Of a stretch of 64,000 nucleotides of DNA, positions 1 through 64,000 are shown piece after piece. Source of the DNA: Alphaproteobacteria bacterium (GTDB lineage Bacteria; Pseudomonadota; Alphaproteobacteria; Micavibrionales; Micavibrionaceae). Under the pieces are notes generated by a model that was not told the DNA's origin, did no database searches, and saw only the letters and a program-made list of their open reading frames with translations. The first letter of the stretch is position 1, and each line of letters opens with the position of its first letter. Position numbers and translations under genes: made by a program. Where the stretch lies: assembly GCA_030432025.1 (NCBI GenBank), contig JAUIIA010000004.1, forward strand, positions 1-64,000, read 5' to 3'.

Positions 1-1
1 C

Positions 2-520
2 ATCCAGTCCTGGCTGGCCTTGCCGGAAAAATACGAGGAAATAGCCCCCGATTTTGCACATACGGATAAATCCAGCCTGCCCGAGCTGGAATATGATGAT
101 GTGAAGGCCCGTGTGATCATGGGTACGTTGTGGGGCCAGACATCACCGATTAAAAGCTTCTGCGATACGTTGTATCTGGATGTGCAGCTGGATCCGGGTG
201 GTATATTCGAAGTGCCGGATGATACCGAAGAACGCGCACTATACGCTATGGGTGGGCCTATCGAGATTAACGGTACGCGTTACGAGCCGATGCAGATGCT
301 GGTGTTACGCCCGCGTGATAAAATAGTCGTGACCGCTTGTGATCAGCCTGTACGCATGATGGTACTGGGGGGCGAGGCGGCAGACGGGCCGCGTCATATC
401 TGGTGGAATTTCGTGTCATCCAGTAGCGAGCGTATCCAGCAGGCGAAGGATGACTGGCGCGCCGGGCGTTTTGATCCTGTGAAGGATGATGAAGAATTTA
501 TTCCTTTACCAGAGTCATGA
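2..520 (+). CDS. Pirin family protein (3' part, start outside window)
   Basis: The reading frame is open from the first bases and ends at TGA 518-520, so only the C-terminal ~172 residues are present. The visible part has the pirin C-terminal cupin pattern: an IQSWLALP segment that normally follows the first cupin, then a second cupin with GGPIEINGTRYEPMQMLVL and GGEAADGPRHIWWNFVSS near the end. Pirins are cupin-fold proteins; some are quercetinases or transcription cofactors, but the substrate cannot be told here because the metal-binding N-terminal cupin lies outside the window. The family call is firm; the function is open. Confidence 0.85.
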   Translation: MQSWLALPEKYEEIAPDFAHTDKSSLPELEYDDVKARVIMGTLWGQTSPIKSFCDTLYLDVQLDPGGIFEVPDDTEERALYAMGGPIEINGTRYEPMQMLVLRPRDKIVVTACDQPVRMMVLGGEAADGPRHIWWNFVSSSSERIQQAKDDWRAGRFDPVKDDEEFIPLPES

Positions 521-626
521 TGCACGAAATTTTCTTGCTAAGCCGCGTGTTTCAGCCTTTTAAGGCTTTATCAAGACTTTACAGGGTAAAGTATTTATGC
601 ATTGATCTAACAATCCAAACAACATG

Positions 627-643
627 AAGGAGAATTTGAAATC
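627..643 (+). promoter_or_regulatory. infC ribosome binding site with ATC start
   Basis: AAGGAG (627-632) is followed by an 8-nt spacer and ATC (641-643). This spacing is optimal and decides the start in favour of ATC over the downstream ATG at 653. Confidence 0.7.
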
Positions 644-1189
644 GCAAGACCTATGAACAACCGCCCACCACGCAAAGATGATGGTGTTCGCATTAACCAT
701 GATATTAAAGCCAGTGAAGTCCGCGTCGTTGACGAGGATGGTGAGATGAAAGGTGTAATGTCAGTGGCTGACGCTGTTGAATTAGCAGAAGAAGCCGGTC
801 TCGATCTCGTCGAAGTTTCTCCCAACGCCAAACCACCGGTTTGCAAAATTCTCGATTACGGCAAGTATAAGTACGAGCAGCAGAAGAAAGCTGCTGAAGC
901 CCGTAAAAAGCAGAAAACCGTTGATGTTAAGGAAGTTAAAATTCGCCCGGGCATCGAGGAGCATGATTATCAGGTGAAAATGCGCAATGCGCGTAAATTT
1001 CTTGATAACGGCGACAAAGTAAAAGTCACCATGCGTTTTCGCGGTCGTGAAATGGCGCACCAGGACATTGGCTTTGATTTGCTGAAACGTATGATCGAGG
1101 AGTTAGCCGATATTTCTAAGGTGGATTTACATCCGAAAATGGAAGGCCGGCAGATCATCATGGTTCTATCGGCAGAGAGCCAGAAATAA
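641..1189 (+). CDS. infC: Translation initiation factor IF-3, probable ATC start
   Basis: IF-3 binds the 30S subunit, prevents premature 50S joining and proofreads the initiator tRNA and start codon. The 182-residue product has the N-domain ([17 protein letters not shown]), the lysine-rich linker and the C-domain ending in EGRQIIMVL. The start is chosen at ATC 641, giving [11 protein letters not shown] strong AAGGAG at 627-632 lies 8 nt before it, whereas the first in-frame ATG (653) is 20 nt from that site. A non-AUG start is known for infC in other bacteria and allows autoregulation, because IF-3 discriminates against such codons. The rpmI-rplT genes do not follow; a terminator and convergent trxA do. 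Confidence 0.93.
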
Positions 1190-1215
1190 AAAAGAGGCCC
1201 GTTGAGGCCTCTTTT
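1190..1215. terminator. Bidirectional intrinsic terminator between infC and trxA
   Basis: The stem AAAAGAGGCC (1190-1199) and GGCCTCTTTT (1206-1215) encloses a 6-nt loop. T-runs follow the GC-rich core on both strands, so it can end both infC and the convergent trxA. Confidence 0.85.
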
Positions 1216-1244
1216 CAATTGTATCGTCTTAATTTTTAATCCGA

Positions 1245-1565
1245 TTAAACTTGTCCTTGGATCCAATCCTGAAGCTGGGATTTCGGCATGCCGCCCACGC
1301 GTGTGTCAACGACCTGACCGTCTTTGAAAATCATCAATGTCGGTACGCCGCGCACGCCGAACTTTGTCGGGGCTTCGGGCGCTTCGTCGATATTCACTTT
1401 GACTACTTTTACGCTTTCTTTGAGTTCTTCTGCGAGTTCGTCAACCACGGGAGAAAGCTGCTTACAAGGTCCGCACCATTCCGCCCAGAAGTCGACAACA
1501 ACGGGTTTATCGGCATTCAGAACTTCGGTTTCAAAATCTGTATCATTTACGGCTACGCTAGACAT
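1245..1565 (-). CDS. trxA: Thioredoxin
   Basis: Cytoplasmic thiol-disulfide reductase of 106 residues, the usual length, with the active site WCGPC after VVVDFWAE and the cis-proline segment GVRGVPTLMIF. AAAGGA sits before the ATG. It is the last gene of the tsaE-murU-addB-addA-trxA run but lies 55 bp beyond addA and has its own candidate promoter, so it is probably transcribed independently as well. Confidence 0.97.
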   Translation of the reverse strand: MSSVAVNDTDFETEVLNADKPVVVDFWAEWCGPCKQLSPVVDELAEELKESVKVVKVNIDEAPEAPTKFGVRGVPTLMIFKDGQVVDTRVGGMPKSQLQDWIQGQV

Positions 1566-1596
1566 GGCTTTCCTTTCAAACTGTTTATTAGAATTA

Positions 1597-1624
1597 ACTA
1601 TAGGCTAAAGATGGCAGTGATCAA
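1597..1624 (-). promoter_or_regulatory. Candidate sigma-70 promoter for trxA
   Basis: On the minus strand TTGATC (1619-1624), a 16-nt spacer and TATAGT (1597-1602) lie about 30 bp before the trxA ATG. The -35 box overlaps the addA stop codon. Found by eye only. Confidence 0.45.
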
Positions 1625-4600
1625 GAGGTATCAACGGGCATGAGTAAGGGGCCGTCCGTCCATAGCAGATAAGTTTTTATGGTCTTTTGCGGATAAATCT
1701 TTTTTAAAACAGCTGCATAGGTTTGCATTTGTTTTTTGTAGATGTCCGGAATGTCGGCAGCATTTTGTGGTGGAGGGCGATTTGTTTTGTAATCAACGAT
1801 CCAGAGCTCTTCTTCGGTGATGCGCAAACGGTCGATTTGGCCGCTAATTTGCTGTTTTTCTCCGTTTTCGTCGTCCAAAAACCCTGTGACCGGTACTTCG
1901 GCTTGCGAATCGGTGTCAAACAGCTTTCTAAATTGAGAATCATGGAGGATATTCAGCGTTTCTGCGACGATATTATCTTGAACCTCCGGTGACAGGGCTG
2001 CTCCGTAACGCGTAAGGAATCCGGCTGCGGCTTGCTGATGTTGTTCCATCGGCATATCGGGCAGGATCTGCAGTAATTTATGGGTCAGGTTCCCGCGTAA
2101 GAAACGATCATTTTCTGAAGCCTGCAGCGGGGAAATGACAGAATCATCAATGTGGGATGGGCGGATGATGGCGTGCCTGCCTGTTTCATCCTTCACATGT
2201 TCATGTGCCCAGCTGGGTAAAGCGGCTGGTTGCTTTTGGCTGTGATCACCGGCTTTTGTTGCCTTATCGGCAGCACCGGTTTGCGGATGGGTGAGTATCA
2301 GGCGGCCGTCTTCGCTTTCCTCATGCCCTGTGTGGCGCTTCAGCCCATTCCTGATCAAGCTGTACCAGCTATTGTCAGGCGCGATGCCGTCTTTACTGCG
2401 GCTGTTCAAGGCTCCGCCGATATAGAGCTGATCCTCCGCACGCGTCATCGCGACATAGAGTAAACGACGGTATTCCTGTTCCAATTTATTGTCCAGATGC
2501 GTCATGCCTTCGCGATAGAGACCACAATCCATGTCTTTACGCGGTGACCACAGCGGAATATCGAGGGCGCTTTGGTCCGGCCATAGCAGGCGTTTTTCCG
2601 CTCTGGACGGGGCGCTTGCTACGCCTGATGTGGTGTCGGGTAAAATCACGATAGGGGCCTGCAAACCTTTTGAGCCGTGGACGGTCAGAATGCGCACTAC
2701 ATTCCCTTCCTCTTCCTGCTCACGCTTAATTTCCGTGGTCTGGCGGTGTAGCTCGTGCAGGAATTTCAGCAGGCTTGGGGTTTCATTACGCTCGTAATTT
2801 TGTGACTGGTTCAAAAATTCGTTTATGGGGTCGATGACATCTTCACCCAAGCGTGCCTTTAAAGCCCGTATGCCGCTGATGTTGTCGGCGGGGCATGGGG
2901 TGCGAAGAAGGTGCATTATAAACTCAAATGGTGTCATTGATCCGGCGGAATGAACCAATGAGGACAGGTAGATTTTGATGTCATCAAATGATGATTTTTG
3001 CAGCTTTGACCAGACAGAGATGCCTTTTCGTCCTGCTGCTAGTTGATAAAGGCTATCCTCGTCCATTCCAATGAACGGCGATTTCAGAACAGTTGCCAGA
3101 GTGAGGTCGTCGTGAGGCTGGAGTGCCATTTGCGCAACGGCCATAAGGTCCTCGATGACCAATTCCGTGTTCAGTATCATGCGGTCAAGGCCGCTGACGG
3201 GAATGTCGGCGTCTTTGAGTGATCTTGCGATATGCCTGACCAGTGCGGAGCGGGTTCTGACCAAAATCATGATATCGCCGGCCTGTACCGTGCGTCCATG
3301 CGATTCGAGTTTTTTATGGCCGATCCAGCTTTTTACTTGCGCGGCTATGTGTTTGGCCAGCTTGGTTTGCGCGCTTAAGGATTCTTGTGTGTTCTCTATG
3401 ATCTCCCAGAGCGGTAAGTCCTCTTTTTCATCACTTTGGAAAAGCGGCCAGAGTTCAACATGACCCGCTTGACCCCGTCGGAAGGCTGAGTGATTAAGCG
3501 GGTGCTGCCCAAGCCCGTCTCTTACGCTGTCGGGTTCAAAAACCGCATCGACACATTCCAGAATGCTTCGTACCGAGCGGAAAGAAATGTTCATCGGCAC
3601 GCTGTCCCATAGCATTTCTGCACGCTCTGTTCTGGTTTTGAAGTCGGCCTGCATGCGGGCAAACTCATCAGGCGATGCTCGTTGGAAACTATATATAGAC
3701 TGCTTCTCATCGCCGACTGTAAATACGGTACGACTGGTATCATTATTATGTGAGTTGGCGAAAAATTCCGTGCACAAAGCCTCGATAATTTGCCATTGCT
3801 CGGGGTTGGTATCCTGAGCTTCATCAATCAGGATATGGTCAAGTCCCTGATCCAGTTTATAGTGCACCCAGCTGCTGGCTTGCTCGATATTGATGGCCAT
3901 ACTGTCACCGCGCAGTAATGCAAGCGTATGCAAAATGAGGTCATCAAAGTCCAATGCGCTTTGCGCAGATTTGAGCTTTTCGTAATGGGCGAGGATGGTA
4001 TGGCCCAGCATTAATATGTCGCGGGTTAACGCTGCGTTTTTGATCGCGTTCAGTGTATTGAGAATTGTCAGAACACGATCTGCTTCTTGTTCCAGTGTTT
4101 CGAGTATTTCGGGATCGGTCTCAACAACCTTCTTTGTCGCCAGCTTTGCCCTTTTCTCGTTCTTTTGTGTCAGAAATGCGCGGCTGTAGAGGGAAAAGGT
4201 TGCCACCCTGTCTTCTGCGGGGCTACTGACCCAGTTAGCGATTAGCTGTCCGTTCGGGGCGTCCGTTTTAGCCGAACCATTATTTATGAGCGCTTGTGCG
4301 GCCTTGATCAGGGCGTTTTTATCCAAGGCTTCATCTGTGCATTGCTCTGCTAAGTAGGCTCGCTCGGTTTGACCGGGCAGGATATTCAGGCTCGCGCAGA
4401 TGGCTGTGTAGATGCCTTCTATGCTGAAATGCCGCCTTTTTAGGGCTTCAAACTGGCCGCGCTCGCGGGCTATATCTCTGATAATGCTTGTGAATTGCTC
4501 CTCATTGATTGTGGCGGCGACATGCTCCAGTGCATTTTGAAGTGGGTCTGCGGGGTCATTTTTGCTCAAACCGTCCTGAATGGAGCGGGCTAGTAAAGCT

Positions 4601-5148
4601 TCGGCCTGCATGTCTTCTAGAACGGTGAAATTCGGATTGATCCCGGCTTCCAGTGGGAAACGACCCAGAATAGACTGGCAAAAGGCATGGATCGTCATGA
4701 TTTTTAGCCCGCCGGGTACATCGACGACATCGGCAAATAACTTACGTGCAGCCCTGAGTTCATGGGCTTTAACATTCCGGTCGAGAAGCTTCTGCAGCGT
4801 TTCGGTTAGCTGGCTATCATCCATCACCGCCCATTTGGCGAGTGTTTTGGAGATACGCAGTGACATTTCACCTGCGCCCGCCTTTGTAAAAGTGAGGCAC
4901 AGAATTTTATGCGCTTTACATCCCGGTTCACCTGATGCACGTGGCAACAGTAACCTTAGAACCCTGTCTGTCAGGACTTTTGTTTTCCCTGTTCCCGCTG
5001 AAGCGCTTACCCAGACAGAGCTTTCAGGGTCGGAGGCTCTGCGTTGTAGGACGTTGGGGTCGAGCGGGCGTGCAGAAGCGGATTGGTTCGTTTGCGGGTC
5101 ATGTGAACCATTCGGCGCGTGCTTTTGGGCCGTGTTATCCGTACTCAT
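1621..5148 (-). CDS. addA: Double-strand break repair helicase-nuclease AddA
   Basis: The 1175-residue UvrD/Rep-type helicase subunit of AddAB, the RecBCD counterpart, which resects broken DNA ends for RecA loading. The Walker A loop SASAGTGKT is near residues 48-56, the Walker B region is ILIDEAQD, and helicase motifs follow (VGDEKQSIYSFQRA, VRILTVHGSKGLQ, YVAMTRAEDQLY). A RecB-type nuclease domain closes the protein, with GQIDRLRI and VDYKTNR carrying the catalytic Asp and Lys. Its ATG overlaps the addB stop as ATGA, so translation is coupled and equimolar subunits are expected. Confidence 0.96.
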   Translation of the reverse strand: MSTDNTAQKHAPNGSHDPQTNQSASARPLDPNVLQRRASDPESSVWVSASAGTGKTKVLTDRVLRLLLPRASGEPGCKAHKILCLTFTKAGAGEMSLRISKTLAKWAVMDDSQLTETLQKLLDRNVKAHELRAARKLFADVVDVPGGLKIMTIHAFCQSILGRFPLEAGINPNFTVLEDMQAEALLARSIQDGLSKNDPADPLQNALEHVAATINEEQFTSIIRDIARERGQFEALKRRHFSIEGIYTAICASLNILPGQTERAYLAEQCTDEALDKNALIKAAQALINNGSAKTDAPNGQLIANWVSSPAEDRVATFSLYSRAFLTQKNEKRAKLATKKVVETDPEILETLEQEADRVLTILNTLNAIKNAALTRDILMLGHTILAHYEKLKSAQSALDFDDLILHTLALLRGDSMAINIEQASSWVHYKLDQGLDHILIDEAQDTNPEQWQIIEALCTEFFANSHNNDTSRTVFTVGDEKQSIYSFQRASPDEFARMQADFKTRTERAEMLWDSVPMNISFRSVRSILECVDAVFEPDSVRDGLGQHPLNHSAFRRGQAGHVELWPLFQSDEKEDLPLWEIIENTQESLSAQTKLAKHIAAQVKSWIGHKKLESHGRTVQAGDIMILVRTRSALVRHIARSLKDADIPVSGLDRMILNTELVIEDLMAVAQMALQPHDDLTLATVLKSPFIGMDEDSLYQLAAGRKGISVWSKLQKSSFDDIKIYLSSLVHSAGSMTPFEFIMHLLRTPCPADNISGIRALKARLGEDVIDPINEFLNQSQNYERNETPSLLKFLHELHRQTTEIKREQEEEGNVVRILTVHGSKGLQAPIVILPDTTSGVASAPSRAEKRLLWPDQSALDIPLWSPRKDMDCGLYREGMTHLDNKLEQEYRRLLYVAMTRAEDQLYIGGALNSRSKDGIAPDNSWYSLIRNGLKRHTGHEESEDGRLILTHPQTGAADKATKAGDHSQKQPAALPSWAHEHVKDETGRHAIIRPSHIDDSVISPLQASENDRFLRGNLTHKLLQILPDMPMEQHQQAAAGFLTRYGAALSPEVQDNIVAETLNILHDSQFRKLFDTDSQAEVPVTGFLDDENGEKQQISGQIDRLRITEEELWIVDYKTNRPPPQNAADIPDIYKKQMQTYAAVLKKIYPQKTIKTYLLWTDGPLLMPVDTS

Positions 5149-8129
5149 GCCGCATCCTCCTCGGGCGTATCACCCGCTACACCCCATTCTTTTAGTCTGG
5201 AGAGATGCTCATAGTCATTAAAGCGCGGGGCTTTATCCGCACGCGGCAGGCTAATGTAAGGCATAGCAGGGTTATCATAAGCATTTACAAGCTGGGTAAA
5301 GGCATGTTTCGTGTTCGATACTACTTCATCCAGTGTGTCTGACAGAGCTGTTACCTGACCGCCTTTGGAGCCGGTGAAAACCCAGTATTCCAGAGAGGCG
5401 GCAGGCATGGCCTGTACATCCTTGAACCCGCCTTCATGGAGGATAAGGGCTTCTAGCGGCAGTTGGGGCAAGCTTCCGTCTTTCATAGCGCTTTTGCTGA
5501 ATTGTCCTCCGGACTTGTAGTCGATGATGATGGCCCGTCCGTCATGTGTCTTGTCGATACGGTCTGCGATGCCCTTAAGGGTGAATTCTCCGGCGTTTAC
5601 AGGCAAGCTCAGCCGTCCGTAGGCTTCATTGGTTAGGTTTACGGCGTTGTCTCTGTGTTGTGCTTCATGGCCTATAAGCCAACGTGCCGATTTCGCAAAG
5701 CGTGGCCACCAGAATTCCCAGATTTGGGTGTTTTGGCGGAATTTGTCTATTTCAGCTTGGGCGATTTCTGTGATGATCGCTTGTGCGTTTTCAGGTAATC
5801 CGTCACGTGTGCGAATTGTGAATTGCTCTAATATAGCGTGTAGCAGGGTCCCGCGTTCGGCCGCATCAAAAGGCTTTTCGAGGGGCTCGAGAGCTTCCAG
5901 TCCCAAAATATGGCGGGCATAGATGGCGTAAGGATCACGAAGCCATAGCTCGATCTGGGTTACAGAGAGTTCGCGTGGTCTTACCTCCAATGGCGGGCAG
6001 GGCTTTGGCTGTTTTACGGATACTGCATTCTCGACATGTTCCAGCATCACGATCCAGTCCTTTACAGGATGATGGCGCAAGGCATGGTCGGGAATTTCGG
6101 CAGCCATCATCATAGCATCGAGCCTTTGTAGCCAGCGTGCGGGAACAGTTGGCGAGCCGCCTGAGCGCATAGAACGGGTCAAGAGAACCTCATTTGCGCT
6201 TATCCCTTGTACAAAGTCATGCGCGGCCAGCCCGATGCCCCGCTCAGGGCTGGGCAGTCCGAATTCCTGCCTCATAGGACGTGACATCCATGGGTCAGCG
6301 CCCGCGTCGGGTGGCCACGTGCCTTCGTTTAGTCCTGCCAGTATCACGAGATCCGCATCGATCAGACGTGCTTCCAGCTGTCCGAGGATGTGGAGGCGTG
6401 GATGGGTACCATATGCGGGCCGCAGCTGTTCCATTTGCATGAAATGGGTGAGACTTTCCGCAAAATCGTCAAGTGACAGGTTGTCCATGTCGGCTGTTTC
6501 ATTGAGGAGATTACCGAAGAAAATGGCCGCTTTTTGACCGGATTCCCCACGCCATAGTGTTGTTTGTTCCGTTTCAGGCGGTGTTGAGAGGCTTTCGGCG
6601 AGTTCCAGCAGGTTTCTGAGCCAGCCGGTAAAGCTGCGTTTTTGTCCGCGGGTTGTCGCAAAGGCGGCGAAATACGGCTCGATATCCTGCAAAATCGCTG
6701 CTGCTTTCTGCTGTATATCGTCGTCGAGCCTGTTTTTGTTTTCGATATGGTTGATTAAGCCTTCGAAGCCTGAATCGGGTTTTAGGCCGCGCAAGGCATA
6801 GTCCAATGTGGCTATGCCTTGATGTTTCGAGGCAGTTTTGCCGTTAAATGTGCAATAGGCATGGCTGAGTAAACCCAGCAGATCCAGAGGGGTATAGTCG
6901 TTGCGCACACAATCCAGAATGAGGCGCAAAAATATCCCGAGTTCCGTGTTTTTCAGGGTTTCTCCTGCTGAATCGTCCAGAATAATGTGCCAGCGCTTAC
7001 AAATTTCTTTCACGTGACGTGCAAGCAGGCGATCCGGTGTGATCAGGCAGGCTGTTTTATCAGGATCCTCGAGGGTCTCTCTTAAGGCCAGAGCGATTGC
7101 TGTGGCTTCACCGCGCTCGTTTTCGCATTCAACCAGATGCAGGTTTTCAAGCCCATGAACGATCAGTTCACGCTCGTCTCTCTTGTTTCTGAGTTGCATC
7201 CATTCCGCGCTGGTTTCTGCGGGTCGCATAAGTTCGCGGGTTAGGTGCTCACGCGGTGAGGTGCAAACCACGCTATTTAACGGCTTGATATCGTTTCGAT
7301 CGACACCGATATGTTCAAACAGATGTTTAAAGCCGAATTGCGGATGGGTTTCCTCCATTGAATCCCAGCTGTCCTGATCTATGCCTTGGTCAAAGCCTGG
7401 GAGGACGAGATATCCTTGTGGCAGTTTTGAAATGACCGATAAAAGACGTGAAGTCGAGGGGATGGAGCCTGTAGAGCCTGCGCCGATGACGGGAGCTTGC
7501 GGCGGGTTTTCTTCCCAAAAATCGGCCAGTGTAAGGATGAGTGTATTGCGGCGCTCTGCCTGATCCATCTGGCCGCGTTCCTGCAGAATTTTTGGCCAGG
7601 CGATGCTGATGATTTCCAGAAATTTAAGTGTGATTTGCCAGTGTTCGGCAAATTCCTCGGGCACGAGTTCGGCCATCTGCGCCATATCCAGGTTTTCAGT
7701 GTGGATCTGGTCGATCAAATGACCGAGCGCTTGCGCCAGTGTTAGAGCTTGCTCATGGCTATGATTAGCGGGGAGCTCCATAATGAGTTTTGCGAGCAGT
7801 ATTTGCCGCTGTATTGGTGAAATAGCGGGGGCGAGGTCGAGCAGCTTTGCTGCGCTATCGCTATGCCCTAGAATGTTCAGTGATAGCTCTTCTTCATCTA
7901 GATCACCGACCGGTTGCAGGCGGGGCAATATGGTTGCGCCGCCTTTGTCATGGCCGAGCTTGAGAAAGGCATCCTGCACAACGCGGCATGCGCGACGGGT
8001 TGGAAGCAAGACGGTCATCGCGCTTAAGGCTTCGGGCTTGCCATCCGCCTGATCATATAAATGCTGCGCCAGAATTTGTGCGAAAGGTTGCCCTGCGGGT
8101 ATGTTGTATAGCTTAGGGTCTGTGGTCAT
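5145..8129 (-). CDS. addB: Double-strand break repair protein AddB
   Basis: The 994-residue partner of AddA. It has a degenerate N-terminal helicase-like part starting with VLLPTRRACRVVQDAF and a C-terminal PD-(D/E)XK nuclease domain with LKGIADRID and IIDYKSGG. The cysteines that hold an iron-sulfur cluster in Firmicute AddB are not seen around the nuclease domain, as is usual in alphaproteobacteria. The start overlaps the murU stop by ATGA and the end overlaps the addA start the same way, so the genes form a tight operon. Confidence 0.95.
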   Translation of the reverse strand: MTTDPKLYNIPAGQPFAQILAQHLYDQADGKPEALSAMTVLLPTRRACRVVQDAFLKLGHDKGGATILPRLQPVGDLDEEELSLNILGHSDSAAKLLDLAPAISPIQRQILLAKLIMELPANHSHEQALTLAQALGHLIDQIHTENLDMAQMAELVPEEFAEHWQITLKFLEIISIAWPKILQERGQMDQAERRNTLILTLADFWEENPPQAPVIGAGSTGSIPSTSRLLSVISKLPQGYLVLPGFDQGIDQDSWDSMEETHPQFGFKHLFEHIGVDRNDIKPLNSVVCTSPREHLTRELMRPAETSAEWMQLRNKRDERELIVHGLENLHLVECENERGEATAIALALRETLEDPDKTACLITPDRLLARHVKEICKRWHIILDDSAGETLKNTELGIFLRLILDCVRNDYTPLDLLGLLSHAYCTFNGKTASKHQGIATLDYALRGLKPDSGFEGLINHIENKNRLDDDIQQKAAAILQDIEPYFAAFATTRGQKRSFTGWLRNLLELAESLSTPPETEQTTLWRGESGQKAAIFFGNLLNETADMDNLSLDDFAESLTHFMQMEQLRPAYGTHPRLHILGQLEARLIDADLVILAGLNEGTWPPDAGADPWMSRPMRQEFGLPSPERGIGLAAHDFVQGISANEVLLTRSMRSGGSPTVPARWLQRLDAMMMAAEIPDHALRHHPVKDWIVMLEHVENAVSVKQPKPCPPLEVRPRELSVTQIELWLRDPYAIYARHILGLEALEPLEKPFDAAERGTLLHAILEQFTIRTRDGLPENAQAIITEIAQAEIDKFRQNTQIWEFWWPRFAKSARWLIGHEAQHRDNAVNLTNEAYGRLSLPVNAGEFTLKGIADRIDKTHDGRAIIIDYKSGGQFSKSAMKDGSLPQLPLEALILHEGGFKDVQAMPAASLEYWVFTGSKGGQVTALSDTLDEVVSNTKHAFTQLVNAYDNPAMPYISLPRADKAPRFNDYEHLSRLKEWGVAGDTPEEDAA

Positions 8130-8854
8130 GCACTTTTCTGTGCACGGTGCTTACGGCCGTTTACAGCCTCCAAATCTTCGGGTGTGCTGATATGGTGCCA
8201 GTCACCCTCATGGACAATGCCAAACAGCCGTCCTTTTTGCTGCGCCATGTCTAGAAGCTCCAGATAAGAAAAGTTTCCCGATGGCGCGTGATCAAATATG
8301 TGCGGTGCATTGATGCGGATACTGGTCCACATATAGGCACCGGTTTGATCCAGAGAACGCGTGGCGCGCCCTGAGAAGTCCAGATCGTAATCTCCGACAC
8401 CTTTGGTCAGGGTCATAGATTCAACAGGTTGCAGTAAAATCAGGATATCCATCCTGTCCGGGTTCCAGGCGTCTTTCATTTGCTGCAATGTGTTTTTATC
8501 CGGCGCATCTTCCCATACGGAGTCGCCGCCCAAAACAAAAAACGGTGCAACAAAATGCTGCAGGGCGTTTGCAACGCCGCCGCCTGTATCCAGTATTTCT
8601 TCTTCGTGAGAGATGATTGTTTTTGGCGGGCCTTTACGCTGATCCAGATGGCATTTCAGGATGTTTGGCAGATAATGAGAATTGACGACGCATTTCTCGA
8701 TGCCGATATCACCTAGTTTTTCGAGCGCGGTGTCGATCATCGGCACGCCGTCGACTGCGATCATCGGTTTGGGCTTTTCTTCGGTGTAGGGGCGGAGCCG
8801 CTTGCCGAAGCCGGCGGCGAGAACAAAGGCAGTGTCGTCAATTTCTGCTGACAT
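8126..8854 (-). CDS. murU: MurU-like nucleotidyltransferase
   Basis: A 242-residue sugar-1-phosphate nucleotidyltransferase with the signature LAAGFGKRLRPYTEEKPKPM near the N-terminus and a metal-binding LGGDSVW. In Pseudomonas and Caulobacter, MurU makes UDP-MurNAc from MurNAc-1-phosphate in peptidoglycan recycling, after the kinase AmgK. The start at MSAEIDD is chosen because it overlaps the tsaE stop as TAATG and because residues upstream of it look unlike the family. The kinase gene amgK, which commonly lies between tsaE and murU in alphaproteobacteria, is absent here. The substrate is inferred from family and position. Confidence 0.85.
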   Translation of the reverse strand: MSAEIDDTAFVLAAGFGKRLRPYTEEKPKPMIAVDGVPMIDTALEKLGDIGIEKCVVNSHYLPNILKCHLDQRKGPPKTIISHEEEILDTGGGVANALQHFVAPFFVLGGDSVWEDAPDKNTLQQMKDAWNPDRMDILILLQPVESMTLTKGVGDYDLDFSGRATRSLDQTGAYMWTSIRINAPHIFDHAPSGNFSYLELLDMAQQKGRLFGIVHEGDWHHISTPEDLEAVNGRKHRAQKSA

Positions 8855-9282
8855 TAGGATACGCGCTCTATGAGAATCTTTCGAGTAAGGTTTCCATTGT
8901 CTCCTGCCTGTAAGTGAATGTCCACCCTTTCCCGCGGTAGGTAGGGACCGAGTCTGTCCGGCCATTCGATTATCGTGATGCCCGTGCTCAAGGCATCTTC
9001 CCAGCCGATATCAAAAATTTCTTCGGGGTCCTCAAGACGATACAGGTCAAAGTGGGCTATTTGCCCCTTAGGTGTGTCGTAGAGCTGCACTAGTGTGAAT
9101 GTGGGGCTTGGGACATCCAGTTCAGGATCATCCGTGCAGGCACGGATCAGTGCGCGGGCAAACACGCTTTTGCCCATACCTAAATTACCATGCAGGGCGA
9201 TAACATCGTTTTCGCGGATTTCTTTGGCCAAATCCTGTGCGATTTTGATCGTGTCTTCTTCGGTGTTACTGATGTGGTTCAT
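8854..9282 (-). CDS. tsaE: tRNA threonylcarbamoyladenosine biosynthesis ATPase TsaE
   Basis: A 142-residue P-loop ATPase that assists TsaBD in forming t6A37 in ANN-decoding tRNAs. The Walker A is GNLGMGKS near residue 34, followed by SPTFTLVQLYD and HFDLYRLEDPEE, all typical of the YjeE/TsaE family. It is the first gene of the tsaE-murU-addB-addA run, with TAATG overlap into murU. A CtrA-type box lies 16 bp upstream of its start. Confidence 0.93.
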   Translation of the reverse strand: MNHISNTEEDTIKIAQDLAKEIRENDVIALHGNLGMGKSVFARALIRACTDDPELDVPSPTFTLVQLYDTPKGQIAHFDLYRLEDPEEIFDIGWEDALSTGITIIEWPDRLGPYLPRERVDIHLQAGDNGNLTRKILIERVS

Positions 9283-9297
9283 GCTTTGTGTTTACTG

Positions 9298-9312
9298 TTA
9301 AAACTGTTTTAA
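9298..9312. promoter_or_regulatory. CtrA-type box TTAA-N7-TTAA
   Basis: TTAAAACTGTTTTAA matches the full CtrA consensus TTAA-N7-TTAA. It sits between the divergent tsaE operon and the small plus-strand gene at 9386, so it could serve either. The surrounding bases also form the palindrome GTTTTAAAAC, which offers another reading as a different operator. Confidence 0.4.
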
Positions 9313-9385
9313 AACAAGGAATTATGTGCGCAAATGCAGCATATTTACGTCTGTGTTCCCTCATATGCTTGTGATATAATAAGAC

Positions 9386-9862
9386 ATGAGTATTCGATAT
9401 GTATTCTTAGGTTTAATGATGTTCTGGGCGGGGGCCGCGCAGGCGCAGAGTCCTGCGGAATTCAATGCCAATCTGGATGTGAGCGAGGAGCCGGTGTGCT
9501 TTATGCTCATAAACGAAGCCCCTTATAGCACAATGGGACGTGTGACGACCGCGGCTTATATGCGTAAAGACGGTGTTATTACACGTCATCGTTCCAATTT
9601 TAATCTGGATGCGGCTGGTACGGTTAATCCTGAAAGCGGATACCCTACAGACCGTGCTGAATTTTGTTCCTACGGGCCGTTTATGGCGCATCGTTCGTTG
9701 GAAATTGATCTAAGGACGTTGTTCCCTATTTTCGCCTGCCAAAGTCGTATCGATCAGGGTGATCTGGTTATTAAGGGTTACCGCAAACCCGAGGGTGGGG
9801 CGAAAACATGGATCGAATGCTATAATGCAGCCGGAAATAAAATGGGTGAGCCCGCCGAATAA
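9386..9862 (+). CDS. Small secreted protein of unknown function
   Basis: A 158-residue product not recognised as a known family. Residues 1-20 form a clear Sec signal peptide (MSIRYVFLGLMMFWAGAAQA) with predicted cleavage after AQA, so the mature protein is periplasmic or exported. The mature part has four cysteines (in EEPVCFML, RAEFCSYG, IFACQS and WIECYN), which could make two disulfides. It is transcribed away from tsaE and converges on divL with a 14-bp gap. Confidence 0.7.
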   Translation: MSIRYVFLGLMMFWAGAAQAQSPAEFNANLDVSEEPVCFMLINEAPYSTMGRVTTAAYMRKDGVITRHRSNFNLDAAGTVNPESGYPTDRAEFCSYGPFMAHRSLEIDLRTLFPIFACQSRIDQGDLVIKGYRKPEGGAKTWIECYNAAGNKMGEPAE

Positions 9863-9876
9863 TTAGATATCCAAGC

Positions 9877-12306
9877 TTATTTCTTTTTTGCTTTAAGCTT
9901 TTTGCTGACTGGTTTTTTCTTCTCGATCGGAATTTTAAATTCGGTTTCTATTGATGTGAACGGAATGAACATGGTGACGGTTGTTCCGATATTCTCTTCG
10001 CTTTCCAGATCGACATGGCCGCCGTGGAGCGCAACAATATTTTTCACCAGTGAGAGGCCGAGACCTGCGCCGCTGCGGGAAAGTTTACCGTCATGCGAGC
10101 CGCTTTGTGCGCGTTCGAACGGATCGAAGATGCGTTTTTTAGCTTCCTTGGGAATACCTATCCCTGTGTCCTCGATGTTGATTTCTATACCGTCCTTACG
10201 CTTTTTGGCGGTCAGAATGATTTTGCCGCCTGCGGGTGTGAAGTTGATAGCGTTGCGTACAACATTGATGATGGCTTGCTTAAGGCGTTTTTCATCGGCC
10301 GTAATTTTGCCGATATTTTTGGCGCATTGCAGGTGAACTTCAATATTGGCTTTGCGCGCCCAATCACTGACCAGATCCCTGACCGAGGACATAAGTTGGT
10401 AAACGCCCATATCTTCACGTTGCAGCGTAAGGTAACCGGCTTCCAGTGTAGCAAGGTCGAGAATGTCGTTGACCAGTTCCAGCAAGCGGTGGCTGGCCTT
10501 GTGCATGTCTCTTGTATATTCCTTTTGCCGCGAGTTCAGTGGGCCGAAATATTCCTGATCGAGGATATCGTTAAAGCCCATGATCGCGTTCAGCGGGGTT
10601 CTTAGCTGATAGGAAACATTAGCAAGGAAGTCGAGTTTGAGTTGTTCCGCGGCTTCTAGCGCAGCATTTTTCTCTCGCAAGGCATTTTCGACGCGGACTG
10701 TATCTGTCACATCAATATAGGTAATCAGGACACCGCCATCAGGCAGCGGTACGGTGGTGAAGTCGATCAATGTGTTATCGGCGCGTTTAAGGCGGCCTTC
10801 ATGCATCATGCGGTCGAGGGCCTTGGCCGCGAGTTCGTTTTTGCGCTGCGGCCATTCTTCCTTGGTGAAAAAGCTGACGAGCTTATCGACCAATGTGCTG
10901 ATATGCGGGTTGCCTTCCAGATCCTCAGGGTTGAGCTTCCACAGGCGGCTGAATGCCGGATTCCAGAGCTTGATGCGCCCGTCACCACCGAACACCGCCA
11001 CCGCTTCGCCGAGGTTATCGAGTGTTTCTTTTTGTACAGCGATTAACGTGTTGTATGAGGATTCGAGTTGCAGGCGGCTGGATACGTCCTCGAATGTCAT
11101 CATTAATCCGCCCATGGAGTGTGGCACGACCAGCATGCGCAGCGCCGTATCGTCGGGCAGGTAAAGCATTTCATCGTAAGGCTCGATCAGCGTTGTAAAC
11201 ATATCGAGCCAGCTTTGTTTAAACTTGCGGAAATCGGCCTGTTCGGGAAGGCGGCGTGTCTCGCGTAGTTTTTCCATGATATCGCCGAGTTTGGGGCGTG
11301 TGTTTAGCCAGCCATCCTCAAGGTCCCATAATTGTGCGAAAGCGGAGTTGTAAAATTCGAGGCTTTCATCTGCAGCATAAATGGCAACAGCGGTACGGAG
11401 TTGTTCAAGCAATTCGATGTTGGATGACTGGTAACGTTTAAGTGCGGTTTCAATCTCCTCACGTTCGGAAATATCCTCGGTCAAGCCCAATGTCAGGTTT
11501 AGCCCTTCCAGCGGGGTTTCGATGATTTTCATCAAGATGCGTTTGCCGCCGATATTGATGTGGCCTTCGCTATATTGCTTCTCGCCTGTCTTGAGGGCTT
11601 GTGCGGCCAATGCCTTACCGATGAGGGGTTTTTCCTCATTTTTGTTTGCGGGCTTGCGCACATTGATGGAAAGCTCTTTTTGTTCTTCCAGAATTTTGCT
11701 GTGGGTCAGGCCGAGGGCATCACTGTAGGAATCGTTCGTCCATAAAATTGTTCCTTCCTTGTCGCGTATCCAACGTGGTTGCGGCAGAGAATCAAACGCG
11801 GCTTGAAGCTGTTCCAGACGCTCGGCTTTACGAAGTGCAACATTCTCGAAATTTTTATGTTTGAAGTAATCTTCGCTGATATCTTCGAGCCAGAGAATGT
11901 TGAATGCGACTTTATCGTCGCGGTCCTTGCCTTGCGTACCGGAAAGTTTGAATGCCTTGCTTTGGTCGGCATTGAGGACGTGGGTGGAGAAGGGCAGGCC
12001 GTTATGGTCCATGCGCTCGAATAGTCCTTCGAGGGCGGCTGCGTCGCTGGGGGCGAGCTTGCCCTGAATATCCGTTAGCTTTGTCACCGTTTGCAGGCCG
12101 AGCATGTCGCAAAATCCGGTCGAGTAGGCGACGCTTTGTTCGCTGTTTTTGGCGTCTGCTTGGCCAACGGCCCAGCCGCAATATTCCCCCGGAAAGCTGG
12201 ACAGGAAGGCTTCTATGCGTGCCTTTTCATGCGCACAGGCAAAGCCAAACGGCCGAAGCAGTTTGTGAAGAAATGAGCGTTCAGGATCGTTGGGTACTTT
12301 TTTCAC
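9877..12306 (-). CDS. divL: DivL-type PAS pseudokinase (Tyr in place of His)
   Basis: An 809-residue histidine-kinase-like protein with several PAS domains (roughly residues 40-540), an HisKA domain and a C-terminal ATPase domain with DTGIGIPKEAKKRIFDPFER and GAGLGLSLVKNIVALHGG. The H-box reads FLANVSYQLRTPLNAI, with Tyr566 where the phospho-accepting His normally is; the codon is TAT (complement of 10609-10611). This is the hallmark of Caulobacter DivL, which senses DivK~P and modulates CckA and hence CtrA. No membrane segment is evident. The start is GTG with GGAG just upstream. The locus beside ahcY and tsaE agrees with the usual alphaproteobacterial neighbourhood. Confidence 0.85.
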   Translation of the reverse strand: MKKVPNDPERSFLHKLLRPFGFACAHEKARIEAFLSSFPGEYCGWAVGQADAKNSEQSVAYSTGFCDMLGLQTVTKLTDIQGKLAPSDAAALEGLFERMDHNGLPFSTHVLNADQSKAFKLSGTQGKDRDDKVAFNILWLEDISEDYFKHKNFENVALRKAERLEQLQAAFDSLPQPRWIRDKEGTILWTNDSYSDALGLTHSKILEEQKELSINVRKPANKNEEKPLIGKALAAQALKTGEKQYSEGHINIGGKRILMKIIETPLEGLNLTLGLTEDISEREEIETALKRYQSSNIELLEQLRTAVAIYAADESLEFYNSAFAQLWDLEDGWLNTRPKLGDIMEKLRETRRLPEQADFRKFKQSWLDMFTTLIEPYDEMLYLPDDTALRMLVVPHSMGGLMMTFEDVSSRLQLESSYNTLIAVQKETLDNLGEAVAVFGGDGRIKLWNPAFSRLWKLNPEDLEGNPHISTLVDKLVSFFTKEEWPQRKNELAAKALDRMMHEGRLKRADNTLIDFTTVPLPDGGVLITYIDVTDTVRVENALREKNAALEAAEQLKLDFLANVSYQLRTPLNAIMGFNDILDQEYFGPLNSRQKEYTRDMHKASHRLLELVNDILDLATLEAGYLTLQREDMGVYQLMSSVRDLVSDWARKANIEVHLQCAKNIGKITADEKRLKQAIINVVRNAINFTPAGGKIILTAKKRKDGIEINIEDTGIGIPKEAKKRIFDPFERAQSGSHDGKLSRSGAGLGLSLVKNIVALHGGHVDLESEENIGTTVTMFIPFTSIETEFKIPIEKKKPVSKKLKAKKK

Positions 12307-12363
12307 GGCGCTCCAATCTTAAAACAGCCGCGGATAAAGACAAGAGCGGAAATCATAAGGCTC

Positions 12364-14034
12364 TTAAATACCGCTGATGTTCTGGCCTTGTGGCCATGAT
12401 AGCGTCCAGCCAAGTTTGATGTCCTTTTCTTCCTTAGGCTTGAGCGTAAATGCCCATTTCAGCAAGCCTTTGACGTTTTCTGTATCTTCTGTGTAGCCGC
12501 TTGTGGTGTTTTGCGGATCCATTTCGAAAGTGATTTTTTCGTTTTGCGGGACGGGTGTATTTTGCTCGACAACAATGCTGACATCACGATTGCGCAAATT
12601 CTGGATTTCCGTGATCGTATGCCGGACGAGCTGATCGGTCTTGCCCACGAACATACCGGCTTCACCGCGTTCATCTGTGAGGGTTTTTTGTGTGACTTCG
12701 ATTTGATCATCGATGCCGAAGGACAGATCGTAATCCTTACTCGGTTTCAACAGGGGGACTTGCGTTTGTCCGACGAAGGAGCCGTCGCGGAACAGGCTGA
12801 CCTGTCCGGGCAGAAGGGGCGCTTCGCCTTTGATGGTTGTGTTGGTTACCAGATACGCTTTGGTGTCGATCTGGGGTTTGATGTGTACTTCCATTTTGGA
12901 TTCGGTCTCAAATGGTGCGATCAGGACTTTGGTTTCCGTACCATCGGCAGGGACGGATATCAGGCCCGGAATTTCGAATTCAGCCGTGAAGCCACCTGTG
13001 TTGATTTTGGCGACTTGTTGGCGGGCTTCTTTAGGTGCATAGGTGTCTTCTTCAGCCAGTTCGGCGCGCATTAAAGCTTGAGGGGCGGCTGCTACGCTGT
13101 CCATAGCCATTTCATTTTGAGCCATACCACTTACGAAGCCTCTGGATTTCTTCATTGGGGACCAGAGATTAACCCAGTGTGTTCCCAAATTGGGTGCGGT
13201 GGCGCCGCGGTTGGGGCGGGCGGTTGAGAGTGTAAGGGCAATATCGCTCCAATCCTCGCCTGTTCGCTGGCTGACGGCACCATATTGAACCAGTTCCAGT
13301 TCGCCTGTTTCGGTACTTAGGCGTGCATCATATACGGGGCGCCAGTATGCACCGCCGATTTGGTATTCGAGTGATAAAGACAGGTTCTCACCCCTGGACA
13401 TTTCGACAGGGAGGCTAACCGTCAGCGTTTGTTTAGAGCCTGTACGGACCTGTGCCAGATCACGGTTGATTTTGGCGATCTGCTCATTGATGTCCTTGAT
13501 TTGGTTTTGCTTGGTAAGTTCGGTTTTCAGGATTTCATCCATGCCTGTTTGCAGTGTATTTGCGGCTTCCAGCCATGTGGTGCTGTTGAGCTCGAATTTT
13601 GCGATTTCGTCATTGGTTGTTTCAATCGCTTTGGCTTCCAGAGATTTCAGGAAGTTCTTTTTTGCGTTGATGGCTGTGATTTCCGCCTCAATAATTTCTT
13701 TTTGATCTTCGAGCTTCTCTTTTTTCGCGTTTAGTTCTGCTTCACGGGCGGAGGTGAGTTCGACATTATTGACGATTTTATGGGATAGCGCGCCCAGAAC
13801 GGCTTTTGCTTGCGAGCTGCCTTTTACGCGGAGTGAATCGGTGTAAATGCCTGTGGGGAGGCCTTCGAACATGACAACATGTTTGCCTGTTGGTACTACT
13901 GTTTGCGCTTCTAGCGTGAGTGTGGCGCGATCATTGTAAACGGTTGCGGCCTTGAGTGTACCTGTGACTTTGATCTCATCAGCGTGAGCGAGAACAGGTA
14001 ATAGCAACACAGTGAGAAACAGGAAAAAGCGCAT
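12364..14034 (-). CDS. DUF4139 (mucoidy-inhibitor-like) exported protein
   Basis: A 556-residue protein with a signal peptide (MRFFLFLTVLLLPVLAHA), an N-terminal DUF4140-like region (VYNDRATLTLEA), a coiled-coil of about 100 residues (near 75-190, rich in Lys and Glu) and a C-terminal DUF4139 beta-rich part with YQIGGAYWRPVYDARLS and LTLSTARPNRG. The family is widespread and its molecular role is unknown. The start is the ATG at 14034, which follows AAGGGGAG and opens the signal peptide; a longer frame upstream adds only 14 unlikely residues. divL follows 57 bp downstream. Confidence 0.85.
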   Translation of the reverse strand: MRFFLFLTVLLLPVLAHADEIKVTGTLKAATVYNDRATLTLEAQTVVPTGKHVVMFEGLPTGIYTDSLRVKGSSQAKAVLGALSHKIVNNVELTSAREAELNAKKEKLEDQKEIIEAEITAINAKKNFLKSLEAKAIETTNDEIAKFELNSTTWLEAANTLQTGMDEILKTELTKQNQIKDINEQIAKINRDLAQVRTGSKQTLTVSLPVEMSRGENLSLSLEYQIGGAYWRPVYDARLSTETGELELVQYGAVSQRTGEDWSDIALTLSTARPNRGATAPNLGTHWVNLWSPMKKSRGFVSGMAQNEMAMDSVAAAPQALMRAELAEEDTYAPKEARQQVAKINTGGFTAEFEIPGLISVPADGTETKVLIAPFETESKMEVHIKPQIDTKAYLVTNTTIKGEAPLLPGQVSLFRDGSFVGQTQVPLLKPSKDYDLSFGIDDQIEVTQKTLTDERGEAGMFVGKTDQLVRHTITEIQNLRNRDVSIVVEQNTPVPQNEKITFEMDPQNTTSGYTEDTENVKGLLKWAFTLKPKEEKDIKLGWTLSWPQGQNISGI

Positions 14035-14108
14035 ATCAAAACTCCCCTTTAGAAAATGCTGTTCACACGATACCAAGGGGGAGGGAGAAAGAGAAGTTTA
14101 AAGAGTTG

Positions 14109-14948
14109 TTAGAGGATAATCGTGCGTTTGCCGTGCATGAAGATGCGGCGTTCGGTGTAGAGCTGGATCGCGCGGGAAAGCACGCGGGCCTCGATATCAC
14201 GGCCGATGGATTGCATCTGCGTCGGGTCGTGGCTGTGATCGACGCGTTTGATTTCTTGCTCGATAATCGGACCTTCATCGAGGTCTTCTGTTGCAAAATG
14301 TGCCGTTGCGCCAATCAGCTTTACACCGCGCTCATAGGCTTGGTGATAGGGTTTTGCCCCTTTAAAGCCGGGCAGAAAGGAATGGTGGATGTTGATGATG
14401 CGACCCGCATAGTCATTCGACATTTCACCAGATAGGATTTGCATATAGCGCGCCAGAATAACCAGCTCGGTATCTGTGTCGTCAATGATTTTGCGGATTT
14501 GGGCTTCCTGTTCGGGCTTGGTGTCTTTGGTGATCGGCAGGTGATGGAAGGGCAGGCCGCGTTCCTCAACCAATTTGCGGTTATTATCGTGGTTGGAGAC
14601 AATGCCCGTGAGTTCGATATTCAGTTGCTTCGTGCGCCAGCGATACAGGATATCGTTGAGGCAGTGGTCGGTTTTTGAAACCAGCAGCAGTGTTTTGACT
14701 TTTTCGCTGACCGGTTTGATTTGCCAGTCCATCGCGTAATTATCGGCGATGGATGTGAAGCGTTCGGTAAAGCTGTTCAGGCAGCCGTCCTCCAGCGGGT
14801 CGAGTACAACCCGCATGAAGAACTGGCCTGAAAATTTGTCGTGGAATTGTGAGGATTCCTCAATGTTGCACTGATTGTTGGACAGGCACGTGGCCACGGC
14901 GGCCACGATACCCGGTTGGTCAGCGCAAGAAAGGCGGAGAATATACAT
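14109..14948 (-). CDS. purU: Formyltetrahydrofolate deformylase
   Basis: Hydrolyses 10-formyl-THF to THF and formate, balancing one-carbon pools. The 279-residue protein has an N-terminal ACT domain (LRLSCADQPGIVAAVA) and a formyltransferase-like domain with VSNHDN, the HHSFLPGFKGAKPYHQAYERG segment (catalytic His and neighbours) and GATAHFATEDLDEGPII. The start at MYILRL matches the family. It lies 16 bp after ahcY, so S-adenosylhomocysteine turnover and folate balance are probably co-transcribed. Confidence 0.95.
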   Translation of the reverse strand: MYILRLSCADQPGIVAAVATCLSNNQCNIEESSQFHDKFSGQFFMRVVLDPLEDGCLNSFTERFTSIADNYAMDWQIKPVSEKVKTLLLVSKTDHCLNDILYRWRTKQLNIELTGIVSNHDNNRKLVEERGLPFHHLPITKDTKPEQEAQIRKIIDDTDTELVILARYMQILSGEMSNDYAGRIINIHHSFLPGFKGAKPYHQAYERGVKLIGATAHFATEDLDEGPIIEQEIKRVDHSHDPTQMQSIGRDIEARVLSRAIQLYTERRIFMHGKRTIIL

Positions 14949-14964
14949 GTTTCCGCCTTTAGCT

Positions 14965-16275
14965 TTAGTAACGGTATTCGTCTTTTTTGAACGGGCCTTT
15001 GACTTCAACGTCAATGTAGTCGGCCTGTTCTTTAGACAGTTCGGTCAGCGTCGCACCAACTTTATCAAGGTGCAGGGCTGCCACTTTTTCATCGAGGTGT
15101 TTAGGCAAGACGTAGACTTTGTTTTCGTACTTGTCTGCGTTGTTCCATAGCTCGATCTGCGCCAGTGTCTGGTTTGTGAAAGAGGCACTCATCACGAATG
15201 ATGGGTGGCCTGTTGCACAGCCAAGGTTCACGAGACGGCCTTCAGCAAGAAGGATGATTTTCTTACCGTCAGGGAATTCGATCTGGTCGACCTGTGGCTT
15301 GATGTTGTTCCATTTCATGTTGCGCAGAGGCTCAGTCTGGATCTCGTTATCGAAGTGACCGATGTTACAGACAATGGCGTTTTCTTTCATGCCGCGCATG
15401 TGGTCGACTGTGATCACATCCTTGTTACCTGTTGCAGTTACGAAGATATCGCAACGTGGAACGGCATTTTCTGTTGTGACAACTTCGAAACCATCCATAG
15501 CGGCTTGCAAAGCACAGATTGGATCAACTTCGGAAACCATTACGCGGCAGCCGGCCTGACGAAGGGATTCGGCAGAACCTTTACCCACGTCACCGTAACC
15601 GGCGACGAAGGCGACCTTACCGGCCATCATGATGTCTGTGGCACGACGGATCGCATCCACGAGAGATTCACGACAGCCATATTTGTTGTCGAATTTTGAT
15701 TTTGTTACGGAGTCATTCACGTTGATCGCCGGAACTTTCAGCGTGCCTTTTTTCTCCATTTCATACAGACGCAGAACGCCCGTTGTTGTTTCTTCGGACA
15801 AGCCTTTTACATCATCGAGCAATTCAGGCGTTGTTTCATGCATGCGGACAGTCAGGTCACCACCGTCATCAAGAATCATATTTGGAACCCAGCCATCCGG
15901 GCCTTTGATTGTTTGATCAATCGCCCACCAGAATTCATCGTCGCTCATGCCCTTTTTGGCGAAGACGGGCGTACCTTTCGCGGCGATTGCGGCGGCGGCA
16001 TGGTCTTGGGTGGAGAAGATGTTGCATGAGGACCAGCGTACTTCTGCGCCCAGATCTTGCAATGTCTCGATCAGAACGGCTGTCTGGATGGTCATGTGAA
16101 GGCAGCCAACGATGCGTGCGCCTTTCAGAGGTTCTTTACCTTTATATTCTTCGCGCAGAGCCATCAGACCCGGCATTTCGTGTTCGGCCAGTTCGATTTC
16201 CTTACGGCCCCATTCCGCCTGTGTGATGTCGGCGACCCAGTAATCGTTTTCCAAAGCTTGTGGTACGGCACTCAT
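14965..16275 (-). CDS. ahcY: Adenosylhomocysteinase
   Basis: Reversibly cleaves S-adenosylhomocysteine to adenosine and homocysteine, relieving product inhibition of methyltransferases. The 436-residue protein shows the NAD-binding [15 protein letters not shown], the substrate segment [17 protein letters not shown] and the conserved C-terminus ending in KYRY-like residues (here DEYRY). It heads the ahcY-purU-DUF4139-divL run. No SAH-riboswitch-like sequence was seen in its 5' region. Confidence 0.97.
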
Positions 16276-16409
16276 GTTTTATCTTCCTTATAAAAATCAG
16301 CTAAAAGTCTTAATATTGCGCGGATTGTGGGCGGTTATTATGTGCAAATCAAGCCCGAATCCGTGCGATTCTCTGTTTTTTTATTTGAGAGGCGTGTTAA
16401 ACTGGTTTT

Positions 16410-16814
16410 ATGGTTCAGAAATTCAACCTCGAGAGCGAAAAGCCGCCCTTTATATACAAGCGTAACCCGTTGTTGGAGAACGCTTTTCAGATCTTTCAGT
16501 GGAAAGATGATAAGGGCGATTATGAACCTGTAGGCGATTACACCTTAATTGACACCGAAGAGGACCCGGAACTCACTGAAAAAACGGTGATGAACATCGT
16601 TACAAGTCTGAACGGCCGCACTGACCGTATCTTAGACCTGAAAAATTTGACTTCCGAGCGACTTTTATATAACATAGTAGACAACAAAGATGCGGAAGAG
16701 AGCAATTTAGTTACAATAATGCTCCGAACCCACGATGGAATGGGCGTATCAAAAGAAAATGCGGTGTTAAAAATAGAGAAAGGTGTGTTCGATGGCTTCC
16801 CCCGAACTACGTAA
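16410..16814 (+). CDS. Unknown protein, 134 residues
   Basis: No family is recognised. The product is soluble and acidic, with a central stretch TEKTVMNIVTSLNGRTDRILDLKNL predicted as helical and a C-terminal part with alternating hydrophobic residues. It is divergent from ahcY and is followed by two more small plus-strand genes, the first overlapping its end by 23 nt. In many alphaproteobacteria this position, between rapZ and ahcY, holds the PTS EIIA and HPr genes; this protein resembles neither. Confidence 0.6.
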   Translation: MVQKFNLESEKPPFIYKRNPLLENAFQIFQWKDDKGDYEPVGDYTLIDTEEDPELTEKTVMNIVTSLNGRTDRILDLKNLTSERLLYNIVDNKDAEESNLVTIMLRTHDGMGVSKENAVLKIEKGVFDGFPRTT

Positions 16815-16920
16815 ATCAATTGGTGAAATGTTAGCTCCTGTTATGGGCGCACGTGATGGTGCTCCTGTTATGGACATGGGCATGAAATTGGAATCTACAT
16901 ACGATCCCGGCCAACCATAA
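16792..16920 (+). CDS. Small unknown protein, 42 residues
   Basis: ATG at 16792 is preceded by GAGAAAGGTG and opens a 42-codon frame ending at TAA 16918-16920. It begins MASPELRKSIGEMLAPVMGA and is methionine- and glycine-rich. It overlaps the previous gene by 23 nt in another frame, which suggests translational coupling. An intrinsic terminator follows 6 bp after the stop, supporting a real transcription-unit end. Its small size makes it uncertain. Confidence 0.5.
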   Translation: MASPELRKSIGEMLAPVMGARDGAPVMDMGMKLESTYDPGQP

Positions 16921-16926
16921 AGTTTG

Positions 16927-16957
16927 ACGCATCGCTCAACGAAGCGATGTGTTTTTT
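16927..16957 (+). terminator. Intrinsic terminator after the small-gene pair
   Basis: A 10-bp stem (16927-16936 with 16943-16952, one G-T pair) with loop CAACGA and a run of six T. Confidence 0.8.
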
Positions 16958-17004
16958 AGTGCGTAAATCAACAAAAACCAGATCAACAAAGAGGGTGTGT
17001 AAAA

Positions 17005-17202
17005 ATGGGAAAAGATGTTCCTTTTAATGAAAACAGAGGTTATGTAAAGCAACTAGGCGATGATTTGAGTGGCGGTTTTGGTCAATCAAATACGTTGGCG
17101 ATGGATGTTGATGGCTCCAAGCTTGATTTCATCAAAGCAAACGGCCCTACAATTACAGAAGTTGCAGCCAGCCAAGACTATGACAGCATGGATTTTGTCT
17201 AA
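17005..17202 (+). CDS. Small unknown protein, 65 residues
   Basis: The ATG follows AAAGAGGGTG at good spacing. The acidic, glycine-rich product (starting MGKDVPFNENRGYVKQLGDD) matches no family known to me and has no membrane segment. Its stop overlaps that of convergent rapZ by 3 bases. It follows the terminator at 16927 and so probably has its own promoter. Confidence 0.55.
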   Translation: MGKDVPFNENRGYVKQLGDDLSGGFGQSNTLAMDVDGSKLDFIKANGPTITEVAASQDYDSMDFV

Positions 17203-18056
17203 GCAATAATATTTAAATCACGGTGTGTGACATGCACACCGTTCGGCATGGCGTCCAGCCACTTCGCCAATTTTTCGACAGTATAGACAGAACGGTGCCG
17301 TCCACCGGTGCATCCGATGGCTATGGTCAGGTAGTTTTTACCTTCAGTCTCGTATTTAGGGATAAGCGGCTCAACGAGCGTTTTTAGATTCTCAAAGAAG
17401 CCGACAAAGCCTTCATCTTCTTCAATGTAATCTCCGACCGGTTTATCTTGCCCGCTTAATGGGCGTAATTCCTTGTCCCAGTGCGGGTTTTTAACGAACC
17501 GTACATCCATAACAATATCGGCCTCGCGCGGTAGACCGTTGCGGAAGCCAAACGACATCAGATTAATGGTCATGCCCTGCTCGTTCCGTGTGCCGAAGTG
17601 CCCTTCGAGAATGTGGCGCAGGTCGTGGATGGAGAAGTCGCTGGTGTCTATCGTCAAATCTGCTTTGTGCGCAACGGAGTTGAGCATTGCCTGTTCTTCC
17701 TTGATGCCGCTGATGACGGGTTTATCAAGGGCTTTGGGGTGGAGGCGGCGGGTTTCTGAAAATCTTTTCAACAGCACGTCTTGATCACAGGTTATGAATA
17801 CCAAGCGCCCCCCGATATTTTCACATGTGTTGATGATGCTTTGCGCGGAAAAGCCGCGGGAGCGGGCATCAACACCGATGGCTAGTTTTGAGGAATCCGG
17901 GGTTTCTTCAATAAGTTGATCTATTAGCGATATAGGGAAGTTATCAAAAACCTCGAAGCCTAGATCTTCCAGAGTTTTGAGAACGGAAGAAATCCCTGCA
18001 CCCGAGAGACCGGTGATGATCAAGGGCTGTTGCTTACCGTTGCTACTTTCCTGCAT
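17199..18056 (-). CDS. rapZ: RapZ-family nucleotide-binding protein with altered P-loop
   Basis: A 285-residue RapZ/YvcJ protein. In E. coli RapZ binds GlmZ sRNA and RNase E to tune glucosamine-6-phosphate synthesis. The conserved C-terminal GCTGGRHRSVYTVEKLAKWL and the middle MDVRFVKNPHWDKELRPLSG are intact. The Walker A loop reads GLSGAGIS, with Ile22 (codon ATT, complement of 17991-17993) where Lys is usual, so ATP/GTP hydrolysis may be lost. It starts directly after the chvG stop with no gap; hprK, often present between chvG and rapZ-type genes in the class, is missing. Confidence 0.88.
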   Translation of the reverse strand: MQESSNGKQQPLIITGLSGAGISSVLKTLEDLGFEVFDNFPISLIDQLIEETPDSSKLAIGVDARSRGFSAQSIINTCENIGGRLVFITCDQDVLLKRFSETRRLHPKALDKPVISGIKEEQAMLNSVAHKADLTIDTSDFSIHDLRHILEGHFGTRNEQGMTINLMSFGFRNGLPREADIVMDVRFVKNPHWDKELRPLSGQDKPVGDYIEEDEGFVGFFENLKTLVEPLIPKYETEGKNYLTIAIGCTGGRHRSVYTVEKLAKWLDAMPNGVHVTHRDLNIIA

Positions 18057-19823
18057 TTATGCTTTCTCCAGAACGACTGTGAAGCGCGCGCCTGCAATTT
18101 GGCCGTCATCGTCACGAATATTTTCGGCAAAAATCTGGCCCGCATGGGCCTCGATAATCTGTTTGCAGATGGATAGACCGAGTCCTGAATGTTGTCCGTA
18201 ATCTTCATGCTTAGGGCGTTCAGAATAAAACCGTTCGAAGATTGTGTCGATCTTGTTGTCGGGAATTCCCGGTCCTTCGTCGTCAATTGTGATCCATACT
18301 TTATTTTGTCTTGTGCGCATAAAGACCAGTATTTCCGATTTTTCGGGCGCAAAGGTTAGCGCATTGGAGAGGATGTTTTGGAACACTTGGGCCAGCTGTC
18401 CTTCGATGCCCCATATAAAGAGCGTTTTCTTCATACTGGCATCGAGTGTTATGGTTGCCCCTGTTGTTTCTACGCTTTTTGGCAGGTCGCTGTCGTTAGT
18501 TTCGCGATCCAACGGGTTTGCAACATAGATATCCAGAATATTGGCCAGCAGTTCCTTGATATCGACTTTTTCAAACTGTTCGCGTGAAAGTTCGGTGTCA
18601 ATTCTGGAGGCGTGGGAGATATCGGTGATAAGGCGGTCAAGGCGTTCAACGTCATGTTGAATAACGCCGAGTAATTTTTCGCGGTCTGCTTTTTTCTTCA
18701 CGATCTGCACGGTCTCAACTGCGCTTTTCAGAGATGTCAGCGGGTTTTTCAGCTCATGCGATACATCGGCGGCAAATTGTTCAATCGAATCCATGCGGCT
18801 CCATAAGGCTTGCGTCATTTGCCGCAAGACAATCGATAGTTCCCCGATTTCATCGTGTCGGTTTGAGAGATCCGGAATTTCATCCGCTTTAGCTTGTCCG
18901 CGCCGCACGGCTTCGGCGGCCTTGGCCAGCTTTTTTAACGGTCGCGCGATTACGCCTGACAAGTAGATCGATAACATGATGGTCAGAACGAGTGTGCCTA
19001 AAAACACGCGTAACACATTGACCCAGAGGCCTTTGATATCCGACTCAATTTGTAAACCTTGGCGTGTTAGCAGCACGGCACCGGCAATACGACCGTTGCG
19101 CATGATTGGTGAAGAGGCGGATAACACAATGCGCTCGTGCTTGTCTTCCCATACCGACATGCTGATTGCTCCCTCGCCGAGAGCGTTATGCACGTCAGGG
19201 AAATTGCGGACTTCATTATCAATGTCTACGGCTTTCGGGTAGAGATTTAGTCTCTGTTGATCCGGTAAAAAGCTGGTCGCAAATTTTACAATAGCGATAA
19301 GGGTTTCCAGACTGGTTTGTGTGTTTTGCGCGTAAAAGCGTTGAGCCCATATGCGGTCATCCAGACCTGGCATGCTGCGGGAATCGACAATGACGTTTCC
19401 ATTAGGTGTGACAATACGGATTCGTTGCAGGGTTACATCTGCCAGACGGCGTACCATATCCTCAGTATCTTCAGGGGTGAGAGGTTTGTAAGGGCCGTTA
19501 GCGGAGAAATTCTCCTCCGATAGAGCGGAAGAGATCAGCTCAAGTTCTGTCTGGAAGGTTTGCAGACGTGCTTCGACCAAGCTGTTTTGATATTGGCCGA
19601 CATAAACAATCCCGACGAGGAGGATGATCAGCGCAACAACGTTCACGGCAATGATACGAATGGTCAGGCCCGTGATGCGGCGTTCCGGCCCGCTCCAATA
19701 GTAATCGAAGATGTTACCGACAGGCGGTGTTACGGGCGCAAGGCGAAACCACCGCGCACGCGTTGGATGGAACGTCCGCTGGGGCGTTTCTTTAGTGTTC
19801 TTTGTATTTGTATCCGACGCCAT
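18057..19823 (-). CDS. chvG: ChvG/ExoS-type sensor histidine kinase
   Basis: A 588-residue membrane kinase with transmembrane segments near residues 55-77 and 268-290, a periplasmic sensor domain between them, a HAMP linker, an H-box [17 protein letters not shown] with His356, and an ATPase domain with DDEGPGIP and [16 protein letters not shown]. ChvG responds to acid and envelope signals in rhizobia, Agrobacterium and Caulobacter and phosphorylates ChvI. Its proposed start overlaps the end of chvI by 32 bp, so coupling is likely, though a slightly later start cannot be excluded. Confidence 0.9.
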
Positions 19824-20511
19824 AGAGCGTTTCTATCTGGTTAAATTCAGGGTCAACATTTTTAAATTTTTTGCGCAGGCGTTTGATGTGTGAGTCGACG
19901 GTGCGGTCGTCGACATAGATATTTTCGCCGTAAGCCATATCGATAAGCTGGTCACGGTTGCGCACAATACCGGGGCGCCCCGCCATCGATTTCAGCAGCA
20001 AATATTCGGTTACAGTTAAGTTGACCGTTTGTCCGTTCCATGTGCAGATATGGCGGGCATCATCCATTTCCAGAGGGCCGTAGACGTATTTTTGTTCGTC
20101 AGCTTCTTTTTTTGCTGCCGGCTCTGTGCTTTGTCTGATCGCGTTGCGGCGAAGCAGTGAGCGAATGCGTTCGATGAGCAAGCGCTGGGAAAACGGTTTG
20201 GTGATGTAGTCATCTGCGCCCATGCGCAGGCCGAGAACTTCATCTATTTCATCGTCTTTTGAGGTTAGAAAAATAACCGGAATTTGTGACGTTTCACGTA
20301 GCTTTTCCAATACTTCCATACCGTTCATGCGGGGCATTTTAATGTCCAGAACGACAAGATCCGGTTCGCCCTCCATAATGCCTTTCAGACCCGCTTCACC
20401 ATCATTGAAAGTGCTGATCTCATAGCCTTCCGCTTCCAGAGCCATGGACACGGAGGTCAGAATGTTTCTGTCATCGTCTACGAGTGTGATTTTGGCGTTT
20501 TGAGCAATCAT
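19792..20511 (-). CDS. chvI: ChvI-type OmpR-family response regulator
   Basis: A 239-residue regulator with a receiver domain (acidic pocket VDDD at 11-14, phosphorylation site Asp56, Lys in DYITKPF) and a C-terminal winged-helix DNA-binding domain ([47 protein letters not shown]). It is the cognate partner of the downstream ChvG. Known targets in relatives include envelope, exopolysaccharide and acid-response genes. The gene lies 47 bp downstream of folC on the same strand. Confidence 0.92.
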
Positions 20512-20558
20512 GATCTAAGTATGCGTTTATAAGCGCACGCTGGCAAGACACTGAGCTT

Positions 20559-21815
20559 TCAAGCGTGTGCAATATCCGCAAGGACGTGTCCGGCGAGGTA
20601 TAGCGAACCGGCGATTATTATACGGGCACCATCGGGGAATTGTTTTTTGGCCTCGGCAATTGCATCACGGAAATTATGTACGCATTGGCCCGTGCCGATG
20701 AGGGATTGTAGTTGTTCTGCGGTCAGGCTTTTGGGTTCATCGACAATGTTGATGCAATATACGGTTTCGCAATGTTTGATAATCGGCGCAGCAAATGCGT
20801 TCGAGTCTTTGCCGTCCATCATACCTGCGATAAGGATGTTGGGCTTGTCTGTCCACTGGGCGAGTTGCTGGGACAGGGCCTGTCCGGCTGCCGCGTTGTG
20901 TCCGCCATCCAGATAGACATCAAAGTTTTCATTCAAACCGAAATGCTGCGCATCCAATTGTTGCAGACGTGCGGGCCAGTAAATGTTTTTCAGTCCGTTT
21001 TTGATGTGGTCGTCCTGAACGGGGAATTTGTCTTTGATCAGGTTGAGGGTTGCAATCGCGGTGGCAAGGTTTTGTTGCTGGTGCGGGCCGATCAGGTTGG
21101 TGTCGTAAGCCGTTGCGGGTACTTCGACATTGTGCAGTTCGCAGTTTAACTCTGTTGCACGGCTCTCAAATACGCTGCGCACAGAGCCGTCATATTGCGG
21201 AGAGATGATGCATGGCACACCCGCTTTCATGATGCCTGCTTTTTCTGCAGCAATTTTTTCAATCGTATCACCCAGATGTTCGGCATGGTCCATACCGATC
21301 GCGCTGATGATGGTCGCCAATGGTTGTTCGATAACATTGGTGCAATCCAGTCGTCCGCCCATGCCGACTTCGAGCAGGCAGATATCCGCAGGGATGCGGG
21401 AGAATGCCGCAAAGGCAATCGCGGTGGTAATTTCAAAAAAAGTCAGATCGCCGTCACCGTTCAGCTCCAGCACTTCGTCGATTAATTTTTCCAGTGGCTC
21501 GTCATTGATAGGCTTACCCGCCAGCACAATCCGTTCGTTAAAGCGGATCAGATGCGGAGAGGTATAGACATGGACATTATATCCGGCATGTTCGAGGATG
21601 CTGCGCATCGCGGCGATGGTTGAGCCTTTGCCGTTTGTGCCCGCAACATGGATGACGGGCGGCAGCTTTAAATGCGGATTACCGAGTTTTTCCAGCAGGT
21701 CGAGATAGGGCGGGCGGAAAGATAGGTCGATTTTCTTGTCACGATTAAGCGTATAGAGCGTGTACAGCTTTTGTTGAAGCTGTTCTGACGGGTGCTGAAT
21801 GTCGCTTTGGTACAT
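20559..21815 (-). CDS. folC: Bifunctional dihydrofolate / folylpolyglutamate synthase
   Basis: Adds glutamate to dihydropteroate and extends folate glutamate tails. The 418-residue Mur-ligase-fold protein has the P-loop VAGTNGKGSTIAAM, the region YTSPHLIRFNERI and the C-terminal domain with VYLDGGHNAAAGQAL. It lies 9 bp after accD, the usual accD-folC pair in the class. Confidence 0.95.
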   Translation of the reverse strand: MYQSDIQHPSEQLQQKLYTLYTLNRDKKIDLSFRPPYLDLLEKLGNPHLKLPPVIHVAGTNGKGSTIAAMRSILEHAGYNVHVYTSPHLIRFNERIVLAGKPINDEPLEKLIDEVLELNGDGDLTFFEITTAIAFAAFSRIPADICLLEVGMGGRLDCTNVIEQPLATIISAIGMDHAEHLGDTIEKIAAEKAGIMKAGVPCIISPQYDGSVRSVFESRATELNCELHNVEVPATAYDTNLIGPHQQQNLATAIATLNLIKDKFPVQDDHIKNGLKNIYWPARLQQLDAQHFGLNENFDVYLDGGHNAAAGQALSQQLAQWTDKPNILIAGMMDGKDSNAFAAPIIKHCETVYCINIVDEPKSLTAEQLQSLIGTGQCVHNFRDAIAEAKKQFPDGARIIIAGSLYLAGHVLADIAHA

Positions 21816-21824
21816 CGAAGGTGT

Positions 21825-22721
21825 TTATGCTGCGGCCTTGCCGTTCGCTTTTTTCTTCACGTTCTTGTTTTCGGGGTCCATCAGCATGCTGAGCATACGG
21901 CCGATAATGTCACGAAGATCTTTGCGGTTAACGACCTGATCAACCATGCCGTGCTCCAGCAGGTATTCGGCTGTCTGGAAGTCATCGGGCAGGGTTTCAC
22001 GTACGGTTTCCTCGATCACGCGGCGGCCTGCAAAACCGATAGTCGAGCCGGGCTCGGCCAGGTGAATGTCACCAACCATGGCGAAGGAGGCGCTTACACC
22101 GCCTGTTGTCGGGTCGGTCAGCAGCACGATATATGGCAGCTTAGCGTCCTTGACCATTTCTACCGCGATAATAGAGCGCGGCATCTGGATCAGGGAGAGC
22201 ATGCCTTCCTGCATACGGGCACCACCGGATGACGGGATGCAGATGAGGGCGGCTTTGTCTTTAACGGCCTGTTCAGCAGCCAGAACGATACCTTCGCCAA
22301 CGGCGGCACCCATGGAGCCACCCATAAAGCTGAAGTTAAAGGCGGCGATCACGGCTTTTTGGCCGCCGATTGTACCTTTGGCGACTGTGATTGCGTCTTT
22401 CAGGCCTGTTTTGCTCTGCGAGTCTTTCAGGCGGTCAGCATATTTCTTACGGTCTTTGAATTTTAACGGATCGAACGGGACCTTCGGTAGGGGTACAGTC
22501 TCGTACTTGCCTTCGTCGAACATGTAGCCAAGACGCTCTTTCACTGTAATCCGCAAATGGTGGTTACAGTGATAGCAGACATTCAAATTGTCTTTGAGGT
22601 CGCGATGGAACAGCATGCCTTCGCAAGACGGGCATTTGGTCCATAGATTATCGGGTACCTCTTTTTGGTCGCCGACAATGGAGCGAATACGGGGACGGAT
22701 GTAATCAGTAAGCCAGTTCAT
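21825..22721 (-). CDS. accD: Acetyl-CoA carboxylase carboxyltransferase subunit beta
   Basis: Transfers carboxyl from carboxybiotin to acetyl-CoA for fatty-acid synthesis. The 298-residue protein has the N-terminal zinc ribbon, with two Cys-x-x-Cys pairs (TKCPSCEG and CYHCNHH), and the crotonase-fold core with GGSMGAAVGEGI and SSGGARMQEG. A candidate promoter lies upstream in the gap after trpA. Confidence 0.96.
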   Translation of the reverse strand: MNWLTDYIRPRIRSIVGDQKEVPDNLWTKCPSCEGMLFHRDLKDNLNVCYHCNHHLRITVKERLGYMFDEGKYETVPLPKVPFDPLKFKDRKKYADRLKDSQSKTGLKDAITVAKGTIGGQKAVIAAFNFSFMGGSMGAAVGEGIVLAAEQAVKDKAALICIPSSGGARMQEGMLSLIQMPRSIIAVEMVKDAKLPYIVLLTDPTTGGVSASFAMVGDIHLAEPGSTIGFAGRRVIEETVRETLPDDFQTAEYLLEHGMVDQVVNRKDLRDIIGRMLSMLMDPENKNVKKKANGKAAA

Positions 22722-22744
22722 ATTTTTATATCCTTCAGGGCGTG

Positions 22745-22773
22745 TTTATCGGCTTTTGAACGTTAAAAGTCAA
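22745..22773 (-). promoter_or_regulatory. Candidate sigma-70 promoter for accD-folC
   Basis: Minus-strand TTGACT (22768-22773), a 17-nt spacer and GATAAA (22745-22750) fall in the trpA-accD gap, 24 bp before the accD ATG. Found by eye. Confidence 0.4.
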
Positions 22774-22783
22774 GGAAATCCAG

Positions 22784-23560
22784 TTATTTCAATGCGCCTG
22801 CGAGGCCTTTAACCTGATCGGAAACCTTTGAAATATCTCGGCTTTCCGCGATTGTATTCACAATTGATGATCCGACGACGACAGCATCGGCCAATTCACC
22901 CATATTTTTGGCGTCTTCGGGCGTTTTAATGCCGAAACCGATGGCCACGGGGATGTCCGTTTGGCCTTTAATCTCTTCTATGTGTGGCTTGATAGCGTTC
23001 AAATCCGCGCTGGCTGCGCCTGTCACGCCTGTGATTGAAACGTAATACAGGAAACCGCTGGCACCGTCGATAATCTTAGACAGGCGTTCATTGGTGGTTG
23101 TCGGGGTGATCAGGCGAATAATGTCGATGCCCTTCGCTTTGGCGGCTTTGAGGGTCTCATCGGCTTCTTCGGGGGGTAAATCCACGATGATCAGCCCGTC
23201 TACGCCTGCATCCGCCGCATCATTCACGAATTTTTCGGCGCCGTATTGCATGACGGGGTTGTAATAGCCCATCAGGACAATTGGCGTGGTGTCATTATCG
23301 GTGCGGAAGTCCCTTACCATTTGCAGGGTTTGATTCATATTTGCGCCTGCATTTAAGGCGCGTCCGCCGGCCAGTTGGATCACGGGTCCGTCGGCCATGG
23401 GGTCCGTAAACGGCATGCCGAGCTCGATAATATCCGCGCCCGCATCGGGCAGCGATTTGAGGACATCCATAGAGGTTTGGGCGTCAGGGTCACCGGCCAT
23501 GATAAAGGTGATCAGGGCGGGGCGGTCCAAATTTGCGAAAACGGTTTCAATTCTGCTCAT
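22784..23560 (-). CDS. trpA: Tryptophan synthase alpha subunit
   Basis: Cleaves indole-3-glycerol phosphate to indole, which is channelled to TrpB. The 258-residue TIM barrel has FIMAGDPD at the start, IELGMPFTDPMADGP with the catalytic Glu, and phosphate-binding AIGFGIKTPEDA near the end. It is separated from trpB by a GyrI-like gene, which is unusual. Confidence 0.96.
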   Translation of the reverse strand: MSRIETVFANLDRPALITFIMAGDPDAQTSMDVLKSLPDAGADIIELGMPFTDPMADGPVIQLAGGRALNAGANMNQTLQMVRDFRTDNDTTPIVLMGYYNPVMQYGAEKFVNDAADAGVDGLIIVDLPPEEADETLKAAKAKGIDIIRLITPTTTNERLSKIIDGASGFLYYVSITGVTGAASADLNAIKPHIEEIKGQTDIPVAIGFGIKTPEDAKNMGELADAVVVGSSIVNTIAESRDISKVSDQVKGLAGALK

Positions 23561-23572
23561 AAGATGTATGTC

Positions 23573-24055
23573 CTAACCTTTAATGCCGATATGGACAAGG
23601 ACTTCGTGAATCCCGTCCTCGAAGAAACGCGGGCCGTATACTTCGAAATCTGTCTTGAATTCACGCTCGAGGTCGCTGGACCAGATTGCTTCCCACGTTT
23701 CGATCAGCGCTTTGGGTTGTTCGCCTGCGGCACTGAGCAGGGCATATTCTCCGCCGTGAACCTTAATGTGATGCAGTTCGGGCGTCATTTGACCCGCTAT
23801 GGACTCGTCTTTGACCCTATAGCCGATTGTGAGTCGGTATGGGGCCTCGTGGTCGCCTTTATAATCGCTATAGACCGCGTAGATCACATCATCGGTTTTG
23901 TTTTCGATTTTCTGGCCGATACTGTCTTTGAAAAAACGCTCCCATAGGGCGTTGATATCTTCGGTGCCCTTGGAATTGTCGGTGACAACACTGACGCCTA
24001 CGACATCGAAGCCGTCAACCTCGGCCAGCCCTGCTTTAACTTCGTATTGGCTCAT
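23573..24055 (-). CDS. GyrI-like effector-binding domain protein
   Basis: A 160-residue stand-alone SOUL/GyrI-like small-molecule-binding domain of the kind found at the C-terminus of AraC- and MerR-type regulators. Supporting segments are [12 protein letters not shown], the central [23 protein letters not shown] and [23 protein letters not shown]. It has no DNA-binding domain. It overlaps the trpB stop by ATGA and lies 12 bp before trpA, so it is made with the synthase subunits. A role in sensing or binding an aromatic metabolite is possible but is inference from position. Confidence 0.8.
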
Positions 24056-25266
24056 GACTCGATGTTTACGCCCAGTTTTTCGGCGACTGTGAAGATGTCT
24101 TTATCGCCGCGGCCGCACATATTCATCACCAGAATATGATCTTTGGGCAGGGTCGGAGCCAGCTTCATTACATGCGCAAAGGCATGGGAGGGTTCGAGAG
24201 CAGGTATAATTCCTTCTAGCTTGGTGCAGGCCTGAAACGCATCCAGCGCTTCTTGATCCGTAACCGAGACGTAGTTGACTCGCTTCTGATCAAAGAGCCA
24301 CGCATGCTCCGGTCCGATGCCGGGGTAATCCAAACCGGCACTAATGGAGTGCGCTTCGGTGATTTGGCCGTCATCATTTTGCAGGAAGTAGCTCAGCATG
24401 CCGTGAAGCACGCCCGGTTTTCCGCCATTCAGGCTCGCGGCGTGTTGGTCGGTATCTACACCGTGACCGCCTGCTTCGACGCCGTACATTTGCACATCGG
24501 CATCATTGAGGAACGGGTGGAACAAGCCCATAGCGTTTGACCCGCCGCCGATACAGGCGACAAGGGAGTCGGGAAGGCGGCCTTCGCGCTCCATCATTTG
24601 TTCTTTGAGTTCGGTCCCGATAATGGACTGGAAGTCGCGGACCATCTGTGGGAACGGGTGTGGACCTGCCACCGTGCCGATCAGATAGAATGTGTCATGC
24701 ACATTGGTGACCCAATCGCGCAAGGCTTCGTTCATCGCGTCTTTTAAAGTACCTGAGCCGCTGTCTACTGCGCGGACTTCAGCGCCGAGCAGCTTCATGC
24801 GGAAGACGTTCGGGGCCTGACGTTCAATGTCGGTTGCGCCCATGAATACGGTACAGGGCAGGTCGAATAGAGCACAAACGGTTGCCGTCGCGACACCGTG
24901 CTGGCCTGCACCTGTTTCACAGATAATGCGGGTTTTACCCATACGCTTGGCGACCAGAATTTGGCCGAGGCAGTGGTTAATTTTGTGTGCGCCTGTATGG
25001 TTCAGCTCATCACGTTTGAAATAGATCTTCGCACCGCCTAGCTCTTCGGTTGCGCTTTTGGCAAAATAGAGCGGTGAGGGGCGGCCGACATAATCGCGCT
25101 GTAGCTCTTCCAGCTCCGCCCAGAAGGCAGGATCTTCCTTGGCTGCATTGTAGGCTTTTTCGACCTCCAAGATCAGCGGCATTAGCGTTTCGGCAACATA
25201 GCGCCCGCCATAGGGGCCGAAGTGGCCGCGCTCGTCGGGCTGGTTCTGATAAGAATTGGCTTTCAT
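24052..25266 (-). CDS. trpB: Tryptophan synthase beta subunit
   Basis: PLP enzyme that condenses indole and serine to tryptophan. The 404-residue protein has the lysine motif [29 protein letters not shown] and the phosphate loop [12 protein letters not shown]. It follows trpF by 6 bp and overlaps the next gene by ATGA. Confidence 0.97.
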
Positions 25267-25272
25267 AGCCGC

Positions 25273-25917
25273 TTATATAGTGGTTTTTACCGCTTCGATA
25301 AAGGCTTTTATCTTCTCGGGGTCTTTTTGACCCGGTGCGCTCTCTACACCGCTGGAGACATCAACTGCGTCGGGAGAGAGTTGAGCAAGGGCATCGCGCA
25401 CATTCTCGGGCGTTAAACCGCCGCCGAGCATCCATGGTTTGGAAAAGCTACGCCCTTCCAGCAAGCTCCAGTCGAATTTGTGGCCTGTGCCGCCGGGTAA
25501 GGTGGCTTTCTCGGGTTTAGAATCAAAGAGGAGCCAGTCGGCAGCCGCTTCGAAGCCTTCTACACCGTCCAGATCGCTTTCTTCGCGGACACGGATCGCC
25601 TTCATGACGGGCATTTTGTATTTGTCTTTGATCTCATTGATACGCCCGGGTGTTTCTGACCCGTGAAGCTGGACCATATCAAGTTGAACCCCTGTAAGGA
25701 CCCGATCCAGCAAGGCATTGTCAGGATCGACGAACAAGCCAACGGAGCGCACAGAGGTGGGTACGGCGCGCGCCAGATTCCATGCGATATCGAAGGAGAC
25801 ATTGCGGGGAGAAGGCTCGTAAAACACGAAGCCGACGAAACGTGCGCCGGCTTCGATTGTAATGCTGAGATTACCCGGATCGGATAATCCGCAAATTTTA
25901 ACGGCGGTATTCGCCAT
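25273..25917 (-). CDS. trpF: Phosphoribosylanthranilate isomerase
   Basis: Amadori isomerisation step of tryptophan synthesis. The 214-residue TIM barrel has the catalytic Cys in VKICGLSDP, the family segments FVGFVFYEPSPRNV and VQLHGSETPG, and DVSSGVESAPGQKD at the end. It is the first trp gene of the run trpF-trpB-GyrI-trpA. No leader-peptide attenuator was found upstream. Confidence 0.95.
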   Translation of the reverse strand: MANTAVKICGLSDPGNLSITIEAGARFVGFVFYEPSPRNVSFDIAWNLARAVPTSVRSVGLFVDPDNALLDRVLTGVQLDMVQLHGSETPGRINEIKDKYKMPVMKAIRVREESDLDGVEGFEAAADWLLFDSKPEKATLPGGTGHKFDWSLLEGRSFSKPWMLGGGLTPENVRDALAQLSPDAVDVSSGVESAPGQKDPEKIKAFIEAVKTTI

Positions 25918-25922
25918 TATGA

Positions 25923-26894
25923 TTACTTTCCTTTATCAAGCGCCTTGCGGGCCTTGTTCATGTCCTGATGATTGGCTTCCATCTGGTTCATAGGGTCATT
26001 TTCCAAGGAGGCTGTTTGCTCTTTAGCCGGTTCAGGTTGCGGCTTGGCCGAGCCATCCGGTGTAGGACGGTTTTGCAAGGCGTGCTGATAGAAGTTGGAC
26101 AAGACTGTTACGCCCAGCACGGTCAGGATCGGCTGGAAGTAGAATGTAACAGGGATCATGATCAACGCACCGGCGACAAAACCGGCATTTGTCAGGTGCT
26201 CTTCACCCGCGCCGGATACGCCCGCGGCAACGCCAAGGAAGCCCAAACTGGCGAAAGCGAGGATCATGTAACCGATCATGACCAGATAAACGCGCCAGCC
26301 AGCCAGAATGTTGGCCGCGATGATTTTCCAGACATAGCCTTTTGTCAGTCTGTAAGACTGCTTCAGGCTCAAATTGTTGCCTGTTGCCTTTGACGGGAAA
26401 TAGAACAAAAATTTGAACGTCAGGTAAATCGCGAAGATTACGGCAGGTGCGATCAAAATCATCAGGAAGGTCATGCCTGTAACGCCTGCGATTATGCCTG
26501 TTATAACACCAATTATCATTGGCACGGCGAAGGCGATGAGACCGACGAGCAAGCCCATTCCGATGAACGCCCAGTCTCTGTTTTCGGGTTTCAGCGGGTT
26601 CATGGCCTGAAACCTGTCAGGGCCATCAAGAACTACACGGTGCCAGGAGATAATCAGTGCACTGAAGAAGTAATACGCGATCAAACCGCCAGGTGTGATG
26701 CTGCCTGCGAGTTCGCTATCGGGGTTTTGGGAGATTTGAAAATAGGCGATGGCGACATCGATCAATGTCAAAACCGCGATAAAAGGGATCAAGGGTTTAA
26801 AGATGTCCCAGAAAATACTTTTATGCTCACGCACGAATGCGCGGGCGTTTTTGGCACTCTCTCCAATGCCTGCTGTTGCTCTGTAAGGTGTCAT
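25923..26894 (-). CDS. Polytopic membrane protein of unknown function
   Basis: A 323-residue protein with about six hydrophobic segments, including FIAVLTLIDVAIAYF, GLIAYYFFSALIISW, MGLLVGLIAFAVPMIIGVI, MTFLMILIAPAVIFAIYL and AGALIMIPVTFYFQPILTV, and a hydrophilic C-terminal tail rich in Pro, Gln and Lys. The layout is like uncharacterised inner-membrane proteins often found beside pyrF and trpF in this class. It overlaps the pyrF stop by ATGA. Confidence 0.75.
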   Translation of the reverse strand: MTPYRATAGIGESAKNARAFVREHKSIFWDIFKPLIPFIAVLTLIDVAIAYFQISQNPDSELAGSITPGGLIAYYFFSALIISWHRVVLDGPDRFQAMNPLKPENRDWAFIGMGLLVGLIAFAVPMIIGVITGIIAGVTGMTFLMILIAPAVIFAIYLTFKFLFYFPSKATGNNLSLKQSYRLTKGYVWKIIAANILAGWRVYLVMIGYMILAFASLGFLGVAAGVSGAGEEHLTNAGFVAGALIMIPVTFYFQPILTVLGVTVLSNFYQHALQNRPTPDGSAKPQPEPAKEQTASLENDPMNQMEANHQDMNKARKALDKGK

Positions 26895-27607
26895 GCTACT
26901 GCGTCCTTTCCTATGCTGTCTAAAATGTCTTGCGCGGCCTGCGCGGGGTTTGCAGCGCCCGTAATTGGACGACCGATAACGAGGTGGCTGGCGCCTTTGC
27001 CGAGCGCTTCTTCGGGGGTCATAACCCGTTTTTGATCTTGTGTTTGGGCGCCCACAGGACGGATGCCGGGGACCATCAGGTCGAATTCGTTACCGCAAAG
27101 GGAGCGGATTTGCTCAATTTCCATTGCCGAGCATACCACGCCGTCAAGGCCGCTATCCTGCGCCAGTTTGGCCATGCGTGTGACTTGATCGGGTAGCTCG
27201 TGTTGATAGCCGACAAGGCGGATCGCATCCTGATTAAGGGATGTCAGAATGGTGACAGCGAGAAGCTTTGATTGCGTGCCGCAGGCATCTTTGGCGGCTT
27301 GCATCATTTCGGTCCCGCCTGCGGCGTGGACGTTTAGATATGCGGGTGAAAAACGTTGGCAAACCGCGCTGACCGCTCCGGCGACGGTGTTCGGAATATC
27401 GTGAAATTTTAGATCAATGAACAAAGCGGCATCGGGGGCGGCGTTTTGGACAGCCTCTATGCCTTGCGGGCCGTAGGCATTAACAAATTCCATACCAAGC
27501 TTCAACGCGCCTGTAACGGGGCCTATTTCTTCCGCCCATGCCTTGGCTTGGGCCAAGTCGGGTGTGTCTAACGCACAGAAAATCAGTGGAGAGGATGCAA
27601 CGCTCAT
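26891..27607 (-). CDS. pyrF: Orotidine-5'-phosphate decarboxylase
   Basis: Final step of UMP synthesis. The 238-residue TIM barrel has the catalytic FIDLKFHDIPNT near residue 70 and VPGIRPVGAQTQDQKRV with the phosphate-binding ASHLVIGRPIT near the end. It lies between lapA and the membrane protein. Confidence 0.96.
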   Translation of the reverse strand: MSVASSPLIFCALDTPDLAQAKAWAEEIGPVTGALKLGMEFVNAYGPQGIEAVQNAAPDAALFIDLKFHDIPNTVAGAVSAVCQRFSPAYLNVHAAGGTEMMQAAKDACGTQSKLLAVTILTSLNQDAIRLVGYQHELPDQVTRMAKLAQDSGLDGVVCSAMEIEQIRSLCGNEFDLMVPGIRPVGAQTQDQKRVMTPEEALGKGASHLVIGRPITGAANPAQAAQDILDSIGKDAVA

Positions 27608-27653
27608 AGTCTTTATTTATCGCTTAATTTTGCTGTTCTGACAAGCGAGCCTG

Positions 27654-28025
27654 TCAGGCAGAGGTTTGTTGAGTATCTGAATTGTCTGAAGATTTGGCTT
27701 TGGGGAGGGCTGGAAAGAAGTCGGAGGCGGGTTCGGAGGCTTGTTCGGTGCTCTCTTTTACAGATTCGAGCTCTTTTTCAAGTTCCTTGATCGTTTTGCG
27801 TTGCTGGCGTTTGACGCTACGGGTTTTGCCGCTGTTGATCCATAAAACCATGACGCCGAGGAAAAAGCCGACAGCCATGAATAACAGCGTGACCATATAG
27901 AGCGGTAGCTCTAGAGGTTCGTGCAGGGGGCTGTATACGAGGGTGGTTGTCTGGCGGTTTGTGACCGCAAAGGCTATCAGTGTTATGGCGATCAGGAAGC
28001 CTATAAAAGTGCGGATCAAAGCCAT
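27654..28025 (-). CDS. lapA: LapA-domain (DUF1049) membrane protein
   Basis: A 123-residue protein with two membrane segments (residues ~3-22 and ~43-64) and a cytoplasmic coiled-coil tail with KRQQRKTIKELEKELES. In E. coli LapA works with LapB in controlling LpxC and LPS assembly. The ihfB-lapA-pyrF order is usual in alphaproteobacteria. The symbol rests on the domain and neighbourhood only. Confidence 0.75.
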   Translation of the reverse strand: MALIRTFIGFLIAITLIAFAVTNRQTTTLVYSPLHEPLELPLYMVTLLFMAVGFFLGVMVLWINSGKTRSVKRQQRKTIKELEKELESVKESTEQASEPASDFFPALPKAKSSDNSDTQQTSA

Positions 28026-28038
28026 AGCAGAGCTTTAC

Positions 28039-28356
28039 TTAGTACCAGGAGTCTTCTTTAGGCGGCATATCGGTAGGCTCGTCATTCAGACGCTCACGCA
28101 GACCTTTACCTGTTTTGAAGAATGGCAAACGCTTGGCTGCGACAGGGACGCTTTCGCCTGTGCGTGGGTTACGGCCTATACGCGCTTCACGATGTTTCAC
28201 GGAAAAGGCTCCGAAACCACGTAGTTCAACACGGTCTCCGCGGACTAACGCTTCTGTAATCTCTTCGAAAATCGTATCGACGATTTTTTCGACATCCCGC
28301 AGATAAAGGTGGGGATTTTGTTCGGCTAAACGCTGAATGAGTTCTGACTTCGTCAT
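28039..28356 (-). CDS. ihfB: Integration host factor beta subunit
   Basis: DNA-bending HU/IHF family protein of 105 residues with the start [17 protein letters not shown], the arm region [27 protein letters not shown] and a short C-terminal extension ending in KEDSWY. It lies between rpsA and lapA, the common order, but a terminator after rpsA separates it from rpsA. Confidence 0.94.
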
Positions 28357-28573
28357 CGCGTCTTTTCCTTTCCGCTTGAAAAACAGGTTCGCACCATATC
28401 GGCGAGTTTATCAAAAAACTAAATAACTTCAATACACTGTATAATTCTAGAGTGCCTGATCTTTAGGGGGGTCGTCAAGGAAAAGAGATGAAAATTTATA
28501 GGGCTAAATTGAATTTAAAGTGCTGTTTTTGCTCAAGGAAACAGGCCGATTGTCACGATTGACGCTGGATTGA

Positions 28574-28604
28574 TAAAAAAACCGGAGCTTTTGGGGCTCC
28601 GGTT
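28574..28604 (-). terminator. Intrinsic terminator downstream of rpsA
   Basis: On the minus strand AACCGGAGC and GCTCCGGTT form a 9-bp stem with a 7-nt loop, followed by a T-run. The rest of the 278-bp rpsA-ihfB gap holds the ihfB leader and no gene. Confidence 0.85.
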
Positions 28605-28634
28605 CTCTTTGAATTTTTTATGATTTTAAGAGGC

Positions 28635-30440
28635 TTATTCGCCGTCTTTATCTTCGGCTTTGGAATCGTCAGCTTTCTTGTCCGCTGCCTTTTTCTTAGG
28701 CTTAGCTTCGGCTTTTTCATCCTTCTTGGCGGCTTCGCCTTGGTTCTCTTCCAGAGCGGCTCCAAGAATATCACCAAGGGACGCACCTGATTCGGTCGAA
28801 CCGAATTCTTTCATTGCCTGCTTGTCTTCATCAACTTCGCGGGCTTTGATGGATACGCCGACTTTGCGGGATTTCTTATCGATGGAAATGACTTTCGCAT
28901 CAACTTTCTCGCCGACAGCAAAACGGTCAGGACGTTGTTCTGAACGCTCACGGGATAGCTCGGACTTCTTGATGAAGCCTTTCACGTTCTCATTTACGGA
29001 CACTTCAACGCCGCCTGATGTGATTTCAGTCACAGTACATGTAACAACTGCGCCTTTCTTCACGCCGTCCATAGCGCCTTCGAATGGGTCGTCTGTAAGT
29101 TGCTTGATACCCAAGGCAACGCGTTCTTTGTCCGCGTCGATTTCGAGGATCTTAACTTTGACCTTGTCACCAGTTTTGTAGTCACGAAGAGCTTCTTCGC
29201 TCTCGTCATCCCAAGAGATGTCTGAGAGGTGAACCATACCGTCGATTTCGTCGTCCAGAGCGATGAAGAGACCGAATTCGGTAACGTTACGAACTTCACC
29301 TTCGAACTCTTCGCCTTCTTTACGTGTTTCGGCGATTTTCTCCCATGGGTTGGACTGACATTGTTTCAGACCAAGGGAAATACGGCGTTTTTCTTCGTCG
29401 ACTTCCAGAACCATGACTTCGACTTCTTCAGAAGTAGACACGATCTTGCCCGGGTGGACGTTTTTCTTTGTCCATGACATTTCGGACACGTGAACCAGAC
29501 CTTCGATACCGTCTTCAAGTTCAACAAATGCACCGTAATCGGCGATGTTTGTGATGCGGCCTTTAAGTTTGGAGCCAACAGCGAAGCGTGCGTCGATGTC
29601 TGTCCAAGGATCGTCTTCAAGCTGCTTCATACCCAGAGAGATACGCTGGTTTTCTTCGTTGAAGCGGATAACCTGAACATCGATTGTCTGACCGATTTGC
29701 AGAACTTCTGTCGGGTGGTTTACGCGCTTCCAAGAGATGTCTGTCACGTGGAGCAGACCGTCAACGCCGCCCAAGTCAACGAACGCACCGTAATCGGTGA
29801 TGTTCTTGACCACACCTTGCAGGACCTGACCTTCGGCCAGATTGTCCATAAGGTCTGAACGGGCCTCTTCGCGGCTCTCTTCGAGGACAGCACGACGGGA
29901 GACAACGATGTTGCCGCGGGCGCGGTCCATTTTCAGAATGTGGAATGGTTGAGGTGTATCCATCAGTGGGGATACGTCGCGAACCGGACGGATGTCCACT
30001 TGTGAGCCCGGCAAGAACGCAACCGCGCCGCCAAGATCAACTGTGAAGCCGCCTTTAACGCGACCGAAGATAACGCCAGTGACGCGCTCTTCTTTCTTGT
30101 GTGCTTTTTCAAGCTCGACCCATGCTTCTTCGCGGCGGGCTTTTTCGCGGGAGAGAACAGTCTCACCATCGCGGTTTTCCATACGCTCTACGAATACTTC
30201 AACCGTGTCACCGGCTTTGATTTCAGGATCTTCACCAGGGCGGGAGAATTCCTGCAAAGGAATGCGGCCTTCTGATTTCAGACCCACATCAACGAGGGCA
30301 AATTCTTTGTTTACGGCAACGACGGTACCGTTAACAACGGAACCAGCAAAGTTATCTTCATTACCAAGGGATTCTTCGAGAAGTTTCGCGAAATCTTTTG
30401 AATCTTCTCTGTCTTCTAAACGTGCAGCGGCTTGTGCCAT
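28635..30440 (-). CDS. rpsA: 30S ribosomal protein S1
   Basis: Unwinds and delivers mRNA to the 30S subunit. The 601-residue protein carries six S1 (OB-fold) repeats. Repeats three to five are clearest, each with the pattern [24 protein letters not shown] followed by [21 protein letters not shown]-like closing strands. An acidic and lysine-rich tail ends the protein. It lies 112 bp after cmk, the standard aroA-cmk-rpsA order. Confidence 0.97.
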
Positions 30441-30482
30441 TTCATATATCCTAACGTTAGAGGTTCAAATGCACCTACTGTC

Positions 30483-30519
30483 GGCCCTTACAAAATGTCC
30501 TTTATTAATATAAAGGGCC
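30483..30519 (-). promoter_or_regulatory. Structured rpsA leader with alternative hairpins
   Basis: On the minus strand an outer stem GGCCCTT / AAGGGCC (30513-30519 with 30483-30489) and an inner stem CCTTTAT-ATTA-ATAAAGG (30499-30516) share bases and cannot both form. There is no T-run, so it does not look like a terminator. It sits 43 bp before the rpsA ATG. S1 is autoregulated through its leader in E. coli; a similar role here is inference. Confidence 0.4.
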
Positions 30520-30552
30520 AACGGGTGCGTCTTAAAAGACTCTGTTCGAGGG

Positions 30553-31227
30553 TCAGTTTGTGAGCCGCTGCTTGACTAAAAGCAAAGCTTTATCAAGCAT
30601 TTCACCGGCATCCAGATCGGATGAATCTATAATGACTGCGTCATCTGCCGGTTTCATGGGGGCGGTTTCTCGTTCCGCGTCCCGCGCGTCTCGCTCGCGC
30701 ATGTCTTCCAAAACGGCCTCATATGTAGCGGCAATGCCGCGGGATTGCAACTCTTTTAACCGTCTTTCGGCCCTAATTTCGGTTTTTGCAGTGATAAATA
30801 GCTTCAAATCGGCTTCAGGGCAGATAACCGTGCCGATATCGCGGCCATCGAGAACAGCGCCTTTGTACAGTTTTCCCGGGTTTTCAGCAAAATCACGTTG
30901 TAGTTGGTTCAAGGCTTCGCGCACGGTCGGGTAGGCGGCGATTTTTGAGGCTTCCTTGCCGATTTTGTCTTCGCGCAATGTTTTGTTTTCCAGCACATCT
31001 TGCGGGTTTTGTGCGTTTTTAATGCGTTTAACGAGGATCTTGGCTGCATCATGGGCATCGGATTTGTCTTTGGCGCTTAGGCCTGCGGCCACTAGTTCGA
31101 AGGCCGTTGCGCGGTAGAGCGCGCCCGTGTCCATAAAGGCGAAATTGAGTTTATCGGCTAGAGAACGCGCCAATGTGCCTTTACCGCTGGCTGCAGGGCC
31201 GTCAATTGCGATGACCGGTTTAGCCAT
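30553..31227 (-). CDS. cmk: Cytidylate kinase
   Basis: Phosphorylates CMP and dCMP. The 224-residue protein has the P-loop IDGPAASGKGTLARSL, FMDTGALYRA and AVLDGRDIGTVICPEA. It overlaps the end of aroA by 8 bp and precedes rpsA. Confidence 0.95.
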   Translation of the reverse strand: MAKPVIAIDGPAASGKGTLARSLADKLNFAFMDTGALYRATAFELVAAGLSAKDKSDAHDAAKILVKRIKNAQNPQDVLENKTLREDKIGKEASKIAAYPTVREALNQLQRDFAENPGKLYKGAVLDGRDIGTVICPEADLKLFITAKTEIRAERRLKELQSRGIAATYEAVLEDMRERDARDAERETAPMKPADDAVIIDSSDLDAGEMLDKALLLVKQRLTN

Positions 31228-32554
31228 CGACCGCCCCCAGATAACAGCCGAGCTCGTTCATCAGCGGGACAAATGTCGGGAAGCTGGTCTGGATCGGGGC
31301 GCCATCGTCAACGGTGATGAATTCGGGTGTAACCGTGCCGAGGACAAGGAAACTCATTGCGATGCGGTGGTCTAGTGCGGTTTCGATCATTGCGCCGCCC
31401 TGGGGTGGTTTGCCGTTGCCGTGAATGGTTAGGCTGTCTTCGCCCATTTCCAGATCAACACCGCAGGCCTTCAGGCCGTTGGCGACCATTAGCAAGCGGT
31501 CGCTTTCCTTCACGCGCAGTTCTTCGAGGCCCGTCATTCTGGTGGTGCCCTTGGCGCAGGCCGCGGCCATGGCCAGTACGGGGAATTCATCGATCATGGA
31601 CGGGACACGGGCGGGGTCGACATCGATGCCTTTTAATGGCCCGGTACCGCGGACGATGAGGTCGGCGACTTGTTCGCCCGCCTGAATGCGCGGGTTGCAG
31701 ATTTCGATGCTTGCGCCCATTTCCTCGAGTGTCAGGTAAAGCCCATTGCGGCGGTCGCTCAATGCGATATTGGGTAAGGCGATTTCGGAACCTTCGAGCA
31801 GCAAAGCGGCCACAGCGGGGAACGCGGCGGAGGACGGGTCACTGGGGACATCGATTGCGCCGGGTTGTAATGTCTGGTGTCCTTTGACGCTGATGGCGGA
31901 TTTACCATCACCCAGATCTTCCACGTCGACCTCGACACCGAAATGCTGGAGCATTTTTTCGGTATGGTCGCGGGTTGGCTTGTTTTCAATGACTGTTGTT
32001 GTGCCGCGGGCGTTTAACCCGGCGAGCAAGACTGCGGATTTGACTTGTGCCGAGGCAACAGGCAGTTCGTATTCAATAGCCAGTAAGTCTTCGGGGCCTG
32101 TGACGGTCAGGGGCAGTTTGTCACCGTCGGTTGCTTCGAACGTTGCGCCCATCATTTCGAGTGGGTCCATAACCCGTTTCATAGGGCGTTTAGACAGGGA
32201 CGCATCGCCGGTAAAGGTTGCGGAGATGTTGTGTCCGCCGACGAGCCCGATCAGAAGTCTTGTTGATGTGCCGCTATTGCCCATTTCGAGTGGGCTGTCG
32301 GGCTGTTGAAGGCCGCCGATGCCCGCACCATAGATGCGCCATAGACCATCGCTGCCTTTATCAATTGTTGCCCCTAGTTGCCGCATTGCTTGTGCGGTGT
32401 GCAAGACATCTTCGCCTTCCAGCAGGCCGCTGATGATTGTCTCGCCCACAGTTAAGGCGCCGAACATTAAAGAGCGGTGCGAAATGGATTTATCACCGGG
32501 GATTCTGGCCAGGCCTTCGAGGCGGCCGCAATTTTTTGATTGTAGAGCTGTCAT
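31220..32554 (-). CDS. aroA: 3-phosphoshikimate 1-carboxyvinyltransferase (EPSP synthase)
   Basis: Sixth step of the shikimate pathway. The 444-residue protein starts with the substrate-binding RIPGDKSISHRSLMFGAL, has MGNSGTSTRLLIGL, and ends with the second signature RVKESDRLLMVANGL followed by DHRIAMSFLVLG. The residues look like a class II enzyme, with Ala where class I has Gly (SGTSTRL). Confidence 0.96.
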   Translation of the reverse strand: MTALQSKNCGRLEGLARIPGDKSISHRSLMFGALTVGETIISGLLEGEDVLHTAQAMRQLGATIDKGSDGLWRIYGAGIGGLQQPDSPLEMGNSGTSTRLLIGLVGGHNISATFTGDASLSKRPMKRVMDPLEMMGATFEATDGDKLPLTVTGPEDLLAIEYELPVASAQVKSAVLLAGLNARGTTTVIENKPTRDHTEKMLQHFGVEVDVEDLGDGKSAISVKGHQTLQPGAIDVPSDPSSAAFPAVAALLLEGSEIALPNIALSDRRNGLYLTLEEMGASIEICNPRIQAGEQVADLIVRGTGPLKGIDVDPARVPSMIDEFPVLAMAAACAKGTTRMTGLEELRVKESDRLLMVANGLKACGVDLEMGEDSLTIHGNGKPPQGGAMIETALDHRIAMSFLVLGTVTPEFITVDDGAPIQTSFPTFVPLMNELGCYLGAVDG

Positions 32555-32594
32555 GTCAGACAGGCATACAGCCTCATTTTGGGAAGTTCAATCT

Positions 32595-34799
32595 CTATTC
32601 TTCGCTGAAGGAGCTTAAATCACCGTTATAGTTCTGGACGAAGTCGAGGAAATCATCAGCAGGGATGGGTCTTGAATAGCGGAAGCCCTGTACTTCGTCA
32701 CAGCCTTCGGTGACGAGGAATTTTTCATGCTCGATCGTTTCCACGCCCTCCGCGATGACGTTCAGGTTAAGCGCACGGCCCAAGGCGATGATTGTACGCG
32801 CAATCGAGGCATCGTCCGGGTCGTTCAGGGCGTTACGGATGAAGCTTTGGTCGATTTTCAGGCGGTCAATCGGGAATTGACGCAGGTATGACAGGGACGA
32901 ATAGCCCGTACCGAAATCGTCAATCGCCAGTTCAACACCGATGGCATGCAGATTTTGCAGAGTCTGGATCGTGTGGCCGATATCATCCATGAAGATGCTT
33001 TCCGTCACTTCCAGTTCAACTTTGCTCGGGTCGATGCCGACCTCGTTGATGACGCGCTGGGTAAAGCCGCAAATGTCACTTTGTGTGAATTGCGCGCCGG
33101 AAACATTCACCGCAATGCGGATATCGAGATTATGGTCGTCGTGCCAGCCTTTTGCCATCGTACAGGCCGTTTTCAGCACCCATTCACCGATTGGGACAAT
33201 AAGGCCCGATTGTTCGGCAACGGGAATGAATTCACCCGGAGAGATAAACGTACCGCCTTGTTTGCTGTTGTCCGGTTTCCACCAGCGTAACAGCGCTTCG
33301 GCACCGATAACTTCACCTGTGCGCAAATCGAGCTGCGGTTGATAGTAAAGCTGCAGTTGTTCGTGCTCCATGGCGTCACGCAGGTCGCGCAACATCTGGA
33401 AGCGTTGCTGGACGGCACGGTCGAAGTCTTCGGAATATTCTTTGATCGTGTCGCGGCCTTCTTCCTTGGCGCGGTTCAGTGCGATATCCGCATTTTTCAA
33501 AACCTGATCAGGGTCAACGGCATCATCCGGGAAGGTTGATACACCGATGGATGCGCGGACCTGAAATGCTTCATTGAACACTTTGAATGGTTCGGCACGG
33601 ATAACGTGCAATACTTTTTCGGCGACGTCGCGCGAAGTGTTTATATCACTGGATAGCGGCATCATGATTGCGTATTCGTCCTCACCGGAGCGGGAGACGA
33701 CAGCTGATTCCGGCATGGCGGAGCGCAAGCGTTTGGCAACTGAGCGCAAAATCGCATCGCCGACATTGTGTCCCATGGAATCATTAATGTCCTTAAAGTG
33801 GTCCAAATCGATTGTCACAACAGCAAAACGATCGGCTGTGCCGTCGCTCTTTTGTCGTGCGCGCTCGCTCAATGTCTGAACGAACAGTGTCCTGTTCGGC
33901 AGTCCCGTAAGCGTGTCGTAGTAAGCCAGCTTATGGATTTTATCTTCGGCAGCACTTTTGATGCGCGTTAGGTTATCCGCGTTTTGTAAGATCAGTTTGT
34001 TTGCGAGTTCGATGGCACCGCCGATTTCATCGCGTTGGTCAAACGGAGAATCCGGAATGTTGGGTGCTTCCGGGTTTTTGAATGCCGATAGCAAGTTTTG
34101 ACGCATGAATAGAACAGGCTCAAGTAGCCAGCGGCCAAGTGCGATCATTAAAACGGTCGTTACGAACAAGGACATGATCAACATGATTTTGATGTTGTCC
34201 TGAACATAGGCGGAAATTTCATTCTGTACGCCGGTGGCATCCATGCGCATGACTACGTAGTAAGGGCGCTTCAAGTCACCGGGATTAAGGACCGTGACGT
34301 AATAACCGTATTCCTCGTTGAACTGTGTGAAGTTTGTGTCATGCAGCCTGCCGACTGTTTTGGTCGGGTTTGCACCGTATGTATTAAGGAAGTTGGTTTC
34401 ATATGTGTACAGGCTCAGGCCACTGATATCGGTGGTATAGAGAAGGCGTTTGACCTGTTCCTCTGAGAAGGGGGCTTCGTTAATGCTGACTTTGGTGTCG
34501 ATAATAGCGGCGACCGCGCCTCGTCCCGCTTCACGTAAATCCTTGAGCATGCGGTCCTTGTACGCGGGCAGGGTTCCGAAATTCATGATCATGGTCTGGA
34601 CGAGCAAAATCGTCATAAACACGGCTGCGGCGATGCGCCAGCTGACCCGGCTTTTCCAGATTTGTCCCGGAGAAGACAAAAGCAGGCTTTTAAAATTTTC
34701 GGCTTTGCTACGTTCTTTTAACACGGAATAGTCATCAGTCGTTGGAGATAAGCCCTCATGTGTGCGGGTACGCAGAGAAGTTTTCGCATTGGATAGCAT
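32595..34799 (-). CDS. Membrane GGDEF/EAL protein with degenerate GGDEF motif
   Basis: A 734-residue c-di-GMP protein. Transmembrane segments near 55-75 and 203-222 bracket a periplasmic sensor region; a HAMP-like linker follows, then GGDEF (about 290-450) and EAL (about 470-725). The GGDEF signature is changed to SGEDEY (371-376), with Glu373 replacing the second Gly and no RxxD inhibitory site in place, so cyclase activity is doubtful. The EAL domain keeps EALLRW (Glu501), LEVTES, DDFGTGYSSLSYL and AEGVET, so phosphodiesterase activity is expected. The GGDEF domain may act as a GTP sensor. It lies upstream of aroA. Confidence 0.88.
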   Translation of the reverse strand: MLSNAKTSLRTRTHEGLSPTTDDYSVLKERSKAENFKSLLLSSPGQIWKSRVSWRIAAAVFMTILLVQTMIMNFGTLPAYKDRMLKDLREAGRGAVAAIIDTKVSINEAPFSEEQVKRLLYTTDISGLSLYTYETNFLNTYGANPTKTVGRLHDTNFTQFNEEYGYYVTVLNPGDLKRPYYVVMRMDATGVQNEISAYVQDNIKIMLIMSLFVTTVLMIALGRWLLEPVLFMRQNLLSAFKNPEAPNIPDSPFDQRDEIGGAIELANKLILQNADNLTRIKSAAEDKIHKLAYYDTLTGLPNRTLFVQTLSERARQKSDGTADRFAVVTIDLDHFKDINDSMGHNVGDAILRSVAKRLRSAMPESAVVSRSGEDEYAIMMPLSSDINTSRDVAEKVLHVIRAEPFKVFNEAFQVRASIGVSTFPDDAVDPDQVLKNADIALNRAKEEGRDTIKEYSEDFDRAVQQRFQMLRDLRDAMEHEQLQLYYQPQLDLRTGEVIGAEALLRWWKPDNSKQGGTFISPGEFIPVAEQSGLIVPIGEWVLKTACTMAKGWHDDHNLDIRIAVNVSGAQFTQSDICGFTQRVINEVGIDPSKVELEVTESIFMDDIGHTIQTLQNLHAIGVELAIDDFGTGYSSLSYLRQFPIDRLKIDQSFIRNALNDPDDASIARTIIALGRALNLNVIAEGVETIEHEKFLVTEGCDEVQGFRYSRPIPADDFLDFVQNYNGDLSSFSEE

Positions 34800-34985
34800 A
34801 TATGACCCTGTCTTACGTGAATACGCTTAATTTGAGCATACCCGGTTATTCTATCTTTATTTTTTGTGCAATCAAATGGAGAGTTGCACACCACCAAATA
34901 TATATTTGTAAAAGTTAATACTCTTTTAGTTTAAGACATTTAATACAAAATAAATGTTAAATTTCATATGTATTTGTCTAAAATT

Positions 34986-36170
34986 TTATGTTTTTTTGCA
35001 AATCAGGATTACTTTTCTTTCGTCCATAAGCGTACAGGCGAAATAATAGATCGAACCTCCGTCGGAAATTTTGAGTTTTTTTCTTAGTTTTTCCACAGAC
35101 ATGGGGAAGTTACGTACGGCTAAATTCCCTTTTTTCTCTGGAATATCATTGGCTTGGGCTTTGCTAATACCGGAAAGCTCAAAAACCCGCCCCGGAAAGC
35201 CCGGTATCAGGTTCTCTGACGTATATAGGTGTGTAGAGGGGTGAAGCTTTGATACGGCGTATTCCCGGCAGAGGATTTTTAGCCCGCCGCTTTTCAAAAA
35301 CGCCGGGCCGGGTTCGAATATATAGGTCTGCGGCTGGGAGAAGGGTGCCTCATAAGCTGTTTCGTCCTGCAGGGAAAAAGTCATGCTGTGTTTCGTTTGG
35401 CCCGTTTCATCGAGAGAAACAGCCGTAATGCTGATATTTTCGCTTTTATGGTGCGGGTTCAGGACAAACAGGACTTCCTTACAATTTTGATCTTTTTCAA
35501 GAATATGTATGTGTTCAACGCATCCCAATTCCTCAATGCCCTGGGAGAGGTCGATCATCGGTGATGCTTTTATGATGATGCGTTTGGCTTTGTTTTTGAG
35601 GGTTGGAAGCAGTTCAATGATATTCGGGCTGCAATCCTCGAATTTGAATTTGCCTTTTGCTTTCTCATCGCGGCGTTGCGGGTCGATAAAGGCGATATCG
35701 ACATCGGGCATGTTGTCTATGTATTTTTGGGCGTCATCGCAGATGACCTCAACCTTATCCCCGGTGAGAATAGCGAGGTTGTGTCGGAGTAACGTAGCAG
35801 TATCCGGGTTTTTTTCGACGCATATGCCTTGTTCAAAGCGGTTTGCGAATGCGTATGTGTCGATGCCTGTACCGCCCGTCAAGTCAGCGAAAACCTTACA
35901 ATTCTCTAAAAGCGATGCTTTGTAGTGTGCTGTCGCGAATGAGGATGCTTGTTCGATCACATGCGGCTGGGGCAGGACTATATCCTTGTGCTCAAGCCAT
36001 TGCGGTATCTTGTTGACAGCTTTTTGTCTGGCTTTGATCTGGTTCAAAATAGCAGCGCGATCCCAGTTTTGATCAGGCAGAGGGGCAAGCGCCAGCTTGG
36101 CCACATCGTCCTTTTCGTGTGCGGCGATGAATTTTTGGGTTTCGGGATCGAGCAGGGTTTGAAAATCCAT
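34986..36170 (-). CDS. SAM-dependent methyltransferase with THUMP-like C-terminus (Bacteroidetes-type)
   Basis: A 394-residue protein. The N-terminal part has PQWLEHKDIVLP and a segment like the SSE-TA-YKA region of Bacteroidetes homologs (SSFATAHYKASLL). A Rossmann methyltransferase core follows, with ADLTGGTGIDTYAFA (SAM loop), ICVEKNPDTATLLRHN and the catalytic-type AFIDPQRRD. The C-terminal half resembles the THUMP-like domain of this family, with NFPMSVEKLRKKLKISDGG near the end. The substrate is unknown, probably RNA. I know this architecture mainly from Bacteroidetes, so transfer is suspected. An AT-rich 186-bp gap lies downstream before the GGDEF/EAL gene. Confidence 0.78.
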   Translation of the reverse strand: MDFQTLLDPETQKFIAAHEKDDVAKLALAPLPDQNWDRAAILNQIKARQKAVNKIPQWLEHKDIVLPQPHVIEQASSFATAHYKASLLENCKVFADLTGGTGIDTYAFANRFEQGICVEKNPDTATLLRHNLAILTGDKVEVICDDAQKYIDNMPDVDIAFIDPQRRDEKAKGKFKFEDCSPNIIELLPTLKNKAKRIIIKASPMIDLSQGIEELGCVEHIHILEKDQNCKEVLFVLNPHHKSENISITAVSLDETGQTKHSMTFSLQDETAYEAPFSQPQTYIFEPGPAFLKSGGLKILCREYAVSKLHPSTHLYTSENLIPGFPGRVFELSGISKAQANDIPEKKGNLAVRNFPMSVEKLRKKLKISDGGSIYYFACTLMDERKVILICKKT

Positions 36171-36193
36171 AAATTTAAGCTAAAGCATAGAGT

Positions 36194-37291
36194 ATGAAAT
36201 TGACACTCCCGAAATGGTACGACCTTCACACTCATTTGCGCCAAGACGGCCTTGTGGGTCCGATTATTCAATCGCAGCTGGATATGGGCTGTTGCGGTAT
36301 TTTGGCTATGCCCAACACCAAACCGCCTGTCGCCAAGGTTTTTAAGGATGATCCGCTGGAATATTGGTGCATCGAAGGGTATCTGGATTTGATCAAGCGC
36401 GAAGGCGGCGATGCTTTCGATGACGTAATCGTGCCGCTATACCTGACCAAGGATACCACGCCGCAGATGATCGAAGAGGGCGCGAAGTCCAGCTTGCTAA
36501 GAGCCTGTAAGTATTATCCACCGCACGGTACAACAGGTGCGGATTTTGGGTATCCGTTTGCCAATTACTTTGACAATGGCGTGTTTGAAGCCTTGCAGGA
36601 TAATAACGTTGTTCTGTGTATTCACGGCGAGCAGCATGCGATGAAGGGCGAGGAGTATTTCGCGCAAGACAGCAACGCAGAAGATGTTTTCTACCGTGAG
36701 CAGATGCCGAAACTGGTCGAAGCTTTCCCGAATTTAAAAGTGGCGTGCGAGCATGTTACGACACGTACAGCCGTTAAATTTGTGCAGAGTTGTGGCGACA
36801 ATGTTGCCGCCTCGATCACGCCGCAGCATCTGTTGTATACGGTTGGCGATTTGTTGATGGGCTTGAAATACCATCTGTTCTGTTTGCCGTTGGTGAAGTT
36901 TGCGGAAGACCGTGATGCTCTACGCGCGGCCGCGACAGGTGCGGGAAATACCAAATTCTATGCGGGAACGGATAGTGCGGCCCATACGGTTAAAGCGACC
37001 GATTGTGGTTGTGCGGCCGGCTGTTTTACCGGCGGTATCGCGCCGCAACTTTATGCACAAGGGTTTGAAGAGGCCGGTCTGGATTTGTCGCAAGACGATG
37101 CTCAGGCTGCCTTTAAGCGCTTTTTGTGCGAGAATGGGCCGAATTTCTATGACCTTCCTGTGTCCGAAGAGACGTTCACATTGGAAAAAACGCCGCAAGA
37201 TGTTGAGTTGATTGAAACATCTGTGGGGCCAATCACACCGCTGCCTTTGGGGTTGGGGCATAACTCTATACCTTGGTCGTATAACGATTAA
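36194..37291 (+). CDS. pyrC: Dihydroorotase
   Basis: Cyclises carbamoyl aspartate in pyrimidine synthesis. The 365-residue amidohydrolase has the metal site DLHTHLRQ near residue 10, AMPNTKPP, a lysine in LLRACKYYPPHGTTG that should be the carboxylated metal bridge, CIHGEQ, VACEHVTTRTA and the Asp of YAGTDSAAH. Size and motifs fit the E. coli PyrC-type (homodimeric) group. It is divergent from the methyltransferase gene with a 23-bp gap. Confidence 0.93.
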   Translation: MKLTLPKWYDLHTHLRQDGLVGPIIQSQLDMGCCGILAMPNTKPPVAKVFKDDPLEYWCIEGYLDLIKREGGDAFDDVIVPLYLTKDTTPQMIEEGAKSSLLRACKYYPPHGTTGADFGYPFANYFDNGVFEALQDNNVVLCIHGEQHAMKGEEYFAQDSNAEDVFYREQMPKLVEAFPNLKVACEHVTTRTAVKFVQSCGDNVAASITPQHLLYTVGDLLMGLKYHLFCLPLVKFAEDRDALRAAATGAGNTKFYAGTDSAAHTVKATDCGCAAGCFTGGIAPQLYAQGFEEAGLDLSQDDAQAAFKRFLCENGPNFYDLPVSEETFTLEKTPQDVELIETSVGPITPLPLGLGHNSIPWSYND

Positions 37292-37388
37292 TTAACATAT
37301 TACACCTAAAATGGAATAAGTTGCCGCTATTGGGAGATTGCGGCAGCAATAAGGGGTGAAAAAAAGGCAGAGTGAGGGTACCAGTTCG

Positions 37389-38291
37389 ATGAAACTCGTT
37401 CGTGAGAGCGCAGAGCATTTCTTTCTGACGCAAATGGAAAAATTACGCGGTAAGCCGGATGATTGTTTCGGCCTGTATTTCTCCATGTCCAAAAATCTTA
37501 AACATGATGAGCTTGTCTCGGATTTGTCCGCAATTCATGAGCGGATAGAAAAAGCCCGTGCGCACCGTGATGTATTTGTTGAGGAATTGCAGTCTGTGCT
37601 CAAAGACTTTGAGGGCAGTATTTGCTGCTTCAAGGATTTGGATATTTTCGCCGTTGTAAAATTGAAGTCCGAAGAGCAGCGTACGCCTTTACGCGCCTTA
37701 TTTAAAAAATTACAAGCCAAACTGCCTAAGGGTATGGCGGATATGGATACATTTGCCAATCAGGCCCGCGCCTATCAGAAACTGGCCGATCAAAAGCTTT
37801 TAAGTGTTAAATGTATCGGGTCATACGAGGCTATGGCCGATGTCCATAAGGTCGAAAGTATTACGTCCCGACGCAAGCGCCGCGAGGAGCCGTTGGTGAT
37901 GCTGGTCGAGGACGACCGTTTCACAGCGCATTATGCTTCCAGTATTTTGAGCACCAAATTTGATCTGGTTGTTTGCAAGGACGGTGAGTCCGCGATCGAG
38001 CAATATATAGAGACGGCTCCCGACATTGTGTTTATGGACGTACATTTGCCGGGTATGACCGGACATCAGGCATTACAGGCTATTCATGCCGTTGATCCCG
38101 GTGCATTTGTAGTGATGTTGAGCGTTGATACGATGCGCGAAAGCATACAGATGGCATCGTCTTTGGGTGCCAGCAAGTTCATCAAAAAGCCGTTCACGAA
38201 GGAACGGCTGATCGATGCGGTTAATACATCTCCGTATGTGCGGGCGTTGCTAAAAAGTGACCGCGCCGGAACGGAGACGATGTTCCATTAA
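37389..38291 (+). CDS. Response regulator with N-terminal helical domain
   Basis: A 300-residue protein with an uncharacterised, mainly helical N-terminal part (1-160) and a C-terminal CheY-like receiver: VEDD acidic pocket, Asp217 in IVFMDVHLPGMTG and Lys in FIKKPFTKE. There is no output domain after the receiver, so the N-terminal part is probably the effector or a partner-binding region. The ATG at 37389, 11 nt after GAGGG, is preferred over a GTG 33 nt upstream. It converges on folE with a 5-bp gap. Confidence 0.8.
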   Translation: MKLVRESAEHFFLTQMEKLRGKPDDCFGLYFSMSKNLKHDELVSDLSAIHERIEKARAHRDVFVEELQSVLKDFEGSICCFKDLDIFAVVKLKSEEQRTPLRALFKKLQAKLPKGMADMDTFANQARAYQKLADQKLLSVKCIGSYEAMADVHKVESITSRRKRREEPLVMLVEDDRFTAHYASSILSTKFDLVVCKDGESAIEQYIETAPDIVFMDVHLPGMTGHQALQAIHAVDPGAFVVMLSVDTMRESIQMASSLGASKFIKKPFTKERLIDAVNTSPYVRALLKSDRAGTETMFH

Positions 38292-38296
38292 ATCTG

Positions 38297-38938
38297 TTAT
38301 AGGTATTTCTTCTGCTCGCCAATCATGGTGAGGAAGCGCATTTGTGCGCTGTGATCGTCATGCAGTTTGCCGCGGAAAGTTGTTGTCACGGTTGATGACT
38401 GACGCTTTTTCACGCCGCGGATCGACATGCATTGGTGATCCGCATCGATGTAAACAGCGACGCCTTTCGGCTTTAACGTGTCATCAATGCAATTGGCAAT
38501 GCCGTTGGTCATGTTTTCCTGAGAGACCAGGCGCTTTGAGAAAATGTCTACAATGCGTGCCAGTTTGGAAATACCCACGACGGCTTTATCGGGCCAGTAA
38601 GCAACATGTGCGACACCATTGATCGGCACCATGTGGTGCTCACAATGTGATGTGAACTCAATATCCTTAACCAGCACGATGTCGTCAAAGCCTTCGATAT
38701 CCTCGAAAGTTTTGCCGAGTTCGGCGGCGGGATCCTGACAATATCCTTGGAAAAATTCGTCATATGCACGAATAACGCGGGCAGGTGTATCGACCAAACC
38801 TTCGCGCTTTGGGTTTTCTCCAATGTAGCGAAGAAGAGTACGTACTGCGTCCTCGGCTTCGTCACGGGATGGTTTTGCGCTATTTTTTTCGTCACTGCAC
38901 ATATCGACGACCTTAGAGGTATCTTTGGATGAAACCAT
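38297..38938 (-). CDS. folE: GTP cyclohydrolase I
   Basis: Makes dihydroneopterin triphosphate for folate. The 213-residue protein has the conserved GLVDTPARVIRAYDEF, the zinc-ligand segment SHCEHHMVPINGVAHVAYWP, GISKLARIVDIFSKRLVSQE and the end motif MSIRGVKKRQSSTVTT. The start MVSSKDTS gives a slightly long N-terminus. Confidence 0.96.
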   Translation of the reverse strand: MVSSKDTSKVVDMCSDEKNSAKPSRDEAEDAVRTLLRYIGENPKREGLVDTPARVIRAYDEFFQGYCQDPAAELGKTFEDIEGFDDIVLVKDIEFTSHCEHHMVPINGVAHVAYWPDKAVVGISKLARIVDIFSKRLVSQENMTNGIANCIDDTLKPKGVAVYIDADHQCMSIRGVKKRQSSTVTTTFRGKLHDDHSAQMRFLTMIGEQKKYL

Positions 38939-39018
38939 GTGAAAAATCCTTGTCTTTCGGGTCTTCTAGCTTTTTAATGCGGGCTTGACCAGAAGAAATT
39001 ACATATTTTTATTCAGAT

Positions 39019-40392
39019 ATGCCGCAACTAACGCTTTTCAATACGCTTAAACGCGAGAAACAGATTTTCGAACCGCTCGATAAAAATCACGTGCGGCTCT
39101 ATGCCTGTGGGCCAACGGTTTATAATTATGCGCATATCGGTAACGCACGTATGGCGGTGGTTTTTGACTTGCTGACGCGGGTTCTAAAGACGCTTTATCC
39201 GAAGGTGACGTACGTTTCAAATATTACCGATGTTGATGACAAGATCATGGCGGCCGCCAAGGAAACGGGTGAGCCGATTGACACGATCACGCAAAAATAC
39301 ACGCAAATTTACAATGACGATATGGCGGCGCTGGGTTGTGCTGCACCTGATATTCAACCGCGCGCAACCGAGACAATTGCGGAAATGATTGCTTTGATCG
39401 AGCAGTTGATTGAACGCGGGCATGCATATGATGCCGATGGGCACGTGTTGTTTAATGTGCCGTCATTCGAGAATTACGGCGGGCTTTCGGGCCGTTCACG
39501 CGACGAGCAGATTGCAGGTGCGCGAGTGGAAGTCGCATCGTACAAAAAAGATGCTGCGGATTTTGTGCTGTGGAAACCTTCAAGTGATGATGAGCCGGGA
39601 TGGGATTCCCCGTGGGGGCGTGGCCGTCCGGGTTGGCATATCGAATGTTCGGCGATGGCGGAAAAGCATCTCGGTCTGCCGTTTGATATTCACGGCGGCG
39701 GTGCGGATTTGAAATTCCCGCATCATGAGAACGAAATTGCACAAAGTTGCTGCGCGCATGGACATGATGACTTGGACGCATTTGCCAATGTTTGGGTGCA
39801 TAACGGCTTTGTTACCGTCGAAGGCGAAAAGATGTCGAAGTCGCTGGGTAATGTGACGTTGGTGCATGATCTGGTGGAGAAGTATCCGGGTGAGGCGCTT
39901 CGTTTGACGCTGCTATCAGCTCATTACCGACAGCCTCTAGATTGGTCAGAAACGAAAATTAATCAAAATAAATCCATGTTGGATCGTCTATACCAAAATC
40001 TGGACGATCTTTCAGATGTTGAAGACTGCGAAGATGAAATAAAAAACGAAGTCGAAATACTTCAGCCTTTATGTGATGACCTTAATGTGCCCAAGGCCCT
40101 TGAGAATTTGAATGCAATGGCAAGACAGGCAGTTAAAACTAAAGATCCACGCTTTAAAAAAGCGCTTTTGGAAGCTGGGAAAATGCTTGGTATTTTACAG
40201 CAAGATCCAAAAGTATGGCTTGGTTTTGATGGCGAAGAAGATACGGGCATCCAAGCTTTACTCGAAGAACGAACTGCAGCAAAAGCCGAAAAGAATTTTG
40301 CGCGGGCAGATGAAATTCGTGACGAGTTGGCTGCACAAGGTATTGAAATTATCGACACGCCCGAAGGGCCGAAATGGCGCAAATCTAACTAG
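39019..40392 (+). CDS. cysS: Cysteinyl-tRNA synthetase
   Basis: Class I synthetase of 457 residues with the HIGH-type motif YNYAHIGNARM, the zinc-ligand region GWHIECSAMAEKHLG, DLKFPHHENEIAQS and KMSKS in GEKMSKSLGNVT. The last ~450 bp are clearly more AT-rich by hand count (about 35-41% G+C in two 120-bp samples) than the middle of the gene. Its stop TAG overlaps the stop of the convergent gene (CTAG shared by both). Confidence 0.97.
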   Translation: MPQLTLFNTLKREKQIFEPLDKNHVRLYACGPTVYNYAHIGNARMAVVFDLLTRVLKTLYPKVTYVSNITDVDDKIMAAAKETGEPIDTITQKYTQIYNDDMAALGCAAPDIQPRATETIAEMIALIEQLIERGHAYDADGHVLFNVPSFENYGGLSGRSRDEQIAGARVEVASYKKDAADFVLWKPSSDDEPGWDSPWGRGRPGWHIECSAMAEKHLGLPFDIHGGGADLKFPHHENEIAQSCCAHGHDDLDAFANVWVHNGFVTVEGEKMSKSLGNVTLVHDLVEKYPGEALRLTLLSAHYRQPLDWSETKINQNKSMLDRLYQNLDDLSDVEDCEDEIKNEVEILQPLCDDLNVPKALENLNAMARQAVKTKDPRFKKALLEAGKMLGILQQDPKVWLGFDGEEDTGIQALLEERTAAKAEKNFARADEIRDELAAQGIEIIDTPEGPKWRKSN

Positions 40393-41084
40393 CGTGCAAG
40401 CAGCACTTTGTAGAAGTAGTAGCGTCCAGAAGGTCCGTCTTCGAAACACGCAGATGCTTCTCCCGGATATGCATTAATAGAAGATACTTGCGAATAGCTA
40501 CCTGCAAATGTGAATGACGTGTGTTGGCTGAACCCGGTGTCTGTTGCGGGCGGATCTGAAGGCGATATTGCCAACAAATTGTTTATAGCGATGCAAACTG
40601 CTTCATTCGTTTCAGCCAGAAAATAAAGCTCGCCATTAAATGTGCCTATATCCGGTGTGTTGTTAGTCGCGTTGATTTGATAATCGGTGAAATTTTCGTT
40701 GGTGCTGTTTCTTGTCTGAGCTTGTTGTTGTTGCCATGACAAGCCGCCGCCGTTGGGGTGGAATATATTGCAGCTGCCGTCCGTCGGGGCGCTCGTATTG
40801 TCGTAGCCGCTGGCTATCGGGTTATCAAAGTTGAGTTCGGATTCATCGCAGCCACGAAGTTTAAGCTGCGTCACTGCATTGCCGAGGTTGCTGGAATATT
40901 CAATGATCTCTGTCGCGAATAGTCTTGCACGCTCCGCACTCAATTGTTCGATGTTGCCGCGGCCGCTTTGGGCAACAGCAAATGAGAGTGCACCCAGTAA
41001 TGCGACGGCCACCAGAATGTAAATCAGGACGTTGCCGTGTTCATTTCTTCGGTCATGTTTTTTGTTTTTGGACATCAGGATCAT
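40389..41084 (-). CDS. Pilin-like exported protein
   Basis: About 231 residues, no specific family recognised. A short basic leader (KNKKHDRRNEHG) precedes one hydrophobic helix NVLIYILVAVALLGALSFAVA, the shape of a class III/pseudopilin signal with a Gly before the helix, though the usual Glu at +5 is absent. The rest is polar, with Asn, Gln, Ser and Thr in excess and several Cys (GCDESE, GSCNIF, AVCIAI, SACFED) that could form disulfides. The start is uncertain: ATG 41084 and ATG 41075 both follow weak binding sites. Confidence 0.6.
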   Translation of the reverse strand: MILMSKNKKHDRRNEHGNVLIYILVAVALLGALSFAVAQSGRGNIEQLSAERARLFATEIIEYSSNLGNAVTQLKLRGCDESELNFDNPIASGYDNTSAPTDGSCNIFHPNGGGLSWQQQQAQTRNSTNENFTDYQINATNNTPDIGTFNGELYFLAETNEAVCIAINNLLAISPSDPPATDTGFSQHTSFTFAGSYSQVSSINAYPGEASACFEDGPSGRYYFYKVLLAR

Positions 41085-41091
41085 ATGCCCA

Positions 41092-41502
41092 TTATAGGTC
41101 AGCACGGAAATCTTTGAAATCGCTTTCGCAGGATTTCAAAACATGTAGGGGCAGGGTTTTTGCACCCAGATAGGCGAGTGTGAGAAAGACAGCCCGCGCC
41201 GAGCCGATTTCGACATTGTCCTGTATGCCGATGCCGAGCACTGCCTGTTCCAGCGGTTGACTATTTTCCAGCGCTTGCATGATCTGTTCTTGTTTTTCGC
41301 GGTCTGTCGGTTTGAGGTCTTCGCCTGATTTGATTTCGCCGTTCGTTAAAATCCATTCAAAGCTGTAGAGGGACAAAGCCCAGCTTTCCAAGACTTTGGC
41401 AGTGTCGACATTGATTTGTATGTATTTATCAGGGTGAGTTTCTACGGGCTTGCTGTTTTTGAATTTCAGGGCCTCGAAATCAATGCTTGCAGATTTTTCC
41501 AT
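41092..41502 (-). CDS. Unknown protein, 136 residues
   Basis: No family recognised. The product is soluble with predicted helices around TAKVLESWALSLYSFEWIL and SARAVFLTLAYLGAKTLPLHVL. It precedes the pilin-like gene on the same strand by 7 bp and is probably co-transcribed with it. Confidence 0.6.
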   Translation of the reverse strand: MEKSASIDFEALKFKNSKPVETHPDKYIQINVDTAKVLESWALSLYSFEWILTNGEIKSGEDLKPTDREKQEQIMQALENSQPLEQAVLGIGIQDNVEIGSARAVFLTLAYLGAKTLPLHVLKSCESDFKDFRADL

Positions 41503-41592
41503 TCGCGACTGTCAGCTTTTAGGTATTGAATATGTTACGCTTTTAAAGATATAACGAGTTGTACTTTAACAAAGCACGAAGAGAATGCAATC

Positions 41593-41799
41593 ATGGCCGA
41601 ACAGGCATCACCATCGCAAAACCCTGAATTGATCGTTGTCGATGACCACGCTGATGGCGTGAAGTGCGATGGCGGTGGCGGCGCGCTGGGCCATCCGGTT
41701 GTTTGGTACAGCTTTGACGGGCAGGATCATGTCGAGTGCGGTTATTGTGATCGCCTGTTTGTTAAAGAATCCGCAAAAGGCCGTTTCAGCGCTGAATAG
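41593..41799 (+). CDS. Zinc-finger domain protein (zf-CHCC, NDUFS6-like)
   Basis: A 68-residue protein whose C-terminal half has the zf-CHCC ligands: Cys in VKCDGGGG, His in LGHPVVW and the pair CGYC in HVECGYCDRLFV. Homologs are widespread in alphaproteobacteria and relate to the mitochondrial complex I assembly subunit NDUFS6. The function in bacteria is not established. Confidence 0.85.
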   Translation: MAEQASPSQNPELIVVDDHADGVKCDGGGGALGHPVVWYSFDGQDHVECGYCDRLFVKESAKGRFSAE

Positions 41800-41811
41800 C
41801 GTGTACACGAA

Positions 41812-41840
41812 CTTGCCACAGCTAACAAAATCACTATATT
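41812..41840 (+). promoter_or_regulatory. RpoH-like heat-shock promoter for hsp20
   Basis: CTTG (41812-41815), a 17-nt spacer and ACTATAT (41833-41839) match the alphaproteobacterial RpoH consensus CTTG-N17/18-CYTATNT in all but one base of the -10. The same bases also read as a sigma-70 promoter, TTGCCA-N16-TATATT. Predicted start is near 41847. Confidence 0.5.
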
Positions 41841-41846
41841 AATCCT

Positions 41847-41903
41847 ATCGGCGCCTATTGCTGGGCCGATGCTTTAACACTCGCTCAAGATGAGGAGATA
41901 TAG
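41847..41903 (+). promoter_or_regulatory. ROSE-like RNA thermometer in the hsp20 leader
   Basis: Two hairpins precede the hsp20 ATG. The first is ATCGGC / GCCGAT (41847-41852 with 41865-41870). The second pairs CTCgCTC (41880-41886) with the Shine-Dalgarno GAGGAG (41892-41897) around the loop AAGAT, leaving a single bulged G at 41883. UCGCU opposite the Shine-Dalgarno fits the conserved U(U/C)GCU of ROSE thermometers, where the bulged G is needed for melting. Confidence 0.5.
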
Positions 41904-42386
41904 ATGAGCACAGGACGCTTAACCCTTTTCGATAGTCCGTTGTTTTTGGGCTTCGATGAAATTGAAAAAACCTTTGATCGCCTTCGTAAATCCGGCGGAG
42001 AAGGATACCCCCCTTACAATATAGAACAGATTGGCGATGCGGGTTTGCGCATTACTCTGGCTGTTGCCGGTTTTACGATGGACGATCTGGATGTTGAAAT
42101 TGAAAGCAACCAGTTGACCATTCGTGGCAAGCAGACAGATGACCAAGAACGTGTATATCTGCATCGCGGAATTGCGTCGAGACAGTTCCAACGTAGTTTC
42201 GTTTTGGCGGATGGTATAGAGGTTCGCGGGGCAAGTTTGAATAACGGACTATTACACATAGAACTTGAACGTGTGGTCCCCGAGTCCAAAGCGCGTAAAA
42301 TCGAGATCAAAGATGCGGAAGGCGGCGACAAAACTCCACAAGCGATTGATGTGGAAGCCTCTGATATTGAAGAAAAAACACACTAA
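41904..42386 (+). CDS. Small heat shock protein (Hsp20/IbpA family)
   Basis: ATP-independent holdase of 160 residues. The alpha-crystallin domain covers about residues 35-130 (YNIEQIGDAGLRITLAVAGF, LTIRGKQ, YLHRGIASRQFQRSFVL, GLLHIELER) and an acidic tail follows. It lacks a strong I-x-I tail motif of the IbpA type, though KIEIKD could serve. It is followed by a DUF1150 gene, the usual pair in alphaproteobacteria. Confidence 0.93.
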   Translation: MSTGRLTLFDSPLFLGFDEIEKTFDRLRKSGGEGYPPYNIEQIGDAGLRITLAVAGFTMDDLDVEIESNQLTIRGKQTDDQERVYLHRGIASRQFQRSFVLADGIEVRGASLNNGLLHIELERVVPESKARKIEIKDAEGGDKTPQAIDVEASDIEEKTH

Positions 42387-42471
42387 AACATATTCTAATA
42401 TGCTTTTGGTTACAGGATTTTAGTGATTTTGAAACCGATTTTTTGATATACTTGTATCTGCGAGGGTAAAT

Positions 42472-42705
42472 ATGATGAATAACATTGACGAAAATACAGC
42501 GACTACACTTAAGGGCTTATCCAGCCAAGACTTCCTGACATTCGGAATTCACGACATTGCATATGTGCGTAAAATCAATTTGCAGGGCGAGGAAGGATTT
42601 GCCATTCATGCCGCGGACGGTACACCTTTATCCGTGATGGACACAATGGATGAGGCTCTTCGTTTGATTGAGCATAATGATCTTGCATCCGCCAAGGTGC
42701 ACTAG
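42472..42705 (+). CDS. DUF1150 family protein
   Basis: A 77-residue protein of the alphaproteobacterial DUF1150 family, commonly next to Hsp20 genes. Conserved parts are FLTFGIHDIAYVR, the central FAIHAADGTPL and DEALRLIEHNDL. The function is unknown; position suggests a link to the heat-shock response. Confidence 0.85.
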   Translation: MMNNIDENTATTLKGLSSQDFLTFGIHDIAYVRKINLQGEEGFAIHAADGTPLSVMDTMDEALRLIEHNDLASAKVH

Positions 42706-42729
42706 TCTTTTATAGAAAGATTTGAAATC

Positions 42730-42754
42730 AGGCTGCGTCACCGCAGCCTTTTTT
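42730..42754 (+). terminator. Intrinsic terminator after hsp20-DUF1150
   Basis: Stem AGGCTGCG (42730-42737) and CGCAGCCT (42742-42749) with loop TCAC and a T-run to 42754. It also lies just past the end of convergent ptsN. Confidence 0.85.
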
Positions 42755-43223
42755 ATGCGGCCATTAACCAGCCTTCAGGATCGATCAGCAGAGCGCGGAT
42801 TGCCTCGGCGTCTTTTGCTTCGGACAATTTTTTATGCAGGTCCTCACAACGCAAAAGTCTGGAGATACGGGCTAGACGACGCAAGTGAATAGGACCGTCG
42901 CGTTCCGGGGAGATGACGAGGCAGACTAAATCGACAGGTTCACCGTCAACAGCATCAATATCAATTTGATTTTTCAGCGTTGCCAATATGGCCATGCCTT
43001 TGGTTGGTCCCTGAACCTGGATATGCGGGATAGCAACGCCGCCACCGATACCCGAGCCGGAAACGTCTTCTTTTTTTATAAGAAGGTCGTATAAGGCTTT
43101 TGCAGATACATTGAGGGTTTGCGCTGTTTCTGAAGAGAGGGCTTTCAGAATTTGCGAATATGTTGTCCCGGCAAGTTCCGGAATTATAATTTCAAACTCT
43201 AAATCGTGGCCGTAATTATTCAT
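42753..43223 (-). CDS. ptsN: PTS-Ntr EIIA component
   Basis: Phosphocarrier of the regulatory PTS-Ntr system, 156 residues, with the phospho-accepting His67 in GGGVAIPHIQV and the conserved LVCLVISPERDGPIHLRRLARISRLL. It regulates potassium, nitrogen or carbon responses in relatives. AGGAG (43234-43238) precedes its ATG. It normally follows hpf directly, but a large opposite-strand gene separates them here. Confidence 0.94.
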   Translation of the reverse strand: MNNYGHDLEFEIIIPELAGTTYSQILKALSSETAQTLNVSAKALYDLLIKKEDVSGSGIGGGVAIPHIQVQGPTKGMAILATLKNQIDIDAVDGEPVDLVCLVISPERDGPIHLRRLARISRLLRCEDLHKKLSEAKDAEAIRALLIDPEGWLMAA

Positions 43224-43360
43224 ATATTACAATCTCCTAAAACAACTTCTTTAGACGCAGACCGTTCGTTCAGGACAGTGGTCTACTCCCTTCCGCGGAG
43301 GTCGTCCAGAAAAAAATTTACGGCACCGCAGTATTAGGTTTTTCTTATATAATGGGCGGG

Positions 43361-43507
43361 AATCCGCCATTTTCTGGATATGTAATCTTTGATGTCGTTT
43401 GGTATAAAAAAAATCACATTTCATGCATTCCGCACTGCAAAATTGAGAAAAAACCCCTCTTGTGGAAAACAAATTTTTTTTTGAAATAAATTCGAAAATG
43501 GCGGATT
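43361..43507. repeat. 14-bp inverted repeat pair
   Basis: AATCCGCCATTTTC (43361-43374) and its exact reverse complement GAAAATGGCGGATT (43494-43507), 119 bp apart, flank the AT-rich centre of the gap. Confidence 0.7.
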
Positions 43508-43528
43508 TTTGCGGCGCAGCGGCGTTAT

Positions 43529-43543
43529 TTAACCAAATGTTAA
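43529..43543. promoter_or_regulatory. CtrA-type box upstream of the hydrolase gene
   Basis: TTAACCAAATGTTAA is an exact TTAA-N7-TTAA full site, 55 bp before the ATG at 43599, a position compatible with CtrA activation. Confidence 0.5.
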
Positions 43544-43598
43544 AGCTTTGCCATCATAATTTGGGCATAAAAACAAATAAAAAACTGAGGGTGTACAC

Positions 43599-46500
43599 AT
43601 GGCGGGTCCTACGACCGAAGAGGAAGCCAAAGAATATTTAACGGAATTTCTGGCTGCACACGGCACTAAGAGTGCCGCAGAAATCGCCACCCTCGGCGAG
43701 GAAGAAATTCGGAATCTCCAAACAGCATTAGCTTTAACAGATTTATACGTAAACGCCGGCAGGCGCGCCGAAGAGTTCATCGACGGGGATATGGGACCTA
43801 CACCCTCAGAATCCCTTACATGGACCGGTTTGGTGCGTGCTAAAACGCTTTTGGGTGTTGAAGGGGCACCGTCCCATCAGGATATCATTGATGATACGCT
43901 GCAGCTTATTGAGCAAGTAGAAGCGACATTCGGTCGTGATCGCGGACAACTTGCAACCCGTATTCAGCAAAATTTGAATGTTCTTGATGCTGCTGATCTT
44001 TCCGATGGCGGCGAAGACTTCAACATGGGCGTTCAAGAAGTTGATAGGCTCATGGGTGCTGAAGTTGCCAAAGGGCTGGCAGGCTTCTACAGAAAGCACG
44101 GTTTAACACCGACCGAAGGCGGTCGTGACCTTCTTGAGCGCTATTTGCTTGAAGGGCGTGAAGAGTTCAACACGTATTTAGCAACAACAACAGCGGAACC
44201 ACTATCGGCAGAACCACCAGGTGCTTCTGATATTCGTCGTTCCGATTTAGGCGGTCCTTCCGGTTTTCATGCTTCTGGCGGTGAAAACCCGGCTATGGAT
44301 GCTTATGACGGCGTCAATATGGGCCGTTCTTCGAGCCCGCTTAATGTTACGACGATCCAATTTGATGGCGGCTGGACTTATGGACAGGGGCAGTATGCGG
44401 ATAAGCCCTTCTTCGATACCACCAGAATAAATAACTCGGGCACAAGACGCGAACATGACGGGATAGATCTGTATCAGGTTAACGGTCAGGCAAACGCCGA
44501 AATATCCATGGTTGGCGGACCGGGCATTATGGTTCACCGCGGTATGCATAATGGTTACGGGCGTACGGTCATTACCATGACCGATCAGCAAGATTTACCG
44601 GAAGGGGTGCAGATTAATGTAACCCCGAATAACGGTTATAAGGATAATCCGACAATTTCGGGCGAAGTTCGCTCTGTCAGTGTTTTCACATTGAACGGAC
44701 ATTTGAATGCGTACGGCGAAGATATCGGACAGATGAATACGGGTGAAGTTTTGCCAGATGGTACGCCCATCGGGTTGAACGGTGTGAGTTACGGTCCTAA
44801 TGGACGGACATTTTCAAGCTCGCCGGCTCACCTGCATTGGGAAACACATATTCGTTTGGATATGGCCGATGGCTCCACAGTTGTTGTGCCGGTTAATCCG
44901 CAAATATTGTTGGGTGAGGATCTATCCGGTCCTGCTGCCGATTTAACGGATCCGGCCATTTTAGAAAATATTTTGTCCACGTCGCATACCACGATGATGG
45001 GTAGCGAAATCACGAAACATTCTTTGGCGCAGCTTCGCCAGTGGGATGCGGATCTGGATGCTGAGCGTGCAAACCCGACACGTGTAATTGATTTACAAAG
45101 ACGCCGCCAGCGCGATGGTGATGGCGCTCTTCCTAATACTTTTGCGCAGGTCGCGCAGCAGGACTTGACTGCAATTTCAGCCGACCCGACACAGGCCAAG
45201 CAATATATAGATGCTTTCAAAGCGCTTTCCTCCCCGTCACGACAGGAAATTCGCGAAGTACAACACGTGCTGACGGCTATGGGACTTTATGCCACGCACC
45301 CGCATAAATATTACGCAGATGGTCTCATGGGCCCTGTTACGCGTTTGGGTATGCGTATGGCAGAAGAGCTGCTGAATACGGAGAACCCGGAAGATTCATC
45401 CTTCACGGCGTCTGTTATCGAAGATGTCAGATCGCTGATAAATAAATCGACCCTCACACCTGCCGAGACTATGCGTTTGCAGCAGAATTTGAATTATCTG
45501 GATCGTATTGATGATCTCGATGGCGGCAATGATGTTGACCTTAACCCTGATGGCGTCGACGGCTTTTTGGGAGAGAATGTTGCCAAGGCATCTTTGGAAG
45601 CGGCCAGAAAATACGGCATCGACCTTAACCCGAACAGCAATATCGGCCGCGTTTTGCGCCGCGATGGTATCACATATGATGATGTCGCTTCTGATGCGCC
45701 TATTGTTGAGGCTTCAGGAGATTTGAAAACAATTCTGTCATCCAATGTGATGATGACTACGGTGATTGAAGACCTGCAGGATACTTTGAGAGCAGCGGGG
45801 CACAATCCGGGCGGAACCGATGGTAATGCGGGTACGAACACCATTAACGGTACAGATGGCCGTAGCGGCTTAATCGGTGCGTTGAAAGACGATCCATCGT
45901 TACTGACGGATATGAGCGAAGCGGCCCTTGCGATGATCTGGCGAAAGGCATCGCCGCAAAACCGTACATGGTTGAGACAAACATGGGATGAGACATTTCC
46001 TGAAGGTAATGCGCGTGCTGACTGGATTGAGGACCTTACAGCGCCGGGGAATATTGTGGCTTCAGGATCACAGACTTTACTCCGTCCCGACCTGTTTGCG
46101 CATCTTGATGCAGAGAGAACTTTGCCGGACGGCCGTACTGTTCCGGTTCGCTACTTCGTAGAGAAGATTTATGACGAGGTTGAGGAATATAACCGTAACC
46201 TTGGAGAAGGTGAAATTCCTCTGGACGCCAATTTGATTGTTAATCAGCTTTTCCAAGAATCGACAGACTTTGTAAATGGACGCTGGGTTCCTTTCTATCC
46301 GAGCGCGGAAAGTGATGCGGGCGCACAAGGTATTGCGCAGTTCTTACCGGAAACCGGTAGACAGTGGGGTCTCGCAACTGAGGCGGATCGCATGAATCCT
46401 GACAAAGCTATTCCTGCGGCGATTGCCATGATCGGGGACCGTACGCAACGTTATGGTGATCAGAGATTGGCAATGGTTGCATATAATGGTGGCGATGGCG

Positions 46501-46784
46501 CCGTTGACTGGGTTCAAGGCCATCGCGGACCAAATATCGGCATAGACGAATGGATGGAATATGCAGAGCAAGAGCGCGCTTTAAAAGGTGTTGGCGATAG
46601 AAGCTTATGGCGTAACCAAACGTACGAATATATCGAAAAATCACATTCCGATTATTGGACACCTGATCAAATTGCAGAATCGCAACGCTTGCAACAATAT
46701 GCTGGTCTTTCGACGCCGCCTCCATATGGCGAGGATACAAGACTGGCAAACGCAGACGCGGCTTTGACAGCCGCGCCTAGTTAA
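43599..46784 (+). CDS. Putative dual peptidoglycan hydrolase (M23-like plus transglycosylase-like)
   Basis: A 1061-residue protein, not a known named family. An M23-like endopeptidase module (about 250-440) keeps the zinc and catalytic residues: His286 and Asp290 in REHDGIDLY, His368 in NGHLNAYG and the HxH of HLHWE (411-415). A lytic-transglycosylase-like module (about 870-1000) has the catalytic-type Glu887 in QLFQES, GAQGIAQFLPET and VAYNGG. A two-part region is duplicated: IRNLQTAL...GDMGP (37-66) with IREVQHVL...GLMGP (551-579), and RIQQNLN...LMGAEVAK (121-158) with RLQQNLN...FLGENVAK (626-663). These resemble peptidoglycan-binding repeats. No Sec signal peptide or membrane segment is visible, so the export route is unknown. 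It interrupts the hpf-ptsN pair on the opposite strand. Confidence 0.75.
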   Translation: MAGPTTEEEAKEYLTEFLAAHGTKSAAEIATLGEEEIRNLQTALALTDLYVNAGRRAEEFIDGDMGPTPSESLTWTGLVRAKTLLGVEGAPSHQDIIDDTLQLIEQVEATFGRDRGQLATRIQQNLNVLDAADLSDGGEDFNMGVQEVDRLMGAEVAKGLAGFYRKHGLTPTEGGRDLLERYLLEGREEFNTYLATTTAEPLSAEPPGASDIRRSDLGGPSGFHASGGENPAMDAYDGVNMGRSSSPLNVTTIQFDGGWTYGQGQYADKPFFDTTRINNSGTRREHDGIDLYQVNGQANAEISMVGGPGIMVHRGMHNGYGRTVITMTDQQDLPEGVQINVTPNNGYKDNPTISGEVRSVSVFTLNGHLNAYGEDIGQMNTGEVLPDGTPIGLNGVSYGPNGRTFSSSPAHLHWETHIRLDMADGSTVVVPVNPQILLGEDLSGPAADLTDPAILENILSTSHTTMMGSEITKHSLAQLRQWDADLDAERANPTRVIDLQRRRQRDGDGALPNTFAQVAQQDLTAISADPTQAKQYIDAFKALSSPSRQEIREVQHVLTAMGLYATHPHKYYADGLMGPVTRLGMRMAEELLNTENPEDSSFTASVIEDVRSLINKSTLTPAETMRLQQNLNYLDRIDDLDGGNDVDLNPDGVDGFLGENVAKASLEAARKYGIDLNPNSNIGRVLRRDGITYDDVASDAPIVEASGDLKTILSSNVMMTTVIEDLQDTLRAAGHNPGGTDGNAGTNTINGTDGRSGLIGALKDDPSLLTDMSEAALAMIWRKASPQNRTWLRQTWDETFPEGNARADWIEDLTAPGNIVASGSQTLLRPDLFAHLDAERTLPDGRTVPVRYFVEKIYDEVEEYNRNLGEGEIPLDANLIVNQLFQESTDFVNGRWVPFYPSAESDAGAQGIAQFLPETGRQWGLATEADRMNPDKAIPAAIAMIGDRTQRYGDQRLAMVAYNGGDGAVDWVQGHRGPNIGIDEWMEYAEQERALKGVGDRSLWRNQTYEYIEKSHSDYWTPDQIAESQRLQQYAGLSTPPPYGEDTRLANADAALTAAPS

Positions 46785-46808
46785 GCTTTTAAACTGATTT
46801 TTATAAGG

Positions 46809-47408
46809 CTATTTGCCGTGGCCTTCAGGGTCGACCCAACCGATATTTCCATCATCTCTGCGATAGATCATGTTGATGCCGCCGTGGCTGGCATTGCGGA
46901 AAAGCATGGCATTCTCACCTGAGAGATCGAGGCGCATCACAGCGTCGGATACGCTCATCTTGGTGATTTCCTGTGTCATTTCGGCGACGATCAGTGGTTC
47001 ATCACCGGTTTCTTCCTCAGGCGTGTCATCTTGCTCTGGAGCAGCGGCCAGAACATAGTCACGAGCCGTGATGATTTCTTCGTCCGGTGTGTGTTCCATG
47101 CGGTCGTGATGATCGCGCAGTTTCTTTTTGTATCGGCGCATCTGCTTGCCGACTTTTGTCGCTGCGGCTTCAAATGAGGCGTATGGGTCATGATCTGTAG
47201 CATCGGCTACGACCATTACGTTTTTACCGAGCTGGATTAGAATATGTGCGCGGGTTTCCGCTTTTCCGTGTCCTTCTTTTGAGAATGTGACCGTGGCAAA
47301 GGCCGCATGATTGAAATATTTTTCGTTGAGATCTGCTAATTTGTCCTCAACATGGGTGCGCAAGGCATCACCGACATCGATTTGTTTTCCATGAACGTTC
47401 AGTTCCAT
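46809..47408 (-). CDS. hpf: Ribosome hibernation promoting factor, long form
   Basis: A 199-residue long HPF. The N-terminal YfiA-like domain (MELNVHGKQIDVGDALRTHVEDKL, HAAFATVTFSKEG) binds the 30S and the C-terminal domain (MSVSDAVMRLDLSGENAMLFRNASHGGINMIYRRDDGNIGWVDPE) mediates 100S dimer formation. It lies downstream of rpoN with its own extended -10 promoter. Confidence 0.94.
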   Translation of the reverse strand: MELNVHGKQIDVGDALRTHVEDKLADLNEKYFNHAAFATVTFSKEGHGKAETRAHILIQLGKNVMVVADATDHDPYASFEAAATKVGKQMRRYKKKLRDHHDRMEHTPDEEIITARDYVLAAAPEQDDTPEEETGDEPLIVAEMTQEITKMSVSDAVMRLDLSGENAMLFRNASHGGINMIYRRDDGNIGWVDPEGHGK

Positions 47409-47452
47409 TACGAGGTCCTTCCAAGTTTCTTCGATTTTGGCTTATACCTACG

Positions 47453-47481
47453 ATTATAGCACGGTTCCGATCCCTCTAAAA
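47453..47481 (-). promoter_or_regulatory. Extended -10 promoter for hpf
   Basis: Minus-strand TGC-TATAAT (consensus -10 at 47453-47458 with the TGn extension), with a weak -35 TTTTAG 17 nt upstream, lies about 45 bp before the hpf ATG in the 132-bp rpoN-hpf gap. Confidence 0.5.
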
Positions 47482-47540
47482 TTGAATTTTTATGACTATT
47501 TTGAGGAATTTTAGTGTGCCTTATGAAAATGCGCAGGGTT

Positions 47541-48983
47541 TTATAAATTCTTTTTTTGTTTCCGCCTTTGTACAGAGGAGCCGATATGCATCGCTTCGCG
47601 GTACTTTGCGACTGTACGTCTGGCGATATCTATTCCCTCTGCCTTTAAAATCTCGACGATTTTATCATCGCTGAGGATTTTTTTCGGGTCTTCTTCATCG
47701 GTCAGGGTTTTGATGCGTGCCTTAATGCTTTCCGCGCTGTGGGCGGTGCCGTCTTCGCTGACCAAAGCGGTTGAGAAGAAATATTTAAGCTCGAAAATAC
47801 CGCGCGGGGTACCAATGTATTTATTGGTGGTCACACGGGAGACTGTACTTTCATGCATATCGATTTCTTCGGAGATATCGATCAGCTTGAGCGGCTTGAG
47901 AAATTCGATCCCGTAATTGAAAAACGCGTCCTGTTGCTCGACGATTTCCGCGGCGACTTTGAGGATCGTTTGTGCGCGTTGGTCCATTGCACGTACAAGC
48001 CAACTGGCGTTTTGTAACTGGGTGGAGAGATATTCCTTATCTTTCTTCTGGGTCGCGGTTTTTGCGACCTCCGTGTAGTACTCGTTATTCACCAATACAC
48101 GTGGCAATGTGTCCGTGTTTAATTCAACGCGCCAGCCGCCACCCAGATTTTTAGGCAGGCGTTTCATGACGACATCGGGGATGGCGGTTTGTACGACCAG
48201 ATGATCGAATTCCGAAGCGGGCTTGGGGTTAAGCGCGCGAATTTCCCCGATCATGTCCTTAAGGTATGTCTCATTTACGCCACATTTTTCAGCGAGGCCT
48301 TTAAAGTCGTGATCGCCCAGCATATTCAGGTTTTCAATGAGTGTACGCATCGGGCCGTCCAGCTGTCCTCGTTCTTCGAGCTGCAAAGCCATACATTCGG
48401 CCAGATCATGGGCGAATACCCCTGTCGGGTCGAAACCTTTCATTTTTTCCAGCAGGCGTTCTATGCGTTCTTCCGATGCGCCGATTTGCTCAGCCAGTTC
48501 TTGCGGGTCTTCGCGCAAGTATCCGCTCTCATCGATGCGGTCGATCAGCATCGCGCCGACCATGCGGTCGCGGTTGTCGTTGAAACGTACATGTAGTTGA
48601 TCGATTAAATGTTCGCGTAAAGATTTTTCCGAGGACATGCGATTTTCAAATGAGCTTTCGGCATCCTCAAATTTTGAATTTCCGCCCGCGCCGACTTCGG
48701 CCATTTTCGAGCCTGCATCAAAGTCGGTGCTATCTTCGGCCTGTGCGTATGCCTCGTCCACGTCGTCATTGCCCGTTTCACGCTCCGGCGTTTCATCGCT
48801 ACCCGAATCCTCGGGCGTGCTTTCATCTTTTTCCAGTAACGGGTTTTTCTCCAGCTCTTCTTCGACCAGTTCGGTCAGCTCAAGATTATTCATTTGCAGC
48901 ATGTTGATGGCTTGCTGCAATTGGGGGGTCATTACAAGCTGTTGGGATTGCCTGAGATCCAGACTCTGGGTGGGCTTGTTCAT
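47541..48983 (-). CDS. rpoN: RNA polymerase sigma-54 factor
   Basis: A 480-residue sigma factor for enhancer-dependent promoters. The N-terminal activator-interacting region is LRQSQQLVMTPQLQQAINML, an acidic linker follows (about 55-100), and the C-terminus has the helix-turn-helix IDMHESTVSRVTTNKY and the RpoN box ARRTVAKYRE. It lies between lptB and hpf in the standard order. Confidence 0.96.
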   Translation of the reverse strand: MNKPTQSLDLRQSQQLVMTPQLQQAINMLQMNNLELTELVEEELEKNPLLEKDESTPEDSGSDETPERETGNDDVDEAYAQAEDSTDFDAGSKMAEVGAGGNSKFEDAESSFENRMSSEKSLREHLIDQLHVRFNDNRDRMVGAMLIDRIDESGYLREDPQELAEQIGASEERIERLLEKMKGFDPTGVFAHDLAECMALQLEERGQLDGPMRTLIENLNMLGDHDFKGLAEKCGVNETYLKDMIGEIRALNPKPASEFDHLVVQTAIPDVVMKRLPKNLGGGWRVELNTDTLPRVLVNNEYYTEVAKTATQKKDKEYLSTQLQNASWLVRAMDQRAQTILKVAAEIVEQQDAFFNYGIEFLKPLKLIDISEEIDMHESTVSRVTTNKYIGTPRGIFELKYFFSTALVSEDGTAHSAESIKARIKTLTDEEDPKKILSDDKIVEILKAEGIDIARRTVAKYREAMHIGSSVQRRKQKKNL

Positions 48984-49055
48984 AGCTGTAAGTATATCAC
49001 GCTCGTAAATATCACAAAAGTTGATATACGCCCGTAGTGTAAATTGAGAAGGGGG

Positions 49056-49823
49056 TTAGAGCTTGAATTCTTCGCCCAGATAAACGCGGCGGACATTTTT
49101 GTCGTTGATGATGTCGTCGGCGGAGCCTTCCATCAAAACCTGTCCGTCATGGAGGATGTACGCACGGTCAACAATACCCAGACAGTCGCGGACATTATGG
49201 TCGGTGATCAATACGCCGATGCCGCGATCTTTCAAATGCGCAATCAGATTACGAATTTCACCGACAGCAATCGGGTCGATACCGGCCAACGGCTCATCGA
49301 GCAGGATAAAGTCGGGACGGGCCGCCAGTGCGCGGGCAATTTCGACGCGGCGGCGTTCACCACCGGACAGTGCAGGTGTGGGTGTACGTCTCAGATGTTC
49401 GACACCGAATTCGCTCAACAAATCCTCGAGCAACAAGTCACGTTCCTCGTCATTCAGATCCTGTGCTTCGATAACGGCGCGGATATTGTCCTCTACGTTC
49501 ATACCACGAAAAATCGAGGATTCTTGAGGCAGATAGCCAATACCCAGACGTGAGCGGCGGTACATCGGCAGGTGCGTGATATCCTGTCCATCAAGCTGGA
49601 TTACTCCGCCGTCGGCAGGGATCAGTCCTGTCGTGATATAGAAGCATGTGGTTTTACCCGCACCGTTGGGGCCGAGCAGGGCCACGGCTTCACCACGTTG
49701 AACAGTGAAGGATACATCCCGCAATACGGGACGTTTTTTGTAGCTTTTGGACAGGTGCTGAACACCCAAGCCCTTGGGTACTTCCTTCAAACGCGGTTTA
49801 TTGGAGCCGAGTGATATATTCAT
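49056..49823 (-). CDS. lptB: LPS export ABC transporter ATPase LptB
   Basis: ATPase that powers LPS extraction by LptFG. The 255-residue protein has Walker A LLGPNGAGKTT, Q-loop LPQESSIFRG, signature LSGGERRRVEIARAL and Walker B FILLDEPLAGIDP. It precedes rpoN and follows lptA. Confidence 0.96.
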   Translation of the reverse strand: MNISLGSNKPRLKEVPKGLGVQHLSKSYKKRPVLRDVSFTVQRGEAVALLGPNGAGKTTCFYITTGLIPADGGVIQLDGQDITHLPMYRRSRLGIGYLPQESSIFRGMNVEDNIRAVIEAQDLNDEERDLLLEDLLSEFGVEHLRRTPTPALSGGERRRVEIARALAARPDFILLDEPLAGIDPIAVGEIRNLIAHLKDRGIGVLITDHNVRDCLGIVDRAYILHDGQVLMEGSADDIINDKNVRRVYLGEEFKL

Positions 49824-49914
49824 TTAATGGCGGCTCCCAGCCGTTCTGTTGCTGATGCGGTGAAACATTCCATAATCTTAAAACTACCCGAATTTCGGAA
49901 AAGTACCAGAAAAA

Positions 49915-50745
49915 TTATTCTGAATCAGGATATAAAACGGCGCGAACACGGCCATCGCCGGCGCCTGTTGCCTGATTTTGCCCGTATAATGTGCTGACAT
50001 TTGTCGTCAGATTGACGATGGCTTTTTCCCCTTCAAGGATGTTCGGGCCGCGCTTGATTTTCACGCCGCCTGTCAATTCGGCCTTATTGCTCTCGCTTCT
50101 GAAAATGCCGTATGCGCCCGTAATCACTTCGGTTGGTGTTGTGATAATGACGTTGCCGATGGCTTCCAGAGAGTGCAGCACTTGTTCGCCTTGTTCATTT
50201 TCTTTCAATACGGCGGAGATTTTGTCTGCCTGAAGGGTGTCTACGCCACCTGTCGGTTTCGGGCGGACGACACGCGCCTTGCCCAATGCATTGACGCGGC
50301 CGTCATCGACCCAGTATTCGAATTTTTCTTCGGCCGTGACGGTTTGGTCGGGTGCGACCATCTTCAGGTTTTGCCCCGTCATCGTCGCCAGACCTTCGTC
50401 GAGGTTATAGACGGCATTGTCGCCTGTTACCGTGCTGTCACGGGATTTGAGGCGTACGTTTATGTCGGCGTTTACCTGAAAGATTTCAAATTTCTGGCCT
50501 GTCTTACCTTCACGGTAAAGCGCGGTCAGAGTCTCTCCCGCGACAGAGGCATCGCCTTGTTTGGCCAGTGCGTTAGTGCGGGCAACGAGTTGTTGCTGGG
50601 CGCGTAACCATTCGAGACTGCCGTCTGCTGTAATTTCCAAAGGTTCCTTGGAGGAGGAGCTGAGACCATTTACAGCAGCGTACGCGTACGGCCCGCAAAT
50701 CAATGCAGCCAGAACCGTCAGGAGTGGGTAGCGCAGCTTCGTCAT
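49915..50745 (-). CDS. lptA: LPS transport periplasmic protein LptA
   Basis: A 276-residue OstA-domain protein that forms the periplasmic bridge for LPS. A signal peptide (to about residue 24, AAVN) is followed by beta-jellyroll repeats: ITADGSLEWLRAQQQLVA, NADINVRLKSRDSTVTGDNAVYN, MTGQNLKMVAPDQTVTAEEKFEY. It overlaps the lptC stop by ATGA. Confidence 0.88.
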   Translation of the reverse strand: MTKLRYPLLTVLAALICGPYAYAAVNGLSSSSKEPLEITADGSLEWLRAQQQLVARTNALAKQGDASVAGETLTALYREGKTGQKFEIFQVNADINVRLKSRDSTVTGDNAVYNLDEGLATMTGQNLKMVAPDQTVTAEEKFEYWVDDGRVNALGKARVVRPKPTGGVDTLQADKISAVLKENEQGEQVLHSLEAIGNVIITTPTEVITGAYGIFRSESNKAELTGGVKIKRGPNILEGEKAIVNLTTNVSTLYGQNQATGAGDGRVRAVLYPDSE

Positions 50746-51467
50746 GGTTTGAGCACCTCGGCAAGGTTGTTGTTTTCGGTATCGTATAGCACCAGTTTTG
50801 CAGGACCGTTGAAAATTAGATGTTCGGTCTCTCCACTTGCCTGCAAGCCACTGGCATCAAGCGTGCCCAAAGGGCCGTGACCTGTGACTTGGGTATCGCT
50901 TTGTACCGTGTTGGCTTTCAAATCGATGTCGAGCGCCTGCATTGAAAACTGATAGCCGGCATCATGGTATAGCTTTACGTTTTCATCAAGATGCAGTTTC
51001 TGGGTTTTTTGATTGAATTCACCTTTATCGGAACGTAAGGCCACCCATTGGCCGGAATTCAGCACAATGTCCGCCAAAGGTTTTTCCAGTGCGACATGTT
51101 CGCTTTTCAGGTTTTGCAAGGCGCTCTCGGCCGTAATCACATAGGGTTGGTTTTTATCATCAACACTGTCGAAGCGCGGGTTCACCAGCTGGTTTGTTCC
51201 GGCAACGGGCACTACATCCTGCTCCAGCTTCTCCGGCGTAATTGTGTCGCTGTCAAACATGTTGGATGTGAAGAGCACCGCCACAATGCACAGGGCAATC
51301 AAAGGCAGGATAATCTTCAGTGATTTGATCAGTTTGGTGTAGCGGTGTACGTCTGCCCCCGCACGGTTTTCGCCGCGTGAAAGGCCCGCGAGCTTCTCGC
51401 GTTCCGTCGAAGCCGAATCCGTAGGGATACCTGCGGCGTCGTTATGTTGTGAGGACAGATCGTTCAT
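50742..51467 (-). CDS. lptC: LPS export protein LptC
   Basis: A 241-residue bitopic inner-membrane protein with a cytoplasmic N-terminus, one membrane segment at about 50-68 (IILPLIALCIVAVLFTS) and a periplasmic OstA-like domain with VITAESALQNLKSEHVALEKPLADI. It links LptBFG to LptA. Its end overlaps the lptA start. Confidence 0.88.
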   Translation of the reverse strand: MNDLSSQHNDAAGIPTDSASTEREKLAGLSRGENRAGADVHRYTKLIKSLKIILPLIALCIVAVLFTSNMFDSDTITPEKLEQDVVPVAGTNQLVNPRFDSVDDKNQPYVITAESALQNLKSEHVALEKPLADIVLNSGQWVALRSDKGEFNQKTQKLHLDENVKLYHDAGYQFSMQALDIDLKANTVQSDTQVTGHGPLGTLDASGLQASGETEHLIFNGPAKLVLYDTENNNLAEVLKP

Positions 51468-51518
51468 TCTTAGGGTTATAGCCCGATATGGGATTTAGGC
51501 AAATGATTAAAGCGGCTT

Positions 51519-52523
51519 TTACAGCAGGCCAGCCTGTATGCAATCCTGCAGACGGATCATACCGGCAAGCTTGTTCTTATCCATGACGATCAGGCTGCTG
51601 ATATATTTGCCGGGTGTTTGTGTCATGATTTTGACGGCTTCCACCGCGAGGGCACTTGCCTGAATAGTTTTCGGGTTCGTGCTCATCACATCCTTAACGG
51701 GCTTTTCCATCAGGTCAGGAGCCATATGACGTTTCAAGTCACCATCAGTGACCATGCCCAGTAAATCACCGTTTGCATTTATAACCAGAACGGCACCGAG
51801 GTTTTTCTCGCTCAATGTCAGGATAGCCTGATCCATTTTGGCGTCTTCTTTGACAAGCGGCAGGTCGTCTTGTGCAATCATGATGTCGGAAACACTCATC
51901 AAACGCTGGCCGAGCTTACCACCCGGGTGGAAGACTTTGTATTGTTCGGGTGTTAGTCCCATGCGGTGAAGCAGGGCCACAGCCAGAGCATCACCCAATG
52001 CGATCATCATGGTCGTTGATGTTGTCGGGGCCAGACCGTTGGGGCAGGCTTCGGGTGCTTTTGGTAAAAGCAGGGTAATGTCGGCATGCTGGCCGAGTGT
52101 GCTGTCGGCGTTGCTGGTCATCGCAATGAGCGTAATGTCATAGCGGCGCGTGTAGTGAATAAGGTCCGTTAGCTCGCTGTTCTCACCGGAATTGGACAGC
52201 ATCAGGACAATGTCATGTTCGGTGATCATCCCCATGTCGCCGTGGCTGGCTTCACCGGGGTGTACGAAATATGACGGGGTACCTGTTGAGGCGAGTGTGG
52301 CGGCGATTTTGCGCCCTACATGTCCGCTTTTGCCGATACCGGCAATGATGAAACGGCCGTGGCTCGCGTTGTTTTTCATTTCATGTACGCGGTCTACGGC
52401 TTGATCGAAGCTGCCGTCTAATGCGTCCATCAACGCCTGCAATCCGTCAATTTCGGTCTGCAGAACAGTACGGGCGTGGTCCTTAGCGGTATTTGTGTTG
52501 GCTGTTTTTGGTGCGGTGCTCAT
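51519..52523 (-). CDS. kdsD: Arabinose-5-phosphate isomerase (KpsF/GutQ family)
   Basis: Makes D-arabinose-5-phosphate for Kdo. The 334-residue protein has an N-terminal SIS domain (FIIAGIGKSGHVGRKIAATLASTGTPSYFVHPGEASHGDMG, LMLSNSGENSEL) and a C-terminal pair of CBS domains (MIAQDDLPLVKEDAKMDQAI and VMSTNPKTIQASALAVEA). Its place between rnd and lptC fits Kdo supply for LPS. Confidence 0.94.
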   Translation of the reverse strand: MSTAPKTANTNTAKDHARTVLQTEIDGLQALMDALDGSFDQAVDRVHEMKNNASHGRFIIAGIGKSGHVGRKIAATLASTGTPSYFVHPGEASHGDMGMITEHDIVLMLSNSGENSELTDLIHYTRRYDITLIAMTSNADSTLGQHADITLLLPKAPEACPNGLAPTTSTTMMIALGDALAVALLHRMGLTPEQYKVFHPGGKLGQRLMSVSDIMIAQDDLPLVKEDAKMDQAILTLSEKNLGAVLVINANGDLLGMVTDGDLKRHMAPDLMEKPVKDVMSTNPKTIQASALAVEAVKIMTQTPGKYISSLIVMDKNKLAGMIRLQDCIQAGLL

Positions 52524-52539
52524 GAAAGCCTCATTCTCG

Positions 52540-53154
52540 CTAGTTGTGCGCGAAAATATCCTCGAACGCCCATCCTTTTAAGTCAAGGTCGGCACGTACA
52601 GGCAAAAATTCGAAACATTGATAAGCCAGTTCCAGTCGGCCTTCGCGGCTTAGCATTTCGTCGAATTTTTCTTTCAGGGCGTGCAGGTGGTAAACGTCGC
52701 TGGCGGCATATTCGATTTGCGCATCGCTCAGGTCCGAAGCGCTCCAGTCAGAGGATTGTTGCTGCTTGTTAAGATCAACGCTCAACAATTCTCGGCAGCA
52801 TTGGGCCAGACCGTGGCGGTCCGTGTAGGTTCTGACGAGGCGGGAGGCTGTACGTGTGCAGTAAACAGGGCTGCAGTCGATTTCGAGGTATTTTTTGCAG
52901 ACCGCGATGTCAAAGCGCGCGAAATGGAAGATTTTGAGCTTTTTCTGGTCACCCAGCATCGCTTTCAGATTGGGGGCGTCATAAGTTTCGCGGTCAAGCT
53001 GGACGATATGTGCGTTTCCGTCACCAGAGGAAAGTTGAACAAGGCAGAGCTTGTCACGGTGCGGGTTCAAACCCTGTGTTTCGGTATCAACGGCGATTAC
53101 GTCGCCTAAATCCAGATCGGCGGGGATGTCGCCTTTATGCAGGGTAATGCTCAT
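52540..53154 (-). CDS. rnd: Ribonuclease D-like 3'-5' exonuclease
   Basis: A 204-residue DEDDy exonuclease with Asp and Glu in VIAVDTETQGLNP, Asp in FHFARFDIAVCKKYL and the Tyr-Asp pair in IEYAASDVYHLHALKEK. The HRDC domains of E. coli RNase D are absent, as is usual for short alphaproteobacterial forms. It likely acts in tRNA or other RNA 3' trimming. A tRNA-Leu gene lies 38 bp upstream. Confidence 0.92.
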   Translation of the reverse strand: MSITLHKGDIPADLDLGDVIAVDTETQGLNPHRDKLCLVQLSSGDGNAHIVQLDRETYDAPNLKAMLGDQKKLKIFHFARFDIAVCKKYLEIDCSPVYCTRTASRLVRTYTDRHGLAQCCRELLSVDLNKQQQSSDWSASDLSDAQIEYAASDVYHLHALKEKFDEMLSREGRLELAYQCFEFLPVRADLDLKGWAFEDIFAHN

Positions 53155-53192
53155 GGGTAAATTGAACTCTTACGTTAGTCCCCTTATTTTAA

Positions 53193-53279
53193 TGGTGCCC
53201 AGGAAAGGACTTGAACCTTCACTCCCTTACGAGAACTACGACCTGAACGTAGCGCGTCTACCAATTCCGCCACCTGGGC
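53193..53279 (-). tRNA. tRNA-Leu (CAG)
   Basis: A class II tRNA of 87 nt with encoded CCA. Acceptor arms are GCCCAGG and CCTGGGC followed by ACCA. The anticodon stem-loop is CTACG-TTCAGGT-CGTAG with anticodon CAG (complement of 53243-53245). A variable arm follows and the T-arm has GGTTCAAGTCC. It is read toward rnd. Confidence 0.95.
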
Positions 53280-53289
53280 TTTAACCACC

Positions 53290-53319
53290 ATTATATCGGG
53301 GTATTAAAGTGTATGACTA
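53290..53319 (-). promoter_or_regulatory. Candidate promoter for tRNA-Leu
   Basis: Minus-strand TAGTCA (53314-53319), an 18-nt spacer and consensus TATAAT (53290-53295) end 11 bp before the tRNA 5' end. Confidence 0.5.
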
Positions 53320-53488
53320 ACTAATATACTCCTGCCTGTATGTCAAACATACAAATGATTGCCTGTTTGAGATTTGTCAGGTGCAAAAACCTTCAAATTT
53401 TGGCTTTGCTTTTGATTCATTTTCGGTGATCATGAAAATATTAAGCATTATCATGCTATAAATAAGTTGTTAGTTGGGGATTTTAACC

Positions 53489-54331
53489 ATGAAGATTTTG
53501 CTGGTCGATCAGGATGCGCTTGTTACGCAATTGTTGCGCTCCAAGTTAGAACCAGTTGGACACCAGATCGTCGAGGAGCCTGTTAAAAACAATGCTGTCG
53601 ACAAATTGGCCAACGATGATTTCGATATCGTCATTCTTGATCCTGCCCCGTTGACTACTCCGCGTCCGCTGATTTTGAATATGCGCCGTTCTGTGGCGAA
53701 CTATCCTTATATTTTGATCGCATCGGAAACTATTTCACGCGAAGACGCGATTAAGGCCGGTGCGAACGACCTTCTGGCCAAACCTTTGGACCCTGATGCG
53801 GTTTTCAATGCTTTGGATAATGCAAAGCGTCTCATTAAGGTCGTTAAAAATTTGAGCGACGACTCCGAGGATTTCCCGAGTGCGGGTGGTGTTATTGCAA
53901 AATCCGCGTTTAACCAGCTGTTTTTATCCGCGATGGACCGTGCTAATCGTTATGGCGAGCAGACCTATGTGCTGACGATTGCTTTGAAGAACCATACTGA
54001 GATTCAGGGCACAGACGGTATTTACGCGGCCGAGTTCGCGGTTGCTAAGCTCTGCCAGTATCTCGTGTTGCTTCGTCGTCAGTCCGATATTATTGGCCAG
54101 ACGGGTAAGAATGAATACAGCTTGTTGCTTCAGCGCCCCGCGTATGAGACTGAGCCTGTGGATGCGGCCAACCGTTTTGCCCAGCAGCTATCCCAATATA
54201 AGGATATTGATGCTTCGGGGCGTACCCCGGTGGAAATTTCGGTCTCCTTGCTGGATGTGCCGTCCGGCGAGATGCGGATCGAGCATGTCTTCAAGCCTGG
54301 CGAAGTTGATGCCCCTGCCGTAGCGCAGTAG
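53489..54331 (+). CDS. Response regulator with degenerate GGDEF-like C-terminus
   Basis: A 280-residue protein. The N-terminal receiver has MKILLVDQD, Asp51 in IVILDPAP and Lys in DLLAKPLDPD. The C-terminal part (about 140-260) follows the GGDEF fold pattern, with YVLTIALKNHTEI in place of the metal-binding strand and GQTGKNEYSLLL where RxGGDEFxxLL is expected, so it should be catalytically dead. The ATG at 53489 is chosen for its GGGGA eight bases upstream and the classic receiver start; a longer frame adds five residues from TTG. It may bind a partner or nucleotide. Confidence 0.8.
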   Translation: MKILLVDQDALVTQLLRSKLEPVGHQIVEEPVKNNAVDKLANDDFDIVILDPAPLTTPRPLILNMRRSVANYPYILIASETISREDAIKAGANDLLAKPLDPDAVFNALDNAKRLIKVVKNLSDDSEDFPSAGGVIAKSAFNQLFLSAMDRANRYGEQTYVLTIALKNHTEIQGTDGIYAAEFAVAKLCQYLVLLRRQSDIIGQTGKNEYSLLLQRPAYETEPVDAANRFAQQLSQYKDIDASGRTPVEISVSLLDVPSGEMRIEHVFKPGEVDAPAVAQ

Positions 54332-54423
54332 TGATTAGGAAAAAATTCCTTGAAATCTGTTTAACTATGGAATAGGCTATTCCTTTCAACAGGAAAAGTG
54401 CGCCCATATACGGGTCCTACAAC

Positions 54424-54449
54424 AACCGACCGCTTGGTCGGTTTTTTTC
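54424..54449 (+). terminator. Intrinsic terminator or attenuator before the 54470 gene
   Basis: AACCGACC (54424-54431) and GGTCGGTT (54436-54443) form an 8-bp stem with loop GCTT and a T-run. It ends 10 nt before the AGGAG of the next gene. A second hairpin, GGAATA-GGC-TATTCC, lies upstream near 54369-54383. Confidence 0.75.
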
Positions 54450-54469
54450 ATTTTAAACAGGAGAAAACT

Positions 54470-54805
54470 ATGTCTACGAAGCTTCCTCTCGATTCTAACG
54501 ATAATCCTATTCCGGCGCTGCGTTTTAAAAACGGCGCTGCACATGTCATCAATTTTTCAGCGTCCTCGGCACGTAATGTCAGTGCCTTTAGCGATGAGAC
54601 GCGTGTGATTTCAATTTATGCGACACAGAACATGTATGTCCGTTTTGGAGATGATGCTGTTAGCGCGGATTCCGGCGATCATTTCTTCCCTGCCGGTCAG
54701 TATTATGATGTTGCCATTGGCGGTGACGGTGCGGGGCATCACACCCATATAGCAGCGATCCGTGTGGATACTGACGGTGTGTTATATGTGTCGGAAAAGG
54801 AATAA
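54470..54805 (+). CDS. Small phage-like structural-type protein, function unknown
   Basis: A 111-residue beta-rich protein. The segment MYVRFGDDAVSADSGDHFF, then FPAGQYYDVAI, then IAAIRVDTDGVLYVSEKE resembles small proteins found in phage and gene-transfer-agent structural clusters, but no such cluster is nearby. AGGAG (54459-54463) sits 6 nt before the ATG. It lies alone between a terminator and convergent recR. The family likeness is from memory of the pattern and is not certain. Confidence 0.6.
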   Translation: MSTKLPLDSNDNPIPALRFKNGAAHVINFSASSARNVSAFSDETRVISIYATQNMYVRFGDDAVSADSGDHFFPAGQYYDVAIGGDGAGHHTHIAAIRVDTDGVLYVSEKE

Positions 54806-54834
54806 ACCAACCAGTCGGTTTGTTCATGTAAGCC

Positions 54835-55422
54835 TTACTTACGCGACCTTAGCGCCGTTGTAATGGTGCCATCATCAAGATAATCCAGCTCGCCGCCGAC
54901 GGGGACACCGTGGGCGAGATGCGTAATTGTTAATCCGTCACGGGCAATGTGGTCGTTGATGTAATGGGCGGTGCTTTGGCCGTCTACAGTAGCGCTGAGG
55001 GCCAAAATAACCTCACTGATGGCGTTATCCTGACTGCGGCTGACCAGTGTGTCCAGATTCAAATCAGAGGGCCCCACGCCGTCCAGAGCGGAAAGAACGC
55101 CCCCTAGAACGTGGTACATACCCTTAAAAGAGGCTGTGCGTTCAATGGCCCATAAATCACTGACTTGTGCGACCACGCAGATCTGGCTGCGGTCGCGCTT
55201 GGCGCTCTGGCATACGCGACAGGGCTCGACATTATCCAGATTGCCGCAGGTACCGCAGGCCTTAATATCCTCGGCGGTTTGTTTGAGCAGGTCGGCAAGC
55301 GGGATCATCAGCTGGCCGCGCTTGGATAGCAGGTGCAGCGCGACACGGCGTGCTGAACGGTTGCCGAGGCCCGGCAGGCCCGATAGCATTTTAATCAGAT
55401 GATCGAGTGGGCCGTCCTGCAT
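54835..55422 (-). CDS. recR: Recombination protein RecR
   Basis: Works with RecF and RecO in gap repair. The 195-residue protein has the helix-hairpin-helix LIKMLSGLPGLGNRSARRVALHLL, the C4 zinc finger (CGTCGN and CRVCQSA) and the Toprim domain starting ICVVAQVSDLWAIE, with YHVLGG and HIARDG-like segments. The dnaX-ybaB pair that often precedes recR is not in the window. It follows lolA by 2 bp. Confidence 0.95.
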   Translation of the reverse strand: MQDGPLDHLIKMLSGLPGLGNRSARRVALHLLSKRGQLMIPLADLLKQTAEDIKACGTCGNLDNVEPCRVCQSAKRDRSQICVVAQVSDLWAIERTASFKGMYHVLGGVLSALDGVGPSDLNLDTLVSRSQDNAISEVILALSATVDGQSTAHYINDHIARDGLTITHLAHGVPVGGELDYLDDGTITTALRSRK

Positions 55423-55424
55423 GA

Positions 55425-56060
55425 TTATTCGTTAAAGCTCGGTTCGCCGTCATCAGGGGCCTGATATACAAACAGCTCGGCGGGGTGTTTGATGTCCGTT
55501 TTCAGGTAAAACAGCTCGACTTCGGTGATCAGGCCTTGCCCGTCGACCACGCGCCATTTTTTCAGGGTCATCGGGTCTTCATCAAAACCAAGTGTCAGGG
55601 AGCCTGCTTCCGGGTCGGAAGCCTGTACGATTTGCACCTGCAGCAGGTCGCCCTTACGGCGGATGCTTTCAACGTGGATGTCACCGCTTAAGGAGACGTT
55701 TTTACGTAGGATGAAGTCAGCCAAGGTTTGTCCGATTGGTGCGTTGCTCTGCTCGCCAAGTTCCGCGTCGTAGAAATAGATGAACACACCGTCGGCGACG
55801 ACGAAGTCCTTAATCGGGTCGTCATATTCGAATCTCAGCTTACCGGGGCGTTGCAGGTAGAACGTACCAACCAGTTGCGTGCCGTCATGCGTGGTTTGAA
55901 CGAAGCGGGCGCGGGCGGAGCCGAGATTTTGCAGGTAGTGTTCCACCAGTGCGATATCTTGTACGAATTTCTCGGTCTTTTCGGCCTGTGCGCTTTGTGT
56001 GACAGCCAAGGGGCTGAGAAGTAAAGCGGTCAAGCTTAGAATGCGGAATAGGGTTTTCAT
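55425..56060 (-). CDS. lolA: LolA-family outer-membrane lipoprotein carrier
   Basis: A 211-residue periplasmic carrier that shuttles lipoproteins from LolCDE to the outer membrane. The start MKTLFRILSL is chosen because it opens a signal peptide (cleavage near AQA-EK); an upstream Met adds eight residues. The family segments are RFVQTTHDGTQLVGTFYLQRPGKLRFEYDDP, YFYDAELGE and LTLGFDEDPMTLKKWRVVDGQG. It sits downstream of ftsK, a common alphaproteobacterial arrangement. Confidence 0.9.
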   Translation of the reverse strand: MKTLFRILSLTALLLSPLAVTQSAQAEKTEKFVQDIALVEHYLQNLGSARARFVQTTHDGTQLVGTFYLQRPGKLRFEYDDPIKDFVVADGVFIYFYDAELGEQSNAPIGQTLADFILRKNVSLSGDIHVESIRRKGDLLQVQIVQASDPEAGSLTLGFDEDPMTLKKWRVVDGQGLITEVELFYLKTDIKHPAELFVYQAPDDGEPSFNE

Positions 56061-56131
56061 GCGTTTATCTGTTTGTTGTTTCATTTACAGATAATATACG
56101 CGCGACGCTTTGCAAACCCTTTGCGGTATTC

Positions 56132-56440
56132 TCAGTCGTTTTTATGTATTGATCGATGAAATTCCAGATCGTCCTTAAGACGCGGATAAATTTTCGCGCA
56201 TTCCCTATAGCCCCAATAAATCAGTCCTCCGCCGATAGCCCAGCTTGTGAGGCCGTCCATGAGGAACAGGACCAATAGGCCACCGATCATGCCGTAACGA
56301 CCGTAATTGAATTCCTTAAACTCCTTTTGCAGGCCGGGAGCGAGCTTTTTGCTGTCGATACCCCAGTTTTGCGTGAGGTATTCGATGAAGTTCTGGACGA
56401 TTTTTCCGGGATCTATAGGTTTTTTATTGCCTCTGCGCAT
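56132..56440 (-). CDS. Small membrane-associated protein of unknown function
   Basis: A 102-residue protein not assigned to a family. A basic N-terminus (MRRGNKKPIDPGKI) is followed by one hydrophobic region, MIGGLLVLFLMDGLTSWAIGGGLIYWGY (about 57-84), that may form one or two membrane helices. It lies 2 bp after ftsK on the same strand and is probably co-expressed, so a link to division or chromosome transfer is possible but unproven. Confidence 0.65.
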   Translation of the reverse strand: MRRGNKKPIDPGKIVQNFIEYLTQNWGIDSKKLAPGLQKEFKEFNYGRYGMIGGLLVLFLMDGLTSWAIGGGLIYWGYRECAKIYPRLKDDLEFHRSIHKND

Positions 56441-56442
56441 GG

Positions 56443-58974
56443 CTAGACATCACTGAAGTCGGAAACCAGTACTTCGCGTTTACCAGTTGCACTGGCTTTG
56501 GAGACAACGCCTTGTCGTTCCATTTCCTCAATGATACGAGCGGCGCGGTTATAACCGATCTGCAGGCATCTTTGAATGAAGCTGGTGGAGGCTTTGCCTT
56601 CACGCGCAATGAGCGCGACCGCTTCATCATACAATTCGTCGACCTTGTCGCCACCATCACGGTCACTGAAGATGGCTTGCATAACTTCGCTGGCATCCGA
56701 GAAATCATCAGACGTGATGCTGTCGATATAGGCCGGCTCGGCCTGTGCCTTGAGGTCGGCCACGACTTTTTCAACATCATCGTCGCTGACAAATGGGCCG
56801 TGTACGCGTGTGATACGTCCGCCCGGTGCCATGTAGAGCATGTCACCCATACCGAGTAGTTGTTCGGCGCCGCCTTCGCCCAGAATGGTGCGGGAGTCGA
56901 CTTTGGAGGTGACCTGAAAGGAAATACGTGTGGGAAAGTTGGCTTTGATTACGCCCGTAATCACATCTACGGACGGGCGCTGAGTCGCCATGATCAGGTG
57001 GATACCTGCGGCACGGGCCATTTGGGCCAAGCGCTGGATGGCGTTTTCAACATCTTTACCCGCAACCAACATCAGGTCGGCGAATTCATCGACGATGACG
57101 ACGATGAACGGCAATTCGGACAGATCCATTTCCTGATCTTCGTATGTTTTTTGTCCCGTTTCGGGATCGAAGCCGGTTTCTACTTTCTGAACAATGGTTT
57201 CGCCCTTTTCACGGGCCTCTTTCACGCGCTCGTTATAACCATGGATGTTACGTACACCCAGTTTCGACATAGCGCGGTAGCGCTCCTCCATTTCCTGCAC
57301 TGTCCATTTCAGGGCGACGACGGCTTTGCCTGGTTCGGTCACGACGGGGGAAAGCAGGTGCGGAATGCCATCATAGACGGAGAGTTCCAGCATTTTAGGG
57401 TCGATCATGATGAAGCGGCATTGTTCCGGCGATAGACGGTACAGCAAAGACAGGATCATGGTGTTTACGGCCACGGATTTACCCGAGCCCGTTGTACCGG
57501 CCACCAGCAGGTGCGGCATTTTTGCCAAATCGGCCAATATAGGCTGGCCGCCGATATCCTTACCCAAAACAAGCGGTAGAGAGGCCTTTGTCTTCTCGTA
57601 CATGGATGTGGCCAGCAGGTCCTGCATGTACACGATCTGGCGGGATTTATTCGGTAATTCGATACCAATCACGTTACGACCCGGTACAACGGCCACACGT
57701 ACGGAGATGGCAGACATGGAGCGCGCAATGTCATCGGCCAAACCGATAACTTTTGCGGATTTTGTACCCGGTGCAGGCTCCAGTTCGTACAGCGTTACAA
57801 CGGGACCGGGGTGTATGCTTGTGATCTCGCCCTCAACATTGAAGTCGGCCAGTACGTTTTGCAGCAGCTCCGCGTTACGGCGCAGAGCGTTTTCATCCAG
57901 CTGGTCTTCATGGTGGTCGTCAGGCGCAGCTTCGAGCAGGTCGAGGCTAGGGAATGTCCATTCGGCATCACCGTCAAGGCTGAAACGTTGTTGCGGCGCA
58001 TGTGTTTTGGTTGCTTTGGCCGGCGTGGCAACAACAGGAATATTAGCTTGCGGCTTTGTAGCTTGCGGTGCCGGGGGTGGCTGTTGCGCGGTCACGGATG
58101 GTTCGATGCGTGATTTTTGTACCGGTTGTTCTTGTTTAGCTGGTGGGGTTTCCGCTCTCTCGAAGCTTGGCATCGGAATGGAAAAACGTGGCATTTTATC
58201 AAGCGCGCCGATCAGGTCGGGGCGGGCATTCTGATCATTATGGTGGCTGATCCAGCCTGTGAATTTCTGGAATATCGCGACGGCTGTGAATACAGCGTTT
58301 ATTGAAATAACGATAGTTTTTTGAATGGCATAGCCAATATGAGCCAATCTTAAGGTCGATGCGTATATGCTGGTTATGATCGCCAGAACACCGCATATCG
58401 AAGCGAGGATAAGCGGGCTGATATCAGGGATGATGTAGTTGGCCACGCGTGTGAGAGGTTCCAGCATCAATGTGCCAAGGGAGCCGCCTAAGCCGTCCTG
58501 AATCATGAAGCTGCCTGCCGGTAGTGGGGCAAAGGCCATAGCGATTAAGGATACGCTGGCGGCAAGTGCGAATAGGCGGGCAATGAACCAGGTGATAGGG
58601 GCGCGGTTATAAATCCTTACGCCCCAGCATAGGGAGACGAGACCGATCATGAATGCGGCAACGCCGACTGTTTGGAGTAATGAATCGGCAGCCCAAGCGC
58701 CGTATAAGCCCATCCAGTTGTTAATACCGGAATCCGCGGCGGCGACATTCCAGGAGGGGTCGTGCGGCGCGTAAGTCCATAAGGCGGTGAGCAGGAACAG
58801 CCCGGCGACGGTGAAGGCCGCTGCGGTTACATCGACGACACGGCGGGCGAAAAAGACCTGAATGCCTTCGGGTAGCATCCGAAAAGGCCAAGGCGCGGAT
58901 TTTGCGGCTTTGGTTGATTTACGTTTGCGCGAGGTTTTGATAGGTGCGCGGCGGACGGTGCGGGTACGGGCCAT
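56443..58974 (-). CDS. ftsK: DNA translocase FtsK
   Basis: Division-linked DNA pump of 843 residues. Four N-terminal membrane segments (starting FTVAGLFLLTALWTYA) lead to a Pro/Gln-rich linker and the motor domain with Walker A LLVAGTTGSGKSVAVN and Walker B FIVVIVDEFADLMLVAG. The C-terminal gamma winged-helix domain (STSFIQRCLQIGYNRAARIIEEME) reads KOPS sequences. It is shorter than E. coli FtsK because of a short linker, as in other alphaproteobacteria. Confidence 0.96.
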   Translation of the reverse strand: MARTRTVRRAPIKTSRKRKSTKAAKSAPWPFRMLPEGIQVFFARRVVDVTAAAFTVAGLFLLTALWTYAPHDPSWNVAAADSGINNWMGLYGAWAADSLLQTVGVAAFMIGLVSLCWGVRIYNRAPITWFIARLFALAASVSLIAMAFAPLPAGSFMIQDGLGGSLGTLMLEPLTRVANYIIPDISPLILASICGVLAIITSIYASTLRLAHIGYAIQKTIVISINAVFTAVAIFQKFTGWISHHNDQNARPDLIGALDKMPRFSIPMPSFERAETPPAKQEQPVQKSRIEPSVTAQQPPPAPQATKPQANIPVVATPAKATKTHAPQQRFSLDGDAEWTFPSLDLLEAAPDDHHEDQLDENALRRNAELLQNVLADFNVEGEITSIHPGPVVTLYELEPAPGTKSAKVIGLADDIARSMSAISVRVAVVPGRNVIGIELPNKSRQIVYMQDLLATSMYEKTKASLPLVLGKDIGGQPILADLAKMPHLLVAGTTGSGKSVAVNTMILSLLYRLSPEQCRFIMIDPKMLELSVYDGIPHLLSPVVTEPGKAVVALKWTVQEMEERYRAMSKLGVRNIHGYNERVKEAREKGETIVQKVETGFDPETGQKTYEDQEMDLSELPFIVVIVDEFADLMLVAGKDVENAIQRLAQMARAAGIHLIMATQRPSVDVITGVIKANFPTRISFQVTSKVDSRTILGEGGAEQLLGMGDMLYMAPGGRITRVHGPFVSDDDVEKVVADLKAQAEPAYIDSITSDDFSDASEVMQAIFSDRDGGDKVDELYDEAVALIAREGKASTSFIQRCLQIGYNRAARIIEEMERQGVVSKASATGKREVLVSDFSDV

Positions 58975-59278
58975 GAACGGGAATCCTGATACGGCTGTTT
59001 GAAATTATTGATCTTCGGTGCGATTTGGGATTGTGGAAGAACTTTCCAATCGCTTGATGAGCTTTTATTTTAGCGGCTTACGCGTGAAAATTCAAGCAAG
59101 CTTACGCAGCCGTGTCATGCAACGCAGACATAAATACAAGTTTAGTCAGCAAAAAGATAAAATTTACATACAAATTTAGCCAATCTTAAGCTTTCATTAA
59201 TCTTTTTGGGGTTATTTGAAAGGTATGATTGTTGAGTCTTATTGAAAATCACCTTAACAACACACGGAGATTTCACAC
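58975..59278. other. 304-bp intergenic gap between ftsK and the 59279 gene
   Basis: No gene supported. It is the divergent control region of ftsK and the plus-strand gene. It holds a CtrA-type box (59186-59200), a short direct repeat GCTTACGC and a CGGAGA binding site before 59279. Confidence 0.6.
59186..59200. promoter_or_regulatory. CtrA-type box between ftsK and the 59279 gene
   Basis: TTAAGCTTTCATTAA is an exact TTAA-N7-TTAA site, about 80 bp before the 59279 ATG and 212 bp from the ftsK ATG. Confidence 0.45.
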
Positions 59279-59647
59279 ATGGGTCAGGCTTTTGCCGAAG
59301 CTGAATCGCAAGCGATCGATACTCAGAGCCCTGAGTATTCGGTTTACATTTATCATAGACCGGAAAATCAACATGAAGGCCAGAATGACTGGGAAATGCG
59401 TTCCACGACCATTGACCTGAATGCGGCCATTAATGAAGCTGTATCCCTGCATGAAAGCGAGGGGTATCGCAAAGTCGAAATCAAGAAACGCCTTATTGAC
59501 CCCGACACGATGGCGGTCAGTGATCAAATTCTAAAAGTCTTTGTCCATGATAAGGAAGAGGATGTCCCTCTTGAAGCCAAGCTGGCCATTACCAGTGTAT
59601 TGATGTGTCTGGCTGTTCTGGCGCTTGTCTTTATGGAAGTAATCTAG
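59279..59647 (+). CDS. Unknown protein with C-terminal membrane anchor
   Basis: A 122-residue protein, family not recognised. A soluble N-terminal part (1-97), rich in charged residues, is followed by one C-terminal hydrophobic segment (AITSVLMCLAVLALVFMEV), so it looks tail-anchored with the body in the cytoplasm. Its stop shares a CTAG with the convergent gene at 59644. A CtrA-type box lies upstream. Confidence 0.65.
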   Translation: MGQAFAEAESQAIDTQSPEYSVYIYHRPENQHEGQNDWEMRSTTIDLNAAINEAVSLHESEGYRKVEIKKRLIDPDTMAVSDQILKVFVHDKEEDVPLEAKLAITSVLMCLAVLALVFMEVI

Positions 59648-59982
59648 TCGAGAACCCCGAGCGGTTCTTTCATAACCAATTCACCGATTTGTTTATAAAC
59701 GCGGGCGTTTTCCATCATTTGTTCTTTGATTGGTTCGTTCTGCTCGGCCAGTGTCGTGAAGAAGGTTGCGGCATCCACCAAAAGTTTGCCGGCCAGTTCA
59801 CCATGCGGGGTGCCGTTCAAGGCGCCTGAAGGTTCCTGAGACAACAATGAGCCCATTTGCTTGAAGACAGTGGAGTTTTCTTCCATCTGGTCTTTCAGAG
59901 GCGGGTTTTGCTCGCCGAGTGTTACGAAAAAATCAGCAGCATCGACAAGAAGTTTTGTGGCCAGTTCGGCATGTGTGGGCAT
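59644..59982 (-). CDS. Protein made of two tandem 54-residue repeats
   Basis: A 112-residue product consisting almost entirely of an internal duplication. Residues ~3-56 (HAELATKLLVDAADFFVTL, EQNPPLKDQMEEN) and ~59-112 (HGELAGKLLVDAATFFTTL, EQNEPIKEQMMEN) are alike in most positions. The repeat looks helical. I recall single-copy proteins of this pattern in Rhodospirillales-type genomes, function unknown. It overlaps the convergent upstream gene by its stop codon. Confidence 0.7.
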   Translation of the reverse strand: MPTHAELATKLLVDAADFFVTLGEQNPPLKDQMEENSTVFKQMGSLLSQEPSGALNGTPHGELAGKLLVDAATFFTTLAEQNEPIKEQMMENARVYKQIGELVMKEPLGVLD

Positions 59983-60060
59983 GAATGGAGTGCTCCTTAA
60001 TAGTGTTTCCTGAACCTAACACGGACGGCCCCTGCCAGATCAAGTATTAATTTCAAACTC

Positions 60061-60927
60061 TTAATTGATGGTTGACCCGTCATTGTCATGCGCGCGGAAT
60101 GCGTGCGCAGGATATGAGCCGAGGAATTTTACGTCGGTCGCGTAAAAACCAAGCTCTTCCAGAGCGAGTTTAAAACTCTCGTTATCAGGGTGGCCTTCAA
60201 TGTCGCAGTAAAAGCGGGCGGCCTGGAAGTTAGGGTCAACATAGGATTCGAGCTTGGTGAAGCTGAAGCCATTTGTCGCAAACCCGCCGAGACATTTGTA
60301 AAGCGACGCTGGAATGTTTCTTACGGTAAAGATCAGGGAGGTGATCGTATCGATCGACTCATCAGGGATTTCCGGCTCTGTGCCGAGGATCAGGAAGCGG
60401 GTAGTGTTGTGTATTTCATCCTGCACGTCACGTTCCAGTATTTCCAGATCGTATATTTTTGCGGCTAATTCCGAAGCAATGGCACCATGAGTCGGGTCCT
60501 TTTTCTCCGCTATTTCTTTTGCAGCGCCGGCCGTATCGGCATGGATATGCGCTTCTACGTCGAGTTCTTTGACAATCTTGCGGCATTGGGGGATGGCGTG
60601 CACATGGCTGTGTACATGCTTGATCTGCTCTTTTGTCGTGCCTTTAAGCCCTAACAAGGTGTGGCGGATGGGCTGGAAATGTTCACCGATGATGAACAGG
60701 CCACCATCAGGCATGAGGTGATGCACATCGGCAACGCGCCCTGCGATGGTGTTATCAATAGGAATCATCGCCAGTTCGGCCTTTCCGTCAATAACGGCTT
60801 TAAATGTGTCTTCAAAGGAATGACATCCCAGTGTCTCGAGCGTTGGAAACACTGTGCGACAGGCGAGGTCGGAGTAGGCGCCCTTGGCGCCCTGAAAAGC
60901 GATGGTTTTAATATTCGAGAGGTCCAT
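60061..60927 (-). CDS. pheA: Prephenate dehydratase
   Basis: Converts prephenate to phenylpyruvate. The 288-residue protein has the catalytic domain (AFQGAKGAYSDLA, AMIPIDNTIAGRVADVHHL, NTTRFLILG) and a C-terminal ACT domain (NIPASLYKCLGGFATNGFSFTKLES and FYCDIEGH) that binds phenylalanine for feedback inhibition. There is no chorismate mutase domain. It is divergent from the cytochrome c gene, as in many alphaproteobacteria. Confidence 0.95.
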   Translation of the reverse strand: MDLSNIKTIAFQGAKGAYSDLACRTVFPTLETLGCHSFEDTFKAVIDGKAELAMIPIDNTIAGRVADVHHLMPDGGLFIIGEHFQPIRHTLLGLKGTTKEQIKHVHSHVHAIPQCRKIVKELDVEAHIHADTAGAAKEIAEKKDPTHGAIASELAAKIYDLEILERDVQDEIHNTTRFLILGTEPEIPDESIDTITSLIFTVRNIPASLYKCLGGFATNGFSFTKLESYVDPNFQAARFYCDIEGHPDNESFKLALEELGFYATDVKFLGSYPAHAFRAHDNDGSTIN

Positions 60928-61079
60928 AATGTGATTTAACGGCTTTTGTACTTAATTTTTGCTTGAATGGCTTTACGCAGACTGTATATGTCTGTTATCT
61001 AACCTTGGTTTAAACTGCTACAGTTTAGTACAAAGAACAAGAACCCTTTTTTAGAACAAAAAATTAAGCGGATCGCCCT

Positions 61080-61745
61080 ATGGACAGTATGGAAAAAAAC
61101 AAGATTTTCGCAGCCGTGTTGTGCGCGGGGATTATGGCTATGCTCAGCGGCTTCATCGCCGGACAGTTTGTACACCCTCACATCCCTGATGAAGATGCGG
61201 TCCCGGTTGAAGGCGCAGAAGGTCCTGCCGGTGGCGGTCCCGCGAAGCCGCAGCTGCCTGATCCGATTTTGGATTTGATTGCCGATGCAGATATTGCGAA
61301 AGGTGAAAAGCTGTCCAAGGCTTGTGCTGCTTGTCACTCCTTTGATCAAGGTGGCCCGAACGGTGTTGGTCCGAACTTGTACGGCGTTGTTGGTGGCCCG
61401 AAAGCTCATTTGAGTGATTTCGAGTATTCCGCAGCTATGCAAGCCAAAGGCGGTGCATGGAGCTATGAAGATCTGAACTTCTTCCTTTGGAAGCCTAAGA
61501 AATACATTGAAGGTACAAAGATGAACTATCTCGGTCTTAAGAAGCCCGGTGACCGCGCAGCGATGATTGCATGGCTGAGACAGCAAGGCTCAGGTTCATT
61601 TGCAATGCCGTCAGCTGCTGAAATCGAAGCCGAGAAAGCGGCTTTGGCTCCGCCGGAACCGGAAGTAGAAGAGAGCGCAGACGCGTCTGAAGCTGCTCCT
61701 GCTGCTGAGGGTGAAGCCGCCGAAGCACCGGCTGAAGCACATTAA
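61080..61745 (+). CDS. Membrane-anchored cytochrome c (CycM-like)
   Basis: A 221-residue protein with one N-terminal membrane segment (about 8-30), a class I cytochrome c domain with heme site CAACH in KACAACHSFDQGG and Met ligand in YIEGTKMNYLGLKKPGDRAAMIAWL, and an acidic Ala/Glu/Pro-rich tail. The domain should be periplasmic and pass electrons from the bc1 complex to a terminal oxidase, by likeness to CycM/cytochrome c552. The divergent pheA agrees with the usual neighbourhood. Confidence 0.9.
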   Translation: MDSMEKNKIFAAVLCAGIMAMLSGFIAGQFVHPHIPDEDAVPVEGAEGPAGGGPAKPQLPDPILDLIADADIAKGEKLSKACAACHSFDQGGPNGVGPNLYGVVGGPKAHLSDFEYSAAMQAKGGAWSYEDLNFFLWKPKKYIEGTKMNYLGLKKPGDRAAMIAWLRQQGSGSFAMPSAAEIEAEKAALAPPEPEVEESADASEAAPAAEGEAAEAPAEAH

Positions 61746-61755
61746 TCATTAAAAT

Positions 61756-62205
61756 TCAGGATTTTTCGGTCCAGCCGCCATTGGCAGATTGCTGCCAATA
61801 GGTTAGCTCGTGTTCACCGTCTTTGAAGGTTTTCCAGTCTTGGCGGGCTTTTTGTACCGCGTTTTCATTGCGACCGTCGAACATGTTACAGACCAGTTTG
61901 AACTGATCAATTTGCGTGTGCTCGCAATTATGGGTCAGGATGAGGACATCCGCACCGTTCGGAATTTCGTCGTTATCGGTGAGCCAAACCGGTTGGTCGG
62001 ATTCGTGGCCGTCTTTCGCAGAGCCGTGGGGTATAAAGCTGTTCGGGTCGTACGTCCAAAGATGGCCGTTCAATCTCTCGACCTCGCTATTATCAGGAGC
62101 TTTAATGATAATTTTATGTCCTTTGCTTAAGGCCTTGGCCACCAAAGTGGGCAGGGCAGCATCAAGATTTTGACGTTCCAGATGGTAGAAACGGATATCG
62201 GCCAT
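61756..62205 (-). CDS. holC: DNA polymerase III subunit chi
   Basis: A 149-residue clamp-loader accessory subunit that contacts SSB. Family features are ADIRFYHLERQNLDAALPTLVAKAL, LWTYDPNSFIPHGSA, the central ADVLILTHN and FDGRNENAVQKARQDWKTF. Its ATG overlaps the stop of the KamA-family gene as TAATG. Confidence 0.88.
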   Translation of the reverse strand: MADIRFYHLERQNLDAALPTLVAKALSKGHKIIIKAPDNSEVERLNGHLWTYDPNSFIPHGSAKDGHESDQPVWLTDNDEIPNGADVLILTHNCEHTQIDQFKLVCNMFDGRNENAVQKARQDWKTFKDGEHELTYWQQSANGGWTEKS

Positions 62206-63275
62206 TACGCATCCTCCTGATCGGCTTTGGAGGTGTATGTATGTGTCTGCCCATTAAAGTCTGTGATTTCATATTCGCCGTCGCCCTTGTATGACGGTGT
62301 GTTCGGGGTGCAGGGGACTTTGCCGAAACCACCCGGTATGTCGACCATGTAAGTCGGTTGACACAGACCTGATAAGTGTCCGCGCAGCTTGGCTACGATT
62401 TCCTGCCCGCGTTTCAAGGAGAGGCGGAAATGTGATGTTCCGGGTGCGAGATCGGGATGGTGCAGATAGTACGGCTTTACATTCAAGCCCAGCAATTCAC
62501 GGTACAAACTAGCCAGTATGTCGGCATCATCATTTACACCCTTCAGCAATACGGATTGAGAGAGCAAATTGATACCTGCCTTGTGCAGTTGTTTCAGACA
62601 CGCACGTACATCATCGTTTAATTCCTGCGCATGATTGATATGTAATGCCATATACACGGCCTTGTCGGTGATGTTTATAGCGTTGATTAATTCCGCGTTT
62701 ACGCGGGCAGGGTCGGCAATCGGCACGCGTGTATGGAAGCGGATGATTTTTACATGTTCGATGTTATCCAGACGCTGCATGACGGTTGTCATTTGCTTGG
62801 GGGAGAGGACAAGCGGATCGCCACCCGTCAGTATCACCTCAAAAATGTCTTTATGGTTTTCGACGTAATCGAGCGCGGCGTTTAGTTCGGCTTCATTTAA
62901 TGGCGCGGCGTGTGCAGGGCCGACATGTTCACGACGGAAGCAATAACGGCAATAAACGGCGCAGACATTCACGGGTTTGAACAACACACGGTCGGGATAG
63001 CGATGGACAATGCCTTTCACAGGGGTATGCGTATCATCACCGATCGGGTCGCGCATTTCCTCGGGCAGGATCGTCAATTCCTGCATTTGCGGTACATATT
63101 GCTTGGCGACAGGGTCGGCGTGAACGTCGCTCTTGATCGTGTCCTTCACGGTATCTGTGATACGTACGGCGTATTTTTTGAGTAATGCGGGATGTGAATC
63201 ACCGCCAAGCCTGTCGATATACTCTTCAGGCTTTTGTTTTTCAGGCGGTGATGTCGGTTTACTCTTTAAACGCAT
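62205..63275 (-). CDS. Lysine 2,3-aminomutase family radical SAM protein (KamA/EpmB-like)
   Basis: A 356-residue radical-SAM/PLP protein. The cluster motif is CAVYCRYCFRREHVG (Cys-x3-Cys-x2-Cys), with GGDPLVLS, RFHTRVPIADPARV, HINHAQELNDDV and LLSQSVLLKGVNDD following, and the PLP-type C-terminus YMVDIPGGFGKVP. Relatives are either free-lysine aminomutases or EpmB, which makes beta-lysine for EF-P. Length favours the EpmB-like group, but efp and epmA are not in the window. It is inserted between pepA and holC. Confidence 0.88.
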   Translation of the reverse strand: MRLKSKPTSPPEKQKPEEYIDRLGGDSHPALLKKYAVRITDTVKDTIKSDVHADPVAKQYVPQMQELTILPEEMRDPIGDDTHTPVKGIVHRYPDRVLFKPVNVCAVYCRYCFRREHVGPAHAAPLNEAELNAALDYVENHKDIFEVILTGGDPLVLSPKQMTTVMQRLDNIEHVKIIRFHTRVPIADPARVNAELINAINITDKAVYMALHINHAQELNDDVRACLKQLHKAGINLLSQSVLLKGVNDDADILASLYRELLGLNVKPYYLHHPDLAPGTSHFRLSLKRGQEIVAKLRGHLSGLCQPTYMVDIPGGFGKVPCTPNTPSYKGDGEYEITDFNGQTHTYTSKADQEDA

Positions 63276-63289
63276 TCTTCGTCAGATTA

Positions 63290-64000
63290 TTAATAGTTCT
63301 GGGTAATCCAGTCATGCAGGACACGTACACCGAAACCTGTACCGTATTTCGGCACGGTCGGTCTGTCGGACTTTATCCATGCCGTTCCTGCAATGTCCAT
63401 ATGGGCCCATTGTACATCACCTTCGATGAAATGCTCCAAAAATCCTGCGGCTGTACATGCGCCGCCGTAACGGCCGCTTTTGGCAAGGTTGCGAACATCG
63501 CCGACGGTGCTTTCCATTTCCTTTTTCCATTCCTCATCAAGCGGCATACGCCAGAGTTTTTCGCCTGTGTCTGCGCTGGCTTTTTCAAGCTCGGCCCACA
63601 GGGAGTCGGTGTTGGCAAAGGTCCCGCAATATTCGTGAGCAAGCGCGACCATCATCGCCCCTGTCAGGGTTGCGAGATCAACAATCACATCCGGTTTGTA
63701 TTTGGATTGCATATGCGTCAGGCAGTCGGCGAGGACCAAACGCCCTTCCGCATCGGTATTCAAGACTTCGATGGTTTTACCGGACAGCGATGTCACGATG
63801 TCACCGGGTCTGTACGCGTTTGATGACGGCATGTTTTCAGCCAGTCCGACAATACCAACCACATTGACCTTGGCCTTATTGGCCGCGAGCGCCTTGATCG
63901 TGCCGACAACGGCGGCTGATCCGCCCATATCCATTTTCATTTCATCCATGCCCGCGCCGGGTTTGATCGAGATGCCGCCTGTATCAAAAGTGACACCCTT
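63290..64000 (-). CDS. pepA: Leucyl aminopeptidase (3' part, start outside window)
   Basis: The C-terminal ~236 residues of an M17 aminopeptidase; the frame stays open to the window edge. Metal-site and signature segments are KGVTFDTGGISIKPGAGMDEMKMDMGG and NTDAEGRLVLADCL, and WAHMDIAGTAW lies near the end. Adjacent KamA-family and holC genes continue on the same strand; pepA-holC proximity is common. Confidence 0.95.
   Translation of the reverse strand, partial: KGVTFDTGGISIKPGAGMDEMKMDMGGSAAVVGTIKALAANKAKVNVVGIVGLAENMPSSNAYRPGDIVTSLSGKTIEVLNTDAEGRLVLADCLTHMQSKYKPDVIVDLATLTGAMMVALAHEYCGTFANTDSLWAELEKASADTGEKLWRMPLDEEWKKEMESTVGDVRNLAKSGRYGGACTAAGFLEHFIEGDVQWAHMDIAGTAWIKSDRPTVPKYGTGFGVRVLHDWITQNY

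Follow-up and report, generated by a model that had tools for sequence, protein, structure and literature searches.

A cysteine-free protein with two distinct predicted peptidoglycan-cutting domains and no ordinary export signal in a Micavibrio-like bacterium

A large gene without an ordinary export signal

The 64,000-nt stretch of DNA analysed here (the window) carries a gene for a 1061-residue protein, inserted between hpf and ptsN. We confirm as real a large protein that combines two distinct wall-cutting domains and lacks an ordinary export signal; its features are collected in Table 1. An in-frame stop at position 43,578 is followed by six codons and then by the ATG at 43,599 on the forward strand, and because just six codons separate that stop from the ATG, a signal peptide overlooked upstream is excluded. 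As judged from hydropathy windows rather than a dedicated signal predictor, the peak 12-residue hydropathy over the first 45 residues is 0.27, compared with 2.29-2.54 in three ORFs of relatives with signal-like N-termini. The highest 19-residue window across the whole protein reaches only 0.91, and a membrane helix is absent on that ground. The upstream stop and the two hydropathy values thus bear out the sequence-only reading, made before this analysis, that the protein has neither a Sec signal nor a membrane helix. The enzyme of PMC9098779, as the available part of that paper describes it, carries a predicted signal peptide, unlike the protein studied here.

The protein contains no cysteine and has a pI of 4.5. 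Compared with the copy in a sister species (G004), residues 1-817 are under purifying selection, with pN 0.19, pS 0.70 and Ka/Ks of about 0.11 at a nearly saturated Ks.

Table 1. Features of the gene and its product; coordinates are positions in the window.
Feature	Coordinates	Strand	Basis
ORF, signal-less dual peptidoglycan hydrolase (P0001), 1061 aa, ATG start	43599..46784	+	ORF call; ortholog at the same site in G004
Shine-Dalgarno-like GAGGG, ATG 7 nt downstream	43587..43591	+	read from sequence
Repeat pair 1, residues 28-175 (37-158 in the sequence-only reading)	43680..44123	+	self-alignment; alignment A2
M23-like endopeptidase domain, residues 280-440, large insertions	44436..44918	+	hhalign; motif columns; model with Foldseek/VIA
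HDGID, M23 H286 and D290	44454..44468	+	sequence; invariant columns
H368 (NGHLNAY), further M23 histidine	44700..44702	+	sequence; invariant columns
HLH, M23 H411 and H413	44829..44837	+	sequence; invariant columns
Repeat pair 2, residues 531-680 (551-663 in the sequence-only reading)	45189..45638	+	self-alignment; alignment A2; repeat profile
PG_binding_1-like unit, about residues 713-773	45735..45917	+	Pfam PF01471, below cut-off here, above in G004
SLT / GH23 lytic transglycosylase domain, residues 830-1034; lysozyme-like domain in its place in G004	46086..46700	+	Pfam SLT; AF2; MltF match
E887 (QLFQES), expected catalytic glutamate	46257..46259	+	invariant alignment column
C-terminal tail, residues 1035-1061, candidate export signal	46701..46781	+	tail composition, 20 hydrolases versus controls

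Two predicted cutting domains and an internal repeat

Pfam identifies the SLT domain (1.6e-12; 47.5 bits against a curated cut-off of 21.3). The transglycosylase-like motifs first read by eye lie where they had been placed, QLFQES at residues 883-888, GAQGIAQF at 908-915 and VAYNGG with its AYNGG at 961-965, and the Glu, Gln, Tyr and Asn columns of SLT alignment A1 are invariant; E887 presumably has the catalytic role that it has in the SLT/GH23 family. AF2 gives pLDDT blocks of 78-96 across residues 831-1000, and the model aligns with MltF at Z 13.8 (rmsd 3.1, 160 aligned; VIA). A Foldseek comparison with Slt gave E 8.2e-5 at a low TM, which reflects a model that is mostly unfolded. The T7 ejectosome 7k5c is among the structural matches, and the domain is similar to phage lysins and to internal virion proteins (phrog_342). 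The domain should cut glycan strands.

The M23-like domain is seen solely through profile-profile comparison and structure: a Pfam scan of the protein listed no M23 at E <= 0.1, and neither phmmer nor a two-row profile against the PDB detected it. It holds the complete M23 ligand set in order (H286, D290, H368, H411 and H413, with HDGID at 286-290 and HLHWE at 411-415), to which the HxxxD and HLH noted beforehand belong, at the positions given for them. H368 was missing from that earlier list. In hhalign, the region matches M23 domains of related genomes with E 4e-4 and a probability of 34% (reversed control, E 0.31), and the profile-profile comparison kept 24 of 30 M23 loci plus one more. Its model aligns with the LytM domain of DipM at Z 12.1 (rmsd 2.6, 134 aligned; VIA) and matches LytM-type structures in Foldseek at 1.6e-5, support that is partly guided because the model's alignment included M23 rows; in the full-length AF2 model, with a mean pLDDT of 53.8, the M23 region and the repeats are low-confidence. 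Profile and structure searches thus found both folds that had been anticipated, the M23 fold in a supported but alignment-guided model. This domain should cut peptidoglycan peptides. The M23-like region is present in two of 104 family genomes and has no match in viral contigs.

The two-part region described as present twice is an internal repeat far above chance: residues 2-169 align with about 528-674 at a local score of 153, against 34 +/- 5.5 (maximum 57) for residues 1-250 compared with 300 shuffles of residues 516-720. The repeat profile has matches in eight of the 104 family genomes. The label of binding repeats was not supported, since the best PDB match to the profile, at E 0.14, is unconvincing and just a third unit is PG_binding_1-like. 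Pfam PG_binding_1 has no match in the duplicated pairs; its sole listing is PF01471 at residues 723-748, with 17.4 bits, below the cut-off of 23, and the G004 ortholog scores 24.1 bits, above it.

The C-terminal domain has been exchanged at a shared site

The insertion between hpf and ptsN is found in two of the six genus genomes with an hpf match. The sister species holds its ortholog at the same place, and residues 1-817 are 71% identical. This ortholog has no Pfam SLT match and ends instead in a different, lysozyme-like domain, which matches the phrog_90 endolysin as well as hydrolases encoded between sucC and mdh (G029, 5e-22; G027, 1e-19; G016, 2e-12; and the studied genome itself, G000, 1e-6). 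The top PDB matches for a profile of this domain are lambda lysozyme structures (1am7/3d3d), at a weak E of 0.07. These comparisons show that the N-terminal 800 residues are a chassis on which the C-terminal cutting domain has been exchanged between the two species. The phage relatives of both C-termini include virion parts, namely internal virion proteins, a tape-measure protein, and a baseplate hub and tail lysozyme, which fits a lysin of the outside-in type. A whole-protein search of genome contigs and a plasmid search with residues 1-817 each found no relative.

Cysteine-poor hydrolases between sucC and mdh

Cysteine-poor hydrolases are found repeatedly between sucC and mdh across the Micavibrio-like family, some of whose members are known to prey on other bacteria, and both C-termini resemble these hydrolases. 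Relatives occupy the sucC place in 10 of 20 family genomes, and the region gave a mixed picture when read in 14 other-family and six further family genomes. The gene studied lies on contig C16 and the sucC-mdh locus on C6. The lysozyme-like domain of the G004 copy also occurs in the studied genome's own sucC-mdh hydrolase.

The 20 related hydrolases, the studied protein included, have a Cys content of 1.67 per 1000 residues; 11 are Cys-free (19 of the 20, including every Cys-free one, are at least 300 aa long). By comparison, 121 conserved control genes from the same stretches, which still contain hotspot proteins, have 7.75 Cys per 1000, with two of the 72 of at least 300 aa Cys-free, or 25 of all 121 when short ones are included. 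A first control, 122 ORFs with a minimum length of 220 aa (10.35 per 1000), had miscalled ORFs among them and was replaced. The depletion extends to 23 large, unannotated non-hydrolase proteins beside the sucC-mdh hydrolases (1.85 Cys per 1000; 11 Cys-free). The pI ranges from 4.4 to 9.2 across the 20 hydrolases. On composition, cysteine depletion points to a destination outside the cytoplasm.

A candidate N-terminal hydrophobic module shared by the sucC-mdh hydrolases was profiled from six hand-picked seeds. Leave-one-out searches re-found the closely related pair G071 (2.8e-12) and G011 (3.8e-9), the weaker seeds G029, G027 and G103 scored 0.016, 0.1 and 2, and G016 was not re-found; the 1061-residue protein was among the sequences searched but not among the matches listed. 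The studied protein appears to be part of a swappable enzyme set in Micavibrio-like bacteria, and the earlier suggestion of an undescribed system suits this family-wide set of hydrolases better than the single gene.

Export and candidate explanations

Two peptidoglycan hydrolase domains without a Sec signal imply a non-Sec route if the protein is exported at all, and with that proviso the non-Sec route suggested in the sequence-only reading is supported. A type I secretion (T1SS) adaptor of the HlyD type (TIGR01843) is found in all 57 genomes searched, over the curated cut-off in 55; the studied genome has eight matches, three of them listed over the cut-off. At the loose threshold the same model also matches 13 of 14 control genomes, one over the cut-off, and proteins of the HlyD family handle a wide range of substrates. 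Proteins exported by T1SS tend towards low pI and low Cys content. RTX nonapeptides (GGxGxD pattern), common in such substrates but not universal, are absent from the protein. Nor do the seven window neighbours scanned with Pfam supply a T1SS part, apart from an ABC ATPase (49056-49823) that we read as LptB.

The last 30 residues have an A/P/T/S fraction of 0.43 in the 20 hydrolases versus 0.25 in conserved controls, and by this measure the tail is a possible export signal. A tail motif, [LVIM]A.{1,5}P, was rejected: it occurs in 10 of 20 hydrolases and 19 of 122 control ORFs, and the mean for shuffled tails is 6.0, their maximum 11. Since the motif does no better than shuffled tails, composition alone stands.

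The explanation we favour, to which we assign an even chance, is a modular Cys-free lysin with M23 and GH23 domains that attacks the peptidoglycan of other bacteria. Made without a Sec signal or cysteine, the protein would most likely be exported in a single step, with type I secretion the probable route, and reach the wall of another bacterium in predation or competition; M23 would cut peptides and GH23 glycan strands, and the repeats between them may grip the wall.

More tentatively, as a reading that we hold less likely than not, we propose that the family owns an arsenal of non-Sec lysins, in which a fast-changing sucC-mdh locus combines large Cys-poor coiled-coil-like proteins with interchangeable SLT, lysozyme-like, M23 and NlpC/P60-like domains. 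Its members would share an undescribed export, the studied protein, with its two blades, would lie outside the locus and trade the C-terminal one with the pool, and epibiotic predators would breach prey walls in this way. To our knowledge, how predators such as Micavibrio open the prey wall is unsettled.

It is unlikely that the protein is a phage-type lysin which, once domesticated, remains cytoplasmic and works only when the producer lyses, either setting free a bacteriolytic factor or helping exit. The missing signal, the single-gene insertion and the likeness of the SLT domain to lysins and internal virion proteins of phages fit this idea; the phage link that the sequence-only reading had raised is real at the level of the domain. 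Against it, none of the seven window neighbours scanned with Pfam is a phage gene, the relatives keep to one chromosomal place in half of the 20 family genomes, and the Cys depletion suggests an extracytoplasmic life, although a low Cys content may also be a trait of phage proteins.

We regard as distinctly improbable an undescribed machine, dedicated to export or injection, with the large Cys-poor coiled-coil-like sucC-mdh proteins as its parts and the hpf-ptsN protein as outlying cargo. Such proteins do adjoin the hydrolases, and the G004 copy takes its C-terminal domain from the same pool, but no component resembles a known machine, gene and locus are on different contigs, and the six-seed module search, with its weak seeds, found no common delivery domain.

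Peptidoglycan hydrolases are also cargo of type VI secretion systems. The protein is very unlikely to be an effector delivered by a contact-dependent T6SS, an X-type T4SS (for which the available part of PMC6536674 likewise gives peptidoglycan hydrolases as cargo) or a contractile injection system. Of the 57 genomes, none has the sheath protein VipB, three have a contractile sheath and eight have VirB4; the studied genome is in neither of the last two groups. G004 is among the eight with VirB4, which speaks for the idea. XVIPCD motif patterns had no match in the protein in a pattern check.

Cys-poor hydrolases without Sec signals and with exchangeable cutters, recurring at one place, offer a short gene list for study in a cultured relative, and a predicted two-bond cutter whose chassis carries an exchangeable end is useful for lysin research.

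Comparison with known systems

MltF, MltD and Slt share the GH23 fold and motifs with the protein; they are exported by Sec, unlike this signal-less enzyme. The LytM/M23 enzymes DipM, LytM and Csd3 share its ligand residues and fold, whereas here the domain has large insertions, falls below detection by Pfam and lacks a Sec signal. Phage internal virion proteins (phrog_342, which we take to be of the T7 gp16 type; 7k5c) likewise are large and carry an SLT domain, but the studied gene is chromosomal and single, adds M23 and repeats, and has no phage gene among its seven scanned neighbours. Lambda lysozyme weakly matches the replacement domain, which in the sister species is fused to the 800-residue chassis. 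The X-T4SS effectors (X-Tfe) of Xanthomonas, in the available part of PMC6536674, are peptidoglycan hydrolases of modular build whose targets are other cells; the present protein differs in having no XVIPCD motif in the pattern check, no VirB4 in its genome and no evident immunity-gene partner, because its neighbours are hpf and ptsN. The related predator Micavibrio aeruginosavorus ARL-13 has large hemolysin-type proteins predicted, in the available part of PMC3189940, to be exported by T1SS; the studied protein differs from them in having no RTX repeats and is like them in its large size and in the type I route proposed for it.

A signal-less lysin between ptsN and hpf

The lysin, a predicted peptidoglycan hydrolase, is encoded by a single gene on the strand opposite to both of its neighbours, with rpoN (Pfam) beyond them. 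Six codons separate its ATG from an in-frame TAA at 43578, a Shine-Dalgarno-like GAGGG lies seven bases 5' of the ATG, and the copy in the sister species G004 begins in the same manner, as a 1010-aa protein within an open frame of 1016. The sequence-only reading had seen neither a Sec signal nor a membrane helix; hydropathy, rather than a signal predictor, likewise detects no signal peptide or membrane helix.

Coordinates of the lysin gene, its neighbours and its predicted domains
Feature	Position	Strand	Size	Basis
ptsN	42753-43223	opposite to lysin		Pfam
Lysin ORF	43599-46784	+	1061 residues	
hpf	46809-47408	opposite to lysin		Pfam
M23-like domain	lysin residues 280-440			profile-profile comparison, alignment, model
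SLT domain	lysin residues 830-1034			Pfam, AF2, Foldseek, VIA

The transglycosylase-like domain first noticed by motif is borne out by Pfam SLT (1.6e-12 across residues 899-970), by the match of its model to Pseudomonas Slt (Foldseek 8.2e-5) and by that to MltF (VIA Z 13.8, 160 residues); AF2 pLDDT blocks are 78-96 for residues 831-1000. The M23 claim holds in part. Pfam lists no M23 in the lysin, and neither phmmer nor a profile search found an M23 relative in the PDB. Against 25 M23 domains taken from related genomes, profile-profile comparison of the region gives E 4e-4 (HHalign probability 34%; reversed-profile control, E 0.31), and H286, D290, H368, H411, H413 and E415 fall in invariant columns of an 18-row alignment. 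A model built on this alignment (pTM 0.63) has M23 structures as its top matches in both Foldseek (1.6e-5) and VIA (Z 12.1, 134 residues, DipM LytM). The predicted M23 fold is supported but partly guided, because the alignment behind the model contained M23 rows. As for the proposed binding repeats, two long repeats are present, but they have no convincing PDB relative (best E 0.14); a third, PG_binding_1-like unit near residue 713 is under cut-off in the window's own genome (G000) and over cut-off in the G004 copy.

Exchange of the C-terminal end

Among genomes of the genus, hpf was detected in 6 of 7. Four of these genomes (G001, G002, G003, G006) have a ptsN-like ORF, tagged by motif in G003 only and read by eye in the others, 147-290 bases after hpf on the same strand, with no large separate ORF between the two. 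The lysin gene occupies this place in G000 and in G004. The first 817 residues, which are under evolutionary constraint, are 71% identical between the two copies, after which identity drops to background.

The C-terminal end of the G004 copy has no SLT match in Pfam and matches the phrog_90 endolysin (6e-11). Searched against the PDB, a four-row profile of such domains matches lambda lysozyme best, though weakly (E 0.07), and a single member as query finds nothing. By BLASTP, the G004 end resembles hydrolases near sucC in G029 (5e-22), G027 (1e-19), G016 (2e-12) and G000 (1e-6), while the closest relatives of the G000 SLT end, a 495-aa protein of G011 (48%) and a 434-aa protein of G071 (47%), sit between sucC and mdh. 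Judged by these similarities, both ends are drawn from one putative pool.

The M23-like region occurs in 2 of 104 family genomes and repeat profile matches, some weak, in 8. Lysin-type repeats accompany an SLT-like domain just under cut-off in G013 (20.0 of 21.3 bits) and a CHAP domain in G003 (Pfam 4.6e-7); the G003 protein (361 aa, L047:8536-9621) lies antisense within an apparent nuo operon.

A pool of hydrolases between sucC and mdh

Fourteen contexts were fetched for a match to the lysin, a sample biased by choice, and 7 of them lie at sucC (G011, G071, G057, G103, G124, G065, G013); that of G004 is the hpf-ptsN copy, and those of G091, G087, G095, G031, G115 and G003 lie elsewhere. A second sample comprised 20 family genomes picked by sucC alone, with mdh within the fetched stretch in 17. 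Among the proteins scanned, which came from all of these genomes but G014 and G034, a hydrolase was recognised at the sucC place in 10 genomes. It lies between mdh and sucC in G000, G001, G003, G004 (recognised because it is 61% identical to that of G000), G010, G012, G016, G027 and G029, and near sucC in G009, where mdh is absent from the fetched stretch. None was recognised among the scanned proteins of G002, G005, G006, G008, G015, G028, G030 and G035. Some matches are weak (G000, phrog_90, 1.3e-4); a G016 protein has M23 (Pfam 2.5e-23) and lysozyme-like domains. Large proteins beside the hydrolases gave only coiled-coil-type or sub-threshold matches.

Across the fetched stretches (L209-L228, L036, L037, L041-L044, L048), this fast-changing locus of Micavibrio-like genomes, which lies between sucC and either mdh or sucD, encodes hydrolases that lack Sec signals together with large coiled-coil-like proteins poor in Cys. 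In G000 it spans L209:1025-7789 (proteins of 658, 1122 and 393 aa). In G016, the signal-less lysozyme-like and M23 protein (L227:3440-5029) sits beside one that is NlpC/P60-like by eye (L227:6203-7033), whose sole PHROGs match is a weak hit to a family without assigned function. Several hydrolases near sucC (L036, L037, L042, L217, L218, L227) share a hydrophobic helix, then a G-rich and then a GID-like stretch; their catalytic domains are unrelated, and leave-one-out support for the common stretch is weak. Two malate-dehydrogenase-like types adjoin the locus in different genomes (L209-L228), and in G003 they stand side by side (L212:24-2187; 43% match to one, 81% to the other). The single-contig genome G027 (2,458,610 bp) carries two hydrolase-like proteins between mdh and sucC (L217:4639-6781), one with a strong match and one with a weak one, and this pair is a candidate for tests if G027 is a cultured predator.

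Cysteine content and N-termini

The lysin has no cysteine in 1061 residues. In sets hand-picked after the loci had been seen, 20 hydrolases including the lysin average 1.67 Cys per 1000 residues (11 of 20 without Cys) and 23 other sucC-mdh interval proteins 1.85 (11 of 23), compared with 7.75 for conserved genes of the same stretches (25 of 121 without Cys; 2 of 72 at ≥300 aa) and 3.88 for a set of M23 ORFs that we took to be exported (24 of 30; 4 without Cys). This poverty points to a probable destination of the lysin outside the cytoplasm.

None of the 20 hydrolases is as N-terminally hydrophobic as three signal-like control ORFs, one an SLT match and two SLT-like by eye (maximum 1.75 versus 2.29-2.54). 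Internal hydrophobic stretches (19-residue means 1.5-1.6) occur in G057, G124, G103, G031 and one G027 protein. That of the G031 relative (L045:7918-9219, equal to L005:1498-2799) is signal-like, about 105 residues from the listed start; this protein may hold an internal signal, and it may in truth start at another site or be exported in another way.

Organism and export route

The genome family is Micavibrio-like; we take its name to be Micavibrionaceae, as in GTDB, while NCBI taxonomy places Micavibrio under Bdellovibrionota. We infer that the organism is predatory. No paper describing Micavibrio peptidoglycan hydrolases that lack a signal came up in the literature searched.

Among 57 genomes, the T6SS protein VipB was found in none, a phage sheath in 3 (G000 not among them) and VirB4 in 8, including G004 but not G000. 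HlyD (TIGR01843) matches in all 57 and exceeds its cut-off in 55; in the 14 control genomes it matches in 13 and exceeds the cut-off in 1. M. aeruginosavorus ARL-13 is reported to have a complete T1SS and a probable T2SS, with no evidence for T3SS or T4SS (PMC3189940). Because VipB, sheath and VirB4 were not found in G000 while HlyD is universal among the 57 genomes, export of the lysin by a T1SS, the system complete in ARL-13, is favoured by elimination and not by proof.
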